Shown in pieces: positions 1 to 43,169 of a DNA stretch of 43,169 nt. The position numbers were made by a program, and so were the translations under genes. Every line of letters starts with the position of its first letter. Positions within the stretch are counted from its first letter, which is position 1. Source of the DNA: a virus. The notes under the pieces are model-generated. The model had not been told where the DNA came from. It saw only the letters and a program-made list of their open reading frames with translations, and made no database searches. The stretch lies in IMG/VR virus record IMGVR_UViG_3300050821_023943, positions 1-43,169 of that record, one strand, 5' to 3'.

Positions 1-138
1 TCACCTGACCTTTCCGGCCTTGATGGCCTCCATCCCGCAGTTGGGGTGGTACACCTTTTGGCTGATGATGACGTGCGGGTCCACCTGAACATCGATCATC
101 TTGCTGCTGTCTTTGCACTGGGGACAAAGCAGTTTCAT
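1..138 (-). CDS. Small CxxC zinc-binding protein
   Basis: This 45-residue protein has a CPQC pair near its N-terminus and a later HPNC, giving a Cys-x2-Cys plus His/Cys arrangement that could bind one zinc ion. The ATG at 138 overlaps the stop of the gene before it as ATGA, so the two are translationally coupled. The stop codon is the first three bases of the window. If the molecule is circular, the next gene (start 43169) follows directly as TGA-ATG. Longer in-frame starts exist, but the ATGA overlap favours this one. No function is recognised. Confidence 0.6.
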   Translation of the reverse strand: MKLLCPQCKDSSKMIDVQVDPHVIISQKVYHPNCGMEAIKAGKVR

Positions 139-344
139 CAGGTCACCGCCTTGGATATGGCTTTCTGCACATCCTTCGCCTTCGCCAGGACTCTTGCCCA
201 GCAATCGCCGTCATCGCGGGCGTGATAGTTCCGCACTCCGGCAGGACTGCCAGCACTCGCTTCCCGAGGGACACTACGAGATCGCTGAGCTGGGTAGATG
301 AGGAGGTGGTACTCGTCACAGTAAATCGTTCGAGTTTGTTGCAT
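138..344 (-). CDS. Hypothetical basic small protein
   Basis: A 68-residue basic protein with no recognised family. A GAGGAA Shine-Dalgarno sequence sits a few bases upstream of the ATG, and the stop overlaps the next start as ATGA. A much longer reading in the same frame (to 740) is antisense-like Ser/Arg-rich translation over the DUF932 gene and was not used. Its neighbours suggest a minor accessory gene at the end of the late transcript. Confidence 0.5.
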   Translation of the reverse strand: MQQTRTIYCDEYHLLIYPAQRSRSVPREASAGSPAGVRNYHARDDGDCWARVLAKAKDVQKAISKAVT

Positions 345-354
345 GGTCGGTTCC

Positions 355-1065
355 TCATAGGCCTCCGAGGAATGCACCGAGTTTGGCGGTGGCTTTGAAT
401 TGTGGGATGGGGTCGAGCGTTTTGAAGGCGCTCGTAAAGCTGTTTGAAAGTGACCACATGGTGCGCGGGGTAAAGTCTTCCAGTTGTGGAGAGAAATAAG
501 CGGCGTGGACATCACGCGCCAGGTGGCGCGGGACATCCAAATCGGCTTCGATGAACGCGCGGTAAATGATGAGCTTGGCCGATACGTCGGTGAGCTGTGA
601 TTGTCTCCAGCGGTCAACGCCTTCGACCATCGGCTTAAAGTTGCGCTGCATCTGGTCCACTCCGACGGAGATGGCCTCGATGAGCTTGAAGTTCTTGGAA
701 TGCTTCGCCAAGACGGGTTCGAAGTCGCCCTGGAAGGCAAGGTTTTGGCACACGAAGACCCGATATCCTACGGTGATTGAAAAGCGGAATCGTTTGGCAT
801 TCGAGTTTCTGATGCCGAGGGCGAATCTCGCGCCGTCCAATCCCTGATCGAGTTCCATGACACCGAACATGTCGTTGCCGTCTTTCGAAACAGCGTATTC
901 GTCGTTCATGACGGCGATGTGGCGGAATCCCAGCGTCTCGATCAAAGCATTTGCTATGTCGTGATGCGGGATGGGTTTGTGGGTTGCGGTTCCCGGCGGC
1001 GTTGGCACTAAAGCCAATTCCGGTCGGCTCAATTTGCGGTCGTAAGCAACGAGCGTTGAATCCAT
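355..1065 (-). CDS. DUF932-family protein
   Basis: The 236-residue product has the pattern of the DUF932 / phage-plasmid-like protein family: a central stretch reading GIRNSNAKRF and then VGYRVFVCQNLAF, followed by a helical C-terminal half. The molecular role of this family is unknown; members are common on phages, plasmids and islands. The start at 1065 has a near-perfect AAGGAG Shine-Dalgarno about 5 bases upstream, in contrast to the structural genes, which mostly lack one. From memory, very similar proteins occur in Acidobacteriota mobile elements (recollection, not a search). It lies downstream of the putative lysis genes. Confidence 0.8.
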   Translation of the reverse strand: MDSTLVAYDRKLSRPELALVPTPPGTATHKPIPHHDIANALIETLGFRHIAVMNDEYAVSKDGNDMFGVMELDQGLDGARFALGIRNSNAKRFRFSITVGYRVFVCQNLAFQGDFEPVLAKHSKNFKLIEAISVGVDQMQRNFKPMVEGVDRWRQSQLTDVSAKLIIYRAFIEADLDVPRHLARDVHAAYFSPQLEDFTPRTMWSLSNSFTSAFKTLDPIPQFKATAKLGAFLGGL

Positions 1066-1156
1066 AAATCTCCTTTGAAGTTGGGAAAGGGCAAATCGAG
1101 CAAGTATGCTCGCAACCGCCCAGCGGGTCGAAAGCGCCGGACGGGTGCGAATATGC

Positions 1157-1366
1157 TTAGGACTGAGGGATGCAGTTCGTGACGACGCCTGACTTAGTCG
1201 TGACGACGACCGTTGCGATCGGATCGGCAGTTGGTGCCGAAGCTGTCGGTAACGCTGCAACGAACGCATCGAAGTCAGCCAAGACCTGTGTGAGGGCTGC
1301 TTCGTACTGATCTTCCGGAACTGACGCTAACGCCGCGAGTGCTTCGCGGAGAGTTGTTGAATCCAT
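1157..1366 (-). CDS. Small Ala-rich hypothetical protein
   Basis: A 69-residue protein: a helical N-terminal half of the form LREALAALASVPEDQ, then an Ala/Thr/Val-rich tail. An in-frame ATG at 1417 would add a His/Lys-rich leader. The start at 1366 is preferred because the AAAGGTCG element found before several other starts lies at 1389-1396, 22 bases upstream. There is no Shine-Dalgarno sequence. It follows the holin-like gene, so a lysis or tail accessory role is possible but unproven. Confidence 0.5.
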   Translation of the reverse strand: MDSTTLREALAALASVPEDQYEAALTQVLADFDAFVAALPTASAPTADPIATVVVTTKSGVVTNCIPQS

Positions 1367-1388
1367 GCGATGGTGATGATTATGTTTT

Positions 1389-1396
1389 CGACCTTT
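1389..1396 (-). promoter_or_regulatory. AAAGGTCG element, copy 1
   Basis: 22 bases before the start codon at 1366. Confidence 0.6.
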
Positions 1397-1454
1397 GCGA
1401 TGGGTATGAGGTGTCATGCGGTTGCTGATTTGAAAATAAGAGAAATGGAAAACG

Positions 1455-1676
1455 CTACTGGCCCGAAACTGGCTGGCCTGCGGATGCCGAGGCAAGAGCG
1501 GCGGTTTGAACCCCTGAAACGTGGAAGTACGTTGTAAGGATGAAACCGAGGACATTCACCGTCACGGTCAACCAAACGACGTTCGGGAAAACACCAAGCA
1601 ACGGAAAGAGCAAATTGTACGCTTGCTGAACGACCTGGGTCCAGAAGGTACGGCTCTCAAGAAGGCTATAGTTCAT
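1455..1676 (-). CDS. Small membrane protein, holin-like
   Basis: A 73-residue protein with a long hydrophobic segment at about residues 17-52 that could form one long or two short membrane helices, followed by a short Ala/Ser-rich tail. Size, topology and position directly after a peptidase gene fit a holin, which would set lysis timing by opening the inner membrane. No holin family signature is recognised. The start codon at 1676 lies 21 bases downstream of an AAAGGTCG element that abuts the stop codon of the peptidase gene. Confidence 0.5.
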   Translation of the reverse strand: MNYSLLESRTFWTQVVQQAYNLLFPLLGVFPNVVWLTVTVNVLGFILTTYFHVSGVQTAALASASAGQPVSGQ

Positions 1677-1697
1677 TTTGCGATGTAGATGTGGTTT

Positions 1698-1705
1698 CGA
1701 CCTTT
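1698..1705 (-). promoter_or_regulatory. AAAGGTCG element, copy 2
   Basis: 21 bases before the start codon at 1676; abuts the stop codon of the peptidase gene. Confidence 0.6.
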
Positions 1706-2574
1706 TAGATAATCGTCTCGATAACTTCCTCAATCTCTTCAAGGATGGTTTCCTTCTCAGCGGCGGGGGTTTGGGTATCCTGCGCCACGTCCTGAACCAC
1801 CGCGGCTGAATCCGTCACGATGGCGCTCTTGATCGCATTCGCAGTCGCCGGGTCGATTGCCGTGCCAGATTCAATGACGAAGCGCGGGGTCACGTATTCT
1901 TTGTTGATCATCTTGACGGCGAACGCATTGTCCGGGTCAGCGCTATCTATGACGCGGATGTTGTTTTCGTCATAGCCATCGGCAACGACGAAATGGGTGT
2001 AGGGAGTGGTGGTGAATGTGGGCGTGGAAGTTCCCCAAAACCCGTTGTCGCATCGGATAAGGAGAAGAACCGCTTTGAACCGGTAGATGAGCTGCTGGAG
2101 CGAGGCGAAGTCGAGCGCATCGAAAGCATACGAGGAGATCTTCTTCGGCGCCGCGTTGGTATCCATATACGGCGTAATCGCGGAGAGTTCAGAATATTCT
2201 GCAATCGGGAACGTGACGGGGTTTTCCAGCGGCTCATAATCGTCCGCGCCCCACTGCTGGAGGATTTTAAAAAGGGAGCGCATGTCCGTGCCGGCTTCGA
2301 GCGGCTGGCCGTCGATTTGCTTCACCCTAATCCAAAGGTAGCGGGGCGTGTAGTGGGGAGCGGAAAGAGGATTTTCATTGCGCTCAAGGATTGCTTTCAG
2401 GTGAGAAAGCGCGTGCGGTCCACAGTACGGCGTCTGGCCCTGATAGTTCCTCTGAAGCCAGGTGTTGCCCGGCAAGAAGGTGGCCGGGATTTCTATAGGC
2501 GCTGCAACCGAACCGAGCAGGAGATCGCGGTCATCGACTGGACGAGGTAATGCTCCGAGGTTCGTGTAGTCCAT
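1705..2574 (-). CDS. Papain-like (C1-type) cysteine peptidase
   Basis: This 289-residue protein has the layout of a papain-like cysteine peptidase. A Gln-rich stretch precedes Cys51 in the motif QTPYCGPHA, His194 lies in YTHFVVADGYD, and Asp210 follows in VIDSAD as a possible third catalytic residue. The N-terminus (PRPVDDRDLL) resembles the start of C1 peptidase domains in other phages and bacteria. The C-terminal 60 residues are acidic and probably separate. With a holin-like gene next to it, the best guess is a lysis enzyme or a virion-associated wall or protein hydrolase. There is no signal peptide, so a holin would be needed for export. A weak AAGG sits before the ATG. Confidence 0.65.
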   Translation of the reverse strand: MDYTNLGALPRPVDDRDLLLGSVAAPIEIPATFLPGNTWLQRNYQGQTPYCGPHALSHLKAILERNENPLSAPHYTPRYLWIRVKQIDGQPLEAGTDMRSLFKILQQWGADDYEPLENPVTFPIAEYSELSAITPYMDTNAAPKKISSYAFDALDFASLQQLIYRFKAVLLLIRCDNGFWGTSTPTFTTTPYTHFVVADGYDENNIRVIDSADPDNAFAVKMINKEYVTPRFVIESGTAIDPATANAIKSAIVTDSAAVVQDVAQDTQTPAAEKETILEEIEEVIETII

Positions 2575-2627
2575 TTGCCTTAATCATGGGCGTTCTACGG
2601 GATTTGTCCAGTGTGGATAGCGCCGAT

Positions 2628-3299
2628 TTAAGCTGGGTTACGAGAAATGAAGTCCCGAACGGACTGCAACATGAGAGTTGCTTGCTCTTTGGTGTAGTTA
2701 CCGTAATGGCCGTGAGCTGCGGAGTTACGAAGATCAAGCCATCCAGTGATGCTCTTTAAATCAAGTTTAGAGTAGGCGTTTGCTGTACCGAGTTCGCCAT
2801 TGAGTGTATCGGCCTTCTTCGGTGAGCCATCTGGCCTCGTTGTGGTGATTGAGTTCTTAACGCACAATTTGCGCAAGTGCTCCTCAAGTACCGAGCCGCA
2901 GATCACTGCCGCAGCGTCCTTATAACCTTCATTAAGAAGGTGCTCGGCCATCTCAAGAAAATCAGAAAATACGTCTGCGTGGATCAGTTCTCTAACGTTC
3001 TGTAGGTAGCCCTGAGCATATGCATCACGGAGGGACTGTACAATGCCTTTCACTGGCTTTATTGATGTATACGCTCCAGCGATAACGGAGTCGTGGCGGG
3101 CATGCGCCAGAGTCTGGTAGGCACTTCCAGGAGGAGCAAGAGCCTCTATAGTTGAAAGCAAGGATGCTAAAACCTCAAAGGTGCGTTCATCTCTTCGAAG
3201 ATCCGATAAGTCCTCGTATTTGCTACTTGAGATAAGAGCTTGGGCTTTGTTAATCTCACTATCGATTCTCGCAAGAATCGATGCAGTATCGAATACCAT
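2628..3299 (-). CDS. HEPN-like domain protein (possible RNase, defence)
   Basis: The 223-residue product ends in a four-helix domain (about residues 100-220) with a run like DAAAVICGSVLEEHLRKLC followed by LDLRNSAAHGHYG. Residues Arg191-Asn-x3-His196 match the RX4-6H motif of HEPN nucleases; related DUF4145-like proteins share this layout. HEPN proteins often cleave RNA in toxin-antitoxin or abortive infection systems, so a role in excluding other phages is plausible but inferred. The N-terminal 100 residues are helical and of unknown role. It has a strong AAGGAG Shine-Dalgarno, unlike the tail genes around it, and 180 bases of non-coding DNA upstream, so it is probably a moron with its own promoter. 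No antitoxin gene is recognised beside it. Confidence 0.6.
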   Translation of the reverse strand: MVFDTASILARIDSEINKAQALISSSKYEDLSDLRRDERTFEVLASLLSTIEALAPPGSAYQTLAHARHDSVIAGAYTSIKPVKGIVQSLRDAYAQGYLQNVRELIHADVFSDFLEMAEHLLNEGYKDAAAVICGSVLEEHLRKLCVKNSITTTRPDGSPKKADTLNGELGTANAYSKLDLKSITGWLDLRNSAAHGHYGNYTKEQATLMLQSVRDFISRNPA

Positions 3300-3482
3300 T
3301 AATGCTCCTTGCAGATTGTCAGAGTCGGTTCTTATGATGCCATAAGGGACACTCCCCTGCCGAGGATGTCTCTCTTTCGGCTTTCACAATCGAAAACGAG
3401 ACGCCTGACCGGGAGCGGGGGAGTGCGAGAGGCCACATAAATATTCGCTTTTTGAAAGATTGCGCAAAACCGCACTGAGAGT

Positions 3483-3944
3483 CTACTTTGCGAGCGCTGT
3501 TTTGTTCAGTTCGAAAATCTTATCCATGCTCGTGAGCATCCCTTCCGTCCGGCGGCTATTCTCAATAACGTACGCCTTGAAGAAGTCCACGGCGGTGGAC
3601 ATGTTTTTCATGAACTCTTTGAGCTCCGGGTCGCGGTCCTGGAGTATCTCGACATATTGCTTATTCAGTCCGTCCAGGTGCTTCACCCGCTCCTCAAGCC
3701 GGATGATCTGGTTGTTCTGCTCCTGCTGGATTTTCTTGTTATCCTCATCCTGCTGCTTCAGTTTCAATTCCAAAGCGTCGGCGCGTTCCTTGATGAGCTT
3801 GATCGTCCGCTCGGCATCGAGCATGTCCGCAGATTTCGCATTACTCCTGCCGGACAGCCATTGCGAAATGCCATAAATGATGATGGCGACCAACGTTCCC
3901 CATTGGGCTATATTGCCGAGATTGTTTATGAGCGTGCTGGACAT
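3483..3944 (-). CDS. Membrane-anchored coiled-coil protein (spanin or holin candidate)
   Basis: A 153-residue protein with one membrane helix at about residues 10-30 (WGTLVAIIIYGI) followed by a long charged coiled coil at about 45-110 and a helical tail. The ATG overlaps the stop of the tail-fibre gene as TAATG. A membrane anchor plus coiled coil just after the tail genes fits an inner-membrane spanin or an unusual holin; neither family is recognised by sequence. A structural tail role is less likely because of the anchor. Confidence 0.5.
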   Translation of the reverse strand: MSSTLINNLGNIAQWGTLVAIIIYGISQWLSGRSNAKSADMLDAERTIKLIKERADALELKLKQQDEDNKKIQQEQNNQIIRLEERVKHLDGLNKQYVEILQDRDPELKEFMKNMSTAVDFFKAYVIENSRRTEGMLTSMDKIFELNKTALAK

Positions 3945-5395
3945 TAGTTCAAGACATAGAGCTGGAGTTGGTTTAACGTCCATGTCGGCGTGCCGGTGAA
4001 GCCAGACGTTTTCTTAACCTGCGTGAGGAGCGTAAACGCCGATGACAGATTGGCCGCAGTGGCACTTCCACCGATAAAACCAGCGGTTCCAGCCGTGATA
4101 TTAAACCAGGTTCCTGTGATGTACCCCGCGCTTGACGCGGTCGGGCACATGATCATAACGTCGAAGTAGAGTTGGCTGAGTTGACCAATGCTCGCGACCG
4201 CAAAGTTGAACATGGCGGTACCATTCATGCTGACTTGAAATGTACCCGTACTCGAACCGGTTGGGAGTGACAAGGTTGCCATACCGCGTATCCATATGGT
4301 CTGTCCGTTCACGATAGCGGGCACGGAATTATAACTGGTCAGCGTTTCGAACGATCCAGTCGTAGTGCTGCTTTGGGTCGGCTGGCTTTGGTCCTGAACC
4401 ACATGGCCCATGGAGGACAATGCCCATGAGGGGTTAGCAGAAGGGCCACCAGTGGCAAGGTTGTACCCGGCCGTTCCAGGTGCGAGCAGCACCCAGTTCG
4501 CGCCGTTGTAGTAGAGAATGTTGCCCTGCACTTCGCTGCCGGGATCGAAAATGACAAGCCCGTTCGCAATTTGGGTCTTGCTTGAAACATAGGTGCCTCC
4601 GAGGGTGGGGCGAATATCGTTGTAGATATATCCTTGCCCAGATTGCTGATTTTCGATGTCATAGAGCGCCGTCTCCCCGACGACGTTATAGAGTTCGCAA
4701 ATCACGATGACACCGGTTGGGTAGGTGGGTGCGACCGGGGTTACATTTTCGGTACCGGTCGTCCACGAAAGCGTCCCAGAGCTGTTGATGGAAAGAACGT
4801 CAATCCGGGGATGCGATACAGGAGCAGTGACGGTCGGGGTTGATCCGCCCGTAAAGAGGACACGCGTTGTCCCAACGTAATACGTCCCATCTTCGATATA
4901 AAGCTGCATCGTCTGCGCTGTCCACGTTCCTGCCGTGACAGTGATTCCCGTGATGTTGAAGCTGGTAAGGACATCGGAGTTGCCGTTGACGTTCTTGTTG
5001 AGCGAGAACGGCACAATATTCGTTGAGGCGCCCGGCCATGCCCAGCCGACATATTGCAGGAGTGTTTGATTGGCGGATGAGGCGGCAACTTGGGTCGAAG
5101 TCGTGAGATCAGGTCGGCGAAGGAAATTTACTAAGTTGGTTACGAAGGCGAGCGCAGAGCCGCCGATGAGAACATTGTTCGCAGTCGAACCAATGGACGT
5201 AACGGCGGTAACCGTGATGGTCGTGCCATTGATGACGATGGGGACAACCTGGCCGTTCGTGGGCACGGTTCCCAAAGCGAGCGCCCCGAGCTGCTGGTGC
5301 GCCATGAGGAATGATCCGCCCCGCGCATCATCGCGCCGGTCGTTGTTCTGGGATGCGAGAATATTCTGGCCAGGCGAATCAGGTCTTGACTTCAT
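3944..5395 (-). CDS. Tail fibre / receptor-binding-like protein
   Basis: This 483-residue Gly/Thr/Ser/Asn-rich protein is of predicted beta structure throughout. The middle carries a domain reading YIEDGTYYVGTTRV and later GYIYNDIRPTLGG, and the C-terminal 150 residues form a likely sandwich or knob. Composition and position after the tail hub are typical of tail fibre or baseplate accessory proteins that contact the host. The ATG at 5395 overlaps the previous stop as ATGA, and its own stop overlaps the following gene. No enzymatic motif is visible. A start at the internal Met near residue 31 is possible. Confidence 0.6.
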   Translation of the reverse strand: MKSRPDSPGQNILASQNNDRRDDARGGSFLMAHQQLGALALGTVPTNGQVVPIVINGTTITVTAVTSIGSTANNVLIGGSALAFVTNLVNFLRRPDLTTSTQVAASSANQTLLQYVGWAWPGASTNIVPFSLNKNVNGNSDVLTSFNITGITVTAGTWTAQTMQLYIEDGTYYVGTTRVLFTGGSTPTVTAPVSHPRIDVLSINSSGTLSWTTGTENVTPVAPTYPTGVIVICELYNVVGETALYDIENQQSGQGYIYNDIRPTLGGTYVSSKTQIANGLVIFDPGSEVQGNILYYNGANWVLLAPGTAGYNLATGGPSANPSWALSSMGHVVQDQSQPTQSSTTTGSFETLTSYNSVPAIVNGQTIWIRGMATLSLPTGSSTGTFQVSMNGTAMFNFAVASIGQLSQLYFDVMIMCPTASSAGYITGTWFNITAGTAGFIGGSATAANLSSAFTLLTQVKKTSGFTGTPTWTLNQLQLYVLN

Positions 5396-5979
5396 GCGTT
5401 TGATAGGGCGAAGTCGATTTCAATTGTTGAATCGACGCCCGCAGTTTTGGTGTACGGGCTCGCAAATAGCGCGTGGTTGAACATATTGCCGGAACCGATG
5501 CTTGAGCTACCACCAAAGAAAGTTCCCACCTCGTAATACGTTTCATTCGCAAGAACTGCATCCGGGAAGAAGAACTGGACAGCAGCAGTGTTGAATCCTT
5601 CGTCGAAGGCATAGCTCACGGACGCGCGGTTCGTTGGAGTCGTGAGAGCAGTATCCGTGTTCGCCGGTGCCGTGTTGCCGGTCCCGATTTCGCCCCATGC
5701 GATGCCTAACGGGAAATTGAGTGAACCAATATAGCCGCTGATGAGGTACTGCACCAAAAGGTCGATGCCATAGTTTGAAGAATCTACGATCAGGTTTTTC
5801 TGCTCGACTTCGATTCTGCCGCGCCGGAGCATGGCATTTGCATCTTCATGGCGCCCAAGATCGTGGAGGGTCTTGATTTGCTCGATAGTCCCTGCGAGAT
5901 GCGAACGCAGTACCACCTTGCCGGTGATGCGGAGAAAATCCTTTTCGATTGGCTTCCCGCAAGCGCACATTGCTTTCAT
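5392..5979 (-). CDS. Tail/baseplate protein with N-terminal zinc motif
   Basis: The 195-residue protein starts with CACGKP, a possible zinc knuckle, followed by a helical segment. The C-terminal 120 residues read like a known class of short phage tail proteins, with GTGNTAPANTDTAL, FFFPDAVLANETYYE and GSGNMFNHALF. Such proteins usually sit between the hub and the fibre. The leader upstream of the ATG is A/C-rich with no Shine-Dalgarno. The overlap with the fibre gene (ATGA) suggests that both products are made in a fixed ratio. The exact function is not known. Confidence 0.6.
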   Translation of the reverse strand: MKAMCACGKPIEKDFLRITGKVVLRSHLAGTIEQIKTLHDLGRHEDANAMLRRGRIEVEQKNLIVDSSNYGIDLLVQYLISGYIGSLNFPLGIAWGEIGTGNTAPANTDTALTTPTNRASVSYAFDEGFNTAAVQFFFPDAVLANETYYEVGTFFGGSSSIGSGNMFNHALFASPYTKTAGVDSTIEIDFALSNA

Positions 5980-6012
5980 GAAATGTTTTGGTAGGGGTTT
6001 GATTAACTATAA

Positions 6013-7524
6013 CTACGAATATGAAGCGAAGCCATAGCGCGGCTGTGGAGAAGTAACACCGTACTTGTAGGGCTTTGAGCCCGTGGTCACCGTGATCGTC
6101 TCGGCAATCTCCAATGCCTCATCAGCGACTTCAAGGTTTTCGGTCACGGTAGAGTCATCAACTGCCGTCTGGGACGCCTCCTGCTGCAGGATGCTCTGCA
6201 TGAGGTCCGTGAAGGTGACTACATCCGAGCCGATTGCCTCGATCTGGTATTCAAGCATCCCGTTGGCTCCAGGGGCATATCCAACCGCCGTAATGTCCTT
6301 GATGATAAGCGTATCGACAAGGCCAAAGGCAGGAAGGTCGAAGGTGATCGCCTGGCCGATCTTGCATCCGGGGACGAGAGTGTTGAATTTCACGTCCCAG
6401 ACCGGATGGCCAAACTGGAGGATCTGCGCGGTGGCGCGCGCTTGGGCTTCAGGGACGCTCAAAATCTTCGTATCCGTGATGACGCCCTGATATTCCCCGT
6501 AGGTCGCGATGCTCGACGCGTCAGAAGCATGGGCAACAATCGGAACTTTTGCGCTGCCGAACACTTTTACCGTCTGCCCGGTCGTAGGGGCTCCAGCAGT
6601 GAATTGAATCCACCGCTGCGCGTCGTTGTACATCACTTGAAAATCGGAAGGGTCATCTTGGTTGGCGATGCCGATGGTCTGGGGTACCCCGTTCAACGTG
6701 ACGGTCATCGGTGTCGTATCAAAAGCACTGGAATTCGCCTCGTAGGCATAGGACACGCTGAAGAACTGGGTAACGCCGTCCGTCATAAAAGTATCGATCG
6801 TGGTCAATGCAGTGAAGGTCTTGGTGTACGTTCCACCGATGACGTATACCGAGTTCTGCATGTTCGTCAGGTTCTGGTCCACGTCGAGCGAATTCCATTC
6901 GATGTCGGAGCCGGTATTTCCTCCGGTCGTATTCACGACGATCGGAGCAACACCTCCTTCGCCGACGCCGTCATCAACATCGCCCAAAAAGAAATGGATA
7001 TCCTTGTTCGCATCGATGTACCAATCCCAGCCGATGAGCGTCGCAAGGGATTGGAGCGCCTTTGATGGCTGCTGGTAATTGAACTTGATCGAAGGGATGA
7101 GGAAATTCGCGAACTGAACGTGGTTCGTCGTGAAACCCTTTGCGCCGAGGGGATCGGCCAATGCGACAATGGCCAGCACGATGTCGTGCGGGTCCATGTT
7201 GGCATAGTTCTGGCGGATGAGATTACCGTTGAAGAGATATCCCCAGTCGGTGCCCGTGATTTGCCAAGTGAGCATCAGGCCTTCGATCGTCGCTTCGGTT
7301 TCTGTCACGGTGCCAGCCCAGATGAGGCCGGTCGAATCGTAGAGATTGATCGTTTGACCGACCGTGGGAACAGTGACACCAGAAAGATTCGCGGCGTTCT
7401 GGCTGACCGTAAAGGTGCACGTTCCCACGTCCTTAGTGAGCTGTGACAGAGCAGAAATGCTTTTCCAGTTAACAGAGGAGCTGATGTCAGTGCCGTTGCA
7501 CTTTATAACGATTGGGTTCGGCAT
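6013..7524 (-). CDS. Tail hub / tail-associated (gp27-like) protein
   Basis: A 503-residue protein located immediately after the tape measure gene, where siphoviruses encode the distal tail or hub proteins. The N-terminus reads like a beta-barrel hub domain (VKCNGTDISSSVNW is similar to GTDVT-type hub starts; WAGTVTETE; GTDWGYLFN), and a phage-tail-like domain follows around residues 100-400. It probably forms the ring that closes the tail tube and bears the fibre. Its ATG overlaps the tape measure stop as TGATG. An upstream TTG would add one residue and is not preferred. No hydrolase motif is seen. Confidence 0.7.
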   Translation of the reverse strand: MPNPIVIKCNGTDISSSVNWKSISALSQLTKDVGTCTFTVSQNAANLSGVTVPTVGQTINLYDSTGLIWAGTVTETEATIEGLMLTWQITGTDWGYLFNGNLIRQNYANMDPHDIVLAIVALADPLGAKGFTTNHVQFANFLIPSIKFNYQQPSKALQSLATLIGWDWYIDANKDIHFFLGDVDDGVGEGGVAPIVVNTTGGNTGSDIEWNSLDVDQNLTNMQNSVYVIGGTYTKTFTALTTIDTFMTDGVTQFFSVSYAYEANSSAFDTTPMTVTLNGVPQTIGIANQDDPSDFQVMYNDAQRWIQFTAGAPTTGQTVKVFGSAKVPIVAHASDASSIATYGEYQGVITDTKILSVPEAQARATAQILQFGHPVWDVKFNTLVPGCKIGQAITFDLPAFGLVDTLIIKDITAVGYAPGANGMLEYQIEAIGSDVVTFTDLMQSILQQEASQTAVDDSTVTENLEVADEALEIAETITVTTGSKPYKYGVTSPQPRYGFASYS

Positions 7525-9326
7525 CAAACGGAATAGTTAGTTACGGGGCGCAAGCCGCGCAGGATTTGCTTCGCGAGCAGGTTGCCGATCTGCTTCATGG
7601 TCGAATCGTCTGCAGGAAAAATACCACCTTGGATTTGGATAATGATCTGTTGCTGTCCGCCGCCATAACCGCCTCCCCCGCCTGAAAGCGGTATGACGGC
7701 TTCCGGCCCGGATTCTCCGATGAGTGCCAACGTCGGCTGGGTCACTAATCCGCCTTCGGCAAGCATGGGAATGTCCGGGATGCTGAAACCGAGGTTCACA
7801 GCCGGCGTTGCGAGGCTCGTTCCTGGAATTTTGATTGATGGTAAGGAAATGTGAAGCGAGTCGAGCGCGTTGATAAAGCCATTAATGGCAGAGATGACAT
7901 CGTTTACACCGGTCTTGACTATATTTTCGATGGTCTGCCAAATGTTCTGAACGATGGTGCTCATGTCGGTCCACGAAGTCGTCCAGATAGTTTTGATGTC
8001 GTCGAGGCCGGTTTCAAAAAGCTGCTTCTGAGCATTCCAGGTGGTGGTGAAGAATGTGCTGATGCCGTTCCAAATGGTCTCCGTGTCGGTTTTGATGAGG
8101 TTCCAGTTATCGATGATGACCGCTGCCACCAGGGCCACGACGGCGGCGATTGCTAACGCTGCCGCCGCGAATGCAGAGCCGACGGCGGCGATAACAATGC
8201 CGACAAGGGTCATGACGGCGAGGAGCGCTGTAAAGACAACGATGCCCGCGACGAGCGCTTCGGTGAGTTTAGGATGTTCAGCCGTCCAATTTGCAATCCC
8301 CGTAATGATGGGCAAGAGAGCTTTTGCAAGCGCATCAAGGTCGGGAAGCAGATCATTGCCTACTTGCGTACCGAGTGACGTGAGTGAATTGTTGAGCTGC
8401 GTAAGCCCAGCGCCCGGTGCCTGCGCTGCCGTTTGCGCCATCCCGCCGACCTGGGCATTCAAGGCCTGGATGATGGCAGCATCGGCTCCAGCGGTATTGC
8501 CCACCTTCGCCATGTTCTCAATCATGGTGACAGTTGCGGCCGGGAATTGGATGGTGCCCTGCCGGATAAGCTGATTGAGTCCGGCAACCGGATCGGCAAG
8601 GGCATTTGCGAGGAGCTTCGTAGCGTTCGGTAGGTTATCGCTCAACGTCCCAGAGGTTTGGGACATCTTGGTCGCAAGATCAGCCGCAAGCAAGGTGAGG
8701 GATTGGTATGACCCCTGGAGGTCTTTGTTACTTAAAATCAGCCCTTCGGATTGGAGGGGTTGTTGGGTTAAAAGCGTCGTCGATTGGATCTGCTCGGCGT
8801 ACGCCTGGACCTGCGATACGGGGATTGACGAGCCGGTATCCTTGAGGGTCTGTGCAATGATGGCGGATTCCTCATCCCACGATTGAGCGGAAGTGATGGC
8901 GCTCGACACCGCGCTCTCTACCGCATAGAAGGCAATGCCCGCGGCAACCCCGATGCTCGTGAAACTGCCCTTCGACAGTTCGTTCGAAGCATCAACCTCC
9001 TCGTTGGCCGCAACGATTTCATCCGCGACTTCCTGTGCCGTCTGCCCCGTGGCTTCCATCTTGATCAGGATTTCGTCCTCAGCGAGGCCGGTGGCTTCGG
9101 CTGCCGCCTCAACAGACGCCATGAATTCGTTAAACGACGCGGTAGTCGAATCGACCATCGTCGTAACGGCTTGTGTTGTTCCCTCGAAGTTCGCGTCAAT
9201 TTCGCCAGTCGCCTCAGACGCGGCTTCCGACATGGCCGCCATCGACTCGCTTATCTGATCAAAAGAGGCCGACGCTTCATCGACTGCGGAGATGACAATT
9301 TCCAAGTTCGATTCGCCGTCGGCCAT
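7524..9326 (-). CDS. Tail tape measure protein
   Basis: This 600-residue protein sets tail length and is threaded through the tube before ejection. The N-terminal 150 residues are a long Ala/Glu/Ser-rich helix. A domain typical of tape measure proteins follows at about 150-320. A strongly hydrophobic block (about 355-405; Ala/Val/Ile runs) gives several membrane-competent helices, and the C-terminus has a Gly-rich turn (SGGGGGYGGGQQQ). Using the known rough scaling of 0.15 nm per residue, the tail would be near 90 nm (inference). Upstream lie the frameshifted chaperone genes, the usual order. There is no Shine-Dalgarno; the leader is A/C/T-rich. Confidence 0.9.
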   Translation of the reverse strand: MADGESNLEIVISAVDEASASFDQISESMAAMSEAASEATGEIDANFEGTTQAVTTMVDSTTASFNEFMASVEAAAEATGLAEDEILIKMEATGQTAQEVADEIVAANEEVDASNELSKGSFTSIGVAAGIAFYAVESAVSSAITSAQSWDEESAIIAQTLKDTGSSIPVSQVQAYAEQIQSTTLLTQQPLQSEGLILSNKDLQGSYQSLTLLAADLATKMSQTSGTLSDNLPNATKLLANALADPVAGLNQLIRQGTIQFPAATVTMIENMAKVGNTAGADAAIIQALNAQVGGMAQTAAQAPGAGLTQLNNSLTSLGTQVGNDLLPDLDALAKALLPIITGIANWTAEHPKLTEALVAGIVVFTALLAVMTLVGIVIAAVGSAFAAAALAIAAVVALVAAVIIDNWNLIKTDTETIWNGISTFFTTTWNAQKQLFETGLDDIKTIWTTSWTDMSTIVQNIWQTIENIVKTGVNDVISAINGFINALDSLHISLPSIKIPGTSLATPAVNLGFSIPDIPMLAEGGLVTQPTLALIGESGPEAVIPLSGGGGGYGGGQQQIIIQIQGGIFPADDSTMKQIGNLLAKQILRGLRPVTNYSV

Positions 9327-9342
9327 GTTTTGAAGTTTGTTA

Positions 9343-9489
9343 TTATTTTTCGGCTAGAGCGGTTACCGCCTCGCGGATGTCGAGAAGCACTTCGAGGACG
9401 AGATAGAGCATCCTCGTTGGGCCGTTAATGCCGGGAGCCAGGCCATTGATGCTCTTTGCCTGTTCCTTGATTTCTTCGCGCGTTTTCAT
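9343..9489 (-). CDS. Small helical hypothetical protein
   Basis: A 48-residue protein starting MKTREEIKEQAKS, predicted mostly helical, between the chaperone extension and the tape measure gene. The start at 9489 is supported by the AAAGGTCG element at 9511-9518, 21 bases upstream, the same spacing as at 1676. No function is recognised. Its place suggests a tail assembly accessory. Confidence 0.55.
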   Translation of the reverse strand: MKTREEIKEQAKSINGLAPGINGPTRMLYLVLEVLLDIREAVTALAEK

Positions 9490-9510
9490 ATTTGTTGCAT
9501 AGGTAGGTTT

Positions 9511-9518
9511 CGACCTTT
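9511..9518 (-). promoter_or_regulatory. AAAGGTCG element, copy 3
   Basis: 21 bases before the start codon at 9489. Confidence 0.6.
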
Positions 9519-9560
9519 CGACCCGCACACTATGCACCAAAAGCGGAATTCTGGCAAGAG

Positions 9561-10048
9561 CTAGCCCTTTGCTCTGCGCCTAGCTTCTTCAGCCTCGTTT
9601 TGGAGCATCGAGAGGAGCATCGTGACGAACCATTGCGGAGAATCACAATACTCATGCCACGTCCATCCCATTTCCCGGCAGATGACGGCTGCTTTCATCT
9701 GAGGTGGGAGTGACGCGCGGCCATTGGCGAAGAACGAATGCCAGAGATGCTCTACTGACTCGTCTTCGCCGATGTAAAATCCCCTTCGATGATCTTCGCT
9801 ATCTCCTTGCTCAGGAAAATGTAATCCGGCAATGCGAGCGCGCGGAGGAGATTGGGAATGTCTTCCTTCACGCCGTTTAGAGAAACGACGGCGAGGTCGA
9901 GAACTTTCTTCGCAAGCTGCTTCTTTGACAATTCTTGCCCGTTCGGGGCTTCGTTGATGTCGAGGAATTCGCCTGCGGTGAGGAACTCCTTGAGCTCGGC
10001 GCTGCCGCCGGAGGGCAAGGTGACTGACTTGATTGGGGTATCTGACAT
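9561..10048 (-). CDS. Tail assembly chaperone, long form by -1 frameshift
   Basis: Reading the upstream chaperone gene to codon 91 (Phe, TTT at 9778-9776) and slipping back one base on the run of four T opens a second frame that stays open for 71 codons, ending at the TAG at 9561. The extension is convincing protein: it begins YIGEDESVEHLWHSFF and contains MGWTWHEYCDSPQWF. Lambda G/GT and many siphoviruses express two chaperones this way just upstream of the tape measure gene, which is exactly this position. The total is 162 residues. The slip site (GGGGATTTT at 9784-9776) is not a classical X-XXY-YYZ heptamer, so single-tRNA slippage on TTTT is proposed. An independent start inside the extension is the main alternative. 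Confidence 0.8.
9752..10048 (-). CDS. Tail assembly chaperone, short form (G-like)
   Basis: The unshifted product is 98 residues, with an acidic and helical pattern typical of phage tail chaperones that coat the tape measure protein (…GGSAELKEFLTAGEFLDIN; LRALALPDYIFLSKEI). It follows the tail tube gene, as expected for a G-like protein. The leader before the ATG shares the string CACATAAACCTAA with the leader of the SSB-like gene at 37707 and has no Shine-Dalgarno sequence. Confidence 0.8.
   Translation of the reverse strand: MSDTPIKSVTLPSGGSAELKEFLTAGEFLDINEAPNGQELSKKQLAKKVLDLAVVSLNGVKEDIPNLLRALALPDYIFLSKEIAKIIEGDFTSAKTSQ
9776..9784 (-). promoter_or_regulatory. Probable -1 ribosomal frameshift site
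   Basis: On the minus strand this reads GGGGATTTT. In frame zero the codons are GGG-GAT-TTT. A tRNA-Phe on TTT can re-pair with TTT one base back, and the next codon then becomes TAC in the extension frame. It is non-canonical because the preceding GAT cannot slip in tandem. No obvious strong pseudoknot was seen just downstream. Confidence 0.55.
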
Positions 10049-10073
10049 TGTGGTGAGGATTTAGGTTTATGTG

Positions 10074-11078
10074 CTACGCATACGTTCCGCTGACCGTGTT
10101 GGTCAAAACTGCCGTTATCATCGCGCTGTCGGCGAGCTTGTAAGTGCCACGGAATTTGACGGTCTGATATGTAAGGTCTTTGACCTTGATCGGCCTAGAA
10201 TACTCTGTGAAGAACACCTGGTTGAGCGTTATCTTCAATTCCGGATTGGTAGAGGAGCCAATGATGACGTCGGTGTTCTTGAGGTCGATCAACATCGCCT
10301 GCCCGACGTTCGGAGTGGCAAGGGCGACGGTCTTGAAGTCGGTGAGGTTCTGGTAGATCGCTTCGAGCTGGCCTTCGACTTTGAATTCCTTGTTGAGGAA
10401 ATCAGCCGGGGCGACATTGCCCAACACTTCCTGGTCTTCAATGTTTTCGTCAACGGTGAGCTTGATGCTCTTAAGGGCAATCGCGCTTGCGCCGGACAAA
10501 CCCGCGACGGCCGTCGCATACTTGAAAGTCATGTACTGCGGGATGAAACGGTTTTCGGCCAGGATGGACGGGGTGAACGCTGATTGCGACACGCCCTTAA
10601 GGGCGCGGGCCGAACACGAAAGCTGGACGAATTTCTTCAGCTCCGCGTCGATGTCCATCTTGTGGATGACACCGTTCGCATGCGAGTAGTCCGTACCCGA
10701 GAGCGGGTCATGGATAAAGAGGGTGAGGGACTGGTGTTGTGCCGTCTCGCCGATCGTGAAGGTGTGGTCGTAAACCACGGTCTCACCGGCGTGGGTTGCT
10801 ACTGTCTGCGCGCCCAAGAGTGAGAGGAACAATAGGCCGGTGCTCTGGTCCATCATGGGAACCTTGAACGAGCCATCCGCATAATTCTTTATGCGGTATT
10901 CGTTGACGGCATTTTCGATGACGCCGACAGCTTGGTCGGCAACTGCGTTCTCGTACTTTTCGTCGATTGCGAGATCATCAAACGGAAGCCAATATGTTGC
11001 CGCCGATATCGCGGTTCCTCGGGTAGCTTCCTTTGCCAAGCCGAAGGCGAATAGGCGGCCGATTCCTTTTGCTGCCAT
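10074..11078 (-). CDS. Major tail (tube) protein
   Basis: A 334-residue protein starting MAAKGIGRLFAFGLAKE with the sequence feel of siphovirus tail tube subunits (EATRGTAISAATYWLPF; a C-terminal TYQTVKFRGTYKL beta segment). It would polymerise around the tape measure protein. Its position between the tail terminator and the chaperone genes is canonical. An AAAGGTCG element (11107-11114) lies 28 bases upstream of the ATG, inside the end of the previous gene. It is longer than lambda V but within the range of this family, so it may carry an extra surface domain. Confidence 0.8.
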   Translation of the reverse strand: MAAKGIGRLFAFGLAKEATRGTAISAATYWLPFDDLAIDEKYENAVADQAVGVIENAVNEYRIKNYADGSFKVPMMDQSTGLLFLSLLGAQTVATHAGETVVYDHTFTIGETAQHQSLTLFIHDPLSGTDYSHANGVIHKMDIDAELKKFVQLSCSARALKGVSQSAFTPSILAENRFIPQYMTFKYATAVAGLSGASAIALKSIKLTVDENIEDQEVLGNVAPADFLNKEFKVEGQLEAIYQNLTDFKTVALATPNVGQAMLIDLKNTDVIIGSSTNPELKITLNQVFFTEYSRPIKVKDLTYQTVKFRGTYKLADSAMITAVLTNTVSGTYA

Positions 11079-11080
11079 AG

Positions 11081-11335
11081 TTACTGGTTGTTGGTTTCAG
11101 ATTCTTCGACCTTTTCTTCCGCCGGTGCGATCGGCTCGCGAGTATCTTTGTGGATCTCTTCCGCCTGCTCGCGGTTTGGGGCTTTGACGGTCATCGGCTT
11201 CCAAATCCCGCCGCCAGGGAAGAAGTACTCCCACATGAGTTGTGAAACTGCCCTCTGGCTCGTCGGCGTATCAGCGGCCTTATTCTTCACCTCATCGGGC
11301 GACATCATCTTGTTCTCTTTGTTTGCGATATCCAT
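11081..11335 (-). CDS. Hypothetical acidic protein
   Basis: An 84-residue protein with acidic ends and a short central beta stretch (MWEYFFPGGGIWKPMTVKAPNREQA). It sits between the tail terminator and tail tube genes with two bases separating it from the tube start, so it is co-translated. The leader is A/C-rich without a Shine-Dalgarno. No family is recognised. Confidence 0.6.
   Translation of the reverse strand: MDIANKENKMMSPDEVKNKAADTPTSQRAVSQLMWEYFFPGGGIWKPMTVKAPNREQAEEIHKDTREPIAPAEEKVEESETNNQ
11107..11114 (-). promoter_or_regulatory. AAAGGTCG element, copy 4
   Basis: 28 bases before the tail tube start at 11078, inside the end of the previous gene. Confidence 0.55.
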
Positions 11336-11350
11336 TTAGGTTGTATTGGT

Positions 11351-11815
11351 TTATTGAACGCCTGCGGGCACAATCTGTTTTGCCTTAACTATGATGTAAA
11401 AACCTGAATATGTTAAGGTCGAGCTATTCACAGGCCCCGGCGGGGCAAGGGTCGTGGCCGCTACGCCTCCATTCGCATAGCCCTGCAAGGTCACGTCACC
11501 ATCGAATTCCCCGAGGACAGAATCGATCAGGTACTCAAGATACGTCGGGTCATTCTTTGGCATATTGTCCGGGGTAGTGACGACAAGGATGAGCCATTCG
11601 TATTCCCGGAGATTGGTGGCCGTGTCCTCGTAATCGCTCGATGGGACGTTCACGGCAGAGACGACGGCCGCGGGGAAACCGGCAAAGGTGTAATCGGCGA
11701 TGTTGAGCTTCGAGCCGTCATCTACGACGTAAGAATTTAGAACTCCCGCCTGGACGAGTGCCTGAAGGTCGTTCACTATCGCCTGCTTCATGTTTTGAGA
11801 AAACGATTTAGCCAT
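11351..11815 (-). CDS. Tail terminator / minor tail protein-like
   Basis: The 154-residue protein has a helix-strand-helix arrangement seen in tail terminators (lambda U type): NMKQAIVNDLQALVQAG, then strands around EYEWLILVVTT, an acidic loop with a helix, and a final strand. Gene order (gp10-like gene, this gene, tail tube) supports a role in capping the tube and joining it to the head. The start overlaps the previous stop by eight bases. Confidence 0.6.
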   Translation of the reverse strand: MAKSFSQNMKQAIVNDLQALVQAGVLNSYVVDDGSKLNIADYTFAGFPAAVVSAVNVPSSDYEDTATNLREYEWLILVVTTPDNMPKNDPTYLEYLIDSVLGEFDGDVTLQGYANGGVAATTLAPPGPVNSSTLTYSGFYIIVKAKQIVPAGVQ

Positions 11816-12272
11816 TGGCGGATTGTGTTATTGCTTCGTTGACCTGGTCGAGCGCTTGGACGAATAGCGTTTCAATTTCCGGCTGGGCGGCGGCCACGAT
11901 TCTGCCCATAAAATCATTGGGCTTATTTCCCGGATGATGAACGATGGTGCCGAAGATTTGCCCCGTATTCGCGTTGGCAAGAACTTGTTTGTTCACTGGG
12001 CGAATGATGTGGGGCGCGGTGCCGAACTCTACGAATGGTGCATATGCGGCGCGGGGATACCACCTCGCCTGCAACTGCCCGATGTCGAATCCCCAGTTTT
12101 GTAGGAGGTAGCCGGTTCTCACGGGTACAGTGGCTGCGGTCGTAAACTTAGCCAGGATCGCCTGCGCAGCGACGATCGCTTTCTGGATGATGGGCGCAGA
12201 GATCGAAGGATAGTCGGCCAGTGCCGCTTGCAGGGCCGGTAGATTGGGGATGGAAACGGCAAAAGTATTCAT
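11808..12272 (-). CDS. HK97 gp10-like neck/minor tail protein
   Basis: This 154-residue protein contains PVRTGYLLQNW and YAPFVEFGTAPH, the hallmark pattern of the HK97-gp10-like family (arginine-threonine-glycine turn, then Y-x-x-FVE-FGT). Family members sit at the head-tail junction. The ATG at 12272 is one base beyond the connector stop (TGA-C-ATG). An upstream in-frame start at 12338 lies inside the connector gene and is not preferred. Confidence 0.75.
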   Translation of the reverse strand: MNTFAVSIPNLPALQAALADYPSISAPIIQKAIVAAQAILAKFTTAATVPVRTGYLLQNWGFDIGQLQARWYPRAAYAPFVEFGTAPHIIRPVNKQVLANANTGQIFGTIVHHPGNKPNDFMGRIVAAAQPEIETLFVQALDQVNEAITQSANG

Positions 12273-12273
12273 G

Positions 12274-13149
12274 TCAGAAAACGTTGCCGACGCGTTTGTA
12301 ATTCGTGATGACCTGCTTGTCCATTGCGTCGAGGTCATCTTTCCATGAGATCGTCGCCCCGGTGATTCCCTCGCCCGATTTCCCAGCGGTCTTCAATCGC
12401 TTAAAAATCCGCTCCACGATGTTGTCGCAAGTGTTTGTGAGGTCGGCCGGGAGCTGGTGCGTGCTTCCATTTCCTGCGTTCTGCCAGTCAACCGGATACC
12501 CTGCCACGTAGGTGGCGCGGAGCATGTTGTTATAGATCCGCGGCATGACTCCGTACACGCGGATAATGCCCGAATAGCCCTGTTGGTCGAGCTCGAATTG
12601 GTCGGTGATGAAATTCGTCCATGCGGGATTGCTCGGTGTCCCCGCCCGCCATTGGAATGAGATGAGGCCTGATATCTCAAATGAGGCGTTCGAGAGGGTG
12701 ACCTGAGCTGGCTGGCTCATGGTGATTGCTCCATTCGAGCCAACAGAAGCGACCGTCGTTCCCTGCGGGAAGAGGCCTTGAATGTTGTAGAGCGGCATCC
12801 CGGCAACGATGCCGGTGTACGGTGCAACGGTGACGGTAGCGGAACCCTGCGTCAGATTTCCCGTGACGATGAGATAGGCAACGGGGGAATTGCGGAGCAA
12901 AAGATATTCCTGCTTCGTTCCTCGCACGCTGTACACCTCGTTCGTGTACGTCTTCTGGACGAAATGCCCATCGTTCGGATAACGTTCCAATCCGCTCTTG
13001 CCGCACTGCCGCTCGATGAAATCCGTTGCGGAGTTGATGATGCGCGTCAAAAGCCGGTCGTTATCGTTCAGCGTGATTTGTTCGCGCTCCTTAAAGCGTT
13101 CGAGCGTAGTTAAAGAGTATGGATAGACCTTTTCTTGGACTGTTGGCAT
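12274..13149 (-). CDS. Head-tail connector with inserted beta module
   Basis: The N-terminal about 70 residues (DRLLTRIINSATDFIERQCG) and the C-terminal helical part (TCDNIVERIFKRLKTAG) match head-tail connector proteins of the HK97 gp6 type. Between them, at about residues 95-165, lies a Gly/Thr/Val-rich segment (GSATVTV, TGIVAGMPL, GAITMSQPA) that resembles a beta module also seen in the gene at 13233. This makes the protein 291 residues, longer than usual connectors. The start at 13149 comes directly after a copy of the TTGCGG-N4-CCGCAA palindrome, and a further hairpin lies upstream. Confidence 0.7.
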   Translation of the reverse strand: MPTVQEKVYPYSLTTLERFKEREQITLNDNDRLLTRIINSATDFIERQCGKSGLERYPNDGHFVQKTYTNEVYSVRGTKQEYLLLRNSPVAYLIVTGNLTQGSATVTVAPYTGIVAGMPLYNIQGLFPQGTTVASVGSNGAITMSQPAQVTLSNASFEISGLISFQWRAGTPSNPAWTNFITDQFELDQQGYSGIIRVYGVMPRIYNNMLRATYVAGYPVDWQNAGNGSTHQLPADLTNTCDNIVERIFKRLKTAGKSGEGITGATISWKDDLDAMDKQVITNYKRVGNVF

Positions 13150-13153
13150 GGGA

Positions 13154-13169
13154 TTGCGGGAATCCGCTA
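13154..13169. repeat. Palindrome copy 1 (TTGCGG-GAAT-CCGCTA)
   Basis: One of seven interspersed palindromes in the window with consensus TTGCGG-N4-CCGCAA. This copy has one mismatch at the outer end and lies four bases upstream of the connector start codon at 13149. Confidence 0.7.
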
Positions 13170-13183
13170 TGAATTCCTCGCTT

Positions 13184-13214
13184 CTTGGCACTTACCTCAC
13201 CGGAAAGTGCCAAG
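13184..13214. terminator. Perfect 10-bp hairpin between head genes
   Basis: Arms CTTGGCACTT (13184-13193) and AAGTGCCAAG (13205-13214) enclose an 11-base loop. It lies between the 13233-13901 gene and the connector gene. It could be a partial terminator or an mRNA stabiliser. There is no clear T-run on the minus strand, so it is not a strong intrinsic terminator. Confidence 0.5.
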
Positions 13215-13232
13215 CGTGCGAAGAACGAATAC

Positions 13233-13901
13233 TTAGGTATTCGAACTGCCCTGATTCGGAACTGGGAGCTGCTGAGGCGGGCCGCCCTGCACGATCTCCG
13301 CGAAGCCGAGGATTGCCGGGGATGAGCCGCCGGTAAAGCTCGGAGTGATCACCGCCCGAAGGTACTGGTGCCGGTTAAGGTTGAGGCCTTCGATGCGTGC
13401 CGCGTTCTCTGCCGAAAGCGTGAGCGTCTCGCTCGTGTTGGACGAGGTAGCGTTCGCGCTCATGGTCGCCGTCGTATTCGCCGCGCTTGCAGCGAGGACG
13501 AGCGCCGTGATTACGGTGCCGGTCGGGATACCCGTGCCTGAGACGGCCTGCCCGACGTACAACCCCGTGTTCGACGAAAAGTTCGAAAGCTGGTTCGAAC
13601 CGCTCACCGTGTTCGCCGTAAGCGACAGCGGCGGCGTCAGCGTAAAGCCGATGACCGTCCCCGTGTTATCGAGGGCGTTCGCCCATCCGCTATTGCCGGT
13701 CGTGGACTCTTGGAGAGTAACGACAAGCGACGCGCCGGTCGGGGAACCCGACGCAGCTGCGGCATAGGCACGAAGACAAGCATCCGTAAAACCGGATGTA
13801 TTCACCGTGTTGCCGTTCACTGCCGAGGAACCCGAGAAGGACTGCGGCGGAAGGCTTACGCCTCCCTGGAATGCAACGCCATCATAAATTGATCCGCGCA
13901 T
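13233..13901 (-). CDS. Putative head decoration/accessory protein
   Basis: A 222-residue Ser/Thr/Gly/Asn-rich, probably all-beta protein directly downstream of the capsid gene, where decoration or stabilising proteins are common. Residues about 95-165 carry a module (SGSNQLSNFSSNTGLYVG, GTGIPTGTVIT, ATMSANAT) similar to the insert in the connector gene. The C-terminal part (ENAARIEGLNLNRHQYLRAV) looks like a separate fold. The start at 13901 was chosen because upstream residues do not look coding. The leader is G-poor. Confidence 0.55.
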   Translation of the reverse strand: MRGSIYDGVAFQGGVSLPPQSFSGSSAVNGNTVNTSGFTDACLRAYAAAASGSPTGASLVVTLQESTTGNSGWANALDNTGTVIGFTLTPPLSLTANTVSGSNQLSNFSSNTGLYVGQAVSGTGIPTGTVITALVLAASAANTTATMSANATSSNTSETLTLSAENAARIEGLNLNRHQYLRAVITPSFTGGSSPAILGFAEIVQGGPPQQLPVPNQGSSNT

Positions 13902-13923
13902 TTCATTGGTTGATTGGCCCCTG

Positions 13924-14054
13924 CCTCCCCTCGACTTTATTTGGGAGGGACGAAGCACAATACCCAGATACTGCAAAGAGTTGCCTAGATACTGTGGCTC
14001 GCGGGCGGTTTATTCATCCGCTCCGGCCTGCGCTTAGGAAAGAACACAGGCCGG
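13924..14054 (-). terminator. Two hairpins downstream of the capsid gene
   Basis: The 172-base gap after the capsid stop holds two inverted repeats: CCGGCCTG/CAGGCCGG (14023-14030 with 14047-14054, 16-base loop) and CCTCCC/GGGAGG (13924-13929 with 13943-13948). Neither is followed by a good T-run on the minus strand. They may attenuate transcription or protect the 3' end of the capsid message. No open reading frame of note is seen in the gap. Confidence 0.4.
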
Positions 14055-14073
14055 GAATCGGACTTGGTCAAAC

Positions 14074-15309
14074 TTAGGACGCTGAGGTCGAGACGACGCA
14101 GAACGCCTTCGGCAGCACCACGACGAGCGCATGGCGGTGCTTGTAGATGATACCGGTCTGGTCAGCCAAACCGAGCTCTTTGCCCGCCCACACGCCTGAC
14201 TGGAAGTTGCCGATGCGCATATCGCCCTTGTCGCCGAACGCCAACGCTTTCATGTTTCCGAAGATCATGAAAGCTGTCGAAGCGTTCGTTGTGCCAACCA
14301 CATACGACGGGAGCCAGCGGTTCGTGAAAACCGGGAAGCCCATCATGTTGCCAGCTTTGCGGATCGGGCCGCCGGTCGGGTCTTTTTCAAGGCCCGAGTC
14401 GTTGGCTGCGAATGCTCCGAAGAACAGGAACGGCAAGCCGGAGGTTGAGGCCTCCTTCTGCGCGATCGCTGCCCATACGGTGCGGTGCATGTACCAAGCA
14501 CAGCCGTCCAAGATGGATTCCTCCATCTGGGCGACGACGTTCGACGCATCGACCACGGGGTCGAACTTGGAGTAGTTCGTGCCACCCGTTGCGAGCGTGT
14601 ACGTGTTGGTACCCGTGACCTGCATGATGCCCTGGAAAGGCCCCGGAGCGGTTGAAGAACCACCCACAAAGCCCTGCTGGTCGATCATGTTGGCCAACGC
14701 CTCACCTGCCATTGCTAAGAGCCACTCGCCGAGCGATACGGAGGAATCCGACAAAAGGTCGTTACCTACGACGAACGGGAGCTGCCACTTGCGGGCGATG
14801 AGGACGGCCTGGCCGAAGGTCAGACCCTGCACGGTCGAAGGAAGGTCAACGCCGACATACTGGCCCGTCAAAAACGCGCCGGTATAGTTCGGGATGCCCA
14901 ACTCGTCGGTCTTCATCGGCCAGTTCTGCGCTTGGCGCATAACGGTACCGACGGAAGCCGCGATACGCAAGATCGCCGCTGCGATTTCCGGTTGAACCAG
15001 ATAGCCGCCGCGATTATCCTGCTCTTCGATCAATGCCTCGTTCGCTTTGGTGACGGTCACCCGGACGGCTTTGGTCTCATGGCCCTTATAGGCCTCGATG
15101 ACCTGCGAAGCAAAATCTTTTTTTTGCTCCGAAGTGAGTCCGGTGATGTCCGTGCCCCTCAGGGAACGCTCGACAAGCATCGCTTCGACAACCTGGCGGG
15201 CGGTCTTTTTGGAGACCTCCTCCATGTTGGTGAGCGACTTTTCGAAAGCGTCGTTGAACGACGTGGCGACGGTCTCGCTTACGGCGGTCAACAATTTCTT
15301 TTCATCCAT
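14074..15309 (-). CDS. Major capsid protein, HK97 fold
   Basis: This 411-residue protein has the layout of HK97-family capsid precursors. A charged helical N-terminal delta region (about residues 1-100) is probably removed by the protease, followed by GGYLVQPEIAAAILRIAAS, WPMKTDELGIPNYTG and the family's typical EWLLAMAGEALANMIDQQGFVGG stretch, and a C-terminal MRIGNFQSGVWAGKELGL segment. It assembles the icosahedral head. The preceding gene encodes the matching protease and scaffold. No Shine-Dalgarno; the leader is A/C/T-rich. Confidence 0.9.
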   Translation of the reverse strand: MDEKKLLTAVSETVATSFNDAFEKSLTNMEEVSKKTARQVVEAMLVERSLRGTDITGLTSEQKKDFASQVIEAYKGHETKAVRVTVTKANEALIEEQDNRGGYLVQPEIAAAILRIAASVGTVMRQAQNWPMKTDELGIPNYTGAFLTGQYVGVDLPSTVQGLTFGQAVLIARKWQLPFVVGNDLLSDSSVSLGEWLLAMAGEALANMIDQQGFVGGSSTAPGPFQGIMQVTGTNTYTLATGGTNYSKFDPVVDASNVVAQMEESILDGCAWYMHRTVWAAIAQKEASTSGLPFLFFGAFAANDSGLEKDPTGGPIRKAGNMMGFPVFTNRWLPSYVVGTTNASTAFMIFGNMKALAFGDKGDMRIGNFQSGVWAGKELGLADQTGIIYKHRHALVVVLPKAFCVVSTSAS

Positions 15310-15332
15310 TAAATTCAGGATTGGGAATAGGT

Positions 15333-16232
15333 CTATTTGCCCGAAGCGTGAACTTCCTTGATCTTTTCGTTGATCTGGCGAAGAGCACCCTCCGAAGCAG
15401 TTTTGACCTGCCTCACGAGCCGCTGGGTAAAGAGATAGGTCTCCAATTCAGCACTTGCTCCCGAGGTGCTCGACCTTGAGTTCAGGGCCTTCTCGTCGTC
15501 GGACTCATCGTCCTTCGGCTTTTTGGAAGGTTCCTCCCCTCCGTCGCCGTCTTCAGAGCCCATGAGCTCTTTGATGGCCGCGGTTGTCTCGTTGTGATGG
15601 GATTCCATCTTTTCCAAGATGGCTTTCAGTTTCTCCTTGTTCTTCGCGGAGATGGCGCGCCCGGCTTTCTGCGATGATTCTGCGAGGGCTTTTTCTTCTT
15701 CAGATTTGCCGTCATCTTCGCCTTCGCCCATCTCTGCCTTCGCCATGTCCATATGGGCTTTCTCGTGGCGGTCAAGCTCAACGGCCATCGCCTTTTCGCA
15801 TTTCGTAAATGCCTGTTCGCGCTCATCAGAGCCATGAGCTTCTGCATGGTCGGCTTTGAATTCATCGATGGCCTTGTGGAACGCTTTGACGTGCTTCAAA
15901 TGTTCGGCTTTCATTTCGGACTTGAATTCATTGATGGCTTTCTCGTCCTTGTTCGGCTCGCGGCCCATCGTCTCGTAAGAATCATCGATGGCCTTCATGC
16001 ACTTTTTCAAATGCTCGCCGTGCTCTTCGTCGAGGGCGTCCTTGAACTCTTCGATGGCTTTCTCGTGCTCCGAATTGTCGTTCGCATCCTCGTCTTCCTT
16101 GTGCGCCTTGCCTTCGGTGGCACCTTCTTCATCGGCCATCGCTTTGGTGTCAAATTCGTCGATATGCTTTGCAACGGCCTTACTGTGCCGCTCATGTTCT
16201 GCTTTTAACTTTTTGGTGAGTTCGTTGTTCAT
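15333..16232 (-). CDS. Possible nested scaffold protein (internal start)
   Basis: An in-frame ATG at 16232 (MNNELTKKLKAEHERH) falls at the boundary between the protease part and the coiled-coil part. Lambda Nu3 is made from an internal start in the same way. No Shine-Dalgarno lies in front of it, but many genes here lack one. This is inference only; proteolytic release is equally possible. Confidence 0.3.
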   Translation of the reverse strand: MNNELTKKLKAEHERHSKAVAKHIDEFDTKAMADEEGATEGKAHKEDEDANDNSEHEKAIEEFKDALDEEHGEHLKKCMKAIDDSYETMGREPNKDEKAINEFKSEMKAEHLKHVKAFHKAIDEFKADHAEAHGSDEREQAFTKCEKAMAVELDRHEKAHMDMAKAEMGEGEDDGKSEEEKALAESSQKAGRAISAKNKEKLKAILEKMESHHNETTAAIKELMGSEDGDGGEEPSKKPKDDESDDEKALNSRSSTSGASAELETYLFTQRLVRQVKTASEGALRQINEKIKEVHASGK

Positions 16233-17297
16233 ATCAGTTTCTGTTTTTTGCGACTTGTCCCGTTCGGGAACGCAGATCATCTGGCCGGGGTCTTTGGGAT
16301 TCTCTGCGAGGACTCCCGGCGTCCCGTCATCCAGCTCGCAGGCATCCCCCACCTGGGGCGATTTGTTCACTGGTTCCATGAGCTCGGGACTTTTTTTTAG
16401 AATGTCGAATAGCTCGATGGCTTTCTCATAGTCCGGCGCCTCCTTGCCGAACTCGGCGTAATGGCGTTTTAAGTGCGAATACACCGCCTTCTTATCCCCT
16501 TCCGGGATCTTCACGCCGCCGCGCGAGCCCATCAAGGCGCCCATCGCAGCCGCAACGCCGCGCCAATTCGCTTTCATGCTCTCCGCCTCGTGATGGGGCA
16601 GTTTGTATGCTGATTTCTTGTCTGCGTTTTCGCCATCAAACCACGCGCAGATGGATTTCAGTTTGTCGAGGTCATCACCACATGCTTTGACTTGTGCCGG
16701 GCCGTCCCACGCAGCATCGGTATCTTCCTCGATGCCATGCGACTTGTAGGGGACCGGACCTTTGGTGGCGAACGAGAGCCCTTTCATCACGAGCTCCGCC
16801 ATGTTGAGGTTCATCCGTTTTGTGTCGCGGATGGACAAGGCAAAGGGATTTGCCGGAACGGGGACGAAGCTGAACTCCAGAAGTTCAAGCTCTCCGTCCT
16901 CGTGCTGGATATACCCTACGGACGTGGTGTTGATGTAGCCCGCTTCGTACAAGCCAGCGATTTCGCCGGCAAATGAATTGAGTTCAGAGGGAGCAAATTT
17001 GCCTTCTGCGACGAGCTTCCCGTTTTGGATTGAGATGCCGGTGCAGATGCCGATCGGCGGGGTGGAATAGTCATGCGCCCAGAGGACGACGGGGTTCTTC
17101 TCATAATTGTCGAGCTTCCACTTGGACTGGTCGATCATATCGCCCTGCCGGTCCTCGTCTGAAGTCGAGATGATTACTTTGAAGGTGCCGCCGTCCTCTG
17201 CGGCTTTGATCCCTGAAACGACTGGCTGGTTCTTAAGGAGGGCTGCTTGGAAGTCCTTGAGGAGTTCTGCCGAGAATTGTTTTAGTGATTCTTTCAT
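15333..17297 (-). CDS. Prohead protease fused to capsid scaffold
   Basis: A 654-residue fusion. Residues 30-150 are an HK97 U35-type prohead protease with His75 (VLWAHDYSTPP) and Ser126 (NTTSVGY) as catalytic candidates. Residues about 195-295 carry a domain often appended to phage proteases (YKLPHHEAE, WRGVAAAMGALMGSRGG, KKAVYSHLKRHYAEFGKE). From about residue 355 to the end is a highly charged coiled-coil scaffold with repeated units around EKAIEEF, EKAINEF and HKAIDEF. Scaffold and protease would guide and then mature the capsid shell. An in-frame ATG at 16232 could give a separate 299-residue scaffold. GGAGG sits just before the start. Confidence 0.85.
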   Translation of the reverse strand: MKESLKQFSAELLKDFQAALLKNQPVVSGIKAAEDGGTFKVIISTSDEDRQGDMIDQSKWKLDNYEKNPVVLWAHDYSTPPIGICTGISIQNGKLVAEGKFAPSELNSFAGEIAGLYEAGYINTTSVGYIQHEDGELELLEFSFVPVPANPFALSIRDTKRMNLNMAELVMKGLSFATKGPVPYKSHGIEEDTDAAWDGPAQVKACGDDLDKLKSICAWFDGENADKKSAYKLPHHEAESMKANWRGVAAAMGALMGSRGGVKIPEGDKKAVYSHLKRHYAEFGKEAPDYEKAIELFDILKKSPELMEPVNKSPQVGDACELDDGTPGVLAENPKDPGQMICVPERDKSQKTETDMNNELTKKLKAEHERHSKAVAKHIDEFDTKAMADEEGATEGKAHKEDEDANDNSEHEKAIEEFKDALDEEHGEHLKKCMKAIDDSYETMGREPNKDEKAINEFKSEMKAEHLKHVKAFHKAIDEFKADHAEAHGSDEREQAFTKCEKAMAVELDRHEKAHMDMAKAEMGEGEDDGKSEEEKALAESSQKAGRAISAKNKEKLKAILEKMESHHNETTAAIKELMGSEDGDGGEEPSKKPKDDESDDEKALNSRSSTSGASAELETYLFTQRLVRQVKTASEGALRQINEKIKEVHASGK

Positions 17298-17317
17298 TCC
17301 CTCCGTGAGGTGTCGTC

Positions 17318-17872
17318 TTAGTAGGGGAGCTGGTCAAATGAAATGCGGAGAATGGTCGTCGTCGGAACTGTAAGGCTGGCGCCCGTGCCGTTCGTGTAAG
17401 CAATCCATGCGGTGCCGGTAACGCCGTTCGTGGAAGTCAGAATGCAGCCGGAGATAAATACCGTCGTAGTCGCCGTGCTGCCGCTGCAAATCGCTCCCAG
17501 GCTCAATCCGAGTGTTTCTGGAATAGTTATCGTCGTACTCGCTGATGAAGTTGTTGAACCGAATGCTGCAAGGGTAGCCGCCGTGGACGGAGTTCCCGAT
17601 GCCATTACATACGCCGTAAGGCCGTGGTACTGATCGGAACCGCCGACGCTCAATCCGTTCTGGGCGTCGTCTGCTAATGAGCCGGCCGGATAAATGTAAC
17701 CATTGCCGGTCAGACCGCCGGTGGTCGTCGCCGCATGCAGCTGAGGAGTGATGCCTCCCGAAAAGTCGCCGCCGGTAACTGGGGCAGCGAAGAGATGCGC
17801 ACCGACGATACCGCCAACCAACGCTACTGCGAGAACCGCTATCAAACCTCCAATGATTGTTTTGTTATTCAT
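17318..17872 (-). CDS. Exported Thr/Ser-rich protein (signal anchor)
   Basis: The 184-residue product starts MNNKTIIGGLIAVLAVALV, a clear membrane segment or Sec signal, with a likely cleavage near LFAAP, and continues as a Thr/Ser/Gly-rich beta protein with ATTTGG, TTSSAST and TATTTVF runs. Such proteins with TTT/TST runs remind me of surface proteins of Parcubacteria-type genomes. An AAAGGTCG element (17892-17899) lies 19 bases before the ATG. A signal peptide is unusual for a gene placed between tailspike and protease genes. It may be displayed on the host surface rather than in the virion. Confidence 0.6.
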   Translation of the reverse strand: MNNKTIIGGLIAVLAVALVGGIVGAHLFAAPVTGGDFSGGITPQLHAATTTGGLTGNGYIYPAGSLADDAQNGLSVGGSDQYHGLTAYVMASGTPSTAATLAAFGSTTSSASTTITIPETLGLSLGAICSGSTATTTVFISGCILTSTNGVTGTAWIAYTNGTGASLTVPTTTILRISFDQLPY

Positions 17873-17891
17873 GCCTTTACTGTAATGTTTG

Positions 17892-17899
17892 CGACCTTT
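17892..17899 (-). promoter_or_regulatory. AAAGGTCG element, copy 5
   Basis: 19 bases before the start codon at 17872. Confidence 0.6.
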
Positions 17900-17929
17900 A
17901 TTGGGAAGATAGCGAGGGTGTGTATAACT

Positions 17930-18268
17930 TCAGTTGTTCGATTTCGGGAGGGAGGGTTCGACGATGATCTTCACACCGTTCCACGTGAGGACCTCGGTGG
18001 ACCACGTCGCTGTGATCTGGGCAAGGAATGTTCCGGGGCTCGGGAAGTTTCCGGAAGCCACCAAGTAGTGGCAGGTGCCGGAGCTGGCACTGTCCACGGC
18101 CATTGCACCGCTGAATAACGCAGTTTGGGTCGGGTCTTGGCTGTCCTGCACGGTAATGACAAGCGACGAAATGCCGGTAAGGTTCACGGCGTTGCCGCTG
18201 CCGTCTTCAAGCGTAAAGGGAAGCTGGTAACCATAATCCCCTTGGGTAACGATTTGGGGCTGGATCAT
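17930..18268 (-). CDS. Small Ig-like/baseplate-upper-like domain protein
   Basis: A 112-residue beta-rich protein: VTQGDYGYQLPFTLEDGSG then NLTGISSLVITVQD, and a final strand NGVKIIVEPS. The beginning resembles the N-terminal domain of phage BppU-type or fibre adaptor proteins (QGDTGY…LKDANGNPVDLTG). It may adapt the neighbouring surface or spike proteins to the virion. The ATG overlaps the previous gene's stop as ATGA. Confidence 0.55.
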   Translation of the reverse strand: MIQPQIVTQGDYGYQLPFTLEDGSGNAVNLTGISSLVITVQDSQDPTQTALFSGAMAVDSASSGTCHYLVASGNFPSPGTFLAQITATWSTEVLTWNGVKIIVEPSLPKSNN

Positions 18269-18462
18269 AATTCGAGGGTGGTTTGGTTTGTTTCGGGATC
18301 AGAGAGCGTCATGGAGCGGAAGCGGAGCATGAGGGCGAGCTGGGAAATGCCGGTCTGAAGTATCCGCATCCCAAGCATGACAAGGGGCGCAATCGGCGCG
18401 AAGGAAGAGCTCTGTCGCTCCGATCCGTACGTATTGGTTCCGTAGCCAGAAAAGCCGTACAA
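18265..18462 (-). CDS. Small Gly/Tyr-rich protein with hydrophobic helix
   Basis: A 65-residue protein beginning YGFSGYGTNTYGS, followed by a hydrophobic stretch (APIAPLVMLGMRILQTG). The frame opens with TTG at 18462 and no closer ATG fits, so the start is uncertain. The ATGA overlap with the gene at 18268 supports that it is translated. Function unknown. Confidence 0.45.
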   Translation of the reverse strand: MYGFSGYGTNTYGSERQSSSFAPIAPLVMLGMRILQTGISQLALMLRFRSMTLSDPETNQTTLEL

Positions 18463-18526
18463 GGTAGTAGTGAATTAGTTATTTATGAAGACGCTAGCAA
18501 TCGACACGGCCTTGTTCGGGTTCTTT

Positions 18527-19732
18527 TCATTGGAATATGACATGACCGACGAATTTAACAATTCCGTTCAGCCAATCGTCGAGATTGGGCGGAATCACGC
18601 CAAACGCTGTTTCTGTTCCGATGTGGTAGAAGCCAGTCGAGGTAGCCGCATCATCAGGAGCGTTCTGGTTGTTATACTCCGTCGTGATCCATTGGGACGT
18701 AAGCGGGGTTTGTGAGAGCCGTAGTTCGGACATAGCGCCGGTTAATTCACCATTCGCGACACCATTTTGTCCAATCTTAAATCCTGGCTGTCCAGCGGGG
18801 AATGAGCTTGCAGTGAATGTTCCGAGCGTAGAAGTAGTTAATAATTTCGCATTCTGATAAACAGACCATAAGTTCGTGCTTGAGTTCGCTACGATGGTGA
18901 GTTGCGCCCATTTACTGGTACTTGCGACTGGCGTGAAGGGACCAAGACGCGAACCACGAAATGTGCCTTCATAGATGCTACCTCCAAAGCTATAAAAGTT
19001 CGCATCACCGTTAGCGACGCTCCATATTCCTTGCGTACCACCGCCATTTGCTCTCACCCACATCTCTAGCGTCGCCTGTCCGGCAGTAAAGGGATTGGAG
19101 ATAGTTGTAGTTGCAGAATCGGGATTCGCTCCATTGAACGCGGTGCCGTTCCCGAAGGGAGTTGTCGTTGCCCCAAAGGTAAGTGTGCTGACTTTGGTGA
19201 AGTTCTCAGCATTCACCGTGCTATCGCTCGCATTATAGAGATGCCACACGCCGACATAGTTCGAGTTCCAGGTCGAAGTCGGGTTGCTCTGGTCAGTGTT
19301 CACTGCTGAAGCGTCATAGCACGCGTAGATGACCGTTCCTGTCTGTAGGGTCGGGATGTTCACCCAGTCACGTAGTGCGCCAGTGGAAGATGAGTAGGTT
19401 TGCGTTTGAAAATTGAGGTATCCTCCTGCAGTGCAATTGGCTGACGAGGTAGCAAAAACCAAATCGCATGGCTCCTGGATACCGCCGGGTGCCGTGCAAA
19501 GGTTTTGGATATCGCCTCCATGAGATGATGACTCCCAAGAAGTGAGCGTTGAAGAAACCAGCATGGGGAAATTGGTGTTCGTGCCAGATGCGATGGAAGC
19601 AGTGGAAGTTACCGTAATAGTGCGGTAGAAGGAAAACGATGCGGCTAACGCTTGCGGAGAAAATTGGATAAACGAAACGACCGCGCCGATCGCGATGAGG
19701 AGGAGGTAGATTGTTCGTGCTTCGTTTTTCAT
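18527..19732 (-). CDS. Exported DUF2341/LamG-like protein
   Basis: This 401-residue protein has a signal peptide (about residues 1-30, ending in QALAAS). A DUF2341-like domain follows at about 31-150, with FYRTITV, FPMLVSS, DLVFATSS and WVNIPTLQTGTVIYACYD. A LamG/concanavalin-type domain comes next, with YVGVWHLYN, GTAFNGAN, ATLEMWVRANGG and LRLSQ. This pairing is typical of secreted bacterial proteins that bind sugars or surfaces, and I associate the TST-rich style with Patescibacteria. Its start overlaps the stop of the larger surface protein as TGATG. Either it is a virion adhesin or it is exported to the host surface. Confidence 0.65.
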   Translation of the reverse strand: MKNEARTIYLLLIAIGAVVSFIQFSPQALAASFSFYRTITVTSTASIASGTNTNFPMLVSSTLTSWESSSHGGDIQNLCTAPGGIQEPCDLVFATSSANCTAGGYLNFQTQTYSSSTGALRDWVNIPTLQTGTVIYACYDASAVNTDQSNPTSTWNSNYVGVWHLYNASDSTVNAENFTKVSTLTFGATTTPFGNGTAFNGANPDSATTTISNPFTAGQATLEMWVRANGGGTQGIWSVANGDANFYSFGGSIYEGTFRGSRLGPFTPVASTSKWAQLTIVANSSTNLWSVYQNAKLLTTSTLGTFTASSFPAGQPGFKIGQNGVANGELTGAMSELRLSQTPLTSQWITTEYNNQNAPDDAATSTGFYHIGTETAFGVIPPNLDDWLNGIVKFVGHVIFQ

Positions 19733-22700
19733 CAGAGGCAAGTTGAGGTGCTTAGCTGCCACGCAATCGTACTCGATACCTGAAAGTCGGCGTAGACGAT
19801 GGTTGTACCCGATGCTTGACTCGGGGTCATTTCCAGGCAGCCCGTTCGGTATGTTGAGGTTGCCGTTGAGGTCGCGCCGATCATCACGGTCGAGGTCTGT
19901 TGAGTGGGACTCCACGTATAGAGCTGGACACCGCCAGACGTCGTCGTAGTGCCGACGGATAATGCAGTCGCAATCGTCGTCGTACCCGTTATCGAAACGG
20001 TACCCGTGGCGACCACATTGCCGACGGTAATCGTCTGGGCAAATCCTGGCGCGCCATCGGATCGCAGGAATGTGGTCGCTGAACCATTAATCGGTGCCTG
20101 ACTCGTGATTAACCCAGTTGGATTAGCGCCTGTTCCACCCCCGCCCGAAGGGGTTGACGTCGAGACGAGGTTTTTATTCGCATCGAAATAAGCAAAACTA
20201 TTGGCATTTACAGTGCTTGTCGAGGCGCGAAACGTTCCTGCTGATACGACCGTTGACGAGGTATCTCCATAGGTGCCATCATTGTTGAACTCCATCACTC
20301 CCGCCGATGGGTTCGCTTCGTAAACATCTATTGCTGTCGAGGGGAGTTGCCATTCGATAGTAGATGAACCAGTGGTATTATCATTATAGTTCGACATCAA
20401 CATACGGCTACCATTGTAGAGATTCAATTGCCCCTGGCTGTTGATTGATGATGGGAAATTAGTTCCTGTGATTCCCTCTAAGACAGTATTCACATGCGCA
20501 GTATTCGCCACGTTAAAGTTTCCCTGACTCCCCGTTTCCCAAAGGTTTGTACCGTCAGACCAAAATTGGAATGACGTTTGCCCTCCTCTCGGTGCCCAGT
20601 TACCAACAGGGATAGAATTACAGAGCTCCCATGAATCCGAAGCCGAGCAATAAACCGGGTTGGTTGAAGTTGGCCATGTGACATTGACTTCTTGTGGCAC
20701 CGATATAAGTGTCGAAGTATTATTGATGATTACATTGACAAACTGATTCAGGGGAAGGTTGAGGAAGGTCGGAAGCACACTGAATAAAGTGGTCGTCGTA
20801 TCGAGGGCTTCACAGGTGCTTGAGCTGGCAAAATTACACGAGAAGGCGCCCGTGCTGCTATTGATGAGGGTCGTGAATCCCGGATTAAGAGCAACCGTCC
20901 CTGTCGTATTGATGGGATTCGGTGACGTCGTAATGCCAAAGCCAGGGTAGATGCCGGAGACGGTGCCGCAAGTCGTGGTTGCTACTGCGCCAGCTGTTCC
21001 GATATCAAGACACGGGTTTCCCGAAGAACCAAGAGATGTAATGGAAAGATAGGTGGTCGTCGCACTGCCCTTCACCGTAGTAGAGCCCACGGTCAAAGTT
21101 CCCTGAATAGTGGATGCCCCAGTTCCAGCGTAAAGGCTACTCCAGCGATTGCTCGCGGTACCGAGCGGAATAGTATTGTCGAGCCCTGATGAGGGAGCCA
21201 CCGAACTTGTCGCAATGGAAATTACATCCTGATACGTCCCGCCTCCCGCAGGAAGTTCGAAATCAATTTGGTTCCATGAACCTGACTGGCAACCGATGCG
21301 CAATGCATTGAACGTGCTATCGAGATACTGGAAGCAGGGTGGATTGCTCCCGTTGATAGTGACTCCATTTGCGAAAGCAATAGGAGTTCCCTGGATTGCA
21401 TAAGACGTTCCGACGGCGACCGGTCCTTGCGTTGTCTCAGCCCCGTTCACCTGAAGCTGGGAACCGTTGTCCGTCGTTGACGTTCCCACTTCGACATTGC
21501 CGCCGTTCGCCTGAAGAACTAATAAACGAAGCGAACCACTGCCAGATTGTTCGGTGCTGACATTCGCAAATCCATTGACGGATTTTCCAAGATGGAGGCA
21601 TTCGTAGTTCGATCCTCCCCCTGAAGCATTGATGTCGTTCGAACAAATGTCTTCCCACGCCGCGCCGTAGATGTTATTACCGAAGGCATTCGTTGTTGTG
21701 TTTCCGTGCGGGAAAATGTCGAACGCGATAGAGGTATTGGTGGCGATGGGGGTTACATAGGGGACAGGGATACCAACACTCTGCCGGCCACCGAAGGCAA
21801 ACGTGTCAGATGCGTTCGTATCGGGCGCCTCTTGGAGGGTACCGCTCGCAATCGAGAGTACTTCGGTTGAACTCGTATAGGTCAGTTGCGAAAAACCGGT
21901 AAGGGTTCCCGACGTATTGAAAACAGCGACGTAGGTCGAAGTAGATGGCCCAACGGTACCTGATCCACCTGCTGTGACTGTGATTGCGGTCGAAGTTGTG
22001 GTTGTGGCCACGGAGCATCCCGAAATACAAGTAACTGCATAGGTTACCGTGCCAGTATTGGTGTTGAATGAGGTAACACCGGTATTCGTGAATGTCCCTG
22101 TAGCTCCTGAAACCGAATAGGAAATGCCTGTACCTACCGAGAAAAGAAATGGATTGATGAGCTGCCATGAGCCATTCAGATAGACCAGGGAACCTGTTGC
22201 GTTCGCTGGGATCGGCGATCCGTTGAGGCCGATGACTTTATACACTGGCGTGAGAGAAGTTGCGCCTAATGCGGTGCCTGACACATCCCCCGACGGCGTA
22301 AGCGTTATCGTTTGATTGCCTGAAATGTAGGCGCTCGGATTGCTTGCAAGATAGAACGTTGTCGAATTCACACCCTGCCAGGTGCCAGCCCAGTTGCCGG
22401 TGTTGATGATTGAAAAGGTCGTGGTGGCGCCGCCCACCGTGCTCGTGACCGTCGTACCGTCGCCGATGATATGGAACACCGCTGCTTGCTGCCCATTGAT
22501 TGTCGTCGTGGCAATCACCGTCGCTGCAATAGTCACGCTGCCTGACGCATTTGTAATCAGGATATTTGTACCGGGCGTCAGCGTTGCCGGTGTATAGGTG
22601 CCGGAGCCATTGCCGATAAGGACTGTCCCCGATGCCGGAGTAAGATTCGATCCAGTGCCACCAGCGGGAGGAAGCAAAAGCGGCGTATATGCCAACGCCC

Positions 22701-22767
22701 GCAGCGCTCCGATGCCGAGAAACACCGTTGCCACTGCCACTGCAAAAGCCCAGGTTCCTTTCTTCAT
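19732..22767 (-). CDS. Large exported Thr/Ser-rich surface or fibre protein
   Basis: A 1011-residue protein with a signal peptide (MKKGTWAFAVAVATVFLGIG … ALAY) followed by about 980 residues of Thr/Ser/Gly/Asn-rich beta repeats. Phrases such as GNWAGTWQGVN, TGLITSQAPINGS, TTTIATALSVGTTTT and SSTIAWQLSTSTCL are the style of Parcubacteria surface proteins. It ends in a Cys-containing beta domain (YRTGCLEM … STSTCL). The leader is A/T/C-rich without a Shine-Dalgarno. As a phage gene it could be a fibre acquired from the host surface-protein pool, or a cell-surface protein expressed during infection. The signal peptide favours export. Confidence 0.65.
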   Translation of the reverse strand: MKKGTWAFAVAVATVFLGIGALRALAYTPLLLPPAGGTGSNLTPASGTVLIGNGSGTYTPATLTPGTNILITNASGSVTIAATVIATTTINGQQAAVFHIIGDGTTVTSTVGGATTTFSIINTGNWAGTWQGVNSTTFYLASNPSAYISGNQTITLTPSGDVSGTALGATSLTPVYKVIGLNGSPIPANATGSLVYLNGSWQLINPFLFSVGTGISYSVSGATGTFTNTGVTSFNTNTGTVTYAVTCISGCSVATTTTSTAITVTAGGSGTVGPSTSTYVAVFNTSGTLTGFSQLTYTSSTEVLSIASGTLQEAPDTNASDTFAFGGRQSVGIPVPYVTPIATNTSIAFDIFPHGNTTTNAFGNNIYGAAWEDICSNDINASGGGSNYECLHLGKSVNGFANVSTEQSGSGSLRLLVLQANGGNVEVGTSTTDNGSQLQVNGAETTQGPVAVGTSYAIQGTPIAFANGVTINGSNPPCFQYLDSTFNALRIGCQSGSWNQIDFELPAGGGTYQDVISIATSSVAPSSGLDNTIPLGTASNRWSSLYAGTGASTIQGTLTVGSTTVKGSATTTYLSITSLGSSGNPCLDIGTAGAVATTTCGTVSGIYPGFGITTSPNPINTTGTVALNPGFTTLINSSTGAFSCNFASSSTCEALDTTTTLFSVLPTFLNLPLNQFVNVIINNTSTLISVPQEVNVTWPTSTNPVYCSASDSWELCNSIPVGNWAPRGGQTSFQFWSDGTNLWETGSQGNFNVANTAHVNTVLEGITGTNFPSSINSQGQLNLYNGSRMLMSNYNDNTTGSSTIEWQLPSTAIDVYEANPSAGVMEFNNDGTYGDTSSTVVSAGTFRASTSTVNANSFAYFDANKNLVSTSTPSGGGGTGANPTGLITSQAPINGSATTFLRSDGAPGFAQTITVGNVVATGTVSITGTTTIATALSVGTTTTSGGVQLYTWSPTQQTSTVMIGATSTATSTYRTGCLEMTPSQASGTTIVYADFQVSSTIAWQLSTSTCL

Positions 22768-22792
22768 GTGTGTTGGGATTATTTGTTAATAA

Positions 22793-25732
22793 TTATGCGA
22801 CTATTTTCCAATTCGCGCCATCCGACACCATGGTGATAGCCGAGTACTGTGTGACCAAGGGCTGGGTTGACGCGCCGTCTATCGTCTGGGCTGATGTCGT
22901 GGCAACGGTAATTGTTCCTGTGCCGCTATTTTTGACGGTATACGTCTTGCCGGAAACACTCACCGCAGTCGGGAGCGTCGCCGTGAAGGTTCCCGAGGTG
23001 CAATCTACCATCTCGTCGGTCGTCTTAATGGCATACGTTCCCGTCGCGGCGACGTATGCTTTTCTTCCGATGATGACGCCCGCAGTGCTCACCGTCCCGA
23101 AAGCGCCTGTACTGTTGGTCCATCCGTCACTCGTTGCTGCGATTGAACCGACCACGTTCGTGACAGAAGAACCCACATTATTGAAACCATGCCACGTCAC
23201 AATCCCCGATCCCTGGATGGTGCAGAACGAGGTGACAGTCTGTCCCCCAAAAGCGCGGGTGATGACTCCCGTGAGGGTGACCGTTCCTCCGTTCAAAATG
23301 AAAGTCGTCGGTGAGTTGCCGGACGTGGTCGAGTCGTTGAAGAACACGCAACCGACAAAATTGACTTGCGTGGCTGGGTTGTCGTCGATGACCACATAGT
23401 CGTATGGCCCCCATGCAGTGTTGCCGGGGTTCTCAAAATGTGTGCCGATGAAGGTCACGTTGTTCGCCTGCTGGATTCTGACCTGGCAGTCATCGAAGCT
23501 GCCGCCAATGATCGTGAGAGACGCCACAGCCGAGTTGTCGATGAAGAATCCGTTCGTGGGGGAATTACCAGCCGGATCTACACAGAAGACGTTCAGGAAC
23601 GTGATGCCCTCGCCAGAGTTCGTGACGCTCGCATCCGTGCCACCGAGGTACATGTTTTGCCCGCAGTTTCTGAAAACGACATTTTCAAGCGCCCACATGT
23701 AGGTATTCGATCCTTGTACGAGTCCTTGGCCAAACCCCTCAATCTTGCAGAAGTTAACGATCGCGCCCGCTGCTCCGTTCGTACCACCGAGGAAAACTCC
23801 CACTTCTGGGTTAGTGGTGGAAGTGTTGTTGCCTTTGAGCGTGATGTCCCTCATGACCTCGTACTTCGCGTGTTCCGAACTCGCACCATCGCCCTGATAG
23901 CCGCAGTTGACAGTAACTGCTTTGGTGCTTGAACCACCCGTGAACGTAAGAATCGTACCGTCGCCTGGTGTGCCGCGAAGGCTCGCACGTACGCCGTCAG
24001 TGCCAAAGACAATGGGAGTCGAGAACGAGAAGCTCCCGGCCGGGATCGTGATGATGACGGATTTGAGACCCGCAGCGACGGCGGTCGCATAAGCTGCGTT
24101 TACGGCACCTCCGATATCATTGGAGCCGGTTAAGAATGTCGATGCGTCGAGGACTGTATTGAAACTGCGTGCTACGAGGAGCCCGGCTGGCGATAGGGAA
24201 GCATACGCGCCCGTGCCGTTCCACCACGCGGAGGATGCGGAAGTCGTACCTGCAACATTCGTAACGGCAGTGGCAATATTCCTAAAACCAATCCAGCGAA
24301 AGGCGTCTGCTGATGAACCGTTGAGGGAAATAAGAAAGGTAGAAACTGTTGAACCACCATTATTGACAGCCGTCACGCCAAACATATTCACCTGGCAACC
24401 CGCTTGAATGAACGTGGTCGGGGCGGATGTTGTCGCGTCCTGCACAAACGTGGTGTTGACTATGTCAATAGTCACGGCTGCCGAACTGGTGCTCCCGAGC
24501 GTCGTGATGAAGCAGTAAGCCGAGATTGAGTTAGCGGCAGGGTTTTCAAAATGGCAGTTGGTGATATGGATGTCGTTCGCCGTGCCACCGCTCTTGTTAA
24601 TGTAAAGCTCAACGTCGTCAAAAGAGCAAGCTATGAAATTCCAGTCGGTAACACCCGAGTTTTGGAGGTTGATTCCGTACCGCGCTGCGGACTGGCCACC
24701 GATCTGGTTATTCGAATCAGCGAACGTGCAGTTGATGCACCGCATGTTTTCTCCGGCATTCACCGTATTCGTGCCGCTCGTACCAAAGCTCGCGCCCGCG
24801 CCCGCGCCGCCAAGCTCGTAGAGCAGGACTCCGTTGAAATTAACGACACAGTTATCGAGCGTAAGCAGGAAGCAGTTATTGCCGGTTTCGATTCCAAACC
24901 CGAAGTTTTGGACGTACACATCGCGAAGCGTTCCGCCTGCAAAACCCTGCCCGTCGTCCGCGCCGATGCCACCGAGGAAGAGGCCGATGGTCGAACCTGC
25001 TGATCCCGGACCACTGAACTTGATGCCCTGGATTCCCATGCCTGGCTTCACCGCCTTAGTAGGATTGATCCAGCAGGCGCAGGTGTTCGCCCCACCAGTC
25101 CAGGTAAGGGTTGTCGAGCCGCCCACGCCGCCCAAAAGGAGCGCTGGCTTCTCGGCGGTCGTAATCGCGATCATCGTTGAATAGCTGTGGTTGCCCTGTG
25201 GAACGATGATGGTGCCGCCCGCTGCGGGCAATGCCGCATACGCCGCGTTAATCTGTGCACCCATGTCAGCACCGGAGTAGAGCGCAGCGAACTCAAATGC
25301 GCCCTCCAGTGCGGCGATTGCCGCTAGGGCCGGGGTGAGCTCCGTGTTTATGGTTGACACGTCGCTCGTAAGCGTCGTGATGTTGCTGGTATTCGCACTG
25401 ATCTCACTCCCGATGTCCGTGATCATCTTGGCGGTGATGCCGAGCATGATCTGGTAGGTCTTCCCGGCCGTATTCTTGGTTGAAGCCGAGGTGCCTTCCT
25501 GCGCGCGGGTGATCGTGAGCGTATTACCTGATACCACAGTCACCCTGACGATCTCCGCGTTCGGGTCGTTCGATGGGTCGGGATAGTCGGTCGAGTTCCA
25601 CCAGGTCATGTTGAAACTCGGAGAGGGCAGCAAAGAACCGCCAACAGAAAGGACGATGGTCGTATCAGACGAACCGTATCCGGTGCTCACCGTCAGCTTT
25701 ATGAAATTGGCGACGGGATCGAGTGTTGCCAT
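22793..25732 (-). CDS. Tailspike with duplicated pectate-lyase-like beta helix
   Basis: The 979-residue protein has an N-terminal adaptor (about 1-135, including ITRAQEGTSAST, a common phage tail motif, and a short coiled coil), then two tandem right-handed beta-helix domains. Copy 1 begins near DMGAQINAAYAAL and copy 2 near DIGGAVNAAYATAV. Each contains GVFLGG/GLFLGG, a FGxGxxxGxN turn and SFDD-V…THFENP/CHFENP. A C-terminal domain with TYTVKNSGTGTITVATTS is widely used in tail proteins. Such spikes bind or cleave polysaccharide. It lies between portal and head genes rather than after the tail genes, which is unusual. Catalytic residues cannot be assigned by eye. Confidence 0.75.
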   Translation of the reverse strand: MATLDPVANFIKLTVSTGYGSSDTTIVLSVGGSLLPSPSFNMTWWNSTDYPDPSNDPNAEIVRVTVVSGNTLTITRAQEGTSASTKNTAGKTYQIMLGITAKMITDIGSEISANTSNITTLTSDVSTINTELTPALAAIAALEGAFEFAALYSGADMGAQINAAYAALPAAGGTIIVPQGNHSYSTMIAITTAEKPALLLGGVGGSTTLTWTGGANTCACWINPTKAVKPGMGIQGIKFSGPGSAGSTIGLFLGGIGADDGQGFAGGTLRDVYVQNFGFGIETGNNCFLLTLDNCVVNFNGVLLYELGGAGAGASFGTSGTNTVNAGENMRCINCTFADSNNQIGGQSAARYGINLQNSGVTDWNFIACSFDDVELYINKSGGTANDIHITNCHFENPAANSISAYCFITTLGSTSSAAVTIDIVNTTFVQDATTSAPTTFIQAGCQVNMFGVTAVNNGGSTVSTFLISLNGSSADAFRWIGFRNIATAVTNVAGTTSASSAWWNGTGAYASLSPAGLLVARSFNTVLDASTFLTGSNDIGGAVNAAYATAVAAGLKSVIITIPAGSFSFSTPIVFGTDGVRASLRGTPGDGTILTFTGGSSTKAVTVNCGYQGDGASSEHAKYEVMRDITLKGNNTSTTNPEVGVFLGGTNGAAGAIVNFCKIEGFGQGLVQGSNTYMWALENVVFRNCGQNMYLGGTDASVTNSGEGITFLNVFCVDPAGNSPTNGFFIDNSAVASLTIIGGSFDDCQVRIQQANNVTFIGTHFENPGNTAWGPYDYVVIDDNPATQVNFVGCVFFNDSTTSGNSPTTFILNGGTVTLTGVITRAFGGQTVTSFCTIQGSGIVTWHGFNNVGSSVTNVVGSIAATSDGWTNSTGAFGTVSTAGVIIGRKAYVAATGTYAIKTTDEMVDCTSGTFTATLPTAVSVSGKTYTVKNSGTGTITVATTSAQTIDGASTQPLVTQYSAITMVSDGANWKIVA

Positions 25733-25735
25733 TGG

Positions 25736-28069
25736 TTAGATGCTGATTTGGTCAGGCCGGAGATAGCACATGCAGTTGGGATGGAGAGGCGGAAAACCAA
25801 CATCGCCGTAATCGAGCGACATAGTTGCGGAGCCGTCAGCGTTCGAAACCGAATCGCCGTTTTTGAAAAAGACATCATCGATCGGAATCGTCTTGCCGTC
25901 CATTGTCTGGCAGAACGGGCATGGATTATTTGCGGTGTACCATCGCACCGTCTTTACGACGCCTGACTGTTTCCATGCCTCTTTGAGCGCACTATTGGCA
26001 CTCCTAAATGACTCGGTCTTTGCAACCATGGGTGCCCTGCTGTTATTGCTCCATTCGTATATCTCCTCAACGCGCTTCGTGATGTCGGCCAATGACTCAC
26101 CTGCCTGGAGTCCGTCGTTGATGTGGGACTCCAAGGTATTGAGGGTCGTGCCTTGATAGCTCTCGGACATCATCTGCACTGACTCGTGGACTGCGTCCCT
26201 CGTTGCTTGGGTGAAATCGAAGGTTGAATCCACTTCTGCGGCTGCCAACTTTGCCTGCTCGGAGAACAGCGTCTCAACGATTGGCTCGATCGCGTTCACC
26301 GTGATCGAGATCCACTTCTCCTTGTCGAAGAGGTCGGCGGGGTTTACTGCTTTCACGACGTTTGGCAGATGCTCAAGCACCTCCTTTTTCTGCTCGGCGT
26401 TGATCTTCTGCATCGTTTCGTCGATGTCTTTTTCCGCTGCGTGGACGTACTCGCTCCACTCCTTCCAGCGCTGTTCGTCCTGTTCTTTCGTGGATTCGAA
26501 TTTCTTTGAAGGGCGGGCGAGCCGTTCGGCAAGGTCAGCTTTGATCTTTTCGCCGAGCGATGTGCGCTGCTCCGCGCGCTTCTTTGCTAAGGTCTGTAGT
26601 TTCGTTCTGGGCGGCCGGTATCCCACACGAAGGCCGTTCGCGGCTTTCGCTTCCGGCTTGAATAGTTTTATATGCTTTGCGTTCGGGTCGTTCTCCGCCT
26701 GCGGCGCAACATCCCCTGCATCTGGGTTTGCTTCGCCTGCCGGCGCCATCGCAGTCGGGGACATCAATACATCACCGCCGTCCACCGGACCCAAGCCCAT
26801 GAACTGGTCGCGCGCTTCGTTCACGGTTAAAAGCGGCTGGCTGCCAACGGATGCTTGCATTTCGGTCGTCCTGAATGCCTTGTCTTCCGGCACCGGATCG
26901 ATGAAGGAAATGTAGAGGTCATCGCCGTAGCGGGGAACGAGACGGTCATTGAGCGTCGCGCAGATGTTCATCATGTGGGGCTTGACAACACGCTTGCTAA
27001 ATACGTAATCCGCTGTTTCAGCTGTGGCCCGGTTCGTATCCGATTCCGCCGTGCCTAAGATTGTTCTCGACACGCCGAACATCGCAAGGATGCGGTCGCG
27101 CATGTCCTCGCTCATATTCTTGAAGTCCATGTCCTTCGGGCTTGCCCCTGACGGCGCCCATTTCACGCCCTTGGGCAGCACACCGATGCGGTTCATGTTG
27201 TCGATGCCGCCGTGCGTATCGGTGAATCCAATCTTCAAAGCATCTAACTGTGTTTCAGCAACGAAATCGCTTTCAAGGAATCCAGCCGGACGGGCGCCGT
27301 TGATAAAGAACTTCCGATTGAACTCCATCGCGTAATTGTCGTTGTCGATATACTCAGCTCCCGCCATCACGGGGCTATAGCCCTCGTGGTAGTTCTGCAC
27401 ATTGGGCAGACGGAAGTGGATGATCTCATATGGATGAAACGCCATCTCGGTGGTTTCGAGCTTCAGCTTGTAAGCGACGATCTGATACGGCCATGAGCGG
27501 CGGTCAATAACCGGTCGGACTTTATCGACCGGCATTAGGTGGAGCGCTTTCGGCTCGTCGAGGTCGTTCTTCACGCCTTCGAGCCAGACATAAGCATTGC
27601 CCGCCAGGTCAAGGCAGGAGGACAGGAGATACTTGAACTCCAGCCCGTTCATATGGTCGCTTGGTGCGTCCAGGAGGTCGAGGATGTCGTTGTCCTTCTG
27701 CTCCTCGTGGTCTTCGCCCTTCACTTCGAATAACCGCCAGTCAATCGCCATCACCTCGCGGGCTTTGGCGTTTACGGCTGCATAGACGAAACCTTTGTTG
27801 TTGAGGATTGCCCGCTCTGCGCTGATGGGATTACTGCCGGACGGGCGCTCGATCGCCATCGAATTCGAACCGCCCGCGAATTCTCCGAACTTTTTACCGA
27901 TGATGTTGCCGTCTTTGTCTTTGACGAGCTGGGTGTTCACGAGACCCCAGCGGGACATCTTGATCTCTTCCTGCTCGAACATCTCCGGCCAGATGTTCGC
28001 TGCGATGCCCTTAATACGCTTGGCAATCCAGCTTGGCTTCTGATTGGCGTTGAGGGAAGGTGAGGGCAT
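25736..28069 (-). CDS. Portal protein fused to MuF-like domain
   Basis: A 777-residue fusion. Residues about 60-450 are an HK97-type portal (FVYAAVNAKAREVMAIDWRLF; DLLDAPSDHMNGLEFK; FKNMSEDMRDRILAMFGV; EARDQFMGLGPVDGG). The middle is charged and helical. The last 130 residues carry a Mu F-like head morphogenesis domain with VAKTESFRSANSA, NPCPFCQTMDGK and FPPLHPNCMC. The portal forms the vertex for DNA packaging and tail attachment; MuF is normally a separate gene. The two Cys-x2-Cys/His clusters could bind metal. The leader has no Shine-Dalgarno. Confidence 0.9.
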   Translation of the reverse strand: MPSPSLNANQKPSWIAKRIKGIAANIWPEMFEQEEIKMSRWGLVNTQLVKDKDGNIIGKKFGEFAGGSNSMAIERPSGSNPISAERAILNNKGFVYAAVNAKAREVMAIDWRLFEVKGEDHEEQKDNDILDLLDAPSDHMNGLEFKYLLSSCLDLAGNAYVWLEGVKNDLDEPKALHLMPVDKVRPVIDRRSWPYQIVAYKLKLETTEMAFHPYEIIHFRLPNVQNYHEGYSPVMAGAEYIDNDNYAMEFNRKFFINGARPAGFLESDFVAETQLDALKIGFTDTHGGIDNMNRIGVLPKGVKWAPSGASPKDMDFKNMSEDMRDRILAMFGVSRTILGTAESDTNRATAETADYVFSKRVVKPHMMNICATLNDRLVPRYGDDLYISFIDPVPEDKAFRTTEMQASVGSQPLLTVNEARDQFMGLGPVDGGDVLMSPTAMAPAGEANPDAGDVAPQAENDPNAKHIKLFKPEAKAANGLRVGYRPPRTKLQTLAKKRAEQRTSLGEKIKADLAERLARPSKKFESTKEQDEQRWKEWSEYVHAAEKDIDETMQKINAEQKKEVLEHLPNVVKAVNPADLFDKEKWISITVNAIEPIVETLFSEQAKLAAAEVDSTFDFTQATRDAVHESVQMMSESYQGTTLNTLESHINDGLQAGESLADITKRVEEIYEWSNNSRAPMVAKTESFRSANSALKEAWKQSGVVKTVRWYTANNPCPFCQTMDGKTIPIDDVFFKNGDSVSNADGSATMSLDYGDVGFPPLHPNCMCYLRPDQISI

Positions 28070-28084
28070 TAGAGCGAAAGGTAA

Positions 28085-28213
28085 TTAACGGATGTCTACT
28101 CTAATCTCCGCTCCACACGGACAACGAAACCTCCGAACCAAGGCATCGTAAATATCTTCGATTGGAAAGTATCGCCACCAGGTGTGTTCGTGTTGTTGTT
28201 TTGGCCGTTTCAT
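28085..28213 (-). CDS. Tiny CxCG protein
   Basis: A 42-residue protein rich in aromatic residues at its start (HTWWRYFPIEDIYDAL) and ending in RRFRCPCGAEIRVDI, half of a zinc ribbon. The ATG directly follows the stop of the preceding gene (TAA-ATG), and its own stop lies 15 bases upstream of the portal start, so it fits the operon. Two cysteines alone would need a partner to bind zinc. Function unknown. Confidence 0.55.
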   Translation of the reverse strand: MKRPKQQHEHTWWRYFPIEDIYDALVRRFRCPCGAEIRVDIR

Positions 28214-28618
28214 TTACGCAGGTATGATTTGTCCGTCCTTTATGAAAAACGAGTGGGTTCCTTGTGCAGAGCGATAGGGGCAGGTGATTGCCATCCGAAG
28301 CGTGAGCGGGTCTTTGTACAGAACCTCGTTGATGGTTGGGGTTAGGATTGGCAGGCCGCAATAGGGGCAACTCAGAACGACCGTAAGACAGCTGTGGGTG
28401 ATGAGTTTTTCCCGTTGGCGGAGGATGACCCTGCGGAACCACGATGCCTTTTCGTAGTGCGAAATGGTCTGCGGTCGGAAGTAGAAATCCCCTGCCACCA
28501 TCGGCTCTTCCTCGATACGCAACAGAACCGCCCCGCTGTTGTCATGCATGCGGACGTTCGAGCTTTCGGTGACGGTTCGCTTATCTATTTGACGGACGGT
28601 TGCGGCGAGGGCTTCCAT
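28214..28618 (-). CDS. Hypothetical zinc-ribbon-like protein
   Basis: A 134-residue protein with a beta-rich first half (MHDNSGAVLLRIEEEP) and a CPYCGLPIL … CPYRSAQGTH cluster that looks like a zinc ribbon (Cys-x2-Cys then Cys and His). It lies between the large terminase gene (with a plus-strand gene in between) and the portal gene. It is not a known packaging protein to my eye. Confidence 0.5.
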   Translation of the reverse strand: MEALAATVRQIDKRTVTESSNVRMHDNSGAVLLRIEEEPMVAGDFYFRPQTISHYEKASWFRRVILRQREKLITHSCLTVVLSCPYCGLPILTPTINEVLYKDPLTLRMAITCPYRSAQGTHSFFIKDGQIIPA

Positions 28619-28639
28619 TTGGTTTTAAGTATAGGGTTG

Positions 28640-28655
28640 TGGCGGAAATCCGCAA
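28640..28655. repeat. Palindrome copy 2 (TGGCGG-AAAT-CCGCAA)
   Basis: This copy has one mismatch in the left arm. It lies in the 70-base gap between divergent genes (starts 28618 minus and 28690 plus), where an operator could act on either promoter. Confidence 0.65.
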
Positions 28656-28677
28656 TCAAGGGCTATGCACAGTAGGC

Positions 28678-28683
28678 TAAACT
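28678..28683 (+). promoter_or_regulatory. Possible -10 box (TAAACT) for the gene at 28690
   Basis: TAAACT ends six bases before the ATG, so transcription would begin at or next to the start codon. No convincing -35 was found, but the palindrome at 28640-28655 lies where an upstream element would be. Confidence 0.35.
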
Positions 28684-28689
28684 GACGCT

Positions 28690-29250
28690 ATGGATTTTCT
28701 CCCGATAATCTTGCCACTAATCGCCGCTGGGTGCGGAGCCTACTTCGGGGCGTACCTGAAGAAAAGCGCAGAGCTCAGAGCCATTGAGGAAAATCGAAAA
28801 AAGATTCTAGAAACTAGAGAGTTAGTCAAGAAGATTGACGATCGAATCGCCGCCGACCGGTGGTATGAACAACGTCATTGGCAACTCGCCAAAGAAGTTG
28901 TGTGGAGAGGATTGAAGCAATTGGTTGCGGTTCGACGCGACCTCATCGTCTTCAAGAACATCAAGGCCGAAGCCGACCAGAACCCACAAAACATGGAATT
29001 GGTGGAACAGGGGGAGAAAGTCGCCCGCCGAATGTCAAGGACGCTCGATGAAATGACTGTGACGGAAGTGATGTTGGAAGTAGTAGCCGGGGAAGCTATA
29101 AAGGACCGCTATCTTGAAGTGCGCGCGTTGTTGTCGGATACATGTTTAGATGACGATTTTGAAATCTCAAAATTCCAAGCCGAATATTACGATGTCATGA
29201 ACGGACTTACAACCGAGGTCAGAAGCAGATTGAAGCTGAAGGATAAGTGA
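28690..29250 (+). CDS. Membrane-anchored coiled-coil protein on the opposite strand
   Basis: A 186-residue protein with one N-terminal membrane helix (PIILPLIAAGCGAYFGAYL, residues 4-23) followed by charged helices, probably facing the cytoplasm. It is a single plus-strand gene inside the minus-strand late region, ends seven bases before the convergent terminase gene, and has its own upstream gap with a palindrome. This fits a moron, for example a membrane-located exclusion factor. No family is recognised. Confidence 0.6.
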   Translation: MDFLPIILPLIAAGCGAYFGAYLKKSAELRAIEENRKKILETRELVKKIDDRIAADRWYEQRHWQLAKEVVWRGLKQLVAVRRDLIVFKNIKAEADQNPQNMELVEQGEKVARRMSRTLDEMTVTEVMLEVVAGEAIKDRYLEVRALLSDTCLDDDFEISKFQAEYYDVMNGLTTEVRSRLKLKDK

Positions 29251-29256
29251 ATGCCG

Positions 29257-30702
29257 CTAGGCGTCGATCCAGTGAATCTTCGGCAGCTCCAAGCCCTGCT
29301 CCACCAGCCCGAGAATGAGATACACCAGCGCGTCAACAAGGTCGTCGTGGGACTCCGAGCCGAAACCGAATAGTTGCGCCAATAACTGTTCGCATCCGAT
29401 GCGGGGGAATACAACTGTTCCGTTCTTGATGTAGGGAGCCACGACCATGAGGCGGCTGCGCTTGTCGTGCGTGGGCTTCATTGGCACAACAGGCAGCAAT
29501 GCGCGCTCCATTTCCTGAATTGCAGCTTTTTGATATGCCACGTCTTCAACGAAAAAGATGTTGGCACCCCCGAGCTCTCCGGGAATGCTGCGGACTTTTA
29601 TCAGGTAGTTGTGAAAGCTCACATGCTCGTTGAAAGGGTTTGGGCGGATGAAGATTTTCGGCTTGTCTTCGACGTAGAATACTTCGCCTGAAACGATGGC
29701 CGTATAGTCAGCCCCTTCCTTTTCCGAGATGGCAAGGTCGTTGCCGTGTCCTTTGATCGCCGCGATGGTCTTCGGTCGTTCGTCGTAGTAGTGAATATCC
29801 TCCGGTTTTACGGGCGCTTCGTCCTCCGCCACGATCTTGAGCAACATTTCCCGTTGCCAGGCGATCGCACCCATGTCCCGTTCCTTGTCTTTGAGGGATT
29901 GCTCGGTCGGGTACATTGCCGGCCAGGTGCAGATGCCTTTCGAGTCAATGAGCGGAAATTCGAGGACTTTGAAACCCGTGCCAACTGCTTTGAGGCGGGA
30001 AAGCAGCGCGTCCATGTGGAGGAGATTGCCTATGACAACCAACTTCCCCTTACGCGCATCCATGCCCGGCATGATTTCTGACTGGAGCCATCGGTGGGTC
30101 TTGTCGCGATTTTCTTTTGTCCTAATCCATTCGCCGTCTTCGGGGTCGTCGATGACCACCAACTTCGGCCGGTATTGGAGATGGCGGAGGCCTCGAACCT
30201 TCTGGCCGCGGCTTCGGGCTAAGATACGAACGCCATTCGAAAGGACGATGTTCTGCTTCTGCCACTCCTCGCCCTCACCCTTCAAAGCAAAATCTTCGAT
30301 GACATTGCCTTTGATCTCGCCGTAGTCCTGCTTGATGAGGGCATTGGTTTCAAGCTCGTGCTTAATCGCTGAGATGTTGAGCGTTGCCTGCCGGGAGGAA
30401 TCCGCGACGAGGATGATGAAGGGGAACTCTTTCGGATGCTCCAATGCAGCCCACAGGGGTAAAGCCAGTGAGCCGAACGTTGATTTGCCGGAGCCCCGAA
30501 AACCGATGATGAGCAGGCGCCGGTCTTTGTCGCTCTCTAACGCATGGATGAGTTCAGGGTGGAAGGCGGCAGGAGGATCGGTGAAATAGCCGGTGAGGTA
30601 AACCAGCGAAAAGCCCAAGAGCGTTTTTGCGCTCTCGCGGCGGCCGTCATACGAGTCGAAAGGGGAATCAAGTATTGGGAGCTGTAGTGCTGGGTCCGGC
30701 AT
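29257..30702 (-). CDS. Terminase large subunit
   Basis: The 481-residue ATPase-nuclease packages DNA into the prohead. Walker A is GFRGSGKST (residues 67-75) and Walker B LVVIDD (181-186) with PED following. The C-terminal RNase H-like nuclease shows Asp322/Asp332 (NDLAIS … GADYTAI), Glu386 (FFVEDVAYQ) and Asp453-454 (HDDLVDAL). The ATG at 30702 was chosen; a TTG 12 bases upstream is the alternative. It overlaps the small subunit gene by 35 bases. The C-terminus ends near a convergent plus-strand gene. Confidence 0.93.
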   Translation of the reverse strand: MPDPALQLPILDSPFDSYDGRRESAKTLLGFSLVYLTGYFTDPPAAFHPELIHALESDKDRRLLIIGFRGSGKSTFGSLALPLWAALEHPKEFPFIILVADSSRQATLNISAIKHELETNALIKQDYGEIKGNVIEDFALKGEGEEWQKQNIVLSNGVRILARSRGQKVRGLRHLQYRPKLVVIDDPEDGEWIRTKENRDKTHRWLQSEIMPGMDARKGKLVVIGNLLHMDALLSRLKAVGTGFKVLEFPLIDSKGICTWPAMYPTEQSLKDKERDMGAIAWQREMLLKIVAEDEAPVKPEDIHYYDERPKTIAAIKGHGNDLAISEKEGADYTAIVSGEVFYVEDKPKIFIRPNPFNEHVSFHNYLIKVRSIPGELGGANIFFVEDVAYQKAAIQEMERALLPVVPMKPTHDKRSRLMVVAPYIKNGTVVFPRIGCEQLLAQLFGFGSESHDDLVDALVYLILGLVEQGLELPKIHWIDA

Positions 30703-31252
30703 CCCTCTCGGCAATATGCTGTTGAGCTAACTCAAGTAACTCATCATCTGTTTTAGGCACAATCTCCTCCTTAGGAGCTGTGAGTAAGCCCCAGTTTTCA
30801 AACGTGGCTCTGATAGCTTGCTTGCGTTCGTCGGGGAGTGGTGTGTTGCGGATTACTGCATCGAGGGTGCCGAGCTTGCGCTCAAAGACACCGGCGTCGA
30901 ACATCTTTTCAAACACGAGGTTGTGCGCCTCGCGGATCTCTCGTAACGCTGCGGCACGGTCGCGGCCCGGCGTGTGTTCGTCATTCGCTATCGTCCAGCC
31001 AACACGTACGATTTCGCCCATGGCATCCTGTAGCGCGGCGAGGGCGTTATTGAGCGTCCATGTTTCAGCACGACGCGCACGTTCGCGATGAATATCGTTT
31101 ACGATGCCATTGATGTACGTGCGGTCAAGAACCAAGCCCTGCCGTTCGAGCTTCTGGCGGATATGTTCACCGGCAAGCATCGGGTTCTGCACCATGATGC
31201 TGCGGACGCGTTCACGGTGGTATTTCTTGGTGTCGGTTGAATAGGCGGGCAT
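30668..31252 (-). CDS. Terminase small subunit-like protein
   Basis: A 194-residue protein directly upstream of and overlapping the large terminase gene. The N-terminal 70 residues (YHRERVRSIMVQNPMLAGEHIRQKLE … YINGIVNDIHRER) look like a DNA-binding helix-turn-helix. The rest is helical and acidic, as expected for a ring-forming small subunit that recognises the packaging site. The start at 31252 is preferred over 31408 because the extra residues look non-coding. The 222 bases upstream are non-coding. Confidence 0.7.
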   Translation of the reverse strand: MPAYSTDTKKYHRERVRSIMVQNPMLAGEHIRQKLERQGLVLDRTYINGIVNDIHRERARRAETWTLNNALAALQDAMGEIVRVGWTIANDEHTPGRDRAAALREIREAHNLVFEKMFDAGVFERKLGTLDAVIRNTPLPDERKQAIRATFENWGLLTAPKEEIVPKTDDELLELAQQHIAERDAGPSTTAPNT

Positions 31253-31474
31253 GATGGCGGTAGAGGGTTTTCGTAACCATACCACCGAATGTGGCTGTAG
31301 TAAAATAGTGACCGAGGTGCCCAATGACAAAGTTACTGAGGCATCCTCTGAACTCCGATGACTGAGAGTACCAAACCGTACGAGTAACCCAAACAGGAGC
31401 ATCGCCACAGAGGTTTGCCTTTCAACCTACAAATCGGCGGCTGCATAAGCAGAGAACGGCTAAGAGGGAGTGCT
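31253..31474. other. Non-coding gap upstream of the terminase genes
   Basis: There is no credible gene in these 222 bases. The plus strand holds an imperfect inverted repeat, GAGGTGCC … GGCATCCTC. Packaging (pac or cos) sites are often next to the small terminase gene, so this is a candidate location, and the late promoter should also be here. No convincing -35/-10 pair was found. Confidence 0.35.
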
Positions 31475-31488
31475 TTAAGCTCCCTCTT
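31462..31488. terminator. Terminator hairpin at the end of the leftward operon
   Basis: AAGAGGGAG (31462-31470) and CTCCCTCTT (31480-31488) form a perfect 9-bp stem with a 9-base loop that contains the stop codon of the gene at 31475. The plus strand is followed by a T-rich stretch, the minus strand only weakly. It separates the leftward operon from the late terminase region. Confidence 0.6.
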
Positions 31489-31720
31489 TCATTTCCCGTA
31501 GGATCTCAGATAGTTTCTTCAAATCTTCGAAGTCGCAAATCACTTCGATTCTTGCTTTGAAAGCGTGAAGCCGTGATGCCCGTGCCGTGACGACGATGCT
31601 GTCACCTTGCTTTACTTCCGCCGTTGGTTCATCTGTGGTGAACATTGGCTCATGCAAGGCCTTCTCCAGCTCCTTCTGGCTCACAGCAGGGCCGAATTTT
31701 ATGGTGTAGCGTTCGATCAT
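31475..31720 (-). CDS. Hypothetical beta-alpha protein
   Basis: An 81-residue protein of mixed strands and helix (RYTIKFGPAVSQKELEKAL; GDSIVVTARASRLHAFKARIEVI). The start overlaps the receiver-like gene's stop as ATGA, and the stop is buried in a terminator hairpin. Last gene of the leftward operon. No family recognised. Confidence 0.6.
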   Translation of the reverse strand: MIERYTIKFGPAVSQKELEKALHEPMFTTDEPTAEVKQGDSIVVTARASRLHAFKARIEVICDFEDLKKLSEILREMKEGA

Positions 31721-32106
31721 ACTTCGGTTTCAAGTCGGTTGGCTGGCACGCTTTCTTTCCGCTCGATTTCAAAACCTTGAAGGTGGCCAGCGATCCGTAG
31801 CGCTCCAGCGGGGTTCGAGGTGTGGATTATAATCTTCGGCGTCTTGCTTCCGTTAAAACAGAATGCCGAGTGGTCGTGCGGCTGATATTTGGCGGCGATG
31901 AACTGCGCGACTGGAGTGAAGGTTTCTTCGCAGGGATACGGCCGTGAGATGCCTCCCATCACGACTTGATGGCTGATGTCGTGGTCCAAGCTGATCACGT
32001 CGAAATCGAACGTGGCAATCGCGCTGATGGCCGCCGTGATTGTCCGTGCAACCATCCAGCTCTCGTCAGGCGCGTTGCGGATGTCATCGACAAATAGTTT
32101 CTTCAT
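31717..32106 (-). CDS. Cyclic-phosphate receiver-like (cREC) protein
   Basis: A 129-residue protein starting MKKLFVDDIRNAPDESW, then FDVISLDHDIS and IIIHTSNPAGALRIAGHL. This is the layout of the receiver-like cREC family (KKLFLDDxRxP … D…LDHDL … HSxNPxGxxNI), which lacks the usual phospho-acceptor role and has been proposed to process cyclic phosphates in RNA or NAD-related conflict systems. The exact substrate is unknown. A TATAGC hexamer lies six bases before the ATG, overlapping a divergent promoter, so the message could be leaderless. Confidence 0.7.
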   Translation of the reverse strand: MKKLFVDDIRNAPDESWMVARTITAAISAIATFDFDVISLDHDISHQVVMGGISRPYPCEETFTPVAQFIAAKYQPHDHSAFCFNGSKTPKIIIHTSNPAGALRIAGHLQGFEIERKESVPANRLETEV

Positions 32107-32112
32107 GTTGTT

Positions 32113-32120
32113 GCTATAAT
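32113..32120. promoter_or_regulatory. Overlapping divergent -10 boxes
   Basis: On the plus strand TATAAT (32115-32120) is 21 bases before the ATG of the gene at 32142, which also has GGAGG. On the minus strand the same bases read TATAGC, ending six bases before the ATG at 32106. No good -35 was found for either. Confidence 0.45.
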
Positions 32121-32141
32121 GCTTTGCCATTGGAGGCGCCC

Positions 32142-32402
32142 ATGCGCATTGACCTGTATACGAAAACAATTCTCACCGTCATCGCTTTGTTGCTAGCGGC
32201 GATGGTTTTGAAGCCCATGTTTAATCCAAAGCCCGTCATGGCACAGGGAAGTTTCAGCGGCATTCAGTTCAATGCCGTAGGCGGTGAACTTTACTCGGTC
32301 GATACCCGAACGGGTGATGTATGGGGTTGGAATATCGAGAACGGCCAAATTATTCGACACGCAAAGCTCATCAAGATTGGTCAGCCACTTTCGACCCAGT
32401 AG
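32142..32402 (+). CDS. Small secreted or membrane-anchored protein
   Basis: An 86-residue protein with a signal-like N-terminus (MRIDLYTKTILTVIALLLAA … VMAQG), then a small beta domain with SGIQFNAVGGELYSVDTRTGDVWGW and KLIKIGQPL. I recall a family with the same start (MRIDLYTK-) and the DTRTG-VW and GQPL phrases in Acidobacteriota genomes; its role is unknown. It has its own TATAAT and a GGAGG Shine-Dalgarno on the strand opposite to the neighbouring operon, so it is a likely moron. Confidence 0.7.
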   Translation: MRIDLYTKTILTVIALLLAAMVLKPMFNPKPVMAQGSFSGIQFNAVGGELYSVDTRTGDVWGWNIENGQIIRHAKLIKIGQPLSTQ

Positions 32403-32411
32403 TTTGAAGTC

Positions 32412-32594
32412 CTACTCCGCGTCAGTTTGCTCTGGTTGGTCGGCTTCCACCGGCTCGGCCGGATCTACATCTCCCTCGTCCTCATTGCGGGAATCCGCAA
32501 TGGTTTCCGGCGGGGTCTCCTCTGCCGGCGCGTTCAAAGTTTCCCCCACGGGTTCTTTGACATCTTCCATGAATGGGTCGTTGTTGTACTTCAT
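32412..32594 (-). CDS. Small acidic Pro/Glu-rich protein
   Basis: A 60-residue, strongly acidic, probably disordered protein (EPVGETLNAPAEETPPET). A palindrome copy at 32485-32500 lies in its coding sequence. The AAAGGTCG element at 32612-32619 is 17 bases before its ATG, which supports the start. Function unknown; acidic mimics such as anti-restriction proteins are one speculation. Confidence 0.5.
   Translation of the reverse strand: MKYNNDPFMEDVKEPVGETLNAPAEETPPETIADSRNEDEGDVDPAEPVEADQPEQTDAE
32485..32500. repeat. Palindrome copy 3 (TTGCGG-GAAT-CCGCAA)
   Basis: Exact arms, extended to 10 bases if the flanking CA/TG are counted. Located inside the small acidic gene. Confidence 0.75.
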
Positions 32595-32611
32595 CGGTTC
32601 ATAGTTACTTG

Positions 32612-32619
32612 CGACCTTT
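32612..32619 (-). promoter_or_regulatory. AAAGGTCG element, copy 6
   Basis: 17 bases before the start codon at 32594; overlaps the stop of the preceding gene. Confidence 0.55.
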
Positions 32620-33127
32620 ACACTCTTCGTACTTCATCTGCTTCAGCACGCGCCTGCTTCGCGCGGGTCATAAAGTAATCGGCCGCCGCTTCGTGGACTC
32701 CTGCCTGCTTCTCATGGGCTTCGATTTGGGTGCGAAGGTCGGCGAGCATGTCCTCTGATTCCTTTCTGTCTTTATCCGATTCGTACTTCTCTTGCCCGGA
32801 CATCGTGGCGCGCTTGATGAGTGTGAGCGGCTTACCGCACGCGTCGCACTTTGGAGCGGTAATTTCCTTGCCTTCAAAGAAGCTCGGGGCGTCTGCTTGC
32901 TCATGCCCGTTCTCGCATGTGAAAAATCCCTTCTCCTCCATCTCAGCCATCTCTTTGATCCGGGCTTCGCGGGCGTCGGCATCTGCCTTCATATCGGTGG
33001 CTTGTTTGCGCTCCGCGGCGCCCTTCGCCTGCTGGACTCTGCCCATCCAAATCTGGAGCCCAGCTTCGCGTTCGAGTTTGGCGCGGTAAGAAAGTTTTGC
33101 CCAACGCGTGAGAATGGCTCTAAACAT
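32618..33127 (-). CDS. Coiled-coil protein with central zinc ribbon
   Basis: A 169-residue protein: N-terminal basic helix (LTRWAKLSYRAKLERE), a long charged helix, a CENGHEQ … CDACGKPL zinc cluster in the middle, and a C-terminal helical half. A start five residues upstream (33142) is possible; the start chosen overlaps the preceding small membrane gene by eight bases. Function unknown. Confidence 0.6.
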   Translation of the reverse strand: MFRAILTRWAKLSYRAKLEREAGLQIWMGRVQQAKGAAERKQATDMKADADAREARIKEMAEMEEKGFFTCENGHEQADAPSFFEGKEITAPKCDACGKPLTLIKRATMSGQEKYESDKDRKESEDMLADLRTQIEAHEKQAGVHEAAADYFMTRAKQARAEADEVRRV

Positions 33128-33242
33128 GGATGATGAAATCAATTACTAGTTTTGTAAGAACGGCGACGGAAAGAAGGCCGAGTGTTCCGAAGAAAAGGAT
33201 GGTCATCGTCCGTTTGGCTTTTAGATACCGGTTCTCTGTCAT
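33120..33242 (-). CDS. Possible 40-residue membrane protein overlapping another gene
   Basis: This frame gives a basic start (TENRYLKAKR) and one strong membrane helix (TILFFGTLGLLSVAVLTKLVIDFII). It overlaps the end of the gene at 33139-33369 in a different frame. Membrane helix and basic flank are convincing, so an overlapping gene is likely; a programmed or accidental frameshift joining the two is the alternative. Confidence 0.45.
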   Translation of the reverse strand: MTENRYLKAKRTMTILFFGTLGLLSVAVLTKLVIDFIIHV

Positions 33243-33369
33243 CGTCGTAGTTGGTTTGGGGGCGGTTTTTCTTGAACTGGAGGAATTCGGGAACGGACGG
33301 CTCTTTGCCATAGATTTTCTTGAACTTCAGGCGGAGCGCCTGCTCGGTTTCCTGGCGATCCTTTGACAT
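33139..33369 (-). CDS. Hypothetical basic protein
   Basis: A 76-residue protein: helical, charged N-terminus (KDRQETEQALRLKFKKIYG) and a hydrophilic tail. The last 30 codons overlap a small membrane-protein frame and look less coding. It has a good promoter (TTGACT-16-TAAACT at 33386-33413) 16 bases upstream. Function unknown. Confidence 0.55.
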   Translation of the reverse strand: MSKDRQETEQALRLKFKKIYGKEPSVPEFLQFKKNRPQTNYDDDREPVSKSQTDDDHPFLRNTRPSFRRRSYKTSN

Positions 33370-33385
33370 TGGGGGATTACTTTTA

Positions 33386-33413
33386 AGTTTAAGAGTTTGG
33401 TACGTTTAGTCAA
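33386..33413 (-). promoter_or_regulatory. Sigma70-like promoter, leftward
   Basis: Minus-strand TTGACT (33413-33408), 16-base spacer, TAAACT (33391-33386), 16 bases before the ATG at 33369. It has the same -35 and spacer length as the promoter at 40242-40269. Confidence 0.55.
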
Positions 33414-33476
33414 ATCCACAGGAGGTCCAAAGATCAGCCTCTCATATCAAGCTGCCCTGCAATGGCAGTCTCCTCA

Positions 33477-33506
33477 TTGCGCTGCAGCATGGGGCCAGAG
33501 TAATAT
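33477..33506 (+). promoter_or_regulatory. Probable promoter, rightward, short leader
   Basis: TTGCGC (33477-33482), 18-base spacer, TAATAT (33501-33506), then only seven bases to the ATG at 33514. The message would start at or beside the start codon. It is divergent from the promoter at 33386-33413. Confidence 0.45.
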
Positions 33507-33513
33507 TGGGGCC

Positions 33514-34227
33514 ATGATGTTCGTGCGTGAGTTGGGCGAGTTCCTGTGGGCCGTCATTAACAACTGGGCCGGCTATGCAACTGGCGGTCTTATTGTAGCC
33601 CTCGTTTGGTTGTGGTCTACCGTAAAGCAGGGGCCGGTTTCGCGTAAGTTTGGCATCGGTTTGGCGATTCTTTTTTTGTTCTTTGCTGTCTTTAATGCCT
33701 GGCGTGACAAACAACATGAACTGCTAGCGTTGCAAGAGCGACTAACCCCGAAACTTGAAATGATAGTTTCTCAACGAGTCTGGGGCGGAATGGGGCCGAA
33801 CCCGGCAGAAACTCGGTTGGGGATGGTCATTTGGCTATCGATTATTAATCACGGAGCAGAAAGTATCGCCCATGACTACTCCGCCAAATTGGTCTTTACA
33901 GATGGGCGGATAGTCGATGGCATACGCGAGCAGGTAACGCAAGAATTAAGATTCCCTGACTACATCATAAGAAATGCTGATAAGATGGCAATCTACGATA
34001 AGACAGCAGAGAATCCCATTCCCCGCGGGGGCGCGCGCGCGGGAATCATCATGTTTACGTTCCCTAGGGTGGTAGAGGCAGATATGGCCCTCTCACCGGA
34101 AGTGATACTATCCGTAAAAGATGCTGAAGGGAAGATAACTCAGACGAAAAGCAAGATCTCCACAATTGGAAAAATATTACAGTACATACCTGGCGGTCCG
34201 CATATTGAAACAACTCACAAGCCTTAG
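33514..34227 (+). CDS. Two-helix membrane protein with soluble C-terminal domain
   Basis: A 237-residue protein starting MMFVRELGEFLWAVINN, with membrane helices at about residues 20-40 and 50-70 and a soluble beta-rich domain after residue 75 (RLGMVIWLSIINHGAESIAHDYS). Proteins with this layout occur as orphan accessory genes in many bacteria; no function is known to me. It sits alone on the plus strand, with its own promoter, between leftward genes. It is a likely moron acting at the host membrane. Confidence 0.6.
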   Translation: MMFVRELGEFLWAVINNWAGYATGGLIVALVWLWSTVKQGPVSRKFGIGLAILFLFFAVFNAWRDKQHELLALQERLTPKLEMIVSQRVWGGMGPNPAETRLGMVIWLSIINHGAESIAHDYSAKLVFTDGRIVDGIREQVTQELRFPDYIIRNADKMAIYDKTAENPIPRGGARAGIIMFTFPRVVEADMALSPEVILSVKDAEGKITQTKSKISTIGKILQYIPGGPHIETTHKP

Positions 34228-34236
34228 GCGCGCTTC

Positions 34237-34677
34237 TCAATGCGTTCGTAGATGGAGCGGCCTGAGCATGAAGTACGTCTGCCCATAGACCTGCCATCCG
34301 CGTCGTGCGGCGTCTCTGAGCGTTCCCAACTCTTCTACACTCCACGGTTCAACTGCTCGGGAGAGGCGTTCCAGAAAGGCAGCGGCGCCTCGTCCCCATT
34401 TTCTATCAAGCCCGATGCTGTATTCATAGCTCATGGAGCCAGCGTACCGGTTGCAGCGTGCGCACTGGCCATTGATATTCCATGGGTGGAACCTTGTTAT
34501 GCCGTGTGTTGAAACCCTGAAGTGTCCAGCTTCAAGATCGTATAAGCCCTTACAGGAAATGCATAGCAATCCGAAGTCCCGCTCTCGGATCATCTTGTTA
34601 ACAGCCGTCTGCGTGGCGGCGATAGCTTTCTGATGCTCTGTCTTTCCAACACGGGAACGAAGCCAGGATTTTTTCAT
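34237..34677 (-). CDS. ninG: NinG/Rap-like recombination protein
   Basis: The 146-residue protein contains CISCKGLYDLEAGHF, NINGQCARCNRYAGS and EYSIGLDRKWG, the zinc-binding core of lambda NinG (Rap), a structure-specific endonuclease that acts on recombination intermediates. The Cys-x2-Cys pairs and the His are all present. The basic N-terminus (KKSWLRSRVGKTEHQKA) is also typical. The stop overlaps nothing; the start overlaps the upstream stop as ATGA. Confidence 0.8.
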   Translation of the reverse strand: MKKSWLRSRVGKTEHQKAIAATQTAVNKMIRERDFGLLCISCKGLYDLEAGHFRVSTHGITRFHPWNINGQCARCNRYAGSMSYEYSIGLDRKWGRGAAAFLERLSRAVEPWSVEELGTLRDAARRGWQVYGQTYFMLRPLHLRTH

Positions 34678-34877
34678 TGGACGTTTCGCTCCTCCGGCTC
34701 GACAAGCCGATAGAACTTCCAGATCACCTGCTCGCGCAAATGTCGTGACGCCGTTCCCCCACCTCGTGCCCACACGATAGTCCAGCCCCGCTGGCCGTTA
34801 TAGGCGTAAATCTCGCCGCGTCGGCCGGTACGGGTGTCTTCATAGATTTGGCCCTTACGGATCGGTGTTTTCTTCAT
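34674..34877 (-). CDS. Hypothetical small beta-barrel-like protein
   Basis: A 67-residue basic protein with RKGQIYEDTRTGRRGEIYA and GWTIVWARGGG, suggesting a small SH3- or KOW-like barrel. Linked by ATGA overlaps to both neighbours. No family assigned. Confidence 0.6.
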   Translation of the reverse strand: MKKTPIRKGQIYEDTRTGRRGEIYAYNGQRGWTIVWARGGGTASRHLREQVIWKFYRLVEPEERNVQ

Positions 34878-35089
34878 GCTTTGGAAGATTGCTTTGGAAA
34901 GCTATCGGCCTTGAGGACCTCAACGAAACCCTTCAAGTGGAGTATCTTGCCATAAAACATCATTTCGAGGTTGGTGCGCTGGCTCGACACGTTCTTCTCG
35001 CCTGTGCCGATATTGAACAGCTTCATGCAGTCGAGTTGTAAGTCGCCAATCTGCTTTTGCAATGACTCGATGTATTCTTTGGTAATCAT
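34874..35089 (-). CDS. Hypothetical helical protein
   Basis: A 71-residue, mostly helical protein (ITKEYIESLQKQIGDLQLDCMKLF). It overlaps the next gene as ATGA. No family assigned. Confidence 0.6.
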   Translation of the reverse strand: MITKEYIESLQKQIGDLQLDCMKLFNIGTGEKNVSSQRTNLEMMFYGKILHLKGFVEVLKADSFPKQSSKA

Positions 35090-35307
35090 GTTCGTGATTT
35101 AGATTGCTTCCGCGTTGCGGTTTTCCGCAATGGAAGGATGAGGAGTTTGGCCGGAACGACCTTGTGGACGCAGCCGTATTCGTTGTCAAGAAGCTGCGCA
35201 TGTCGCATCGCTATGTCTTTGGATTGCCAAGCTGATATTTTTTCGTGGTTGCTACAGAGCACCGCCCATGCTTTTATGTTCTTCTCCTTAGTAGAGGGTG
35301 TTGTCAT
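35086..35307 (-). CDS. Hypothetical basic protein
   Basis: A 73-residue protein with a small mixed domain (KAWAVLCSNHEKISAWQSKD) and a basic tail (LRKTATRKQSKSRT). A palindrome copy at 35115-35130 lies in its 3' coding part. An AAAGGTCG element at 35333-35340 lies 25 bases upstream of the chosen start. Confidence 0.55.
   Translation of the reverse strand: MTTPSTKEKNIKAWAVLCSNHEKISAWQSKDIAMRHAQLLDNEYGCVHKVVPAKLLILPLRKTATRKQSKSRT
35115..35130. repeat. Palindrome copy 4 (TTGCGG-TTTT-CCGCAA)
   Basis: Exact arms, inside the coding sequence of the gene at 35086-35307. Confidence 0.75.
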
Positions 35308-35624
35308 CCAAATAGTGATGCTTGGTTCGATTCGACCTTTGGCTCCGACGTGAGAGTCCGATATGCCGGGCCGTAGGCCGTCTCCATGAACCTCCATTCA
35401 ATGTCCATCGGTTTGACCTCAACCTCCGTTTCGGATTTTCGCAACCGATAACGAAAATATGGATGGCCGGGGACGCGCTCGCTCTCGATGTCATAGCCCT
35501 GCTTTACCAGCTCTCCCACGCGTTGACTCAAAGCGTAGATGGGCGGCGTCCAATGGAGGGTGTCGGCCAAGCTGAGCCAATCTCCCTTTTTCAATTCTTC
35601 GAGGATGCGTTCGCGTTGGCTCAT
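35304..35624 (-). CDS. Winged-helix (HTH_39-like) protein
   Basis: A 106-residue protein with RERILEELKKGDWLSLAD and LSQRVGELVKQGYDIESERV, then a wing reading YFRYRL. This matches the small helix-turn-helix domain of phage proteins described as HTH_39 (ILxxLxxGxxLTxxEA … RIxELRxxGxxIxS). Possibly a transcription regulator or replication accessory. It is the only clear DNA-binding regulator candidate in the leftward operon. The start is supported by an ATGA overlap with the preceding small gene. Confidence 0.65.
   Translation of the reverse strand: MSQRERILEELKKGDWLSLADTLHWTPPIYALSQRVGELVKQGYDIESERVPGHPYFRYRLRKSETEVEVKPMDIEWRFMETAYGPAYRTLTSEPKVESNQASLFG
35333..35340 (-). promoter_or_regulatory. 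AAAGGTCG element, copy 7
   Basis: 25 bases before the start codon at 35307, inside the end of the winged-helix gene. Confidence 0.55.
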
Positions 35625-35788
35625 TGATTCGGTAAAACGGCTTCTACACAGGGAATTGGCTTGTTCCCAGCGTTGATGCAATTCTCGATTGCCTTCTCAG
35701 CGTCGCGCTCAGCGTGTGCTACGACTGAGATAGTTATTAAGAAAACAACGATGGCTGTTACGAGAATAGTAATAACGATGTCTTTCAT
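35621..35788 (-). CDS. Small single-pass membrane protein
   Basis: A 55-residue protein with one membrane helix (IVITILVTAIVVFLITISVV, residues 4-23) and a C-terminal domain containing two cysteines (AIENCINAGNKPIPCVEA) that may form a disulfide outside the membrane. Both ends overlap neighbours as ATGA, which supports expression. Confidence 0.65.
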   Translation of the reverse strand: MKDIVITILVTAIVVFLITISVVAHAERDAEKAIENCINAGNKPIPCVEAVLPNQ

Positions 35789-35952
35789 GGTTGTTTAGAT
35801 GGTGTTTTTAAGGGAAACAAGACTGCGACCCAAACGCCCCAGAAGAAACTGGTGACGCCCTGCACCCATCCAGGAATGCCAAAGGCGTTGCCAACGAGAG
35901 TAATGACGGTGGCACCGATGAGGACGAAACCAATGATGAGCAGTAACTTCAT
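35785..35952 (-). CDS. Small two-helix membrane protein
   Basis: A 55-residue protein with two hydrophobic helices (LLLIIGFVLIGATVITLVG and VTSFFWGVWVAVLFPL), the size and topology of small holins. It lies in the early-type operon next to another membrane protein, so a role in lysis or membrane exclusion is open. ATGA overlaps on both sides. Confidence 0.6.
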   Translation of the reverse strand: MKLLLIIGFVLIGATVITLVGNAFGIPGWVQGVTSFFWGVWVAVLFPLKTPSKQP

Positions 35953-36374
35953 GGATGGTATTGGTTTCCGCACTTGGGACAGATGAAGTTGCAGGTGTGT
36001 TCCGGCGGTTCGGCAGCGACTTCTTCCCTTTTCCCGCTTGGCAATGCCTTACTCCAGCTCCCGGCTTCTTGGAATATCCGCTCGCAGGTTTCTTTGAGTG
36101 AGTCGGAGGGCTTGGAAAACTTTTGATATACAGCCAGTGCTTCGTAAATCCTGCGCTCCGGCATCTTCTTATAACCCTCGGCGACCGCTTGGATGAACTT
36201 GCGTCGCTCCGCTCCCTTGATTCCCGCCGAAGCGGCGGCGATGGTCTTCACCCGGCCGATCCACCAGACGATGGTGCGCATTTGGGCATCGTGATAAAAC
36301 ATTTCATCTTGGCCTTCGAGGTCGGAAATGGTTTCGGAGACGCGGTCTTGGAAGATGGAGAGAGATTGCGTCAT
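35949..36374 (-). CDS. Helical protein with C-terminal zinc ribbon
   Basis: A 141-residue protein, helical for the first 115 residues (DEMFYHDAQMRTIVWWIGRV), then HTCNFICPKCGNQYHP, a short zinc motif. Function unknown. Both ends overlap neighbours as ATGA. Confidence 0.6.
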   Translation of the reverse strand: MTQSLSIFQDRVSETISDLEGQDEMFYHDAQMRTIVWWIGRVKTIAAASAGIKGAERRKFIQAVAEGYKKMPERRIYEALAVYQKFSKPSDSLKETCERIFQEAGSWSKALPSGKREEVAAEPPEHTCNFICPKCGNQYHP

Positions 36375-36700
36375 GCTCCACTTGGTTCATTACCTTGCGG
36401 GTGGAAATCGACGTTGTCGCTCCTGTGTCCGGGCTTTCCACACTTCTTGCAGGTTTGCTGCTTGCGCTGCTTTCTGACCTTGCCGTTCTTTGGGTCGTAA
36501 TTGCTATTGGTATAGCCACCACGCTCATCGTCGTCTTCGACAGTTTTGCCACGATTTGGCCCATCGAAATCGCCGAGTTTGATTTCACCCTTGACCCAAA
36601 CTCTGACCTTCTCAATCCTCTCTACGATCGTGATGTCGCTTTCCTGGTCATCGAAGATCAGTAAGTCGCGGGTCTTTGGATTTAAGTAGTACTGTTTCAT
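36371..36700 (-). CDS. Protein with CCHC-like zinc knuckle
   Basis: A 109-residue protein: N-terminal strand-rich half (LLIFDDQESDITIVERIEKV), an acidic linker, and a C-terminal CKKCGKPGHRSDN, a Cys-x2-Cys-x4-His knuckle likely to bind nucleic acid. It overlaps the next gene as ATGA. Confidence 0.6.
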   Translation of the reverse strand: MKQYYLNPKTRDLLIFDDQESDITIVERIEKVRVWVKGEIKLGDFDGPNRGKTVEDDDERGGYTNSNYDPKNGKVRKQRKQQTCKKCGKPGHRSDNVDFHPQGNEPSGA

Positions 36701-36711
36701 TATGTTTTTTA

Positions 36712-36740
36712 TTGATGCTGAGTGGAAACGGGTCTACACT
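36712..36740 (+). promoter_or_regulatory. Promoter for the small gene at 36752
   Basis: TTGATG (36712-36717), 17-base spacer, TACACT (36735-36740), then 11 bases to the ATG, which includes AAGGA. Good spacing and boxes. Confidence 0.5.
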
Positions 36741-36751
36741 GTGGGCAAGGA

Positions 36752-36907
36752 ATGCTCTCTCCGGCCATCGTCGCTTTCATTCAGGCACTTGGCGTCTTTG
36801 CCGCCATGCTTGCGTTTGTGACGGTGTGTCTCGGCATGACGAAGACGCTGGTAGACGCGGGCTTTTTAAAAAACTGTCGAATACGAATATTACTTAGCAT
36901 ATGGTGA
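36752..36907 (+). CDS. Small membrane protein on the opposite strand
   Basis: A 51-residue protein with a hydrophobic stretch (IVAFIQALGVFAAMLAFVTVCLG) and a basic end. The promoter directly upstream supports it. No match to a known family. It is a likely moron, but its small size keeps confidence moderate. Confidence 0.45.
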   Translation: MLSPAIVAFIQALGVFAAMLAFVTVCLGMTKTLVDAGFLKNCRIRILLSIW

Positions 36908-36983
36908 CAAGTTGCCGGTATAGAGCGAACTATGGAAGGTGGCGTGCTATAAACCTTCAGCTGTCGGGAGCATTCGCTAGCGC

Positions 36984-37274
36984 TTAATTTGCTTTGGCTC
37001 TGTACCAGCTTTTGTTTGCCAGTTCGTCATGGTGTACACACGCGCTCTGATTGAAGCCGCCCATCTCGTCCCATAGTTCTTGGACATGCCTGCACACCCG
37101 TGAAAACGTGAACTTAGGGCAGGTGCAATCCCAGTTCGGCTTGTCGAGCGACCCGCCGTAGCGGATCGCCGCGACATAGCTCGTACCCGGATGCGACCTA
37201 GAAGGGTATGTCGCTTGCCTGAATGTCCGGCGTTCCCGAAAGGTCTGACAAATCTTCTTCGCTAGCATCGTCAT
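36984..37274 (-). CDS. SWIM zinc-finger protein
   Basis: The product, up to 96 residues, contains WDCTCPKFTFSRVCRHVQEL, matching the SWIM pattern Cys-x-Cys-x(n)-Cys-x-His. SWIM domains bind nucleic acid or partners and occur alone in phages. The start is uncertain: ATG at 37274 or 37268 overlaps the end of the SSB-like gene, and no nearer start exists in frame. An AAAGGTCG element at 37308-37315 lies 33 bases before the first. Confidence 0.6.
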   Translation of the reverse strand: MTMLAKKICQTFRERRTFRQATYPSRSHPGTSYVAAIRYGGSLDKPNWDCTCPKFTFSRVCRHVQELWDEMGGFNQSACVHHDELANKSWYRAKAN

Positions 37275-37707
37275 CGAGCTGGATGGTAGGGACGTGTGCC
37301 CCTGCTGCGACCTTTGAGATTTTCGTGCCGTACTTGCCGGTCTTCATCTTGAACGCCTCGGCGATGAACTCCTCGTTGAGCTCGATGTTCTCAAGCGCTT
37401 CGATGATATAGTTCACCTTGCCCGTCTGGTTGTTCTTGATGGCAACGTTCCACTGCTTCTCGACGCCGTTATCGAGAACCACCATCTGCAACTGCTGCTC
37501 TTCCTTGCCGTCGTAGGATTTGCCCGGTGCGATCTTCTCGGAAAGGATTTTGACCCGGTGCTGGCCGTTTGGGACGCGGACTTCCACCATCTCGCCGCCA
37601 CCGGCGTCCACCAGCTTCTTGTCCGTCACCGAAAAGAAACCTGACTGCTCCCGCACCGCCCCTTTCTCGCGGGCGTTCTCCATCAACTGCTTTGCTATTT
37701 TGCTCAT
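37198..37707 (-). CDS. Single-stranded DNA-binding-like protein
   Basis: A 169-residue protein with a probable OB-like central part (about residues 38-130: EVRVPNGQHRVKILSEKI, QLQMVVLDNGVEKQWNVAI) and an acidic tail ending ASDIPF. The tail (about 145-169) is what bacterial SSB proteins use to recruit replication partners, ending in DIPF. The core is unlike E. coli SSB, so a phage-type SSB is suggested. The leader CACATAAACCTAA is shared with the chaperone gene at 10048. It would work with the primase of the rightward operon. Confidence 0.6.
   Translation of the reverse strand: MSKIAKQLMENAREKGAVREQSGFFSVTDKKLVDAGGGEMVEVRVPNGQHRVKILSEKIAPGKSYDGKEEQQLQMVVLDNGVEKQWNVAIKNNQTGKVNYIIEALENIELNEEFIAEAFKMKTGKYGTKISKVAAGAHVPTIQLDDDASEEDLSDLSGTPDIQASDIPF
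37308..37315 (-). promoter_or_regulatory. AAAGGTCG element, copy 8
   Basis: 33 bases before the possible SWIM gene start at 37274, within the SSB-like gene. The weakest case. Confidence 0.35.
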
Positions 37708-37723
37708 TTGTGATTGATTAGGT

Positions 37724-38122
37724 TTATGTGTATTCGACCGTTGTTTCACCTCGCTCCGCTTTGGCGGCGCGGTTCTTTGCGTTGTCTGATTTGAACTGCC
37801 TGGCTTCGAACATCTGTTTGTCGTTGCAGGTATCGCACAGCCCTGCCTTCGTCAAATCCCGCTTGGGATAGATCTGCTTGCCGCCGCATACGACGCAGGT
37901 GGGGGTATAACCCATGAGCGTTTTCTCAACCTCTGCCTGGACGAACTGATCAATCATGTCGGACTCTGGCGCATATGCCTTCATTCCAGCGGCGAGCAAA
38001 ACGGATTGAGCCTCTTCGTCAGGGATTTCGAATTCGATGGCAGCTTCGCACGCGCTTTTCACCGGCACAAAATCCGCAATCTGCCTCGTCCGCTCGAAAT
38101 ACCTTTTGATGGTGATCTTCAT
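37724..38122 (-). CDS. Zinc-ribbon protein
   Basis: A 132-residue protein with a helical N-terminal half and CVVCGGKQIY … LCDTCNDKQM, a Cys4 zinc ribbon with a linker of about 18 residues. The basic C-terminus (AKNRAAKAERG) could contact nucleic acid. It overlaps the upstream gene by ATGA. Confidence 0.6.
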   Translation of the reverse strand: MKITIKRYFERTRQIADFVPVKSACEAAIEFEIPDEEAQSVLLAAGMKAYAPESDMIDQFVQAEVEKTLMGYTPTCVVCGGKQIYPKRDLTKAGLCDTCNDKQMFEARQFKSDNAKNRAAKAERGETTVEYT

Positions 38123-38667
38123 GCTATTTTGCGCGGCCGTCCACGTTTCTTTGCGACCCTAAACACCGCATCTTCCAATCTCTTGACCCTCGTTTCCAAA
38201 TCCGAAGGGATCAAGGGAGGAGTAACAAGGGAAACTGCTGCACGGGCACGCAGGCGGCCGCTCGCAAACTGCGGATAGTACCAGAAGACGCTCAGCTCGC
38301 CATCGTCGCCGTCCCAGCGCACGCCCGGCACGCCGCCACGCTGAGCGCGCGAACCCGCGCAGAGGGTGATGTTGTCCACGTCGAGATGCTTGCCGGTTTC
38401 TTTGAAGTACAGAAGCTCCATGATGAGCCGCTCGCGGAGGGTGATGCATTCGATACCTTGACGTTGTAAGTCTTCCGCTGACTTGTTCTTAAGTTCCTCG
38501 TCAGCTTCCTGCACGTTCTTGAAACTGCGCGAGGTTTTGACCGGCGGGAAATCCCTGTCCAAATCTGAGTCGCTGAAGTAGCTCCATACGTGAAAGAGGG
38601 CTTTGAGGTTGGCAATAAGTTCGCTCGTCTTCTTCGTGCCGTCGTCGGTAATAACAATGGTATTCAT
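38119..38667 (-). CDS. Hypothetical protein with AT-hook-like tail
   Basis: A 182-residue protein. The middle has DDGELSVFWYYPQF and GVPGVRWDGDD, and the C-terminus ends KKRGRPRKIA, an AT-hook-like GRPRK motif that could bind the DNA minor groove. The start at 38667 is preferred over an upstream in-frame ATG, which lies in the preceding gene. Confidence 0.6.
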   Translation of the reverse strand: MNTIVITDDGTKKTSELIANLKALFHVWSYFSDSDLDRDFPPVKTSRSFKNVQEADEELKNKSAEDLQRQGIECITLRERLIMELLYFKETGKHLDVDNITLCAGSRAQRGGVPGVRWDGDDGELSVFWYYPQFASGRLRARAAVSLVTPPLIPSDLETRVKRLEDAVFRVAKKRGRPRKIA

Positions 38668-38669
38668 AG

Positions 38670-38981
38670 TTAGTGTGCAAGCAAGTACTCCTCGCTTTCT
38701 GTTTCTGGCCTTTCGTACTCGACAACCGCATAACCGTGGCTCGGATGGTCGCAATGCCCAGTGCCAAACTTATCCAGTTTGCAATCATGGTCGTCCATGT
38801 GTGCCACTTGCTCGCCAAACTCTATCTGCCGAGCGAGGTTAGGGATGTCTGACTTACGGATTTGGATTTCCCCGCCACACCGCTTGCACTTATCCCACAT
38901 GATAATTTCCGCCCAGTGGTCGGTGTTCCGGCACACGCGCGGGATTTTGGGATACGGTACTTTGTCGATTTTTGTATTCAT
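38670..38981 (-). CDS. Cys/His-rich zinc protein
   Basis: A 103-residue protein with CKRCGGEIQIRKSD and DDHDCKLDKFGTGHCDHPSHG, enough Cys and His for one or two zinc sites. It is preceded by a 90-base structured RNA element and a G-poor 13-base leader. Function unknown. Confidence 0.6.
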   Translation of the reverse strand: MNTKIDKVPYPKIPRVCRNTDHWAEIIMWDKCKRCGGEIQIRKSDIPNLARQIEFGEQVAHMDDHDCKLDKFGTGHCDHPSHGYAVVEYERPETESEEYLLAH

Positions 38982-38994
38982 TGGTTTGTATTTG

Positions 38995-39084
38995 ATTCGG
39001 GAGAGTGCGAAGGAACCTGTGTGGTAAACTTCGCGCGGTATCGGCTAGCTCGTCCTAAAGAGGAACGATACGCCTCTCCCGAAT
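38995..39084 (-). ncRNA. Structured three-helix RNA element in a 5' leader
   Basis: A perfect 11-bp stem (ATTCGGGAGAG at 38995-39005 with CTCTCCCGAAT at 39074-39084) closes two inner hairpins: GCGAAG/CTTCGC (39007-39012 with 39029-39034; inner ACC/GGT) and GTATCG/CGATAC (39038-39043 with 39066-39071; inner TCCT-AAAG-AGGA). On the minus strand it ends 13 bases before the ATG at 38981, so it would lie in that gene's leader. It is not a tRNA (no T-arm) and matches no riboswitch I know. The strand is inferred from context. Confidence 0.55.
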
Positions 39085-39145
39085 ACACGGGTTAATTGAT
39101 TTGGGGTTGCGCTACTGACGCGAGCGCGAAATGGCGCACAAGTTA

Positions 39146-39274
39146 CTATCTGAACTTCAAGCGCATGGCTCCGAACCATACGACCGTCCAGCCATTCTCG
39201 ACTGTTACCGATACGATGCCTGGCATGTCGGGATTGGATTGGATGTCGCGGATCGTAAAATATATGTTCTTCAT
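39146..39274 (-). CDS. Small beta protein
   Basis: A 42-residue protein (KNIYFTIRDIQSNPDMPG … WTVVWFGAMRLKFR). The ATG overlaps the upstream stop as ATGA. A plus-strand frame over the same bases is its shadow. Function unknown. Confidence 0.5.
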   Translation of the reverse strand: MKNIYFTIRDIQSNPDMPGIVSVTVENGWTVVWFGAMRLKFR

Positions 39275-39576
39275 GGCTTTGCTTGGACTGCGACTGACGG
39301 CTTGCTGCCCCACATCTCGATGGGCTTCACGACCATCTTTCGCGAACGCGGGGTCTTCCGATACCAACGCCTAAAAAAGAGGTCGGCGGCGTCTTCGATG
39401 TTGATCATCGCCCGCATGAAGTTGTCTTCGAGCAGGCGGTAATCGGAGTCCTTGAACTCCTCGCCATCTGCTATCGCTCGCTCCACGTCGGTCTTCACGT
39501 CCTCCGCGAGCTGAAGCAGGACATCGAGTTTCTTCGAGCTTACATGGTGGTAAGCAAAGAGGTCTTTGATGTTCAT
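39271..39576 (-). CDS. Hypothetical helical protein
   Basis: A 101-residue, mostly helical acidic protein (DVLLQLAEDVKTDVERAIADG) with a basic C-terminus. The ATG at 39576 overlaps the stop of a preceding 27-codon frame as ATGA. Function unknown. Confidence 0.6.
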   Translation of the reverse strand: MNIKDLFAYHHVSSKKLDVLLQLAEDVKTDVERAIADGEEFKDSDYRLLEDNFMRAMINIEDAADLFFRRWYRKTPRSRKMVVKPIEMWGSKPSVAVQAKP

Positions 39577-39656
39577 GAGACGTCGAACATGCAATCGCCC
39601 CGCAATCCTCCGAGATGGTAGGCCATCCAATTGAAAATTCTTTTAATGCTGTTCAT
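39573..39656 (-). CDS. Possible 27-residue peptide
   Basis: This short frame starts NSIKRIFNWMAYHLGG and ends with an ATGA overlap with the next gene. Palindrome copy 5 lies eight bases before its ATG. It may be a leader peptide or a true micro-gene. Low confidence because of length. Confidence 0.35.
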   Translation of the reverse strand: MNSIKRIFNWMAYHLGGLRGDCMFDVS

Positions 39657-39664
39657 GGTAGCTG

Positions 39665-39680
39665 TTGCGGATTTCCGCAA
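39665..39680. repeat. Palindrome copy 5 (TTGCGG-ATTT-CCGCAA)
   Basis: Exact arms, extended to 7 bases (GTTGCGG/CCGCAAC). Intergenic, between the genes ending at 39702 and starting at 39656, and close upstream of the latter. Confidence 0.8.
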
Positions 39681-39701
39681 CGGATTTCGACTGGGTTTAT
39701 A

Positions 39702-39947
39702 TTAGAACTTCGGCTGATTGAACACGTTGTACATCGCTCCGACCGGCAGGACTTCGAGCGTAGGAACGGGAACGCTGCTCGTCGGGGCGACGATACCCTG
39801 CGGGTTCGCCATCGGCAGGTCGCACCATTGGGTGCATTGTCCTGCTTCCGCTTGGGCAACCACCGCATTCACTTCCTGCACATTCAACTGCTTCATCGTC
39901 TCGATCTTTAGGAGTTCGGCGACGAGCATGGCAACAATAAGATTCAT
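39702..39947 (-). CDS. First gene of the leftward operon, hypothetical
   Basis: An 81-residue protein with a hydrophobic start (NLIVAMLVAELLKIETMKQ) and a Pro/Val-rich second half (VPVPTLEVLPVGAMYNVF). The AAAGGTCG element at 39974-39981 is 26 bases before the ATG, followed by an A/C-rich leader. The predicted promoter lies about 290 bases upstream. Function unknown. Confidence 0.55.
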   Translation of the reverse strand: MNLIVAMLVAELLKIETMKQLNVQEVNAVVAQAEAGQCTQWCDLPMANPQGIVAPTSSVPVPTLEVLPVGAMYNVFNQPKF

Positions 39948-39973
39948 GGATTTAGATTTGTTGATTTGGTTTT

Positions 39974-39981
39974 CGACCTTT
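39974..39981 (-). promoter_or_regulatory. AAAGGTCG element, copy 9
   Basis: 26 bases before the start codon at 39947; the first gene after the long leader. Confidence 0.6.
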
Positions 39982-40241
39982 GTTCCGGCTCTTTGAGAAC
40001 CGAGAGCTGCATACCCCTCTGTAGCTACCTTTCGGGCTTCGCATTCGTAATCCCTTTTGGGGCGATGTTACTTTCCCTACCGAGCAGGAGGATGGGTTGA
40101 TTCCTGTTATGTACGCAGCTTTCGATTTTCAAGGATAAGTCGTTGGGCGGGTCAGGGTTCGCCTGCGGGATGGGATGAGCCGAAACCTATCCGTCCTCTA
40201 GTTCGCTCTAACTGATTGCCGCCCTTATCGACTTCCCAATA

Positions 40242-40269
40242 ATCTTAGCGTACGCACGCAAGGAGTCAA
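40242..40269 (-). promoter_or_regulatory. Main leftward promoter
   Basis: Minus-strand TTGACT (40269-40264), 16-base spacer, TAAGAT (40247-40242). GCGTACGC lies directly upstream of the -10, as it also does in the promoter at 40441-40468. Transcription would start near 40235 and run into the small-gene operon. Confidence 0.6.
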
Positions 40270-40292
40270 TAGCTCCAAAAGCCCCGTGGTTA

Positions 40293-40433
40293 TTAGCGTG
40301 CCGAGGGGGTGTGGATAACCTCTGCCTTCTTTTCAGCTTTCTTCCGATGCATCTCCTTGCTCCATTTCTTGCGGGCGGTCTTGCTGGTTCGCTTCCAACG
40401 GGTGCGTGCGAGTTCTTGCGCAGCTGTATTCAT
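40293..40433 (-). CDS. Small basic helical protein
   Basis: A 46-residue, Lys/Arg-rich helical protein (TAAQELARTRWKRTSKTARKKW). Similar short RW-x-KT-type proteins are common near mobile-element genes; they may bind nucleic acid. A TATACT box ends seven bases before the ATG, so its message could be leaderless. Confidence 0.55.
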   Translation of the reverse strand: MNTAAQELARTRWKRTSKTARKKWSKEMHRKKAEKKAEVIHTPSAR

Positions 40434-40440
40434 GCGAATA

Positions 40441-40468
40441 AGTATATGCGTACGCTCGAAAAAAGCAA
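40441..40468 (-). promoter_or_regulatory. Promoter for the gene at 40433, leaderless type
   Basis: Minus-strand TTGCTT (40468-40463), 16-base spacer ending GCGTACGCA, TATACT (40446-40441), then seven bases to the ATG. Confidence 0.55.
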
Positions 40469-40549
40469 TTGTGCAAAACGTGAATAACAAGCCAATGAAA
40501 GATCGGCGGACATCTTTACGAAATGCCCAAACGGATTTACGGTTAGGAG

Positions 40550-40572
40550 AGCATCCTTGAAAGGACGATGCT
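40550..40572 (+). promoter_or_regulatory. Hairpin covering the Shine-Dalgarno of the gene at 40576
   Basis: AGCATC (40550-40555) pairs with GATGCT (40567-40572). The AAAGGA ribosome-binding sequence (40560-40565) lies within the enclosed part, four bases before the stem closes. It could limit translation of the first gene in the primase operon. Confidence 0.4.
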
Positions 40573-40575
40573 TGT

Positions 40576-40755
40576 ATGGCCGAGAGAAAAGAGATTTACA
40601 TCATTGAGCAAGACCCAAAGGACAAGAAGAAAACGTACTGGCATCGTGCCGGTACGGGATGGGTCAATAAAGATGGCTCGGTGAATTTCAAGCTGCATGT
40701 TCATCCGAACGTCCAGTTTCAACTGCGTGATCCGAAAGAGGAGGGGGCGAGCTAA
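40576..40755 (+). CDS. Small conserved-type protein upstream of primase
   Basis: A 59-residue protein: IYIIEQDPKDKKKTYWHRAGTG then NKDGSVNFKLHVHP. The pattern Y/W-x-R-x-G-x-G-W-x-NKDGS-N is common in short proteins next to replication genes of phages and plasmids; the function is unknown. It has AAAGGA upstream, within a hairpin. Its stop is 14 bases before the primase start. Confidence 0.65.
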   Translation: MAERKEIYIIEQDPKDKKKTYWHRAGTGWVNKDGSVNFKLHVHPNVQFQLRDPKEEGAS

Positions 40756-40769
40756 TCTCGCCCTTTCAT

Positions 40770-41660
40770 ATGTCCTACGACTTCGGCGCGATCAAACTGA
40801 TTCCCATCGCTTCGGTGCTTCGTCCCTACGGGGTGGAAGTGCGGAAGCGGAGCGACAAGGAGTTGGTATGTAGGTGTCCACTTCCATCCCACAAGGAGGC
40901 GGAACACAAAAACGACAACCTGACCTTCTGCATCGGAGTGGAGAAGAACAAATGGTACTGCCAGTCCGATTCCTGCCGCCAGATTGGAAACCATCCGAAG
41001 GGCGGGGATGTCATCGACTTGATCTGTCGGCTCGATCATTGCGATACGAAACAAGCGGCCAAGAAACTGAGTGAGCTGTTTGCCATCAAAGCGAATGGTA
41101 CTCACCAACCTTCAAAGCCATCTTCCGAGCCCGTTGCGGAAGTCCGCAATCCACCACTCACCTTCACCCTGAAGAACCTCGACCCTGACCATCCGTTTTT
41201 GAAAGAGAAAGGAATCAGCATCGAAACGGCGATGGAGTTTGGTGTGGGGTATCACTCCGGCAAAGGTTCGATGGCCGGACGCATCGTCTTCCCCTTGCAT
41301 GAGGATGGATCTCTGATCGGCCATGCCGGGCGTTCGGTGGACGGCTCCGAGCCACGCTGGAAGCTCCCACAAGGGCTTCATAGAACCTTCCTCTACGGCT
41401 TAGAGCGGTGCGACGCTACGAAGCCCCTCATCCTCTGTGAGTCGTGCTGGGCGGTATTGCACTTCCACCAGCATGGCGTCCAAGCGGTGGCGCTCATCGG
41501 AACCACGCTCACGGACGCGCAAGAAAAGTTGTTGACGCCATTCTCCACCATCACGGTGGCGATGGACAACGACGAACCTGGCCGGACGGCCGCCCGCAAG
41601 ATCGCGGAACGGTTGAAAGCCACTGGCAAGAATGTAAGGACGGCGTTCCTACGAGAGTAG
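40770..41660 (+). CDS. CHC2-Toprim DNA primase (short form)
   Basis: This 296-residue protein has an N-terminal CHC2 zinc finger (Cys34-x-Cys36, His41, Cys64 and Cys69, with GGDVIDLICRLDHCD after it) and a C-terminal Toprim domain with Glu near 219 (LILCESCWAVLHF) and Asp-x-Asp near 267 (VAMDNDEPGRTAA). It makes RNA primers. It lacks the middle polymerase domain length of DnaG and has no helicase part. I recall similar short primases in Acidobacteriota mobile elements. Palindrome copy 6 lies inside the gene (41134-41149). The stop codon is inside a strong terminator. Confidence 0.85.
   Translation: MSYDFGAIKLIPIASVLRPYGVEVRKRSDKELVCRCPLPSHKEAEHKNDNLTFCIGVEKNKWYCQSDSCRQIGNHPKGGDVIDLICRLDHCDTKQAAKKLSELFAIKANGTHQPSKPSSEPVAEVRNPPLTFTLKNLDPDHPFLKEKGISIETAMEFGVGYHSGKGSMAGRIVFPLHEDGSLIGHAGRSVDGSEPRWKLPQGLHRTFLYGLERCDATKPLILCESCWAVLHFHQHGVQAVALIGTTLTDAQEKLLTPFSTITVAMDNDEPGRTAARKIAERLKATGKNVRTAFLRE
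41134..41149. repeat. Palindrome copy 6 (TTGCGG-AAGT-CCGCAA)
   Basis: Exact arms, in the linker between the zinc-finger and Toprim parts of the primase gene. Confidence 0.75.
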
Positions 41661-41673
41661 GAGCGCCTTTTTT
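41642..41673 (+). terminator. Strong intrinsic terminator after primase
   Basis: An 11-bp stem (41642-41652 with 41657-41667, one G-U pair), GAGA tetraloop, then TTTTTT. The primase stop codon (41658-41660) is in the 3' arm. Confidence 0.9.
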
Positions 41674-41684
41674 ATTGGAGGCAC

Positions 41685-41912
41685 ATGACGAACGTTGAAA
41701 ACGTAAAGAAGCTCGAAGAACAGTTGACGGAGGCACGGAAAGTGGCACACACCAAACTGATGGTGGAAGCTGCTGACATCCTGCGCCAACTGGAAGACAT
41801 CGGCTTTGGCTACGAACTGATTGAAAAAAACGGCAAGCCGAGGATTGGCAGGCCGAGGAAGGAGGGAACCAATGGGGTGGTTCACGAAGGAAAGCTCCAG
41901 CCAAAAACTTAA
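41685..41912 (+). CDS. Helical protein with GRPRK tail
   Basis: A 75-residue protein, coiled-coil-like at first (VKKLEEQLTEARKVAHTKLM), with KPRIGRPRKEG near the end, an AT-hook-like motif as in the gene at 38119. GGAGG lies before the ATG. It follows the primase terminator, so read-through or its own promoter is needed. Confidence 0.6.
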   Translation: MTNVENVKKLEEQLTEARKVAHTKLMVEAADILRQLEDIGFGYELIEKNGKPRIGRPRKEGTNGVVHEGKLQPKT

Positions 41913-42027
41913 GCGGCTGCGGCGCGAAGCCCAACGAAAGCCGAAGCACACGCATCGGTCAAGCGGCGCAAAAAGTATCCAGCGTTCTTCCGGCAAGCGG
42001 AAGCGGCCAAAAGGATGGTTTTTCTAA
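41872..42027 (+). CDS. Small very basic protein
   Basis: A 51-residue protein rich in Lys/Arg (KLKRLRREAQRKPKHTH), likely to bind nucleic acid. AAGGAGG lies about eight bases before the ATG, and its stop overlaps the next start as TAATG. It overlaps the preceding gene by 41 bases in another frame. Confidence 0.55.
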   Translation: MGWFTKESSSQKLKRLRREAQRKPKHTHRSSGAKSIQRSSGKRKRPKGWFF

Positions 42028-42221
42028 TGGAACATGAATGCGGCGCCTGCGAGGGCACAGGTAAATGCCAGAACGATTACCATGATCCGTTTCGCTTTAA
42101 GCTACTGGATGGTCTTGAGGAGGCGGTCACCGGCGAACTGGACGACTGTCCAGCATGCGGAGAGTATGAGGAACGCGGCAACTGTTCGGTTTGCGGCGGT
42201 TCTGGAGTGCAGGACGATTAA
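42027..42221 (+). CDS. DnaJ-type cysteine-rich zinc protein
   Basis: A 64-residue protein with CGACEGTGKC, CPACGEYE and CSVCGGSG, the CxxCxGxG repeats of the DnaJ zinc-finger domain, without a J domain. Such stand-alone zinc domains may act as redox or folding helpers. The start is fixed by the TAATG overlap. Confidence 0.6.
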   Translation: MEHECGACEGTGKCQNDYHDPFRFKLLDGLEEAVTGELDDCPACGEYEERGNCSVCGGSGVQDD

Positions 42222-42245
42222 CTCCTTACCGAAGCGACAAACAAA

Positions 42246-42286
42246 AAGCCGCCGATTGCGGAAATCCGCGACGGGGGCTTCGTTTT
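42246..42286 (+). terminator. Terminator containing palindrome copy 7
   Basis: AAGCC (42246-42250) pairs with GGCTT (42276-42280), with the palindrome TTGCGG-AAAT-CCGCGA at 42256-42271 forming the tip. A-tract before, T-rich stretch after. It ends the rightward operon. Confidence 0.6.
42256..42271. repeat. Palindrome copy 7 (TTGCGG-AAAT-CCGCGA)
   Basis: One mismatch in the right arm. It lies within the terminator at 42246-42286 and about 20 bases upstream of the -10 box of the lipoprotein gene. Confidence 0.7.
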
Positions 42287-42292
42287 GTGTGA

Positions 42293-42298
42293 TACACT
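42293..42298 (+). promoter_or_regulatory. Probable -10 (TACACT) for the lipoprotein gene
   Basis: TACACT ends 11 bases before the ATG at 42310, the same box and distance as for the gene at 36752. The -35 is unclear. Confidence 0.4.
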
Positions 42299-42309
42299 TT
42301 GTGACCAAT

Positions 42310-42642
42310 ATGCTACAGCAATCCAAGAGAGTATTGCCCTACATTTCGCTTGCGTTGGTAATCTCAACATGTATGACGGTTGCTGCCTGTAACAAGGTGG
42401 GTAGCGTAAGCGGAAAATATCATAGCCAAACTGACCCTAACGCCCACATCGTTCTCATGCCAGATGGGACATGTGAACGCGACGATGTGGCCTGCACTTA
42501 CACATTGAAAGGGAATGATGTAACCCTGACGATGAAACTTATGGGACTGGTATTCCACGGAACGATTGACGGTAAGGAGCTCACCCTCAAAGAGCGCAAC
42601 ATTGTCGGGGGCGAGAACACCACCGTCTTCACAAAAGAATAG
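42310..42642 (+). CDS. Small lipoprotein (moron)
   Basis: A 110-residue protein with a lipoprotein signal (LALVISTCMTVAAC, lipobox VAAC) and a mature beta-rich domain with GKYHSQTDPNAHIVLMPDGTC, CTYTLKGNDVTLTMKL and FHGTIDGKELTLKE, plus a Cys pair. It is a single-gene unit flanked by terminators on both sides. Small phage-encoded lipoproteins (such as T5 Llp) block superinfection; the same role is inferred here. Confidence 0.7.
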   Translation: MLQQSKRVLPYISLALVISTCMTVAACNKVGSVSGKYHSQTDPNAHIVLMPDGTCERDDVACTYTLKGNDVTLTMKLMGLVFHGTIDGKELTLKERNIVGGENTTVFTKE

Positions 42643-42680
42643 CCCCGCTCCAGTCACAAGCTGAAAGCGGGGAGTGTTTT
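42643..42680. terminator. Bidirectional terminator between convergent genes
   Basis: CCCCGCT (42643-42649) and AGCGGGG (42666-42672) with a 16-base loop; TTTT follows on the plus strand. It separates the lipoprotein gene from the minus-strand gene at 42680. Confidence 0.65.
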
Positions 42681-42901
42681 CAGAACAAGGACTGTTGGCG
42701 CGGCTGGCTTGCCTTCAGTTCCTCCTCGAAGTACCGAATGTGATTCTCAATCATGTGAGAGCCAAGATAGAACTCGGCGTTATAACCAAATGAGAGGTCG
42801 TAGGCACTGCACGCCTTATCGCCTATTGTTTGAAGGTCATGGAGGAGAGCTTTGCTTTCGGCAAGGTCGGCCTCAATTTGTTGAATGGTACGGTGTTTCA
42901 T
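42680..42901 (-). CDS. Hypothetical helical protein
   Basis: A 73-residue protein: HRTIQQIEADLAESKALLHD then IGDKACSAYDLSFG, mostly helical, ending QPRQQSLF. No family recognised. A strong terminator lies just upstream, so it needs its own promoter. Confidence 0.55.
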   Translation of the reverse strand: MKHRTIQQIEADLAESKALLHDLQTIGDKACSAYDLSFGYNAEFYLGSHMIENHIRYFEEELKASQPRQQSLF

Positions 42902-42938
42902 GCTGTTTGTAAGTAAGAGGCATCGTCAAAGGAATGCA

Positions 42939-42967
42939 ACCCCCGATATTCACAAACTATCGGGGGT
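42939..42967. terminator. Strong hairpin terminator near the right end
   Basis: ACCCCCGATA (42939-42948) and TATCGGGGGT (42958-42967) form a perfect 10-bp stem with a 9-base loop. On the minus strand it would stop transcripts that come through the gene at 42981. Confidence 0.75.
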
Positions 42968-42980
42968 GCGGAATAACGCA

Positions 42981-43169
42981 CTACTGGTTGCGTTGATACT
43001 CCTCGTCCCCAACTTCGCGGACATAACAGACATGGATTTCGTTGCTGGTATCGTCCCACATGATTTCGGGGGAGTGCATTGCAATGACCTCAGCTTCGTT
43101 CTCAGTTTGGGCTTCAACGTAGATTTCGCCATGAGTTTCCTCAACCAAGACCACGCGCCATTTCTTCAT
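42981..43169 (-). CDS. Small hypothetical protein at the window edge
   Basis: A 62-residue protein starting KKWRVVLVEETHGEIYVEA, with a beta-alpha-beta pattern as in short nucleic-acid or stress-related proteins. The ATG is the last three bases of the window. If the genome is circular it follows the gene at 1-138 directly. Confidence 0.6.
   Translation of the reverse strand: MKKWRVVLVEETHGEIYVEAQTENEAEVIAMHSPEIMWDDTSNEIHVCYVREVGDEEYQRNQ

Follow-up and report, generated by a model that had tools for sequence, protein, structure and literature searches.

The block of genes lying between the portal and capsid genes of the window (the whole 43,169-base stretch of DNA analysed, which is a virus record of IMG/VR) appears to form a single conserved cassette of late genes in a lineage of temperate siphoviruses of Acidobacteriota, and at least two of its products would leave the cytoplasm by the Sec pathway. 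The explanation that we tentatively prefer is that late-made, exported and disulfide-stabilised fibre-like adhesins, together with an inner-membrane protein, interfere with phage adsorption or entry, either in the envelope or at the time of lysis. The cassette points to a conserved, multi-gene way for tailed phages to equip the envelope of the host with fibre-like proteins, probably late in infection, in a phylum from which few phages have been isolated. It raises a testable question, whether these proteins are weapons against other phages, protect the progeny, or are fibres that are put together outside the cytoplasm.

The three T/S-rich genes of the block are all found on the minus strand, at the positions given in the earlier note, and a Sec-signal/transmembrane heuristic run over the whole window returns, among T/S-rich proteins, the products of these three genes only (Table 1). 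The placement of the block in the head gene cluster, also proposed in that note, is borne out, as it sits between the portal/MuF gene and the genes encoding the protease-like and major capsid (MCP) proteins. Cassette genes abut or overlap with tight spacing, the start of the LamG gene sharing one base with the stop of the upstream gene, and promoter-like sites occur in the cassette at chance level (8 versus 8.6 expected). Nothing thus indicates that the cassette is transcribed as a unit of its own, and it is likely to be co-transcribed late with the head genes. Pfam detects nothing in the large protein or small184 and nothing above cut-off in gp112, and neither fiberN nor gp112 has a significant match in the PDB.

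Table 1. Cassette genes and their boundaries, in window positions.
Feature	Positions	Strand	Details
Portal carrying a C-terminal MuF domain; bounds the cassette upstream	25736..28069	-	Pfam Phage_portal 1.8e-54, Phage_Mu_F 1.4e-12; signal in 0/38 homologues
979-aa non-exported fibre: fiberN (aa 1-113) and two tandem beta-helix domains	22793..25732	-	
Large fibre-like protein, 1011 aa, probably exported	19732..22767	-	Sec signal aa 1-26 (22690-22767)
LamG protein, 401 aa, variable slot, probably exported	18527..19732	-	Sec signal aa 1-30 (19643-19732)
YGF, small conserved protein, about 65 aa, no signal	18265..18462	-	Homologues at the same position in about 20 relatives
gp112, small protein, no signal	17930..18268	-	49-75% identical in 14 relatives
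small184: N-terminal TM anchor, flexible linker, predicted beta-sandwich, 2 Cys	17318..17872	-	Anchor aa 3-27 (17792-17866)
Protease-like/scaffold protein, downstream boundary of the cassette	15333..17297	-	Weak PHROG head maturation protease match (8.8e-4) and position
HK97-type major capsid protein (MCP)	14074..15309	-	Pfam Phage_capsid 9.2e-24

As a single-sequence search of IMG/VR with the large protein gave no match, relatives were gathered with the MCP, 54 of them in IMG/VR and three in genome contigs. Among phage records there is no close match to the MCP and only distant ones to the portal, and the search of viral databases proposed in the earlier note, performed by tblastn of the large and LamG proteins against 50,697 phage records, returned no match. 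Wherever the interval is visible in the relatives, the same order recurs: portal, fibre-adaptor (about 186 aa, without signal), large protein (464-1684 aa, with signal), a variable slot holding zero to two signal-bearing proteins (the LamG protein in the window), YGF, gp112, a small184-like protein with an N-terminal hydrophobic helix, protease-like protein and capsid. On the capsid tree, the cassette is present in 35 of the 40 members of the clade. Homologues of fiberN are 52-84% identical in 18 relatives, and a homologue has PHROG tail-fibre matches. The large and small proteins change faster than the capsid; the large protein in particular is hypervariable, being alignable over only 12-29% of its length between phages whose MCPs are 65-85% identical, a variability that resembles that of a specificity determinant.

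The nearest relative in a cellular genome, whose capsid is 65% identical, is an integrated prophage (L057) of a soil acidobacterium, on a 232-kb contig of an Acidobacterium MAG (Acidobacteriaceae). It is flanked on both sides by host genes with 70-73% identical orthologues in other members of the family, its tyrosine integrase adjoins tRNA-Met, and both prophage ends (116,013 and 168,104) carry the tRNA end as a direct repeat of 23 bp. The reading frames of its cassette are open, with four signal-bearing proteins that all have even numbers of cysteines. The capsid tree places this prophage and the window in the cassette clade, whereas the Patescibacteria clade has no cassette: L058, L059 and L077, relatives from Patescibacteria genomes, lack it. 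In L078, over the short stretch covered, the portal directly abuts the protease-like gene; the short stretch covered in L079 leaves the portal side outside view. The host of the window is thus probably a member of Acidobacteriota, judging from its relative with a 65% identical MCP. For the Tunturi viruses of Acidobacteriota, possible cultured kin, the text mentions neither signal peptides nor portal proteins (PMC11924767).

The large protein starts with a signal ending in ALRALA ahead of YTP and the LamG protein with one ending in SPQALA ahead of ASF; small184 has a hydrophobic N-terminal helix without a clear cleavage site. The signal-peptide check suggested in the earlier note gave a consistent answer when performed by the heuristic: a signal with an AxA site is kept in all 27 homologues of the large protein and a signal or anchor is called in 34 of 37 small184 homologues, versus 0 of 225 proteins in six families (TerL, portal, fibre-adaptor, with 0/26, gp112, protease-like and MCP). 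At least two of the three signal-less small184 homologues are explained, by a wrong longest-ORF start in L039 and by a gene cut by the contig end in L041.

Cysteines point in the same direction. Their number is even in 59 of 61 mature cassette proteins, as compared to 47 of 104 other phage ORFs (of at least 200 aa). The even counts are distributed as 24/25 for large proteins (4 to 30 cysteines each, with C-x3-C repeat motifs in several of them that keep the count even on copying, so that not all events are independent), 18/18 for small proteins and 17/18 for hand-listed variable-slot proteins, the first two sets being taken after dropping sequences more than 70% identical; among the controls, they are 12/30 for protease-like proteins, 7/13 for portals and 3/12 for gp112. 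An even-cysteine criterion is reported in earlier work on DsbA substrates (PMC7678975). Moreover, in the beta-helix alignment, the exported homologues gain or lose cysteine columns in pairs, and neither beta-helix copy of the non-exported fibre of the window has the main pair intact. Even numbers and paired co-variation argue for disulfides and for real export, and the cassette proteins are, on their signals and cysteines, likely to be exported. Checking cysteine parity is also inexpensive, and could reveal exported fibres of this kind in the genomes of other phages.

The large protein carries a GGTG/TYTPA fibre motif, and 14 cysteines in its mature part. Its C-terminal domain, with two conserved cysteines, is 85% identical to a protein of the acidobacterial prophage, but the DNA there is only 73% identical; a recent exchange of this domain between the two is thus rejected, and these values fit an old divergence under strong conservation. 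Unrelated phages, too, have fibre-like proteins with the GGTG motif, and most of these proteins are signal-less. In L165 (9905-11666), a contig in which no portal or capsid relative was found, a GGTG fibre-like protein is signal-bearing and cysteine-free over a stretch running to the locus end.

The two beta-helix halves of the 979-aa fibre match each other (E 9e-34) and also match proteins of ten relatives (E 4e-33 to 2e-9), which are exported wherever their start is visible. For the exported protein of L023, AlphaFold predicts a beta-helix (501 residues modelled, with good confidence up to about residue 360), which Foldseek matches to phage tailspikes and polysaccharide-active enzymes (best E 1.9e-5); its predicted fold is similar to those of the HK620, Klebsiella K2-2 and CBA120 tailspikes. 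A domain of the fibre/tailspike type is thus found on exported proteins of the relatives, and in the window on the non-exported 979-aa protein and on none of the three exported ones. These matches suggest that one receptor-binding-type domain is borne by a non-exported fibre here and by exported proteins in relatives. To our knowledge, known tailspikes have virion-attachment domains and lack a Sec signal. A signal-bearing fibre-like protein is also encoded downstream of the tail genes in L008 (G810:C1 10667-12550), L039 (G813:C1 10722-13430) and L031 (from 20012); phages with such a protein past the tail genes include some with a reduced head cassette or none, and L045 has no such protein.

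For small184, AlphaFold gives a helix at residues 3-27 and a confident beta domain at 86-180, predicted to be a beta-sandwich outside the cytoplasm; a fold search of the PDB and BFVD gave no match at E<=0.001. Among its homologues (alignment A2), the C terminus comes in two alleles, FDQLPY and CFHTGV, which differ between close capsid relatives (L003 versus L004/L005), and the second cysteine moves with the allele. L031 carries a tandem pair of small184-like genes (7168-8345).

From this anatomy, we infer the location, timing and function of the cassette products. The large and variable-slot proteins would be fibre- or tailspike-like adhesins, whose signals are cleaved and which fold with disulfides in the periplasm; small184 would remain anchored in the inner membrane, and its beta domain would lie outside the cytoplasm. 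As they are encoded with the capsid genes, these products should build up during virion assembly and come out at lysis. Small184 could act at the inner membrane to block entry, and the fibres, once exported, could occupy or alter the phage's own receptor, in such a way that superinfecting phages and fresh progeny would not be lost on infected cells or debris. An export or membrane-targeting N-terminus, typical of superinfection-exclusion proteins, is indeed present. Two points nevertheless weigh against this explanation. The cassette lies among late genes, with a promoter signal not above chance, and such a late-operon placement is less suited to superinfection exclusion than expression early or from the prophage would be. 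Furthermore, no outer-membrane anchor, barrel or secretion signal is found on the cassette proteins, and this explanation does not account for how, in a diderm host, the large fibres would get to a receptor on the outer surface. Of the two options of the earlier note, exported fibres and proteins of the host surface, the former fits the sequence better, since the search for an outer-membrane anchor or a barrel gave neither. The receptor masking or adhesion suggested in that note may nonetheless occur.

Several known systems share part of these features. T4 Spackle, a periplasmic superinfection-exclusion protein (PMC7677548), is, by its description, likewise phage-encoded and active in the envelope, and provides a precedent for periplasmic exclusion. 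It is, however, a single early gene product, which inhibits the gp5 lysozyme, has neither fibre nor lectin domains and is encoded outside the head cluster. Proteins of the T5 Llp and HK97 gp15 type are envelope-located, lipid- or TM-anchored, and protect infected cells or progeny; they are encoded by single small genes, whereas the cassette is multi-gene, located in the late region and has large fibre-like members. No described phage system with the anatomy of this cassette was found in the open-access literature searched, in keeping with the earlier note's view of a largely undescribed strategy.

The cassette could alternatively act in lysogenic conversion, the prophage expressing these proteins in lysogens and changing host adhesion, surface properties or phage sensitivity, as Lom-like morons do. 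In the Acidobacteriaceae relative, which is a genuine prophage, the reading frames of the cassette are open, the variable slot resembles cargo, and the faster change of the small and large proteins relative to the capsid would agree with such a role. Lambda Lom and Bor are, moreover, signal-bearing and located among the virion genes of a temperate phage; they are, however, sporadic and separately transcribed, whereas the cassette is conserved and looks co-transcribed. As the moron hallmarks (own promoter and terminator, sporadic presence) are not seen, with promoter-like sites at chance, abutting genes and a presence in most of the clade, we regard lysogenic conversion as somewhat unlikely.

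Another possibility is that the large and variable proteins are virion fibres which are exported, oxidised in the periplasm and joined to capsid or tail adaptors (fiberN, gp112) at lysis. This would agree with the presence of non-exported adaptor-like proteins in the cassette, with the fusion of the beta-helix to the adaptor in the window where relatives have separate adaptors and exported beta-helix proteins, with a location among head genes and a hypervariability like that of receptor-binding proteins, and with the lack of a visible envelope anchor on the large protein. Such an assembly is nevertheless unlikely, as it leaves over the membrane anchor of small184 and as no precedent was found in the open-access papers searched; nor do we know of one for post-lysis exported fibres in tailed phages. 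We consider quite unlikely a two-compartment fibre, in which adaptors would be mounted on capsids in the cytoplasm and Sec-exported, disulfide-bonded tips would join them at or after lysis.

Fibre motifs, tailspike-like domains and the similar signal-less GGTG fibres of unrelated phages might also suggest ordinary virion fibres, whose hydrophobic N-terminal segments would be unused for export. Tail fibres are expected to be cytoplasmic and without Sec signal, unlike these three proteins with their conserved signals and paired cysteines; the invariable AxA signal of the large protein, the even cysteines of nearly all cassette proteins and the lack of signal in most unrelated GGTG fibres make this disfavoured reading improbable.

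The LamG protein, with 4 cysteines, contains a Laminin_G_3 domain (Pfam E 2.5e-7) and has homologues in L005 and L010. Of the two domains that the earlier note had recognised in it, LamG is thus confirmed; Pfam does not detect DUF2341 in the window at E<=0.1, nor in two homologues at E<=1, although the full-length profile aligns this region with many Patescibacteria proteins. This profile matches 33 of 192 Patescibacteria genomes, many of them over the full length, versus 17 of 199 Acidobacteriota genomes, 4-5 times larger and mostly matched on LamG only. At least one of these Patescibacteria LamG/DUF2341 surface proteins starts with a signal-like segment; they are cellular genes, whereas the phage copy lies in a head cluster and its nearest prophage relative is acidobacterial. 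A horizontal origin is plausible for the LamG gene alone. The resemblance to Parcubacteria surface proteins, put forward in the earlier note, therefore holds, at the level of Patescibacteria, for the LamG protein; a link between the phage and Parcubacteria is not supported. For small184 and the C-terminal domain of the large protein, an origin in Patescibacteria is unsupported, with matches in 0 of 240 and 0 of 126 genomes, respectively, in searches that both lacked a positive control. That the block encodes Parcubacteria-derived host-surface proteins in a Patescibacteria phage is thus very improbable: the LamG architecture is common in Patescibacteria and sister phages infect them, but these two empty, uncontrolled searches, the cassette-clade prophage in Acidobacteriaceae and the absence of the cassette from Patescibacteria-hosted relatives all speak against it.

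The variable slot has other contents elsewhere. In L046 (5245-8605, GC 38%), from a sister group near the Patescibacteria clade, it holds two other signal-bearing proteins, with 10 and 2 cysteines. Short hydrophobic tails, e.g., LDDWLNGIVKFVGHVIFQ, LDYQFAANLKLTGNAIFR and LWLIGRYLQVIGRNLFIR, recur at the C terminus of variable-slot proteins whose bodies are unlike; they are seen in the window (18527-18590) and in the variable-slot proteins of L005, L010, L031, L046 and L057, and may be a tag for attachment or sorting. Tails of a second type end in ALFFAGD.

Follow-up and report, generated by a model that had tools for sequence, protein, structure and literature searches.

The question raised by this locus is whether the 164-nt gap (38982-39145) in front of the gene starting with the ATG at 38981 carries a structured RNA in its own right and, if so, what that RNA might do for the phage. 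The window, by which the whole 43-kb virus record of 43,169 nt is meant, had been read in the original prediction as containing, on the minus strand from 39084 to 38995, a three-way junction in which a perfect 11-bp closing stem (P1) encloses two hairpins of 6 bp each with inner paired tips (P2 and P3), ending 13 nt before the ATG. The gap and the distance to the ATG are correct, and the closing stem is present as an inverted repeat that is perfect over 11 nt and is one of two perfect non-palindromic pairs of this length lying within 120 nt in the whole window. The minus strand of 38995-39084 folds at -37.8 kcal/mol compared with -22.4 kcal/mol (sd 3.3) for shuffled versions (z -4.63), with 0 of 200 shuffles being equally stable. 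The overall shape of the two hairpins holds as well, and so do the 6 bp of P3, to which folding adds a 3-bp inner stem; P2, in contrast to what had been described, is made of 8 bp with a bulge and a 3-bp inner stem. For the opposite strand the predicted fold is of about the same quality (z -4.91), so that a single sequence cannot settle the strand and comparison is needed. The further statement that no known riboswitch core, ribozyme core, or tRNA arm is present agrees with the scans, as Rfam 15 gave no match in the window and none at E values up to 5 around the element, no tRNA was found there by ARAGORN or Rfam, and Rfam matches in four other member loci were chance ones located away from the element.

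Table 1. Features of the element and of its surroundings in the window (positions are those of the 43,169-nt stretch).
Feature	Position	Strand	Basis or remark
Flank strand A (AACCCGUGU)	39085..39093	-	Partner is loop segment B; 8/9 Watson-Crick in the window
A:B mismatch, C.A	39089 with 39018	-	Single
P1 5' arm (AUUCGGGAGAG)	39074..39084	-	Perfect 11-bp pairing with 38995-39005; compensated in relatives, among them L092 and L008/L009/L029
P2 hairpin region	39035..39073	-	Folding; sequence and length vary; missing in some relatives
P3 5' arm (GCGAAG)	39029..39034	-	Folding and covariation
Loop segment B (ACACAGGUU), partner of A	39014..39022	-	Compensatory changes with A
P3 3' arm (CUUCGC)	39007..39012	-	Folding and covariation
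Unpaired A between P3 and P1	39006	-	Invariant in 14/14 aligned three-way-junction members
P1 3' arm (CUCUCCCGAAU)	38995..39005	-	Inverted repeat and covariation
Possible 15-codon leader ORF, GTG start, TAA overlapping the start of A	39092..39139	-	Weak; stop position matches relatives
Upstream hairpin GCGCU-CGCGUCAGU-AGCGC	39109..39127	-	Sequence inspection; in the window, L003 and L028; in L058 with compensated stem GCCUC/GAGGC
Downstream gene, 103 aa, Cys/His-rich putative zinc protein	38670..38981	-	Without family match

Homologues of the element were found in 22 related phages, including a probable prophage of an Acidobacterium MAG, which together with the window gives 23 members. BLASTN of the element against isolate phages, also with two relatives as queries, gave no match, and the downstream zinc protein used as bait among viral contigs retrieved no relative. 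The window terminase as query led to 42 related loci, inside which short-word BLASTN located the element in L003, L028, L032, and L040, and a pattern scan of viral contigs added L045, L046, L048, L049, L050, L053, L054, L057, and L058. A second pattern allowing for a shorter P2 contributed L088 as the sole new member, all other matches from the longer- and shorter-P2 patterns being attributed to chance, as were the seven matches of a relaxed P1 pattern, which yielded no new true member. A covariance model without the pseudoknot scores members at 37-87 bits, at one place per record and on the coding strand, and also gives weaker mirror matches at the same places on the opposite strand. Scanning of bacterial genomes with the terminase revealed loci in Acidobacteria MAGs at 80-81% identity, one of which (L092) carries the element, as detected by the covariance model in this protein-found locus; the locus is flanked on both sides by cellular-looking genes on a contig of 232 kb and is therefore probably a prophage. 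Among 399 host-class genomes searched with the model, the element is present only in the genome with the L092 prophage, and hence it belongs to the phage, while a pattern scan of the GTDB genomes gave no match. The host of many of the member phages is probably an acidobacterium. Judged from these comparisons, the element is a member of a previously uncatalogued RNA family of soil phages in which the shape is kept rather than the sequence.

Compensation in the stems of homologues had been set beforehand as the test of the predicted fold, and it came out strongly, with changes on both sides of P1, of P3, and of the additional helix A:B described below. In alignment A2, which comprises 14 members with P2 cut out, 11 pairs of the full structure are altered on both sides and 95.5% of the cells are paired; the covariation score is 0.245 as compared with 0.091 after shuffling, 0 of 500 shuffles reach the observed values, and sliding the structure by one column reduces the pairing to below half. 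The A:B helix on its own scores 0.347 in the same alignment, as compared with 0.110 for shuffled data. The sequence of P1 itself is altered by compensation in L092 (where a base pair is swapped, GGG/CCC becoming GGC/GCC) and in L008, L009, L029, and L039. As to the strand, the irregular pairs in P1 and P3 include eight G.U cells and no A.C cell, which favors an RNA on the strand of the downstream gene, i.e. the mRNA strand, although it has to be noted that 4 of the 12 mismatches in A:B (C.A and A.C) would be wobble pairs if the opposite strand were transcribed. The comparison of homologues thus bears out the original assignment of a structured RNA to the downstream-gene strand, and it is nearly certain that the element is a real, conserved structured RNA.

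By the same comparisons, the main feature of the element is a pairing that was overlooked in the original prediction, namely, that of nine bases directly 5' of P1 (A) with a segment of the P3 loop (B). The limits of 38995-39084 given earlier are consequently incomplete, since the A strand falls outside them. Complementarity of A and B is common to 23/23 members, and there is never a gap between A and P1. When each of the 12 distinct versions of A:B is counted once, 95 of 108 pairs are Watson-Crick, as against a mean of 59.6 and a maximum of 80 in 20,000 trials with shuffled partners, a calculation in which kinship is ignored. Every one of the 12 versions contains exactly one internal mismatch (G.G, C.A, or A.C) at position 4 or 5, and in L046 the helix also ends in a second mismatch. 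This rule spans unrelated A:B sequences, and the constant mismatch is read as a sign of selection for an imperfect helix. The family supplies a natural case of pairing whose very imperfection seems to be what is conserved. Energy calculations on RNA cut at the end of B rank A:B as the most stable fold in 10 of the 13 members covered, as is expected of any such pseudoknot when the prefix ending at B is folded. In the window, A:B then lies within 0.3 kcal/mol of the best fold, and in L008 and L009 it is less stable than another fold. For the complete RNA, a fold without A:B is preferred by 12-20 kcal/mol.

The three-way junction, which had given the element its name, stands for the window and for the aligned three-way-junction members; it is not the core of the family since P2 is dispensable, being absent in L008, L009, L013, L017, L029, and L110 and ranging in other relatives from 30 to 53 nt without being alignable. 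L008, L009, and L039 share the upstream membrane-peptide gene (see below), yet they have no match to the covariance model; directly after that gene they carry a different sequence with the same plan, i.e. a stem whose loop pairs with a flank strand. A further pattern scan found this plan in L013, L017, and L110, the last being a phage reached by a route other than the terminase. When the related loci were scanned with a sequence-blind descriptor, nine plus-strand places matched, every one of them in the early-region position. Among these is L029, a new minimal version in which A and B are set apart by a perfect, linker-free stem of 14 bp. The tight descriptor also matched 21 times on the other strand, against 4-5 times per shuffled run, so that a lone descriptor match is not evidence and only the combination of location and descriptor counts; a loose descriptor produced many chance matches. 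The divergent versions occupy the same place in the early region as the other members, and, as far as the predicted pairing goes, the highly divergent ones retain only the stem and the flank-loop pairing. This conservation of architecture alone extends over a group of soil phages and L110. As a separate observation, P2 in the L049 element (6184-6283, minus strand) resembles a truncated tRNA with acceptor strands and a T arm (GCGGUUCGAAUCCGC), ending in CCA, which suggests that P2 tolerates insertion; ARAGORN called no tRNA in this stretch, and a tRNA connection was dropped, as there was no call for the element or for the P2 of L049. In L049, L050, L053, L057, and L088, the 5' arm of P1 is repeated immediately 3' of P1 (e.g. 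UCCCGAAUAUCGGGA), where a competing hairpin could form.

The minus strand of the window carries the packaging, portal, and tail genes, and the plus strand a primase-like gene at 40770, which places the element close to where a long leftward unit begins; a strong terminator-like hairpin with a T-run is seen at 41642-41667 (+), exactly where the primase-like gene ends. In 16 of the 23 members, A is preceded at a distance of 1-8 nt by the end of an ATG ORF of at least 30 codons, compared with a background of 3.0% of positions within 3 kb. This ORF usually encodes a single-span membrane peptide about 50 residues long, and this family (e.g. L092, 1682-1840) has the conserved pattern MN.ETELI..EI..F.RP...LLLWLASIGAF and no match in NCBIfam. 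The corresponding ORF of L110, Cys-rich and unrelated to the membrane peptide, likewise has a stop that overlaps A. An overlapping TAA is found in the window, L003, L028, and L058 as well, the ORF there being a short or startless remnant that is not convincing, and the upstream hairpin of Table 1 looks like what is left of the C-terminal codons (LASIG) of the membrane-peptide gene; L029 and L046 have no stop beside A. On the other side, the next gene starts 8-36 nt past P1 and differs from phage to phage; outside the window it codes for a PD-(D/E)XK nuclease or for a protein of Rad52-like or HNH-like type, or is one of various small ORFs, so that the tie to the zinc-protein gene proposed for the window is not general. 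The genes of the window phage mostly lack a Shine-Dalgarno motif, and its absence at the element is thus uninformative with respect to sequestration of such a motif.

The element, lying between two early genes, probably controls the early mRNA in cis. The reading that we tentatively prefer, at somewhat less than an even chance, is that of a cis-acting intercistronic RNA switch or pseudoknot in an early polycistronic mRNA, which is sensitive to ribosomes ending upstream. Against it speak the members with no convincing ORF at the stop next to A (the window, L003, L028, and L058) or with no stop there (L029 and L046), and the four A:B mismatches that would be wobble pairs on the opposite strand. 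A ribosome at a stop codon covers the stop and about nine bases beyond it, i.e. the length of A. In the proposed model, a ribosome terminating on the small upstream ORF would cover the stop together with A, and P1 would start at its leading edge, so that ribosome occupancy at this stop would decide whether A:B can form. If A is free, A:B would form once B has been transcribed and would then either stay as a pseudoknot or be displaced by closure of P1, with the mismatch keeping the helix weak enough for displacement. Where P2 or some other bend is present, A:B may exist alongside P1 in a pseudoknot. For L029, whose stem is straight over 14 bp, this is hardly conceivable, and a switch, partial opening of the stem, or intermolecular pairing is suggested there. 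The output would be expression of the downstream replication and recombination genes by way of translation coupling, mRNA stability, or elongation. A stronger form of this model, which we consider doubtful, is that the element represents a new class of phage RNA switch of ribosome-footprint size with an obligatory mismatch and conservation of architecture only, through which translation of the membrane peptide gates the replication module. The strict rules observed (a gapless flank strand of nine positions, a fixed internal mismatch, and a stop at the edge) make the mechanism testable by a plain reporter, and it would show control of early genes by phages in hosts such as Acidobacteria, about which, to our knowledge, very little is known.

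Structured RNAs such as the HK022 put RNA and EAR likewise lie early in a long operon, irrespective of the gene that follows, and a put/EAR-like processive antitermination RNA, in which the folded transcript acts on RNA polymerase so that terminators in the leftward unit are read through, is the first alternative to be weighed. Each phage has one copy of the element near the head of a unit with all annotated structural and packaging genes on the same strand, whatever the next gene may be, and this single position near an operon head resembles that of phage nut and put sites and of EAR. We regard this alternative as unlikely. Conservation of the pairing without the sequence would be odd for an RNA that docks on the polymerase, no clear terminator to be overcome is seen near the element, and there is a single element despite two divergent units; the element has no match in Rfam, a comparison that covers only the families in Rfam.

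The intercistronic site, the architecture kept without sequence, the long continuous strand from A into P1, and the optional insertions at P2 would also suit an element of mRNA processing or stability, that is, a roadblock or an RNase III-type site between early cistrons setting the 5' or 3' ends of mRNA fragments. This is less likely again, as it leaves both the constant mismatch in A:B and the tight spacing to the upstream stop unexplained. The linker-free stem of L029, which makes an intramolecular pseudoknot with the full stem look sterically impossible, could point to A and B pairing between two RNA molecules as a dimer, or the element might be released as a trans-acting RNA; we deem both improbable, given that the covariation of A and B within each genome fits any mode of pairing, that a switch or an opened stem accounts for L029 just as well, and that no promoter or terminator of its own is seen for a trans-acting RNA.

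The aptamer suggested originally fits poorly. A compact fold located shortly ahead of a start codon could serve as a riboswitch or as an operator bound by a protein of the phage or of its host, but in contrast to a riboswitch with its ligand core, the family (A2 and the divergent members) keeps pairing and almost no unpaired base, the downstream genes are unrelated, and P1 itself shifts in sequence by compensation, all of which renders this explanation quite improbable. A structured element of single-stranded DNA with a role in replication, for which the position ahead of replication and recombination genes might speak, has still less in its favor, considering that the irregularities of the stems are G.U on the mRNA strand only and that the link to the upstream stop codon is tight. 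A chance fold or an alignment artefact, conceivable insofar as some members were found by a pattern demanding the P1 sequence, has a negligible probability, being refuted by the covariation statistics and by the recovery of four relatives by BLAST and one by the covariance model in protein-found loci and of others by location or by the sequence-blind descriptor. Retroviral stop-codon readthrough pseudoknots likewise have a structure starting about 8-9 nt after the stop codon, but stop readthrough and frameshifting are excluded for the element because no frame runs consistently through it into the next gene, the open lengths after A varying from 12 nt upward with no frame in common.

Among known systems, the closest in outline is the flaviviral xrRNA (exoribonuclease-resistant RNA), a three-way junction in which a hairpin loop pairs with a flank to give a pseudoknot (PMC5760640). 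The two differ in that the L3 loop of the xrRNA pairs with a downstream strand, whereas the loop of the phage element, according to covariation, pairs with a strand 5' of P1; in that the phage element has a dispensable P2 and junction and a constant mismatch in its helix; and in that the xrRNA resides in the 3' UTR of RNA viruses and the phage element in an intercistronic mRNA. The pseudoknot-based STAXI motif (RF01728), which is similar in its proximity to genes that encode SSB and further DNA-handling proteins, occurs as two or three repeats with frequent UUCG tetraloops and was once considered as possibly single-stranded DNA (PMC2864571; the same work notes EAR, the epsC motif). The phage element, in contrast, is present in a single copy per record with its own P1/P3 and flank-loop design, and the Rfam scans gave no STAXI match. 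A literature search for described phage motifs of the same plan found none, one described elsewhere being possible. The element stands as a well-supported structured RNA family of uncultured phages that is absent from the catalogues searched. Elsewhere on the minus strand of the window, the phage encodes a NinG/Rap junction endonuclease (34237-34773; Pfam E 1.9e-18) and a protein with a cyclic-phosphate-processing receiver-like domain (cREC_REC, 31717-32169; Pfam E 8e-16).
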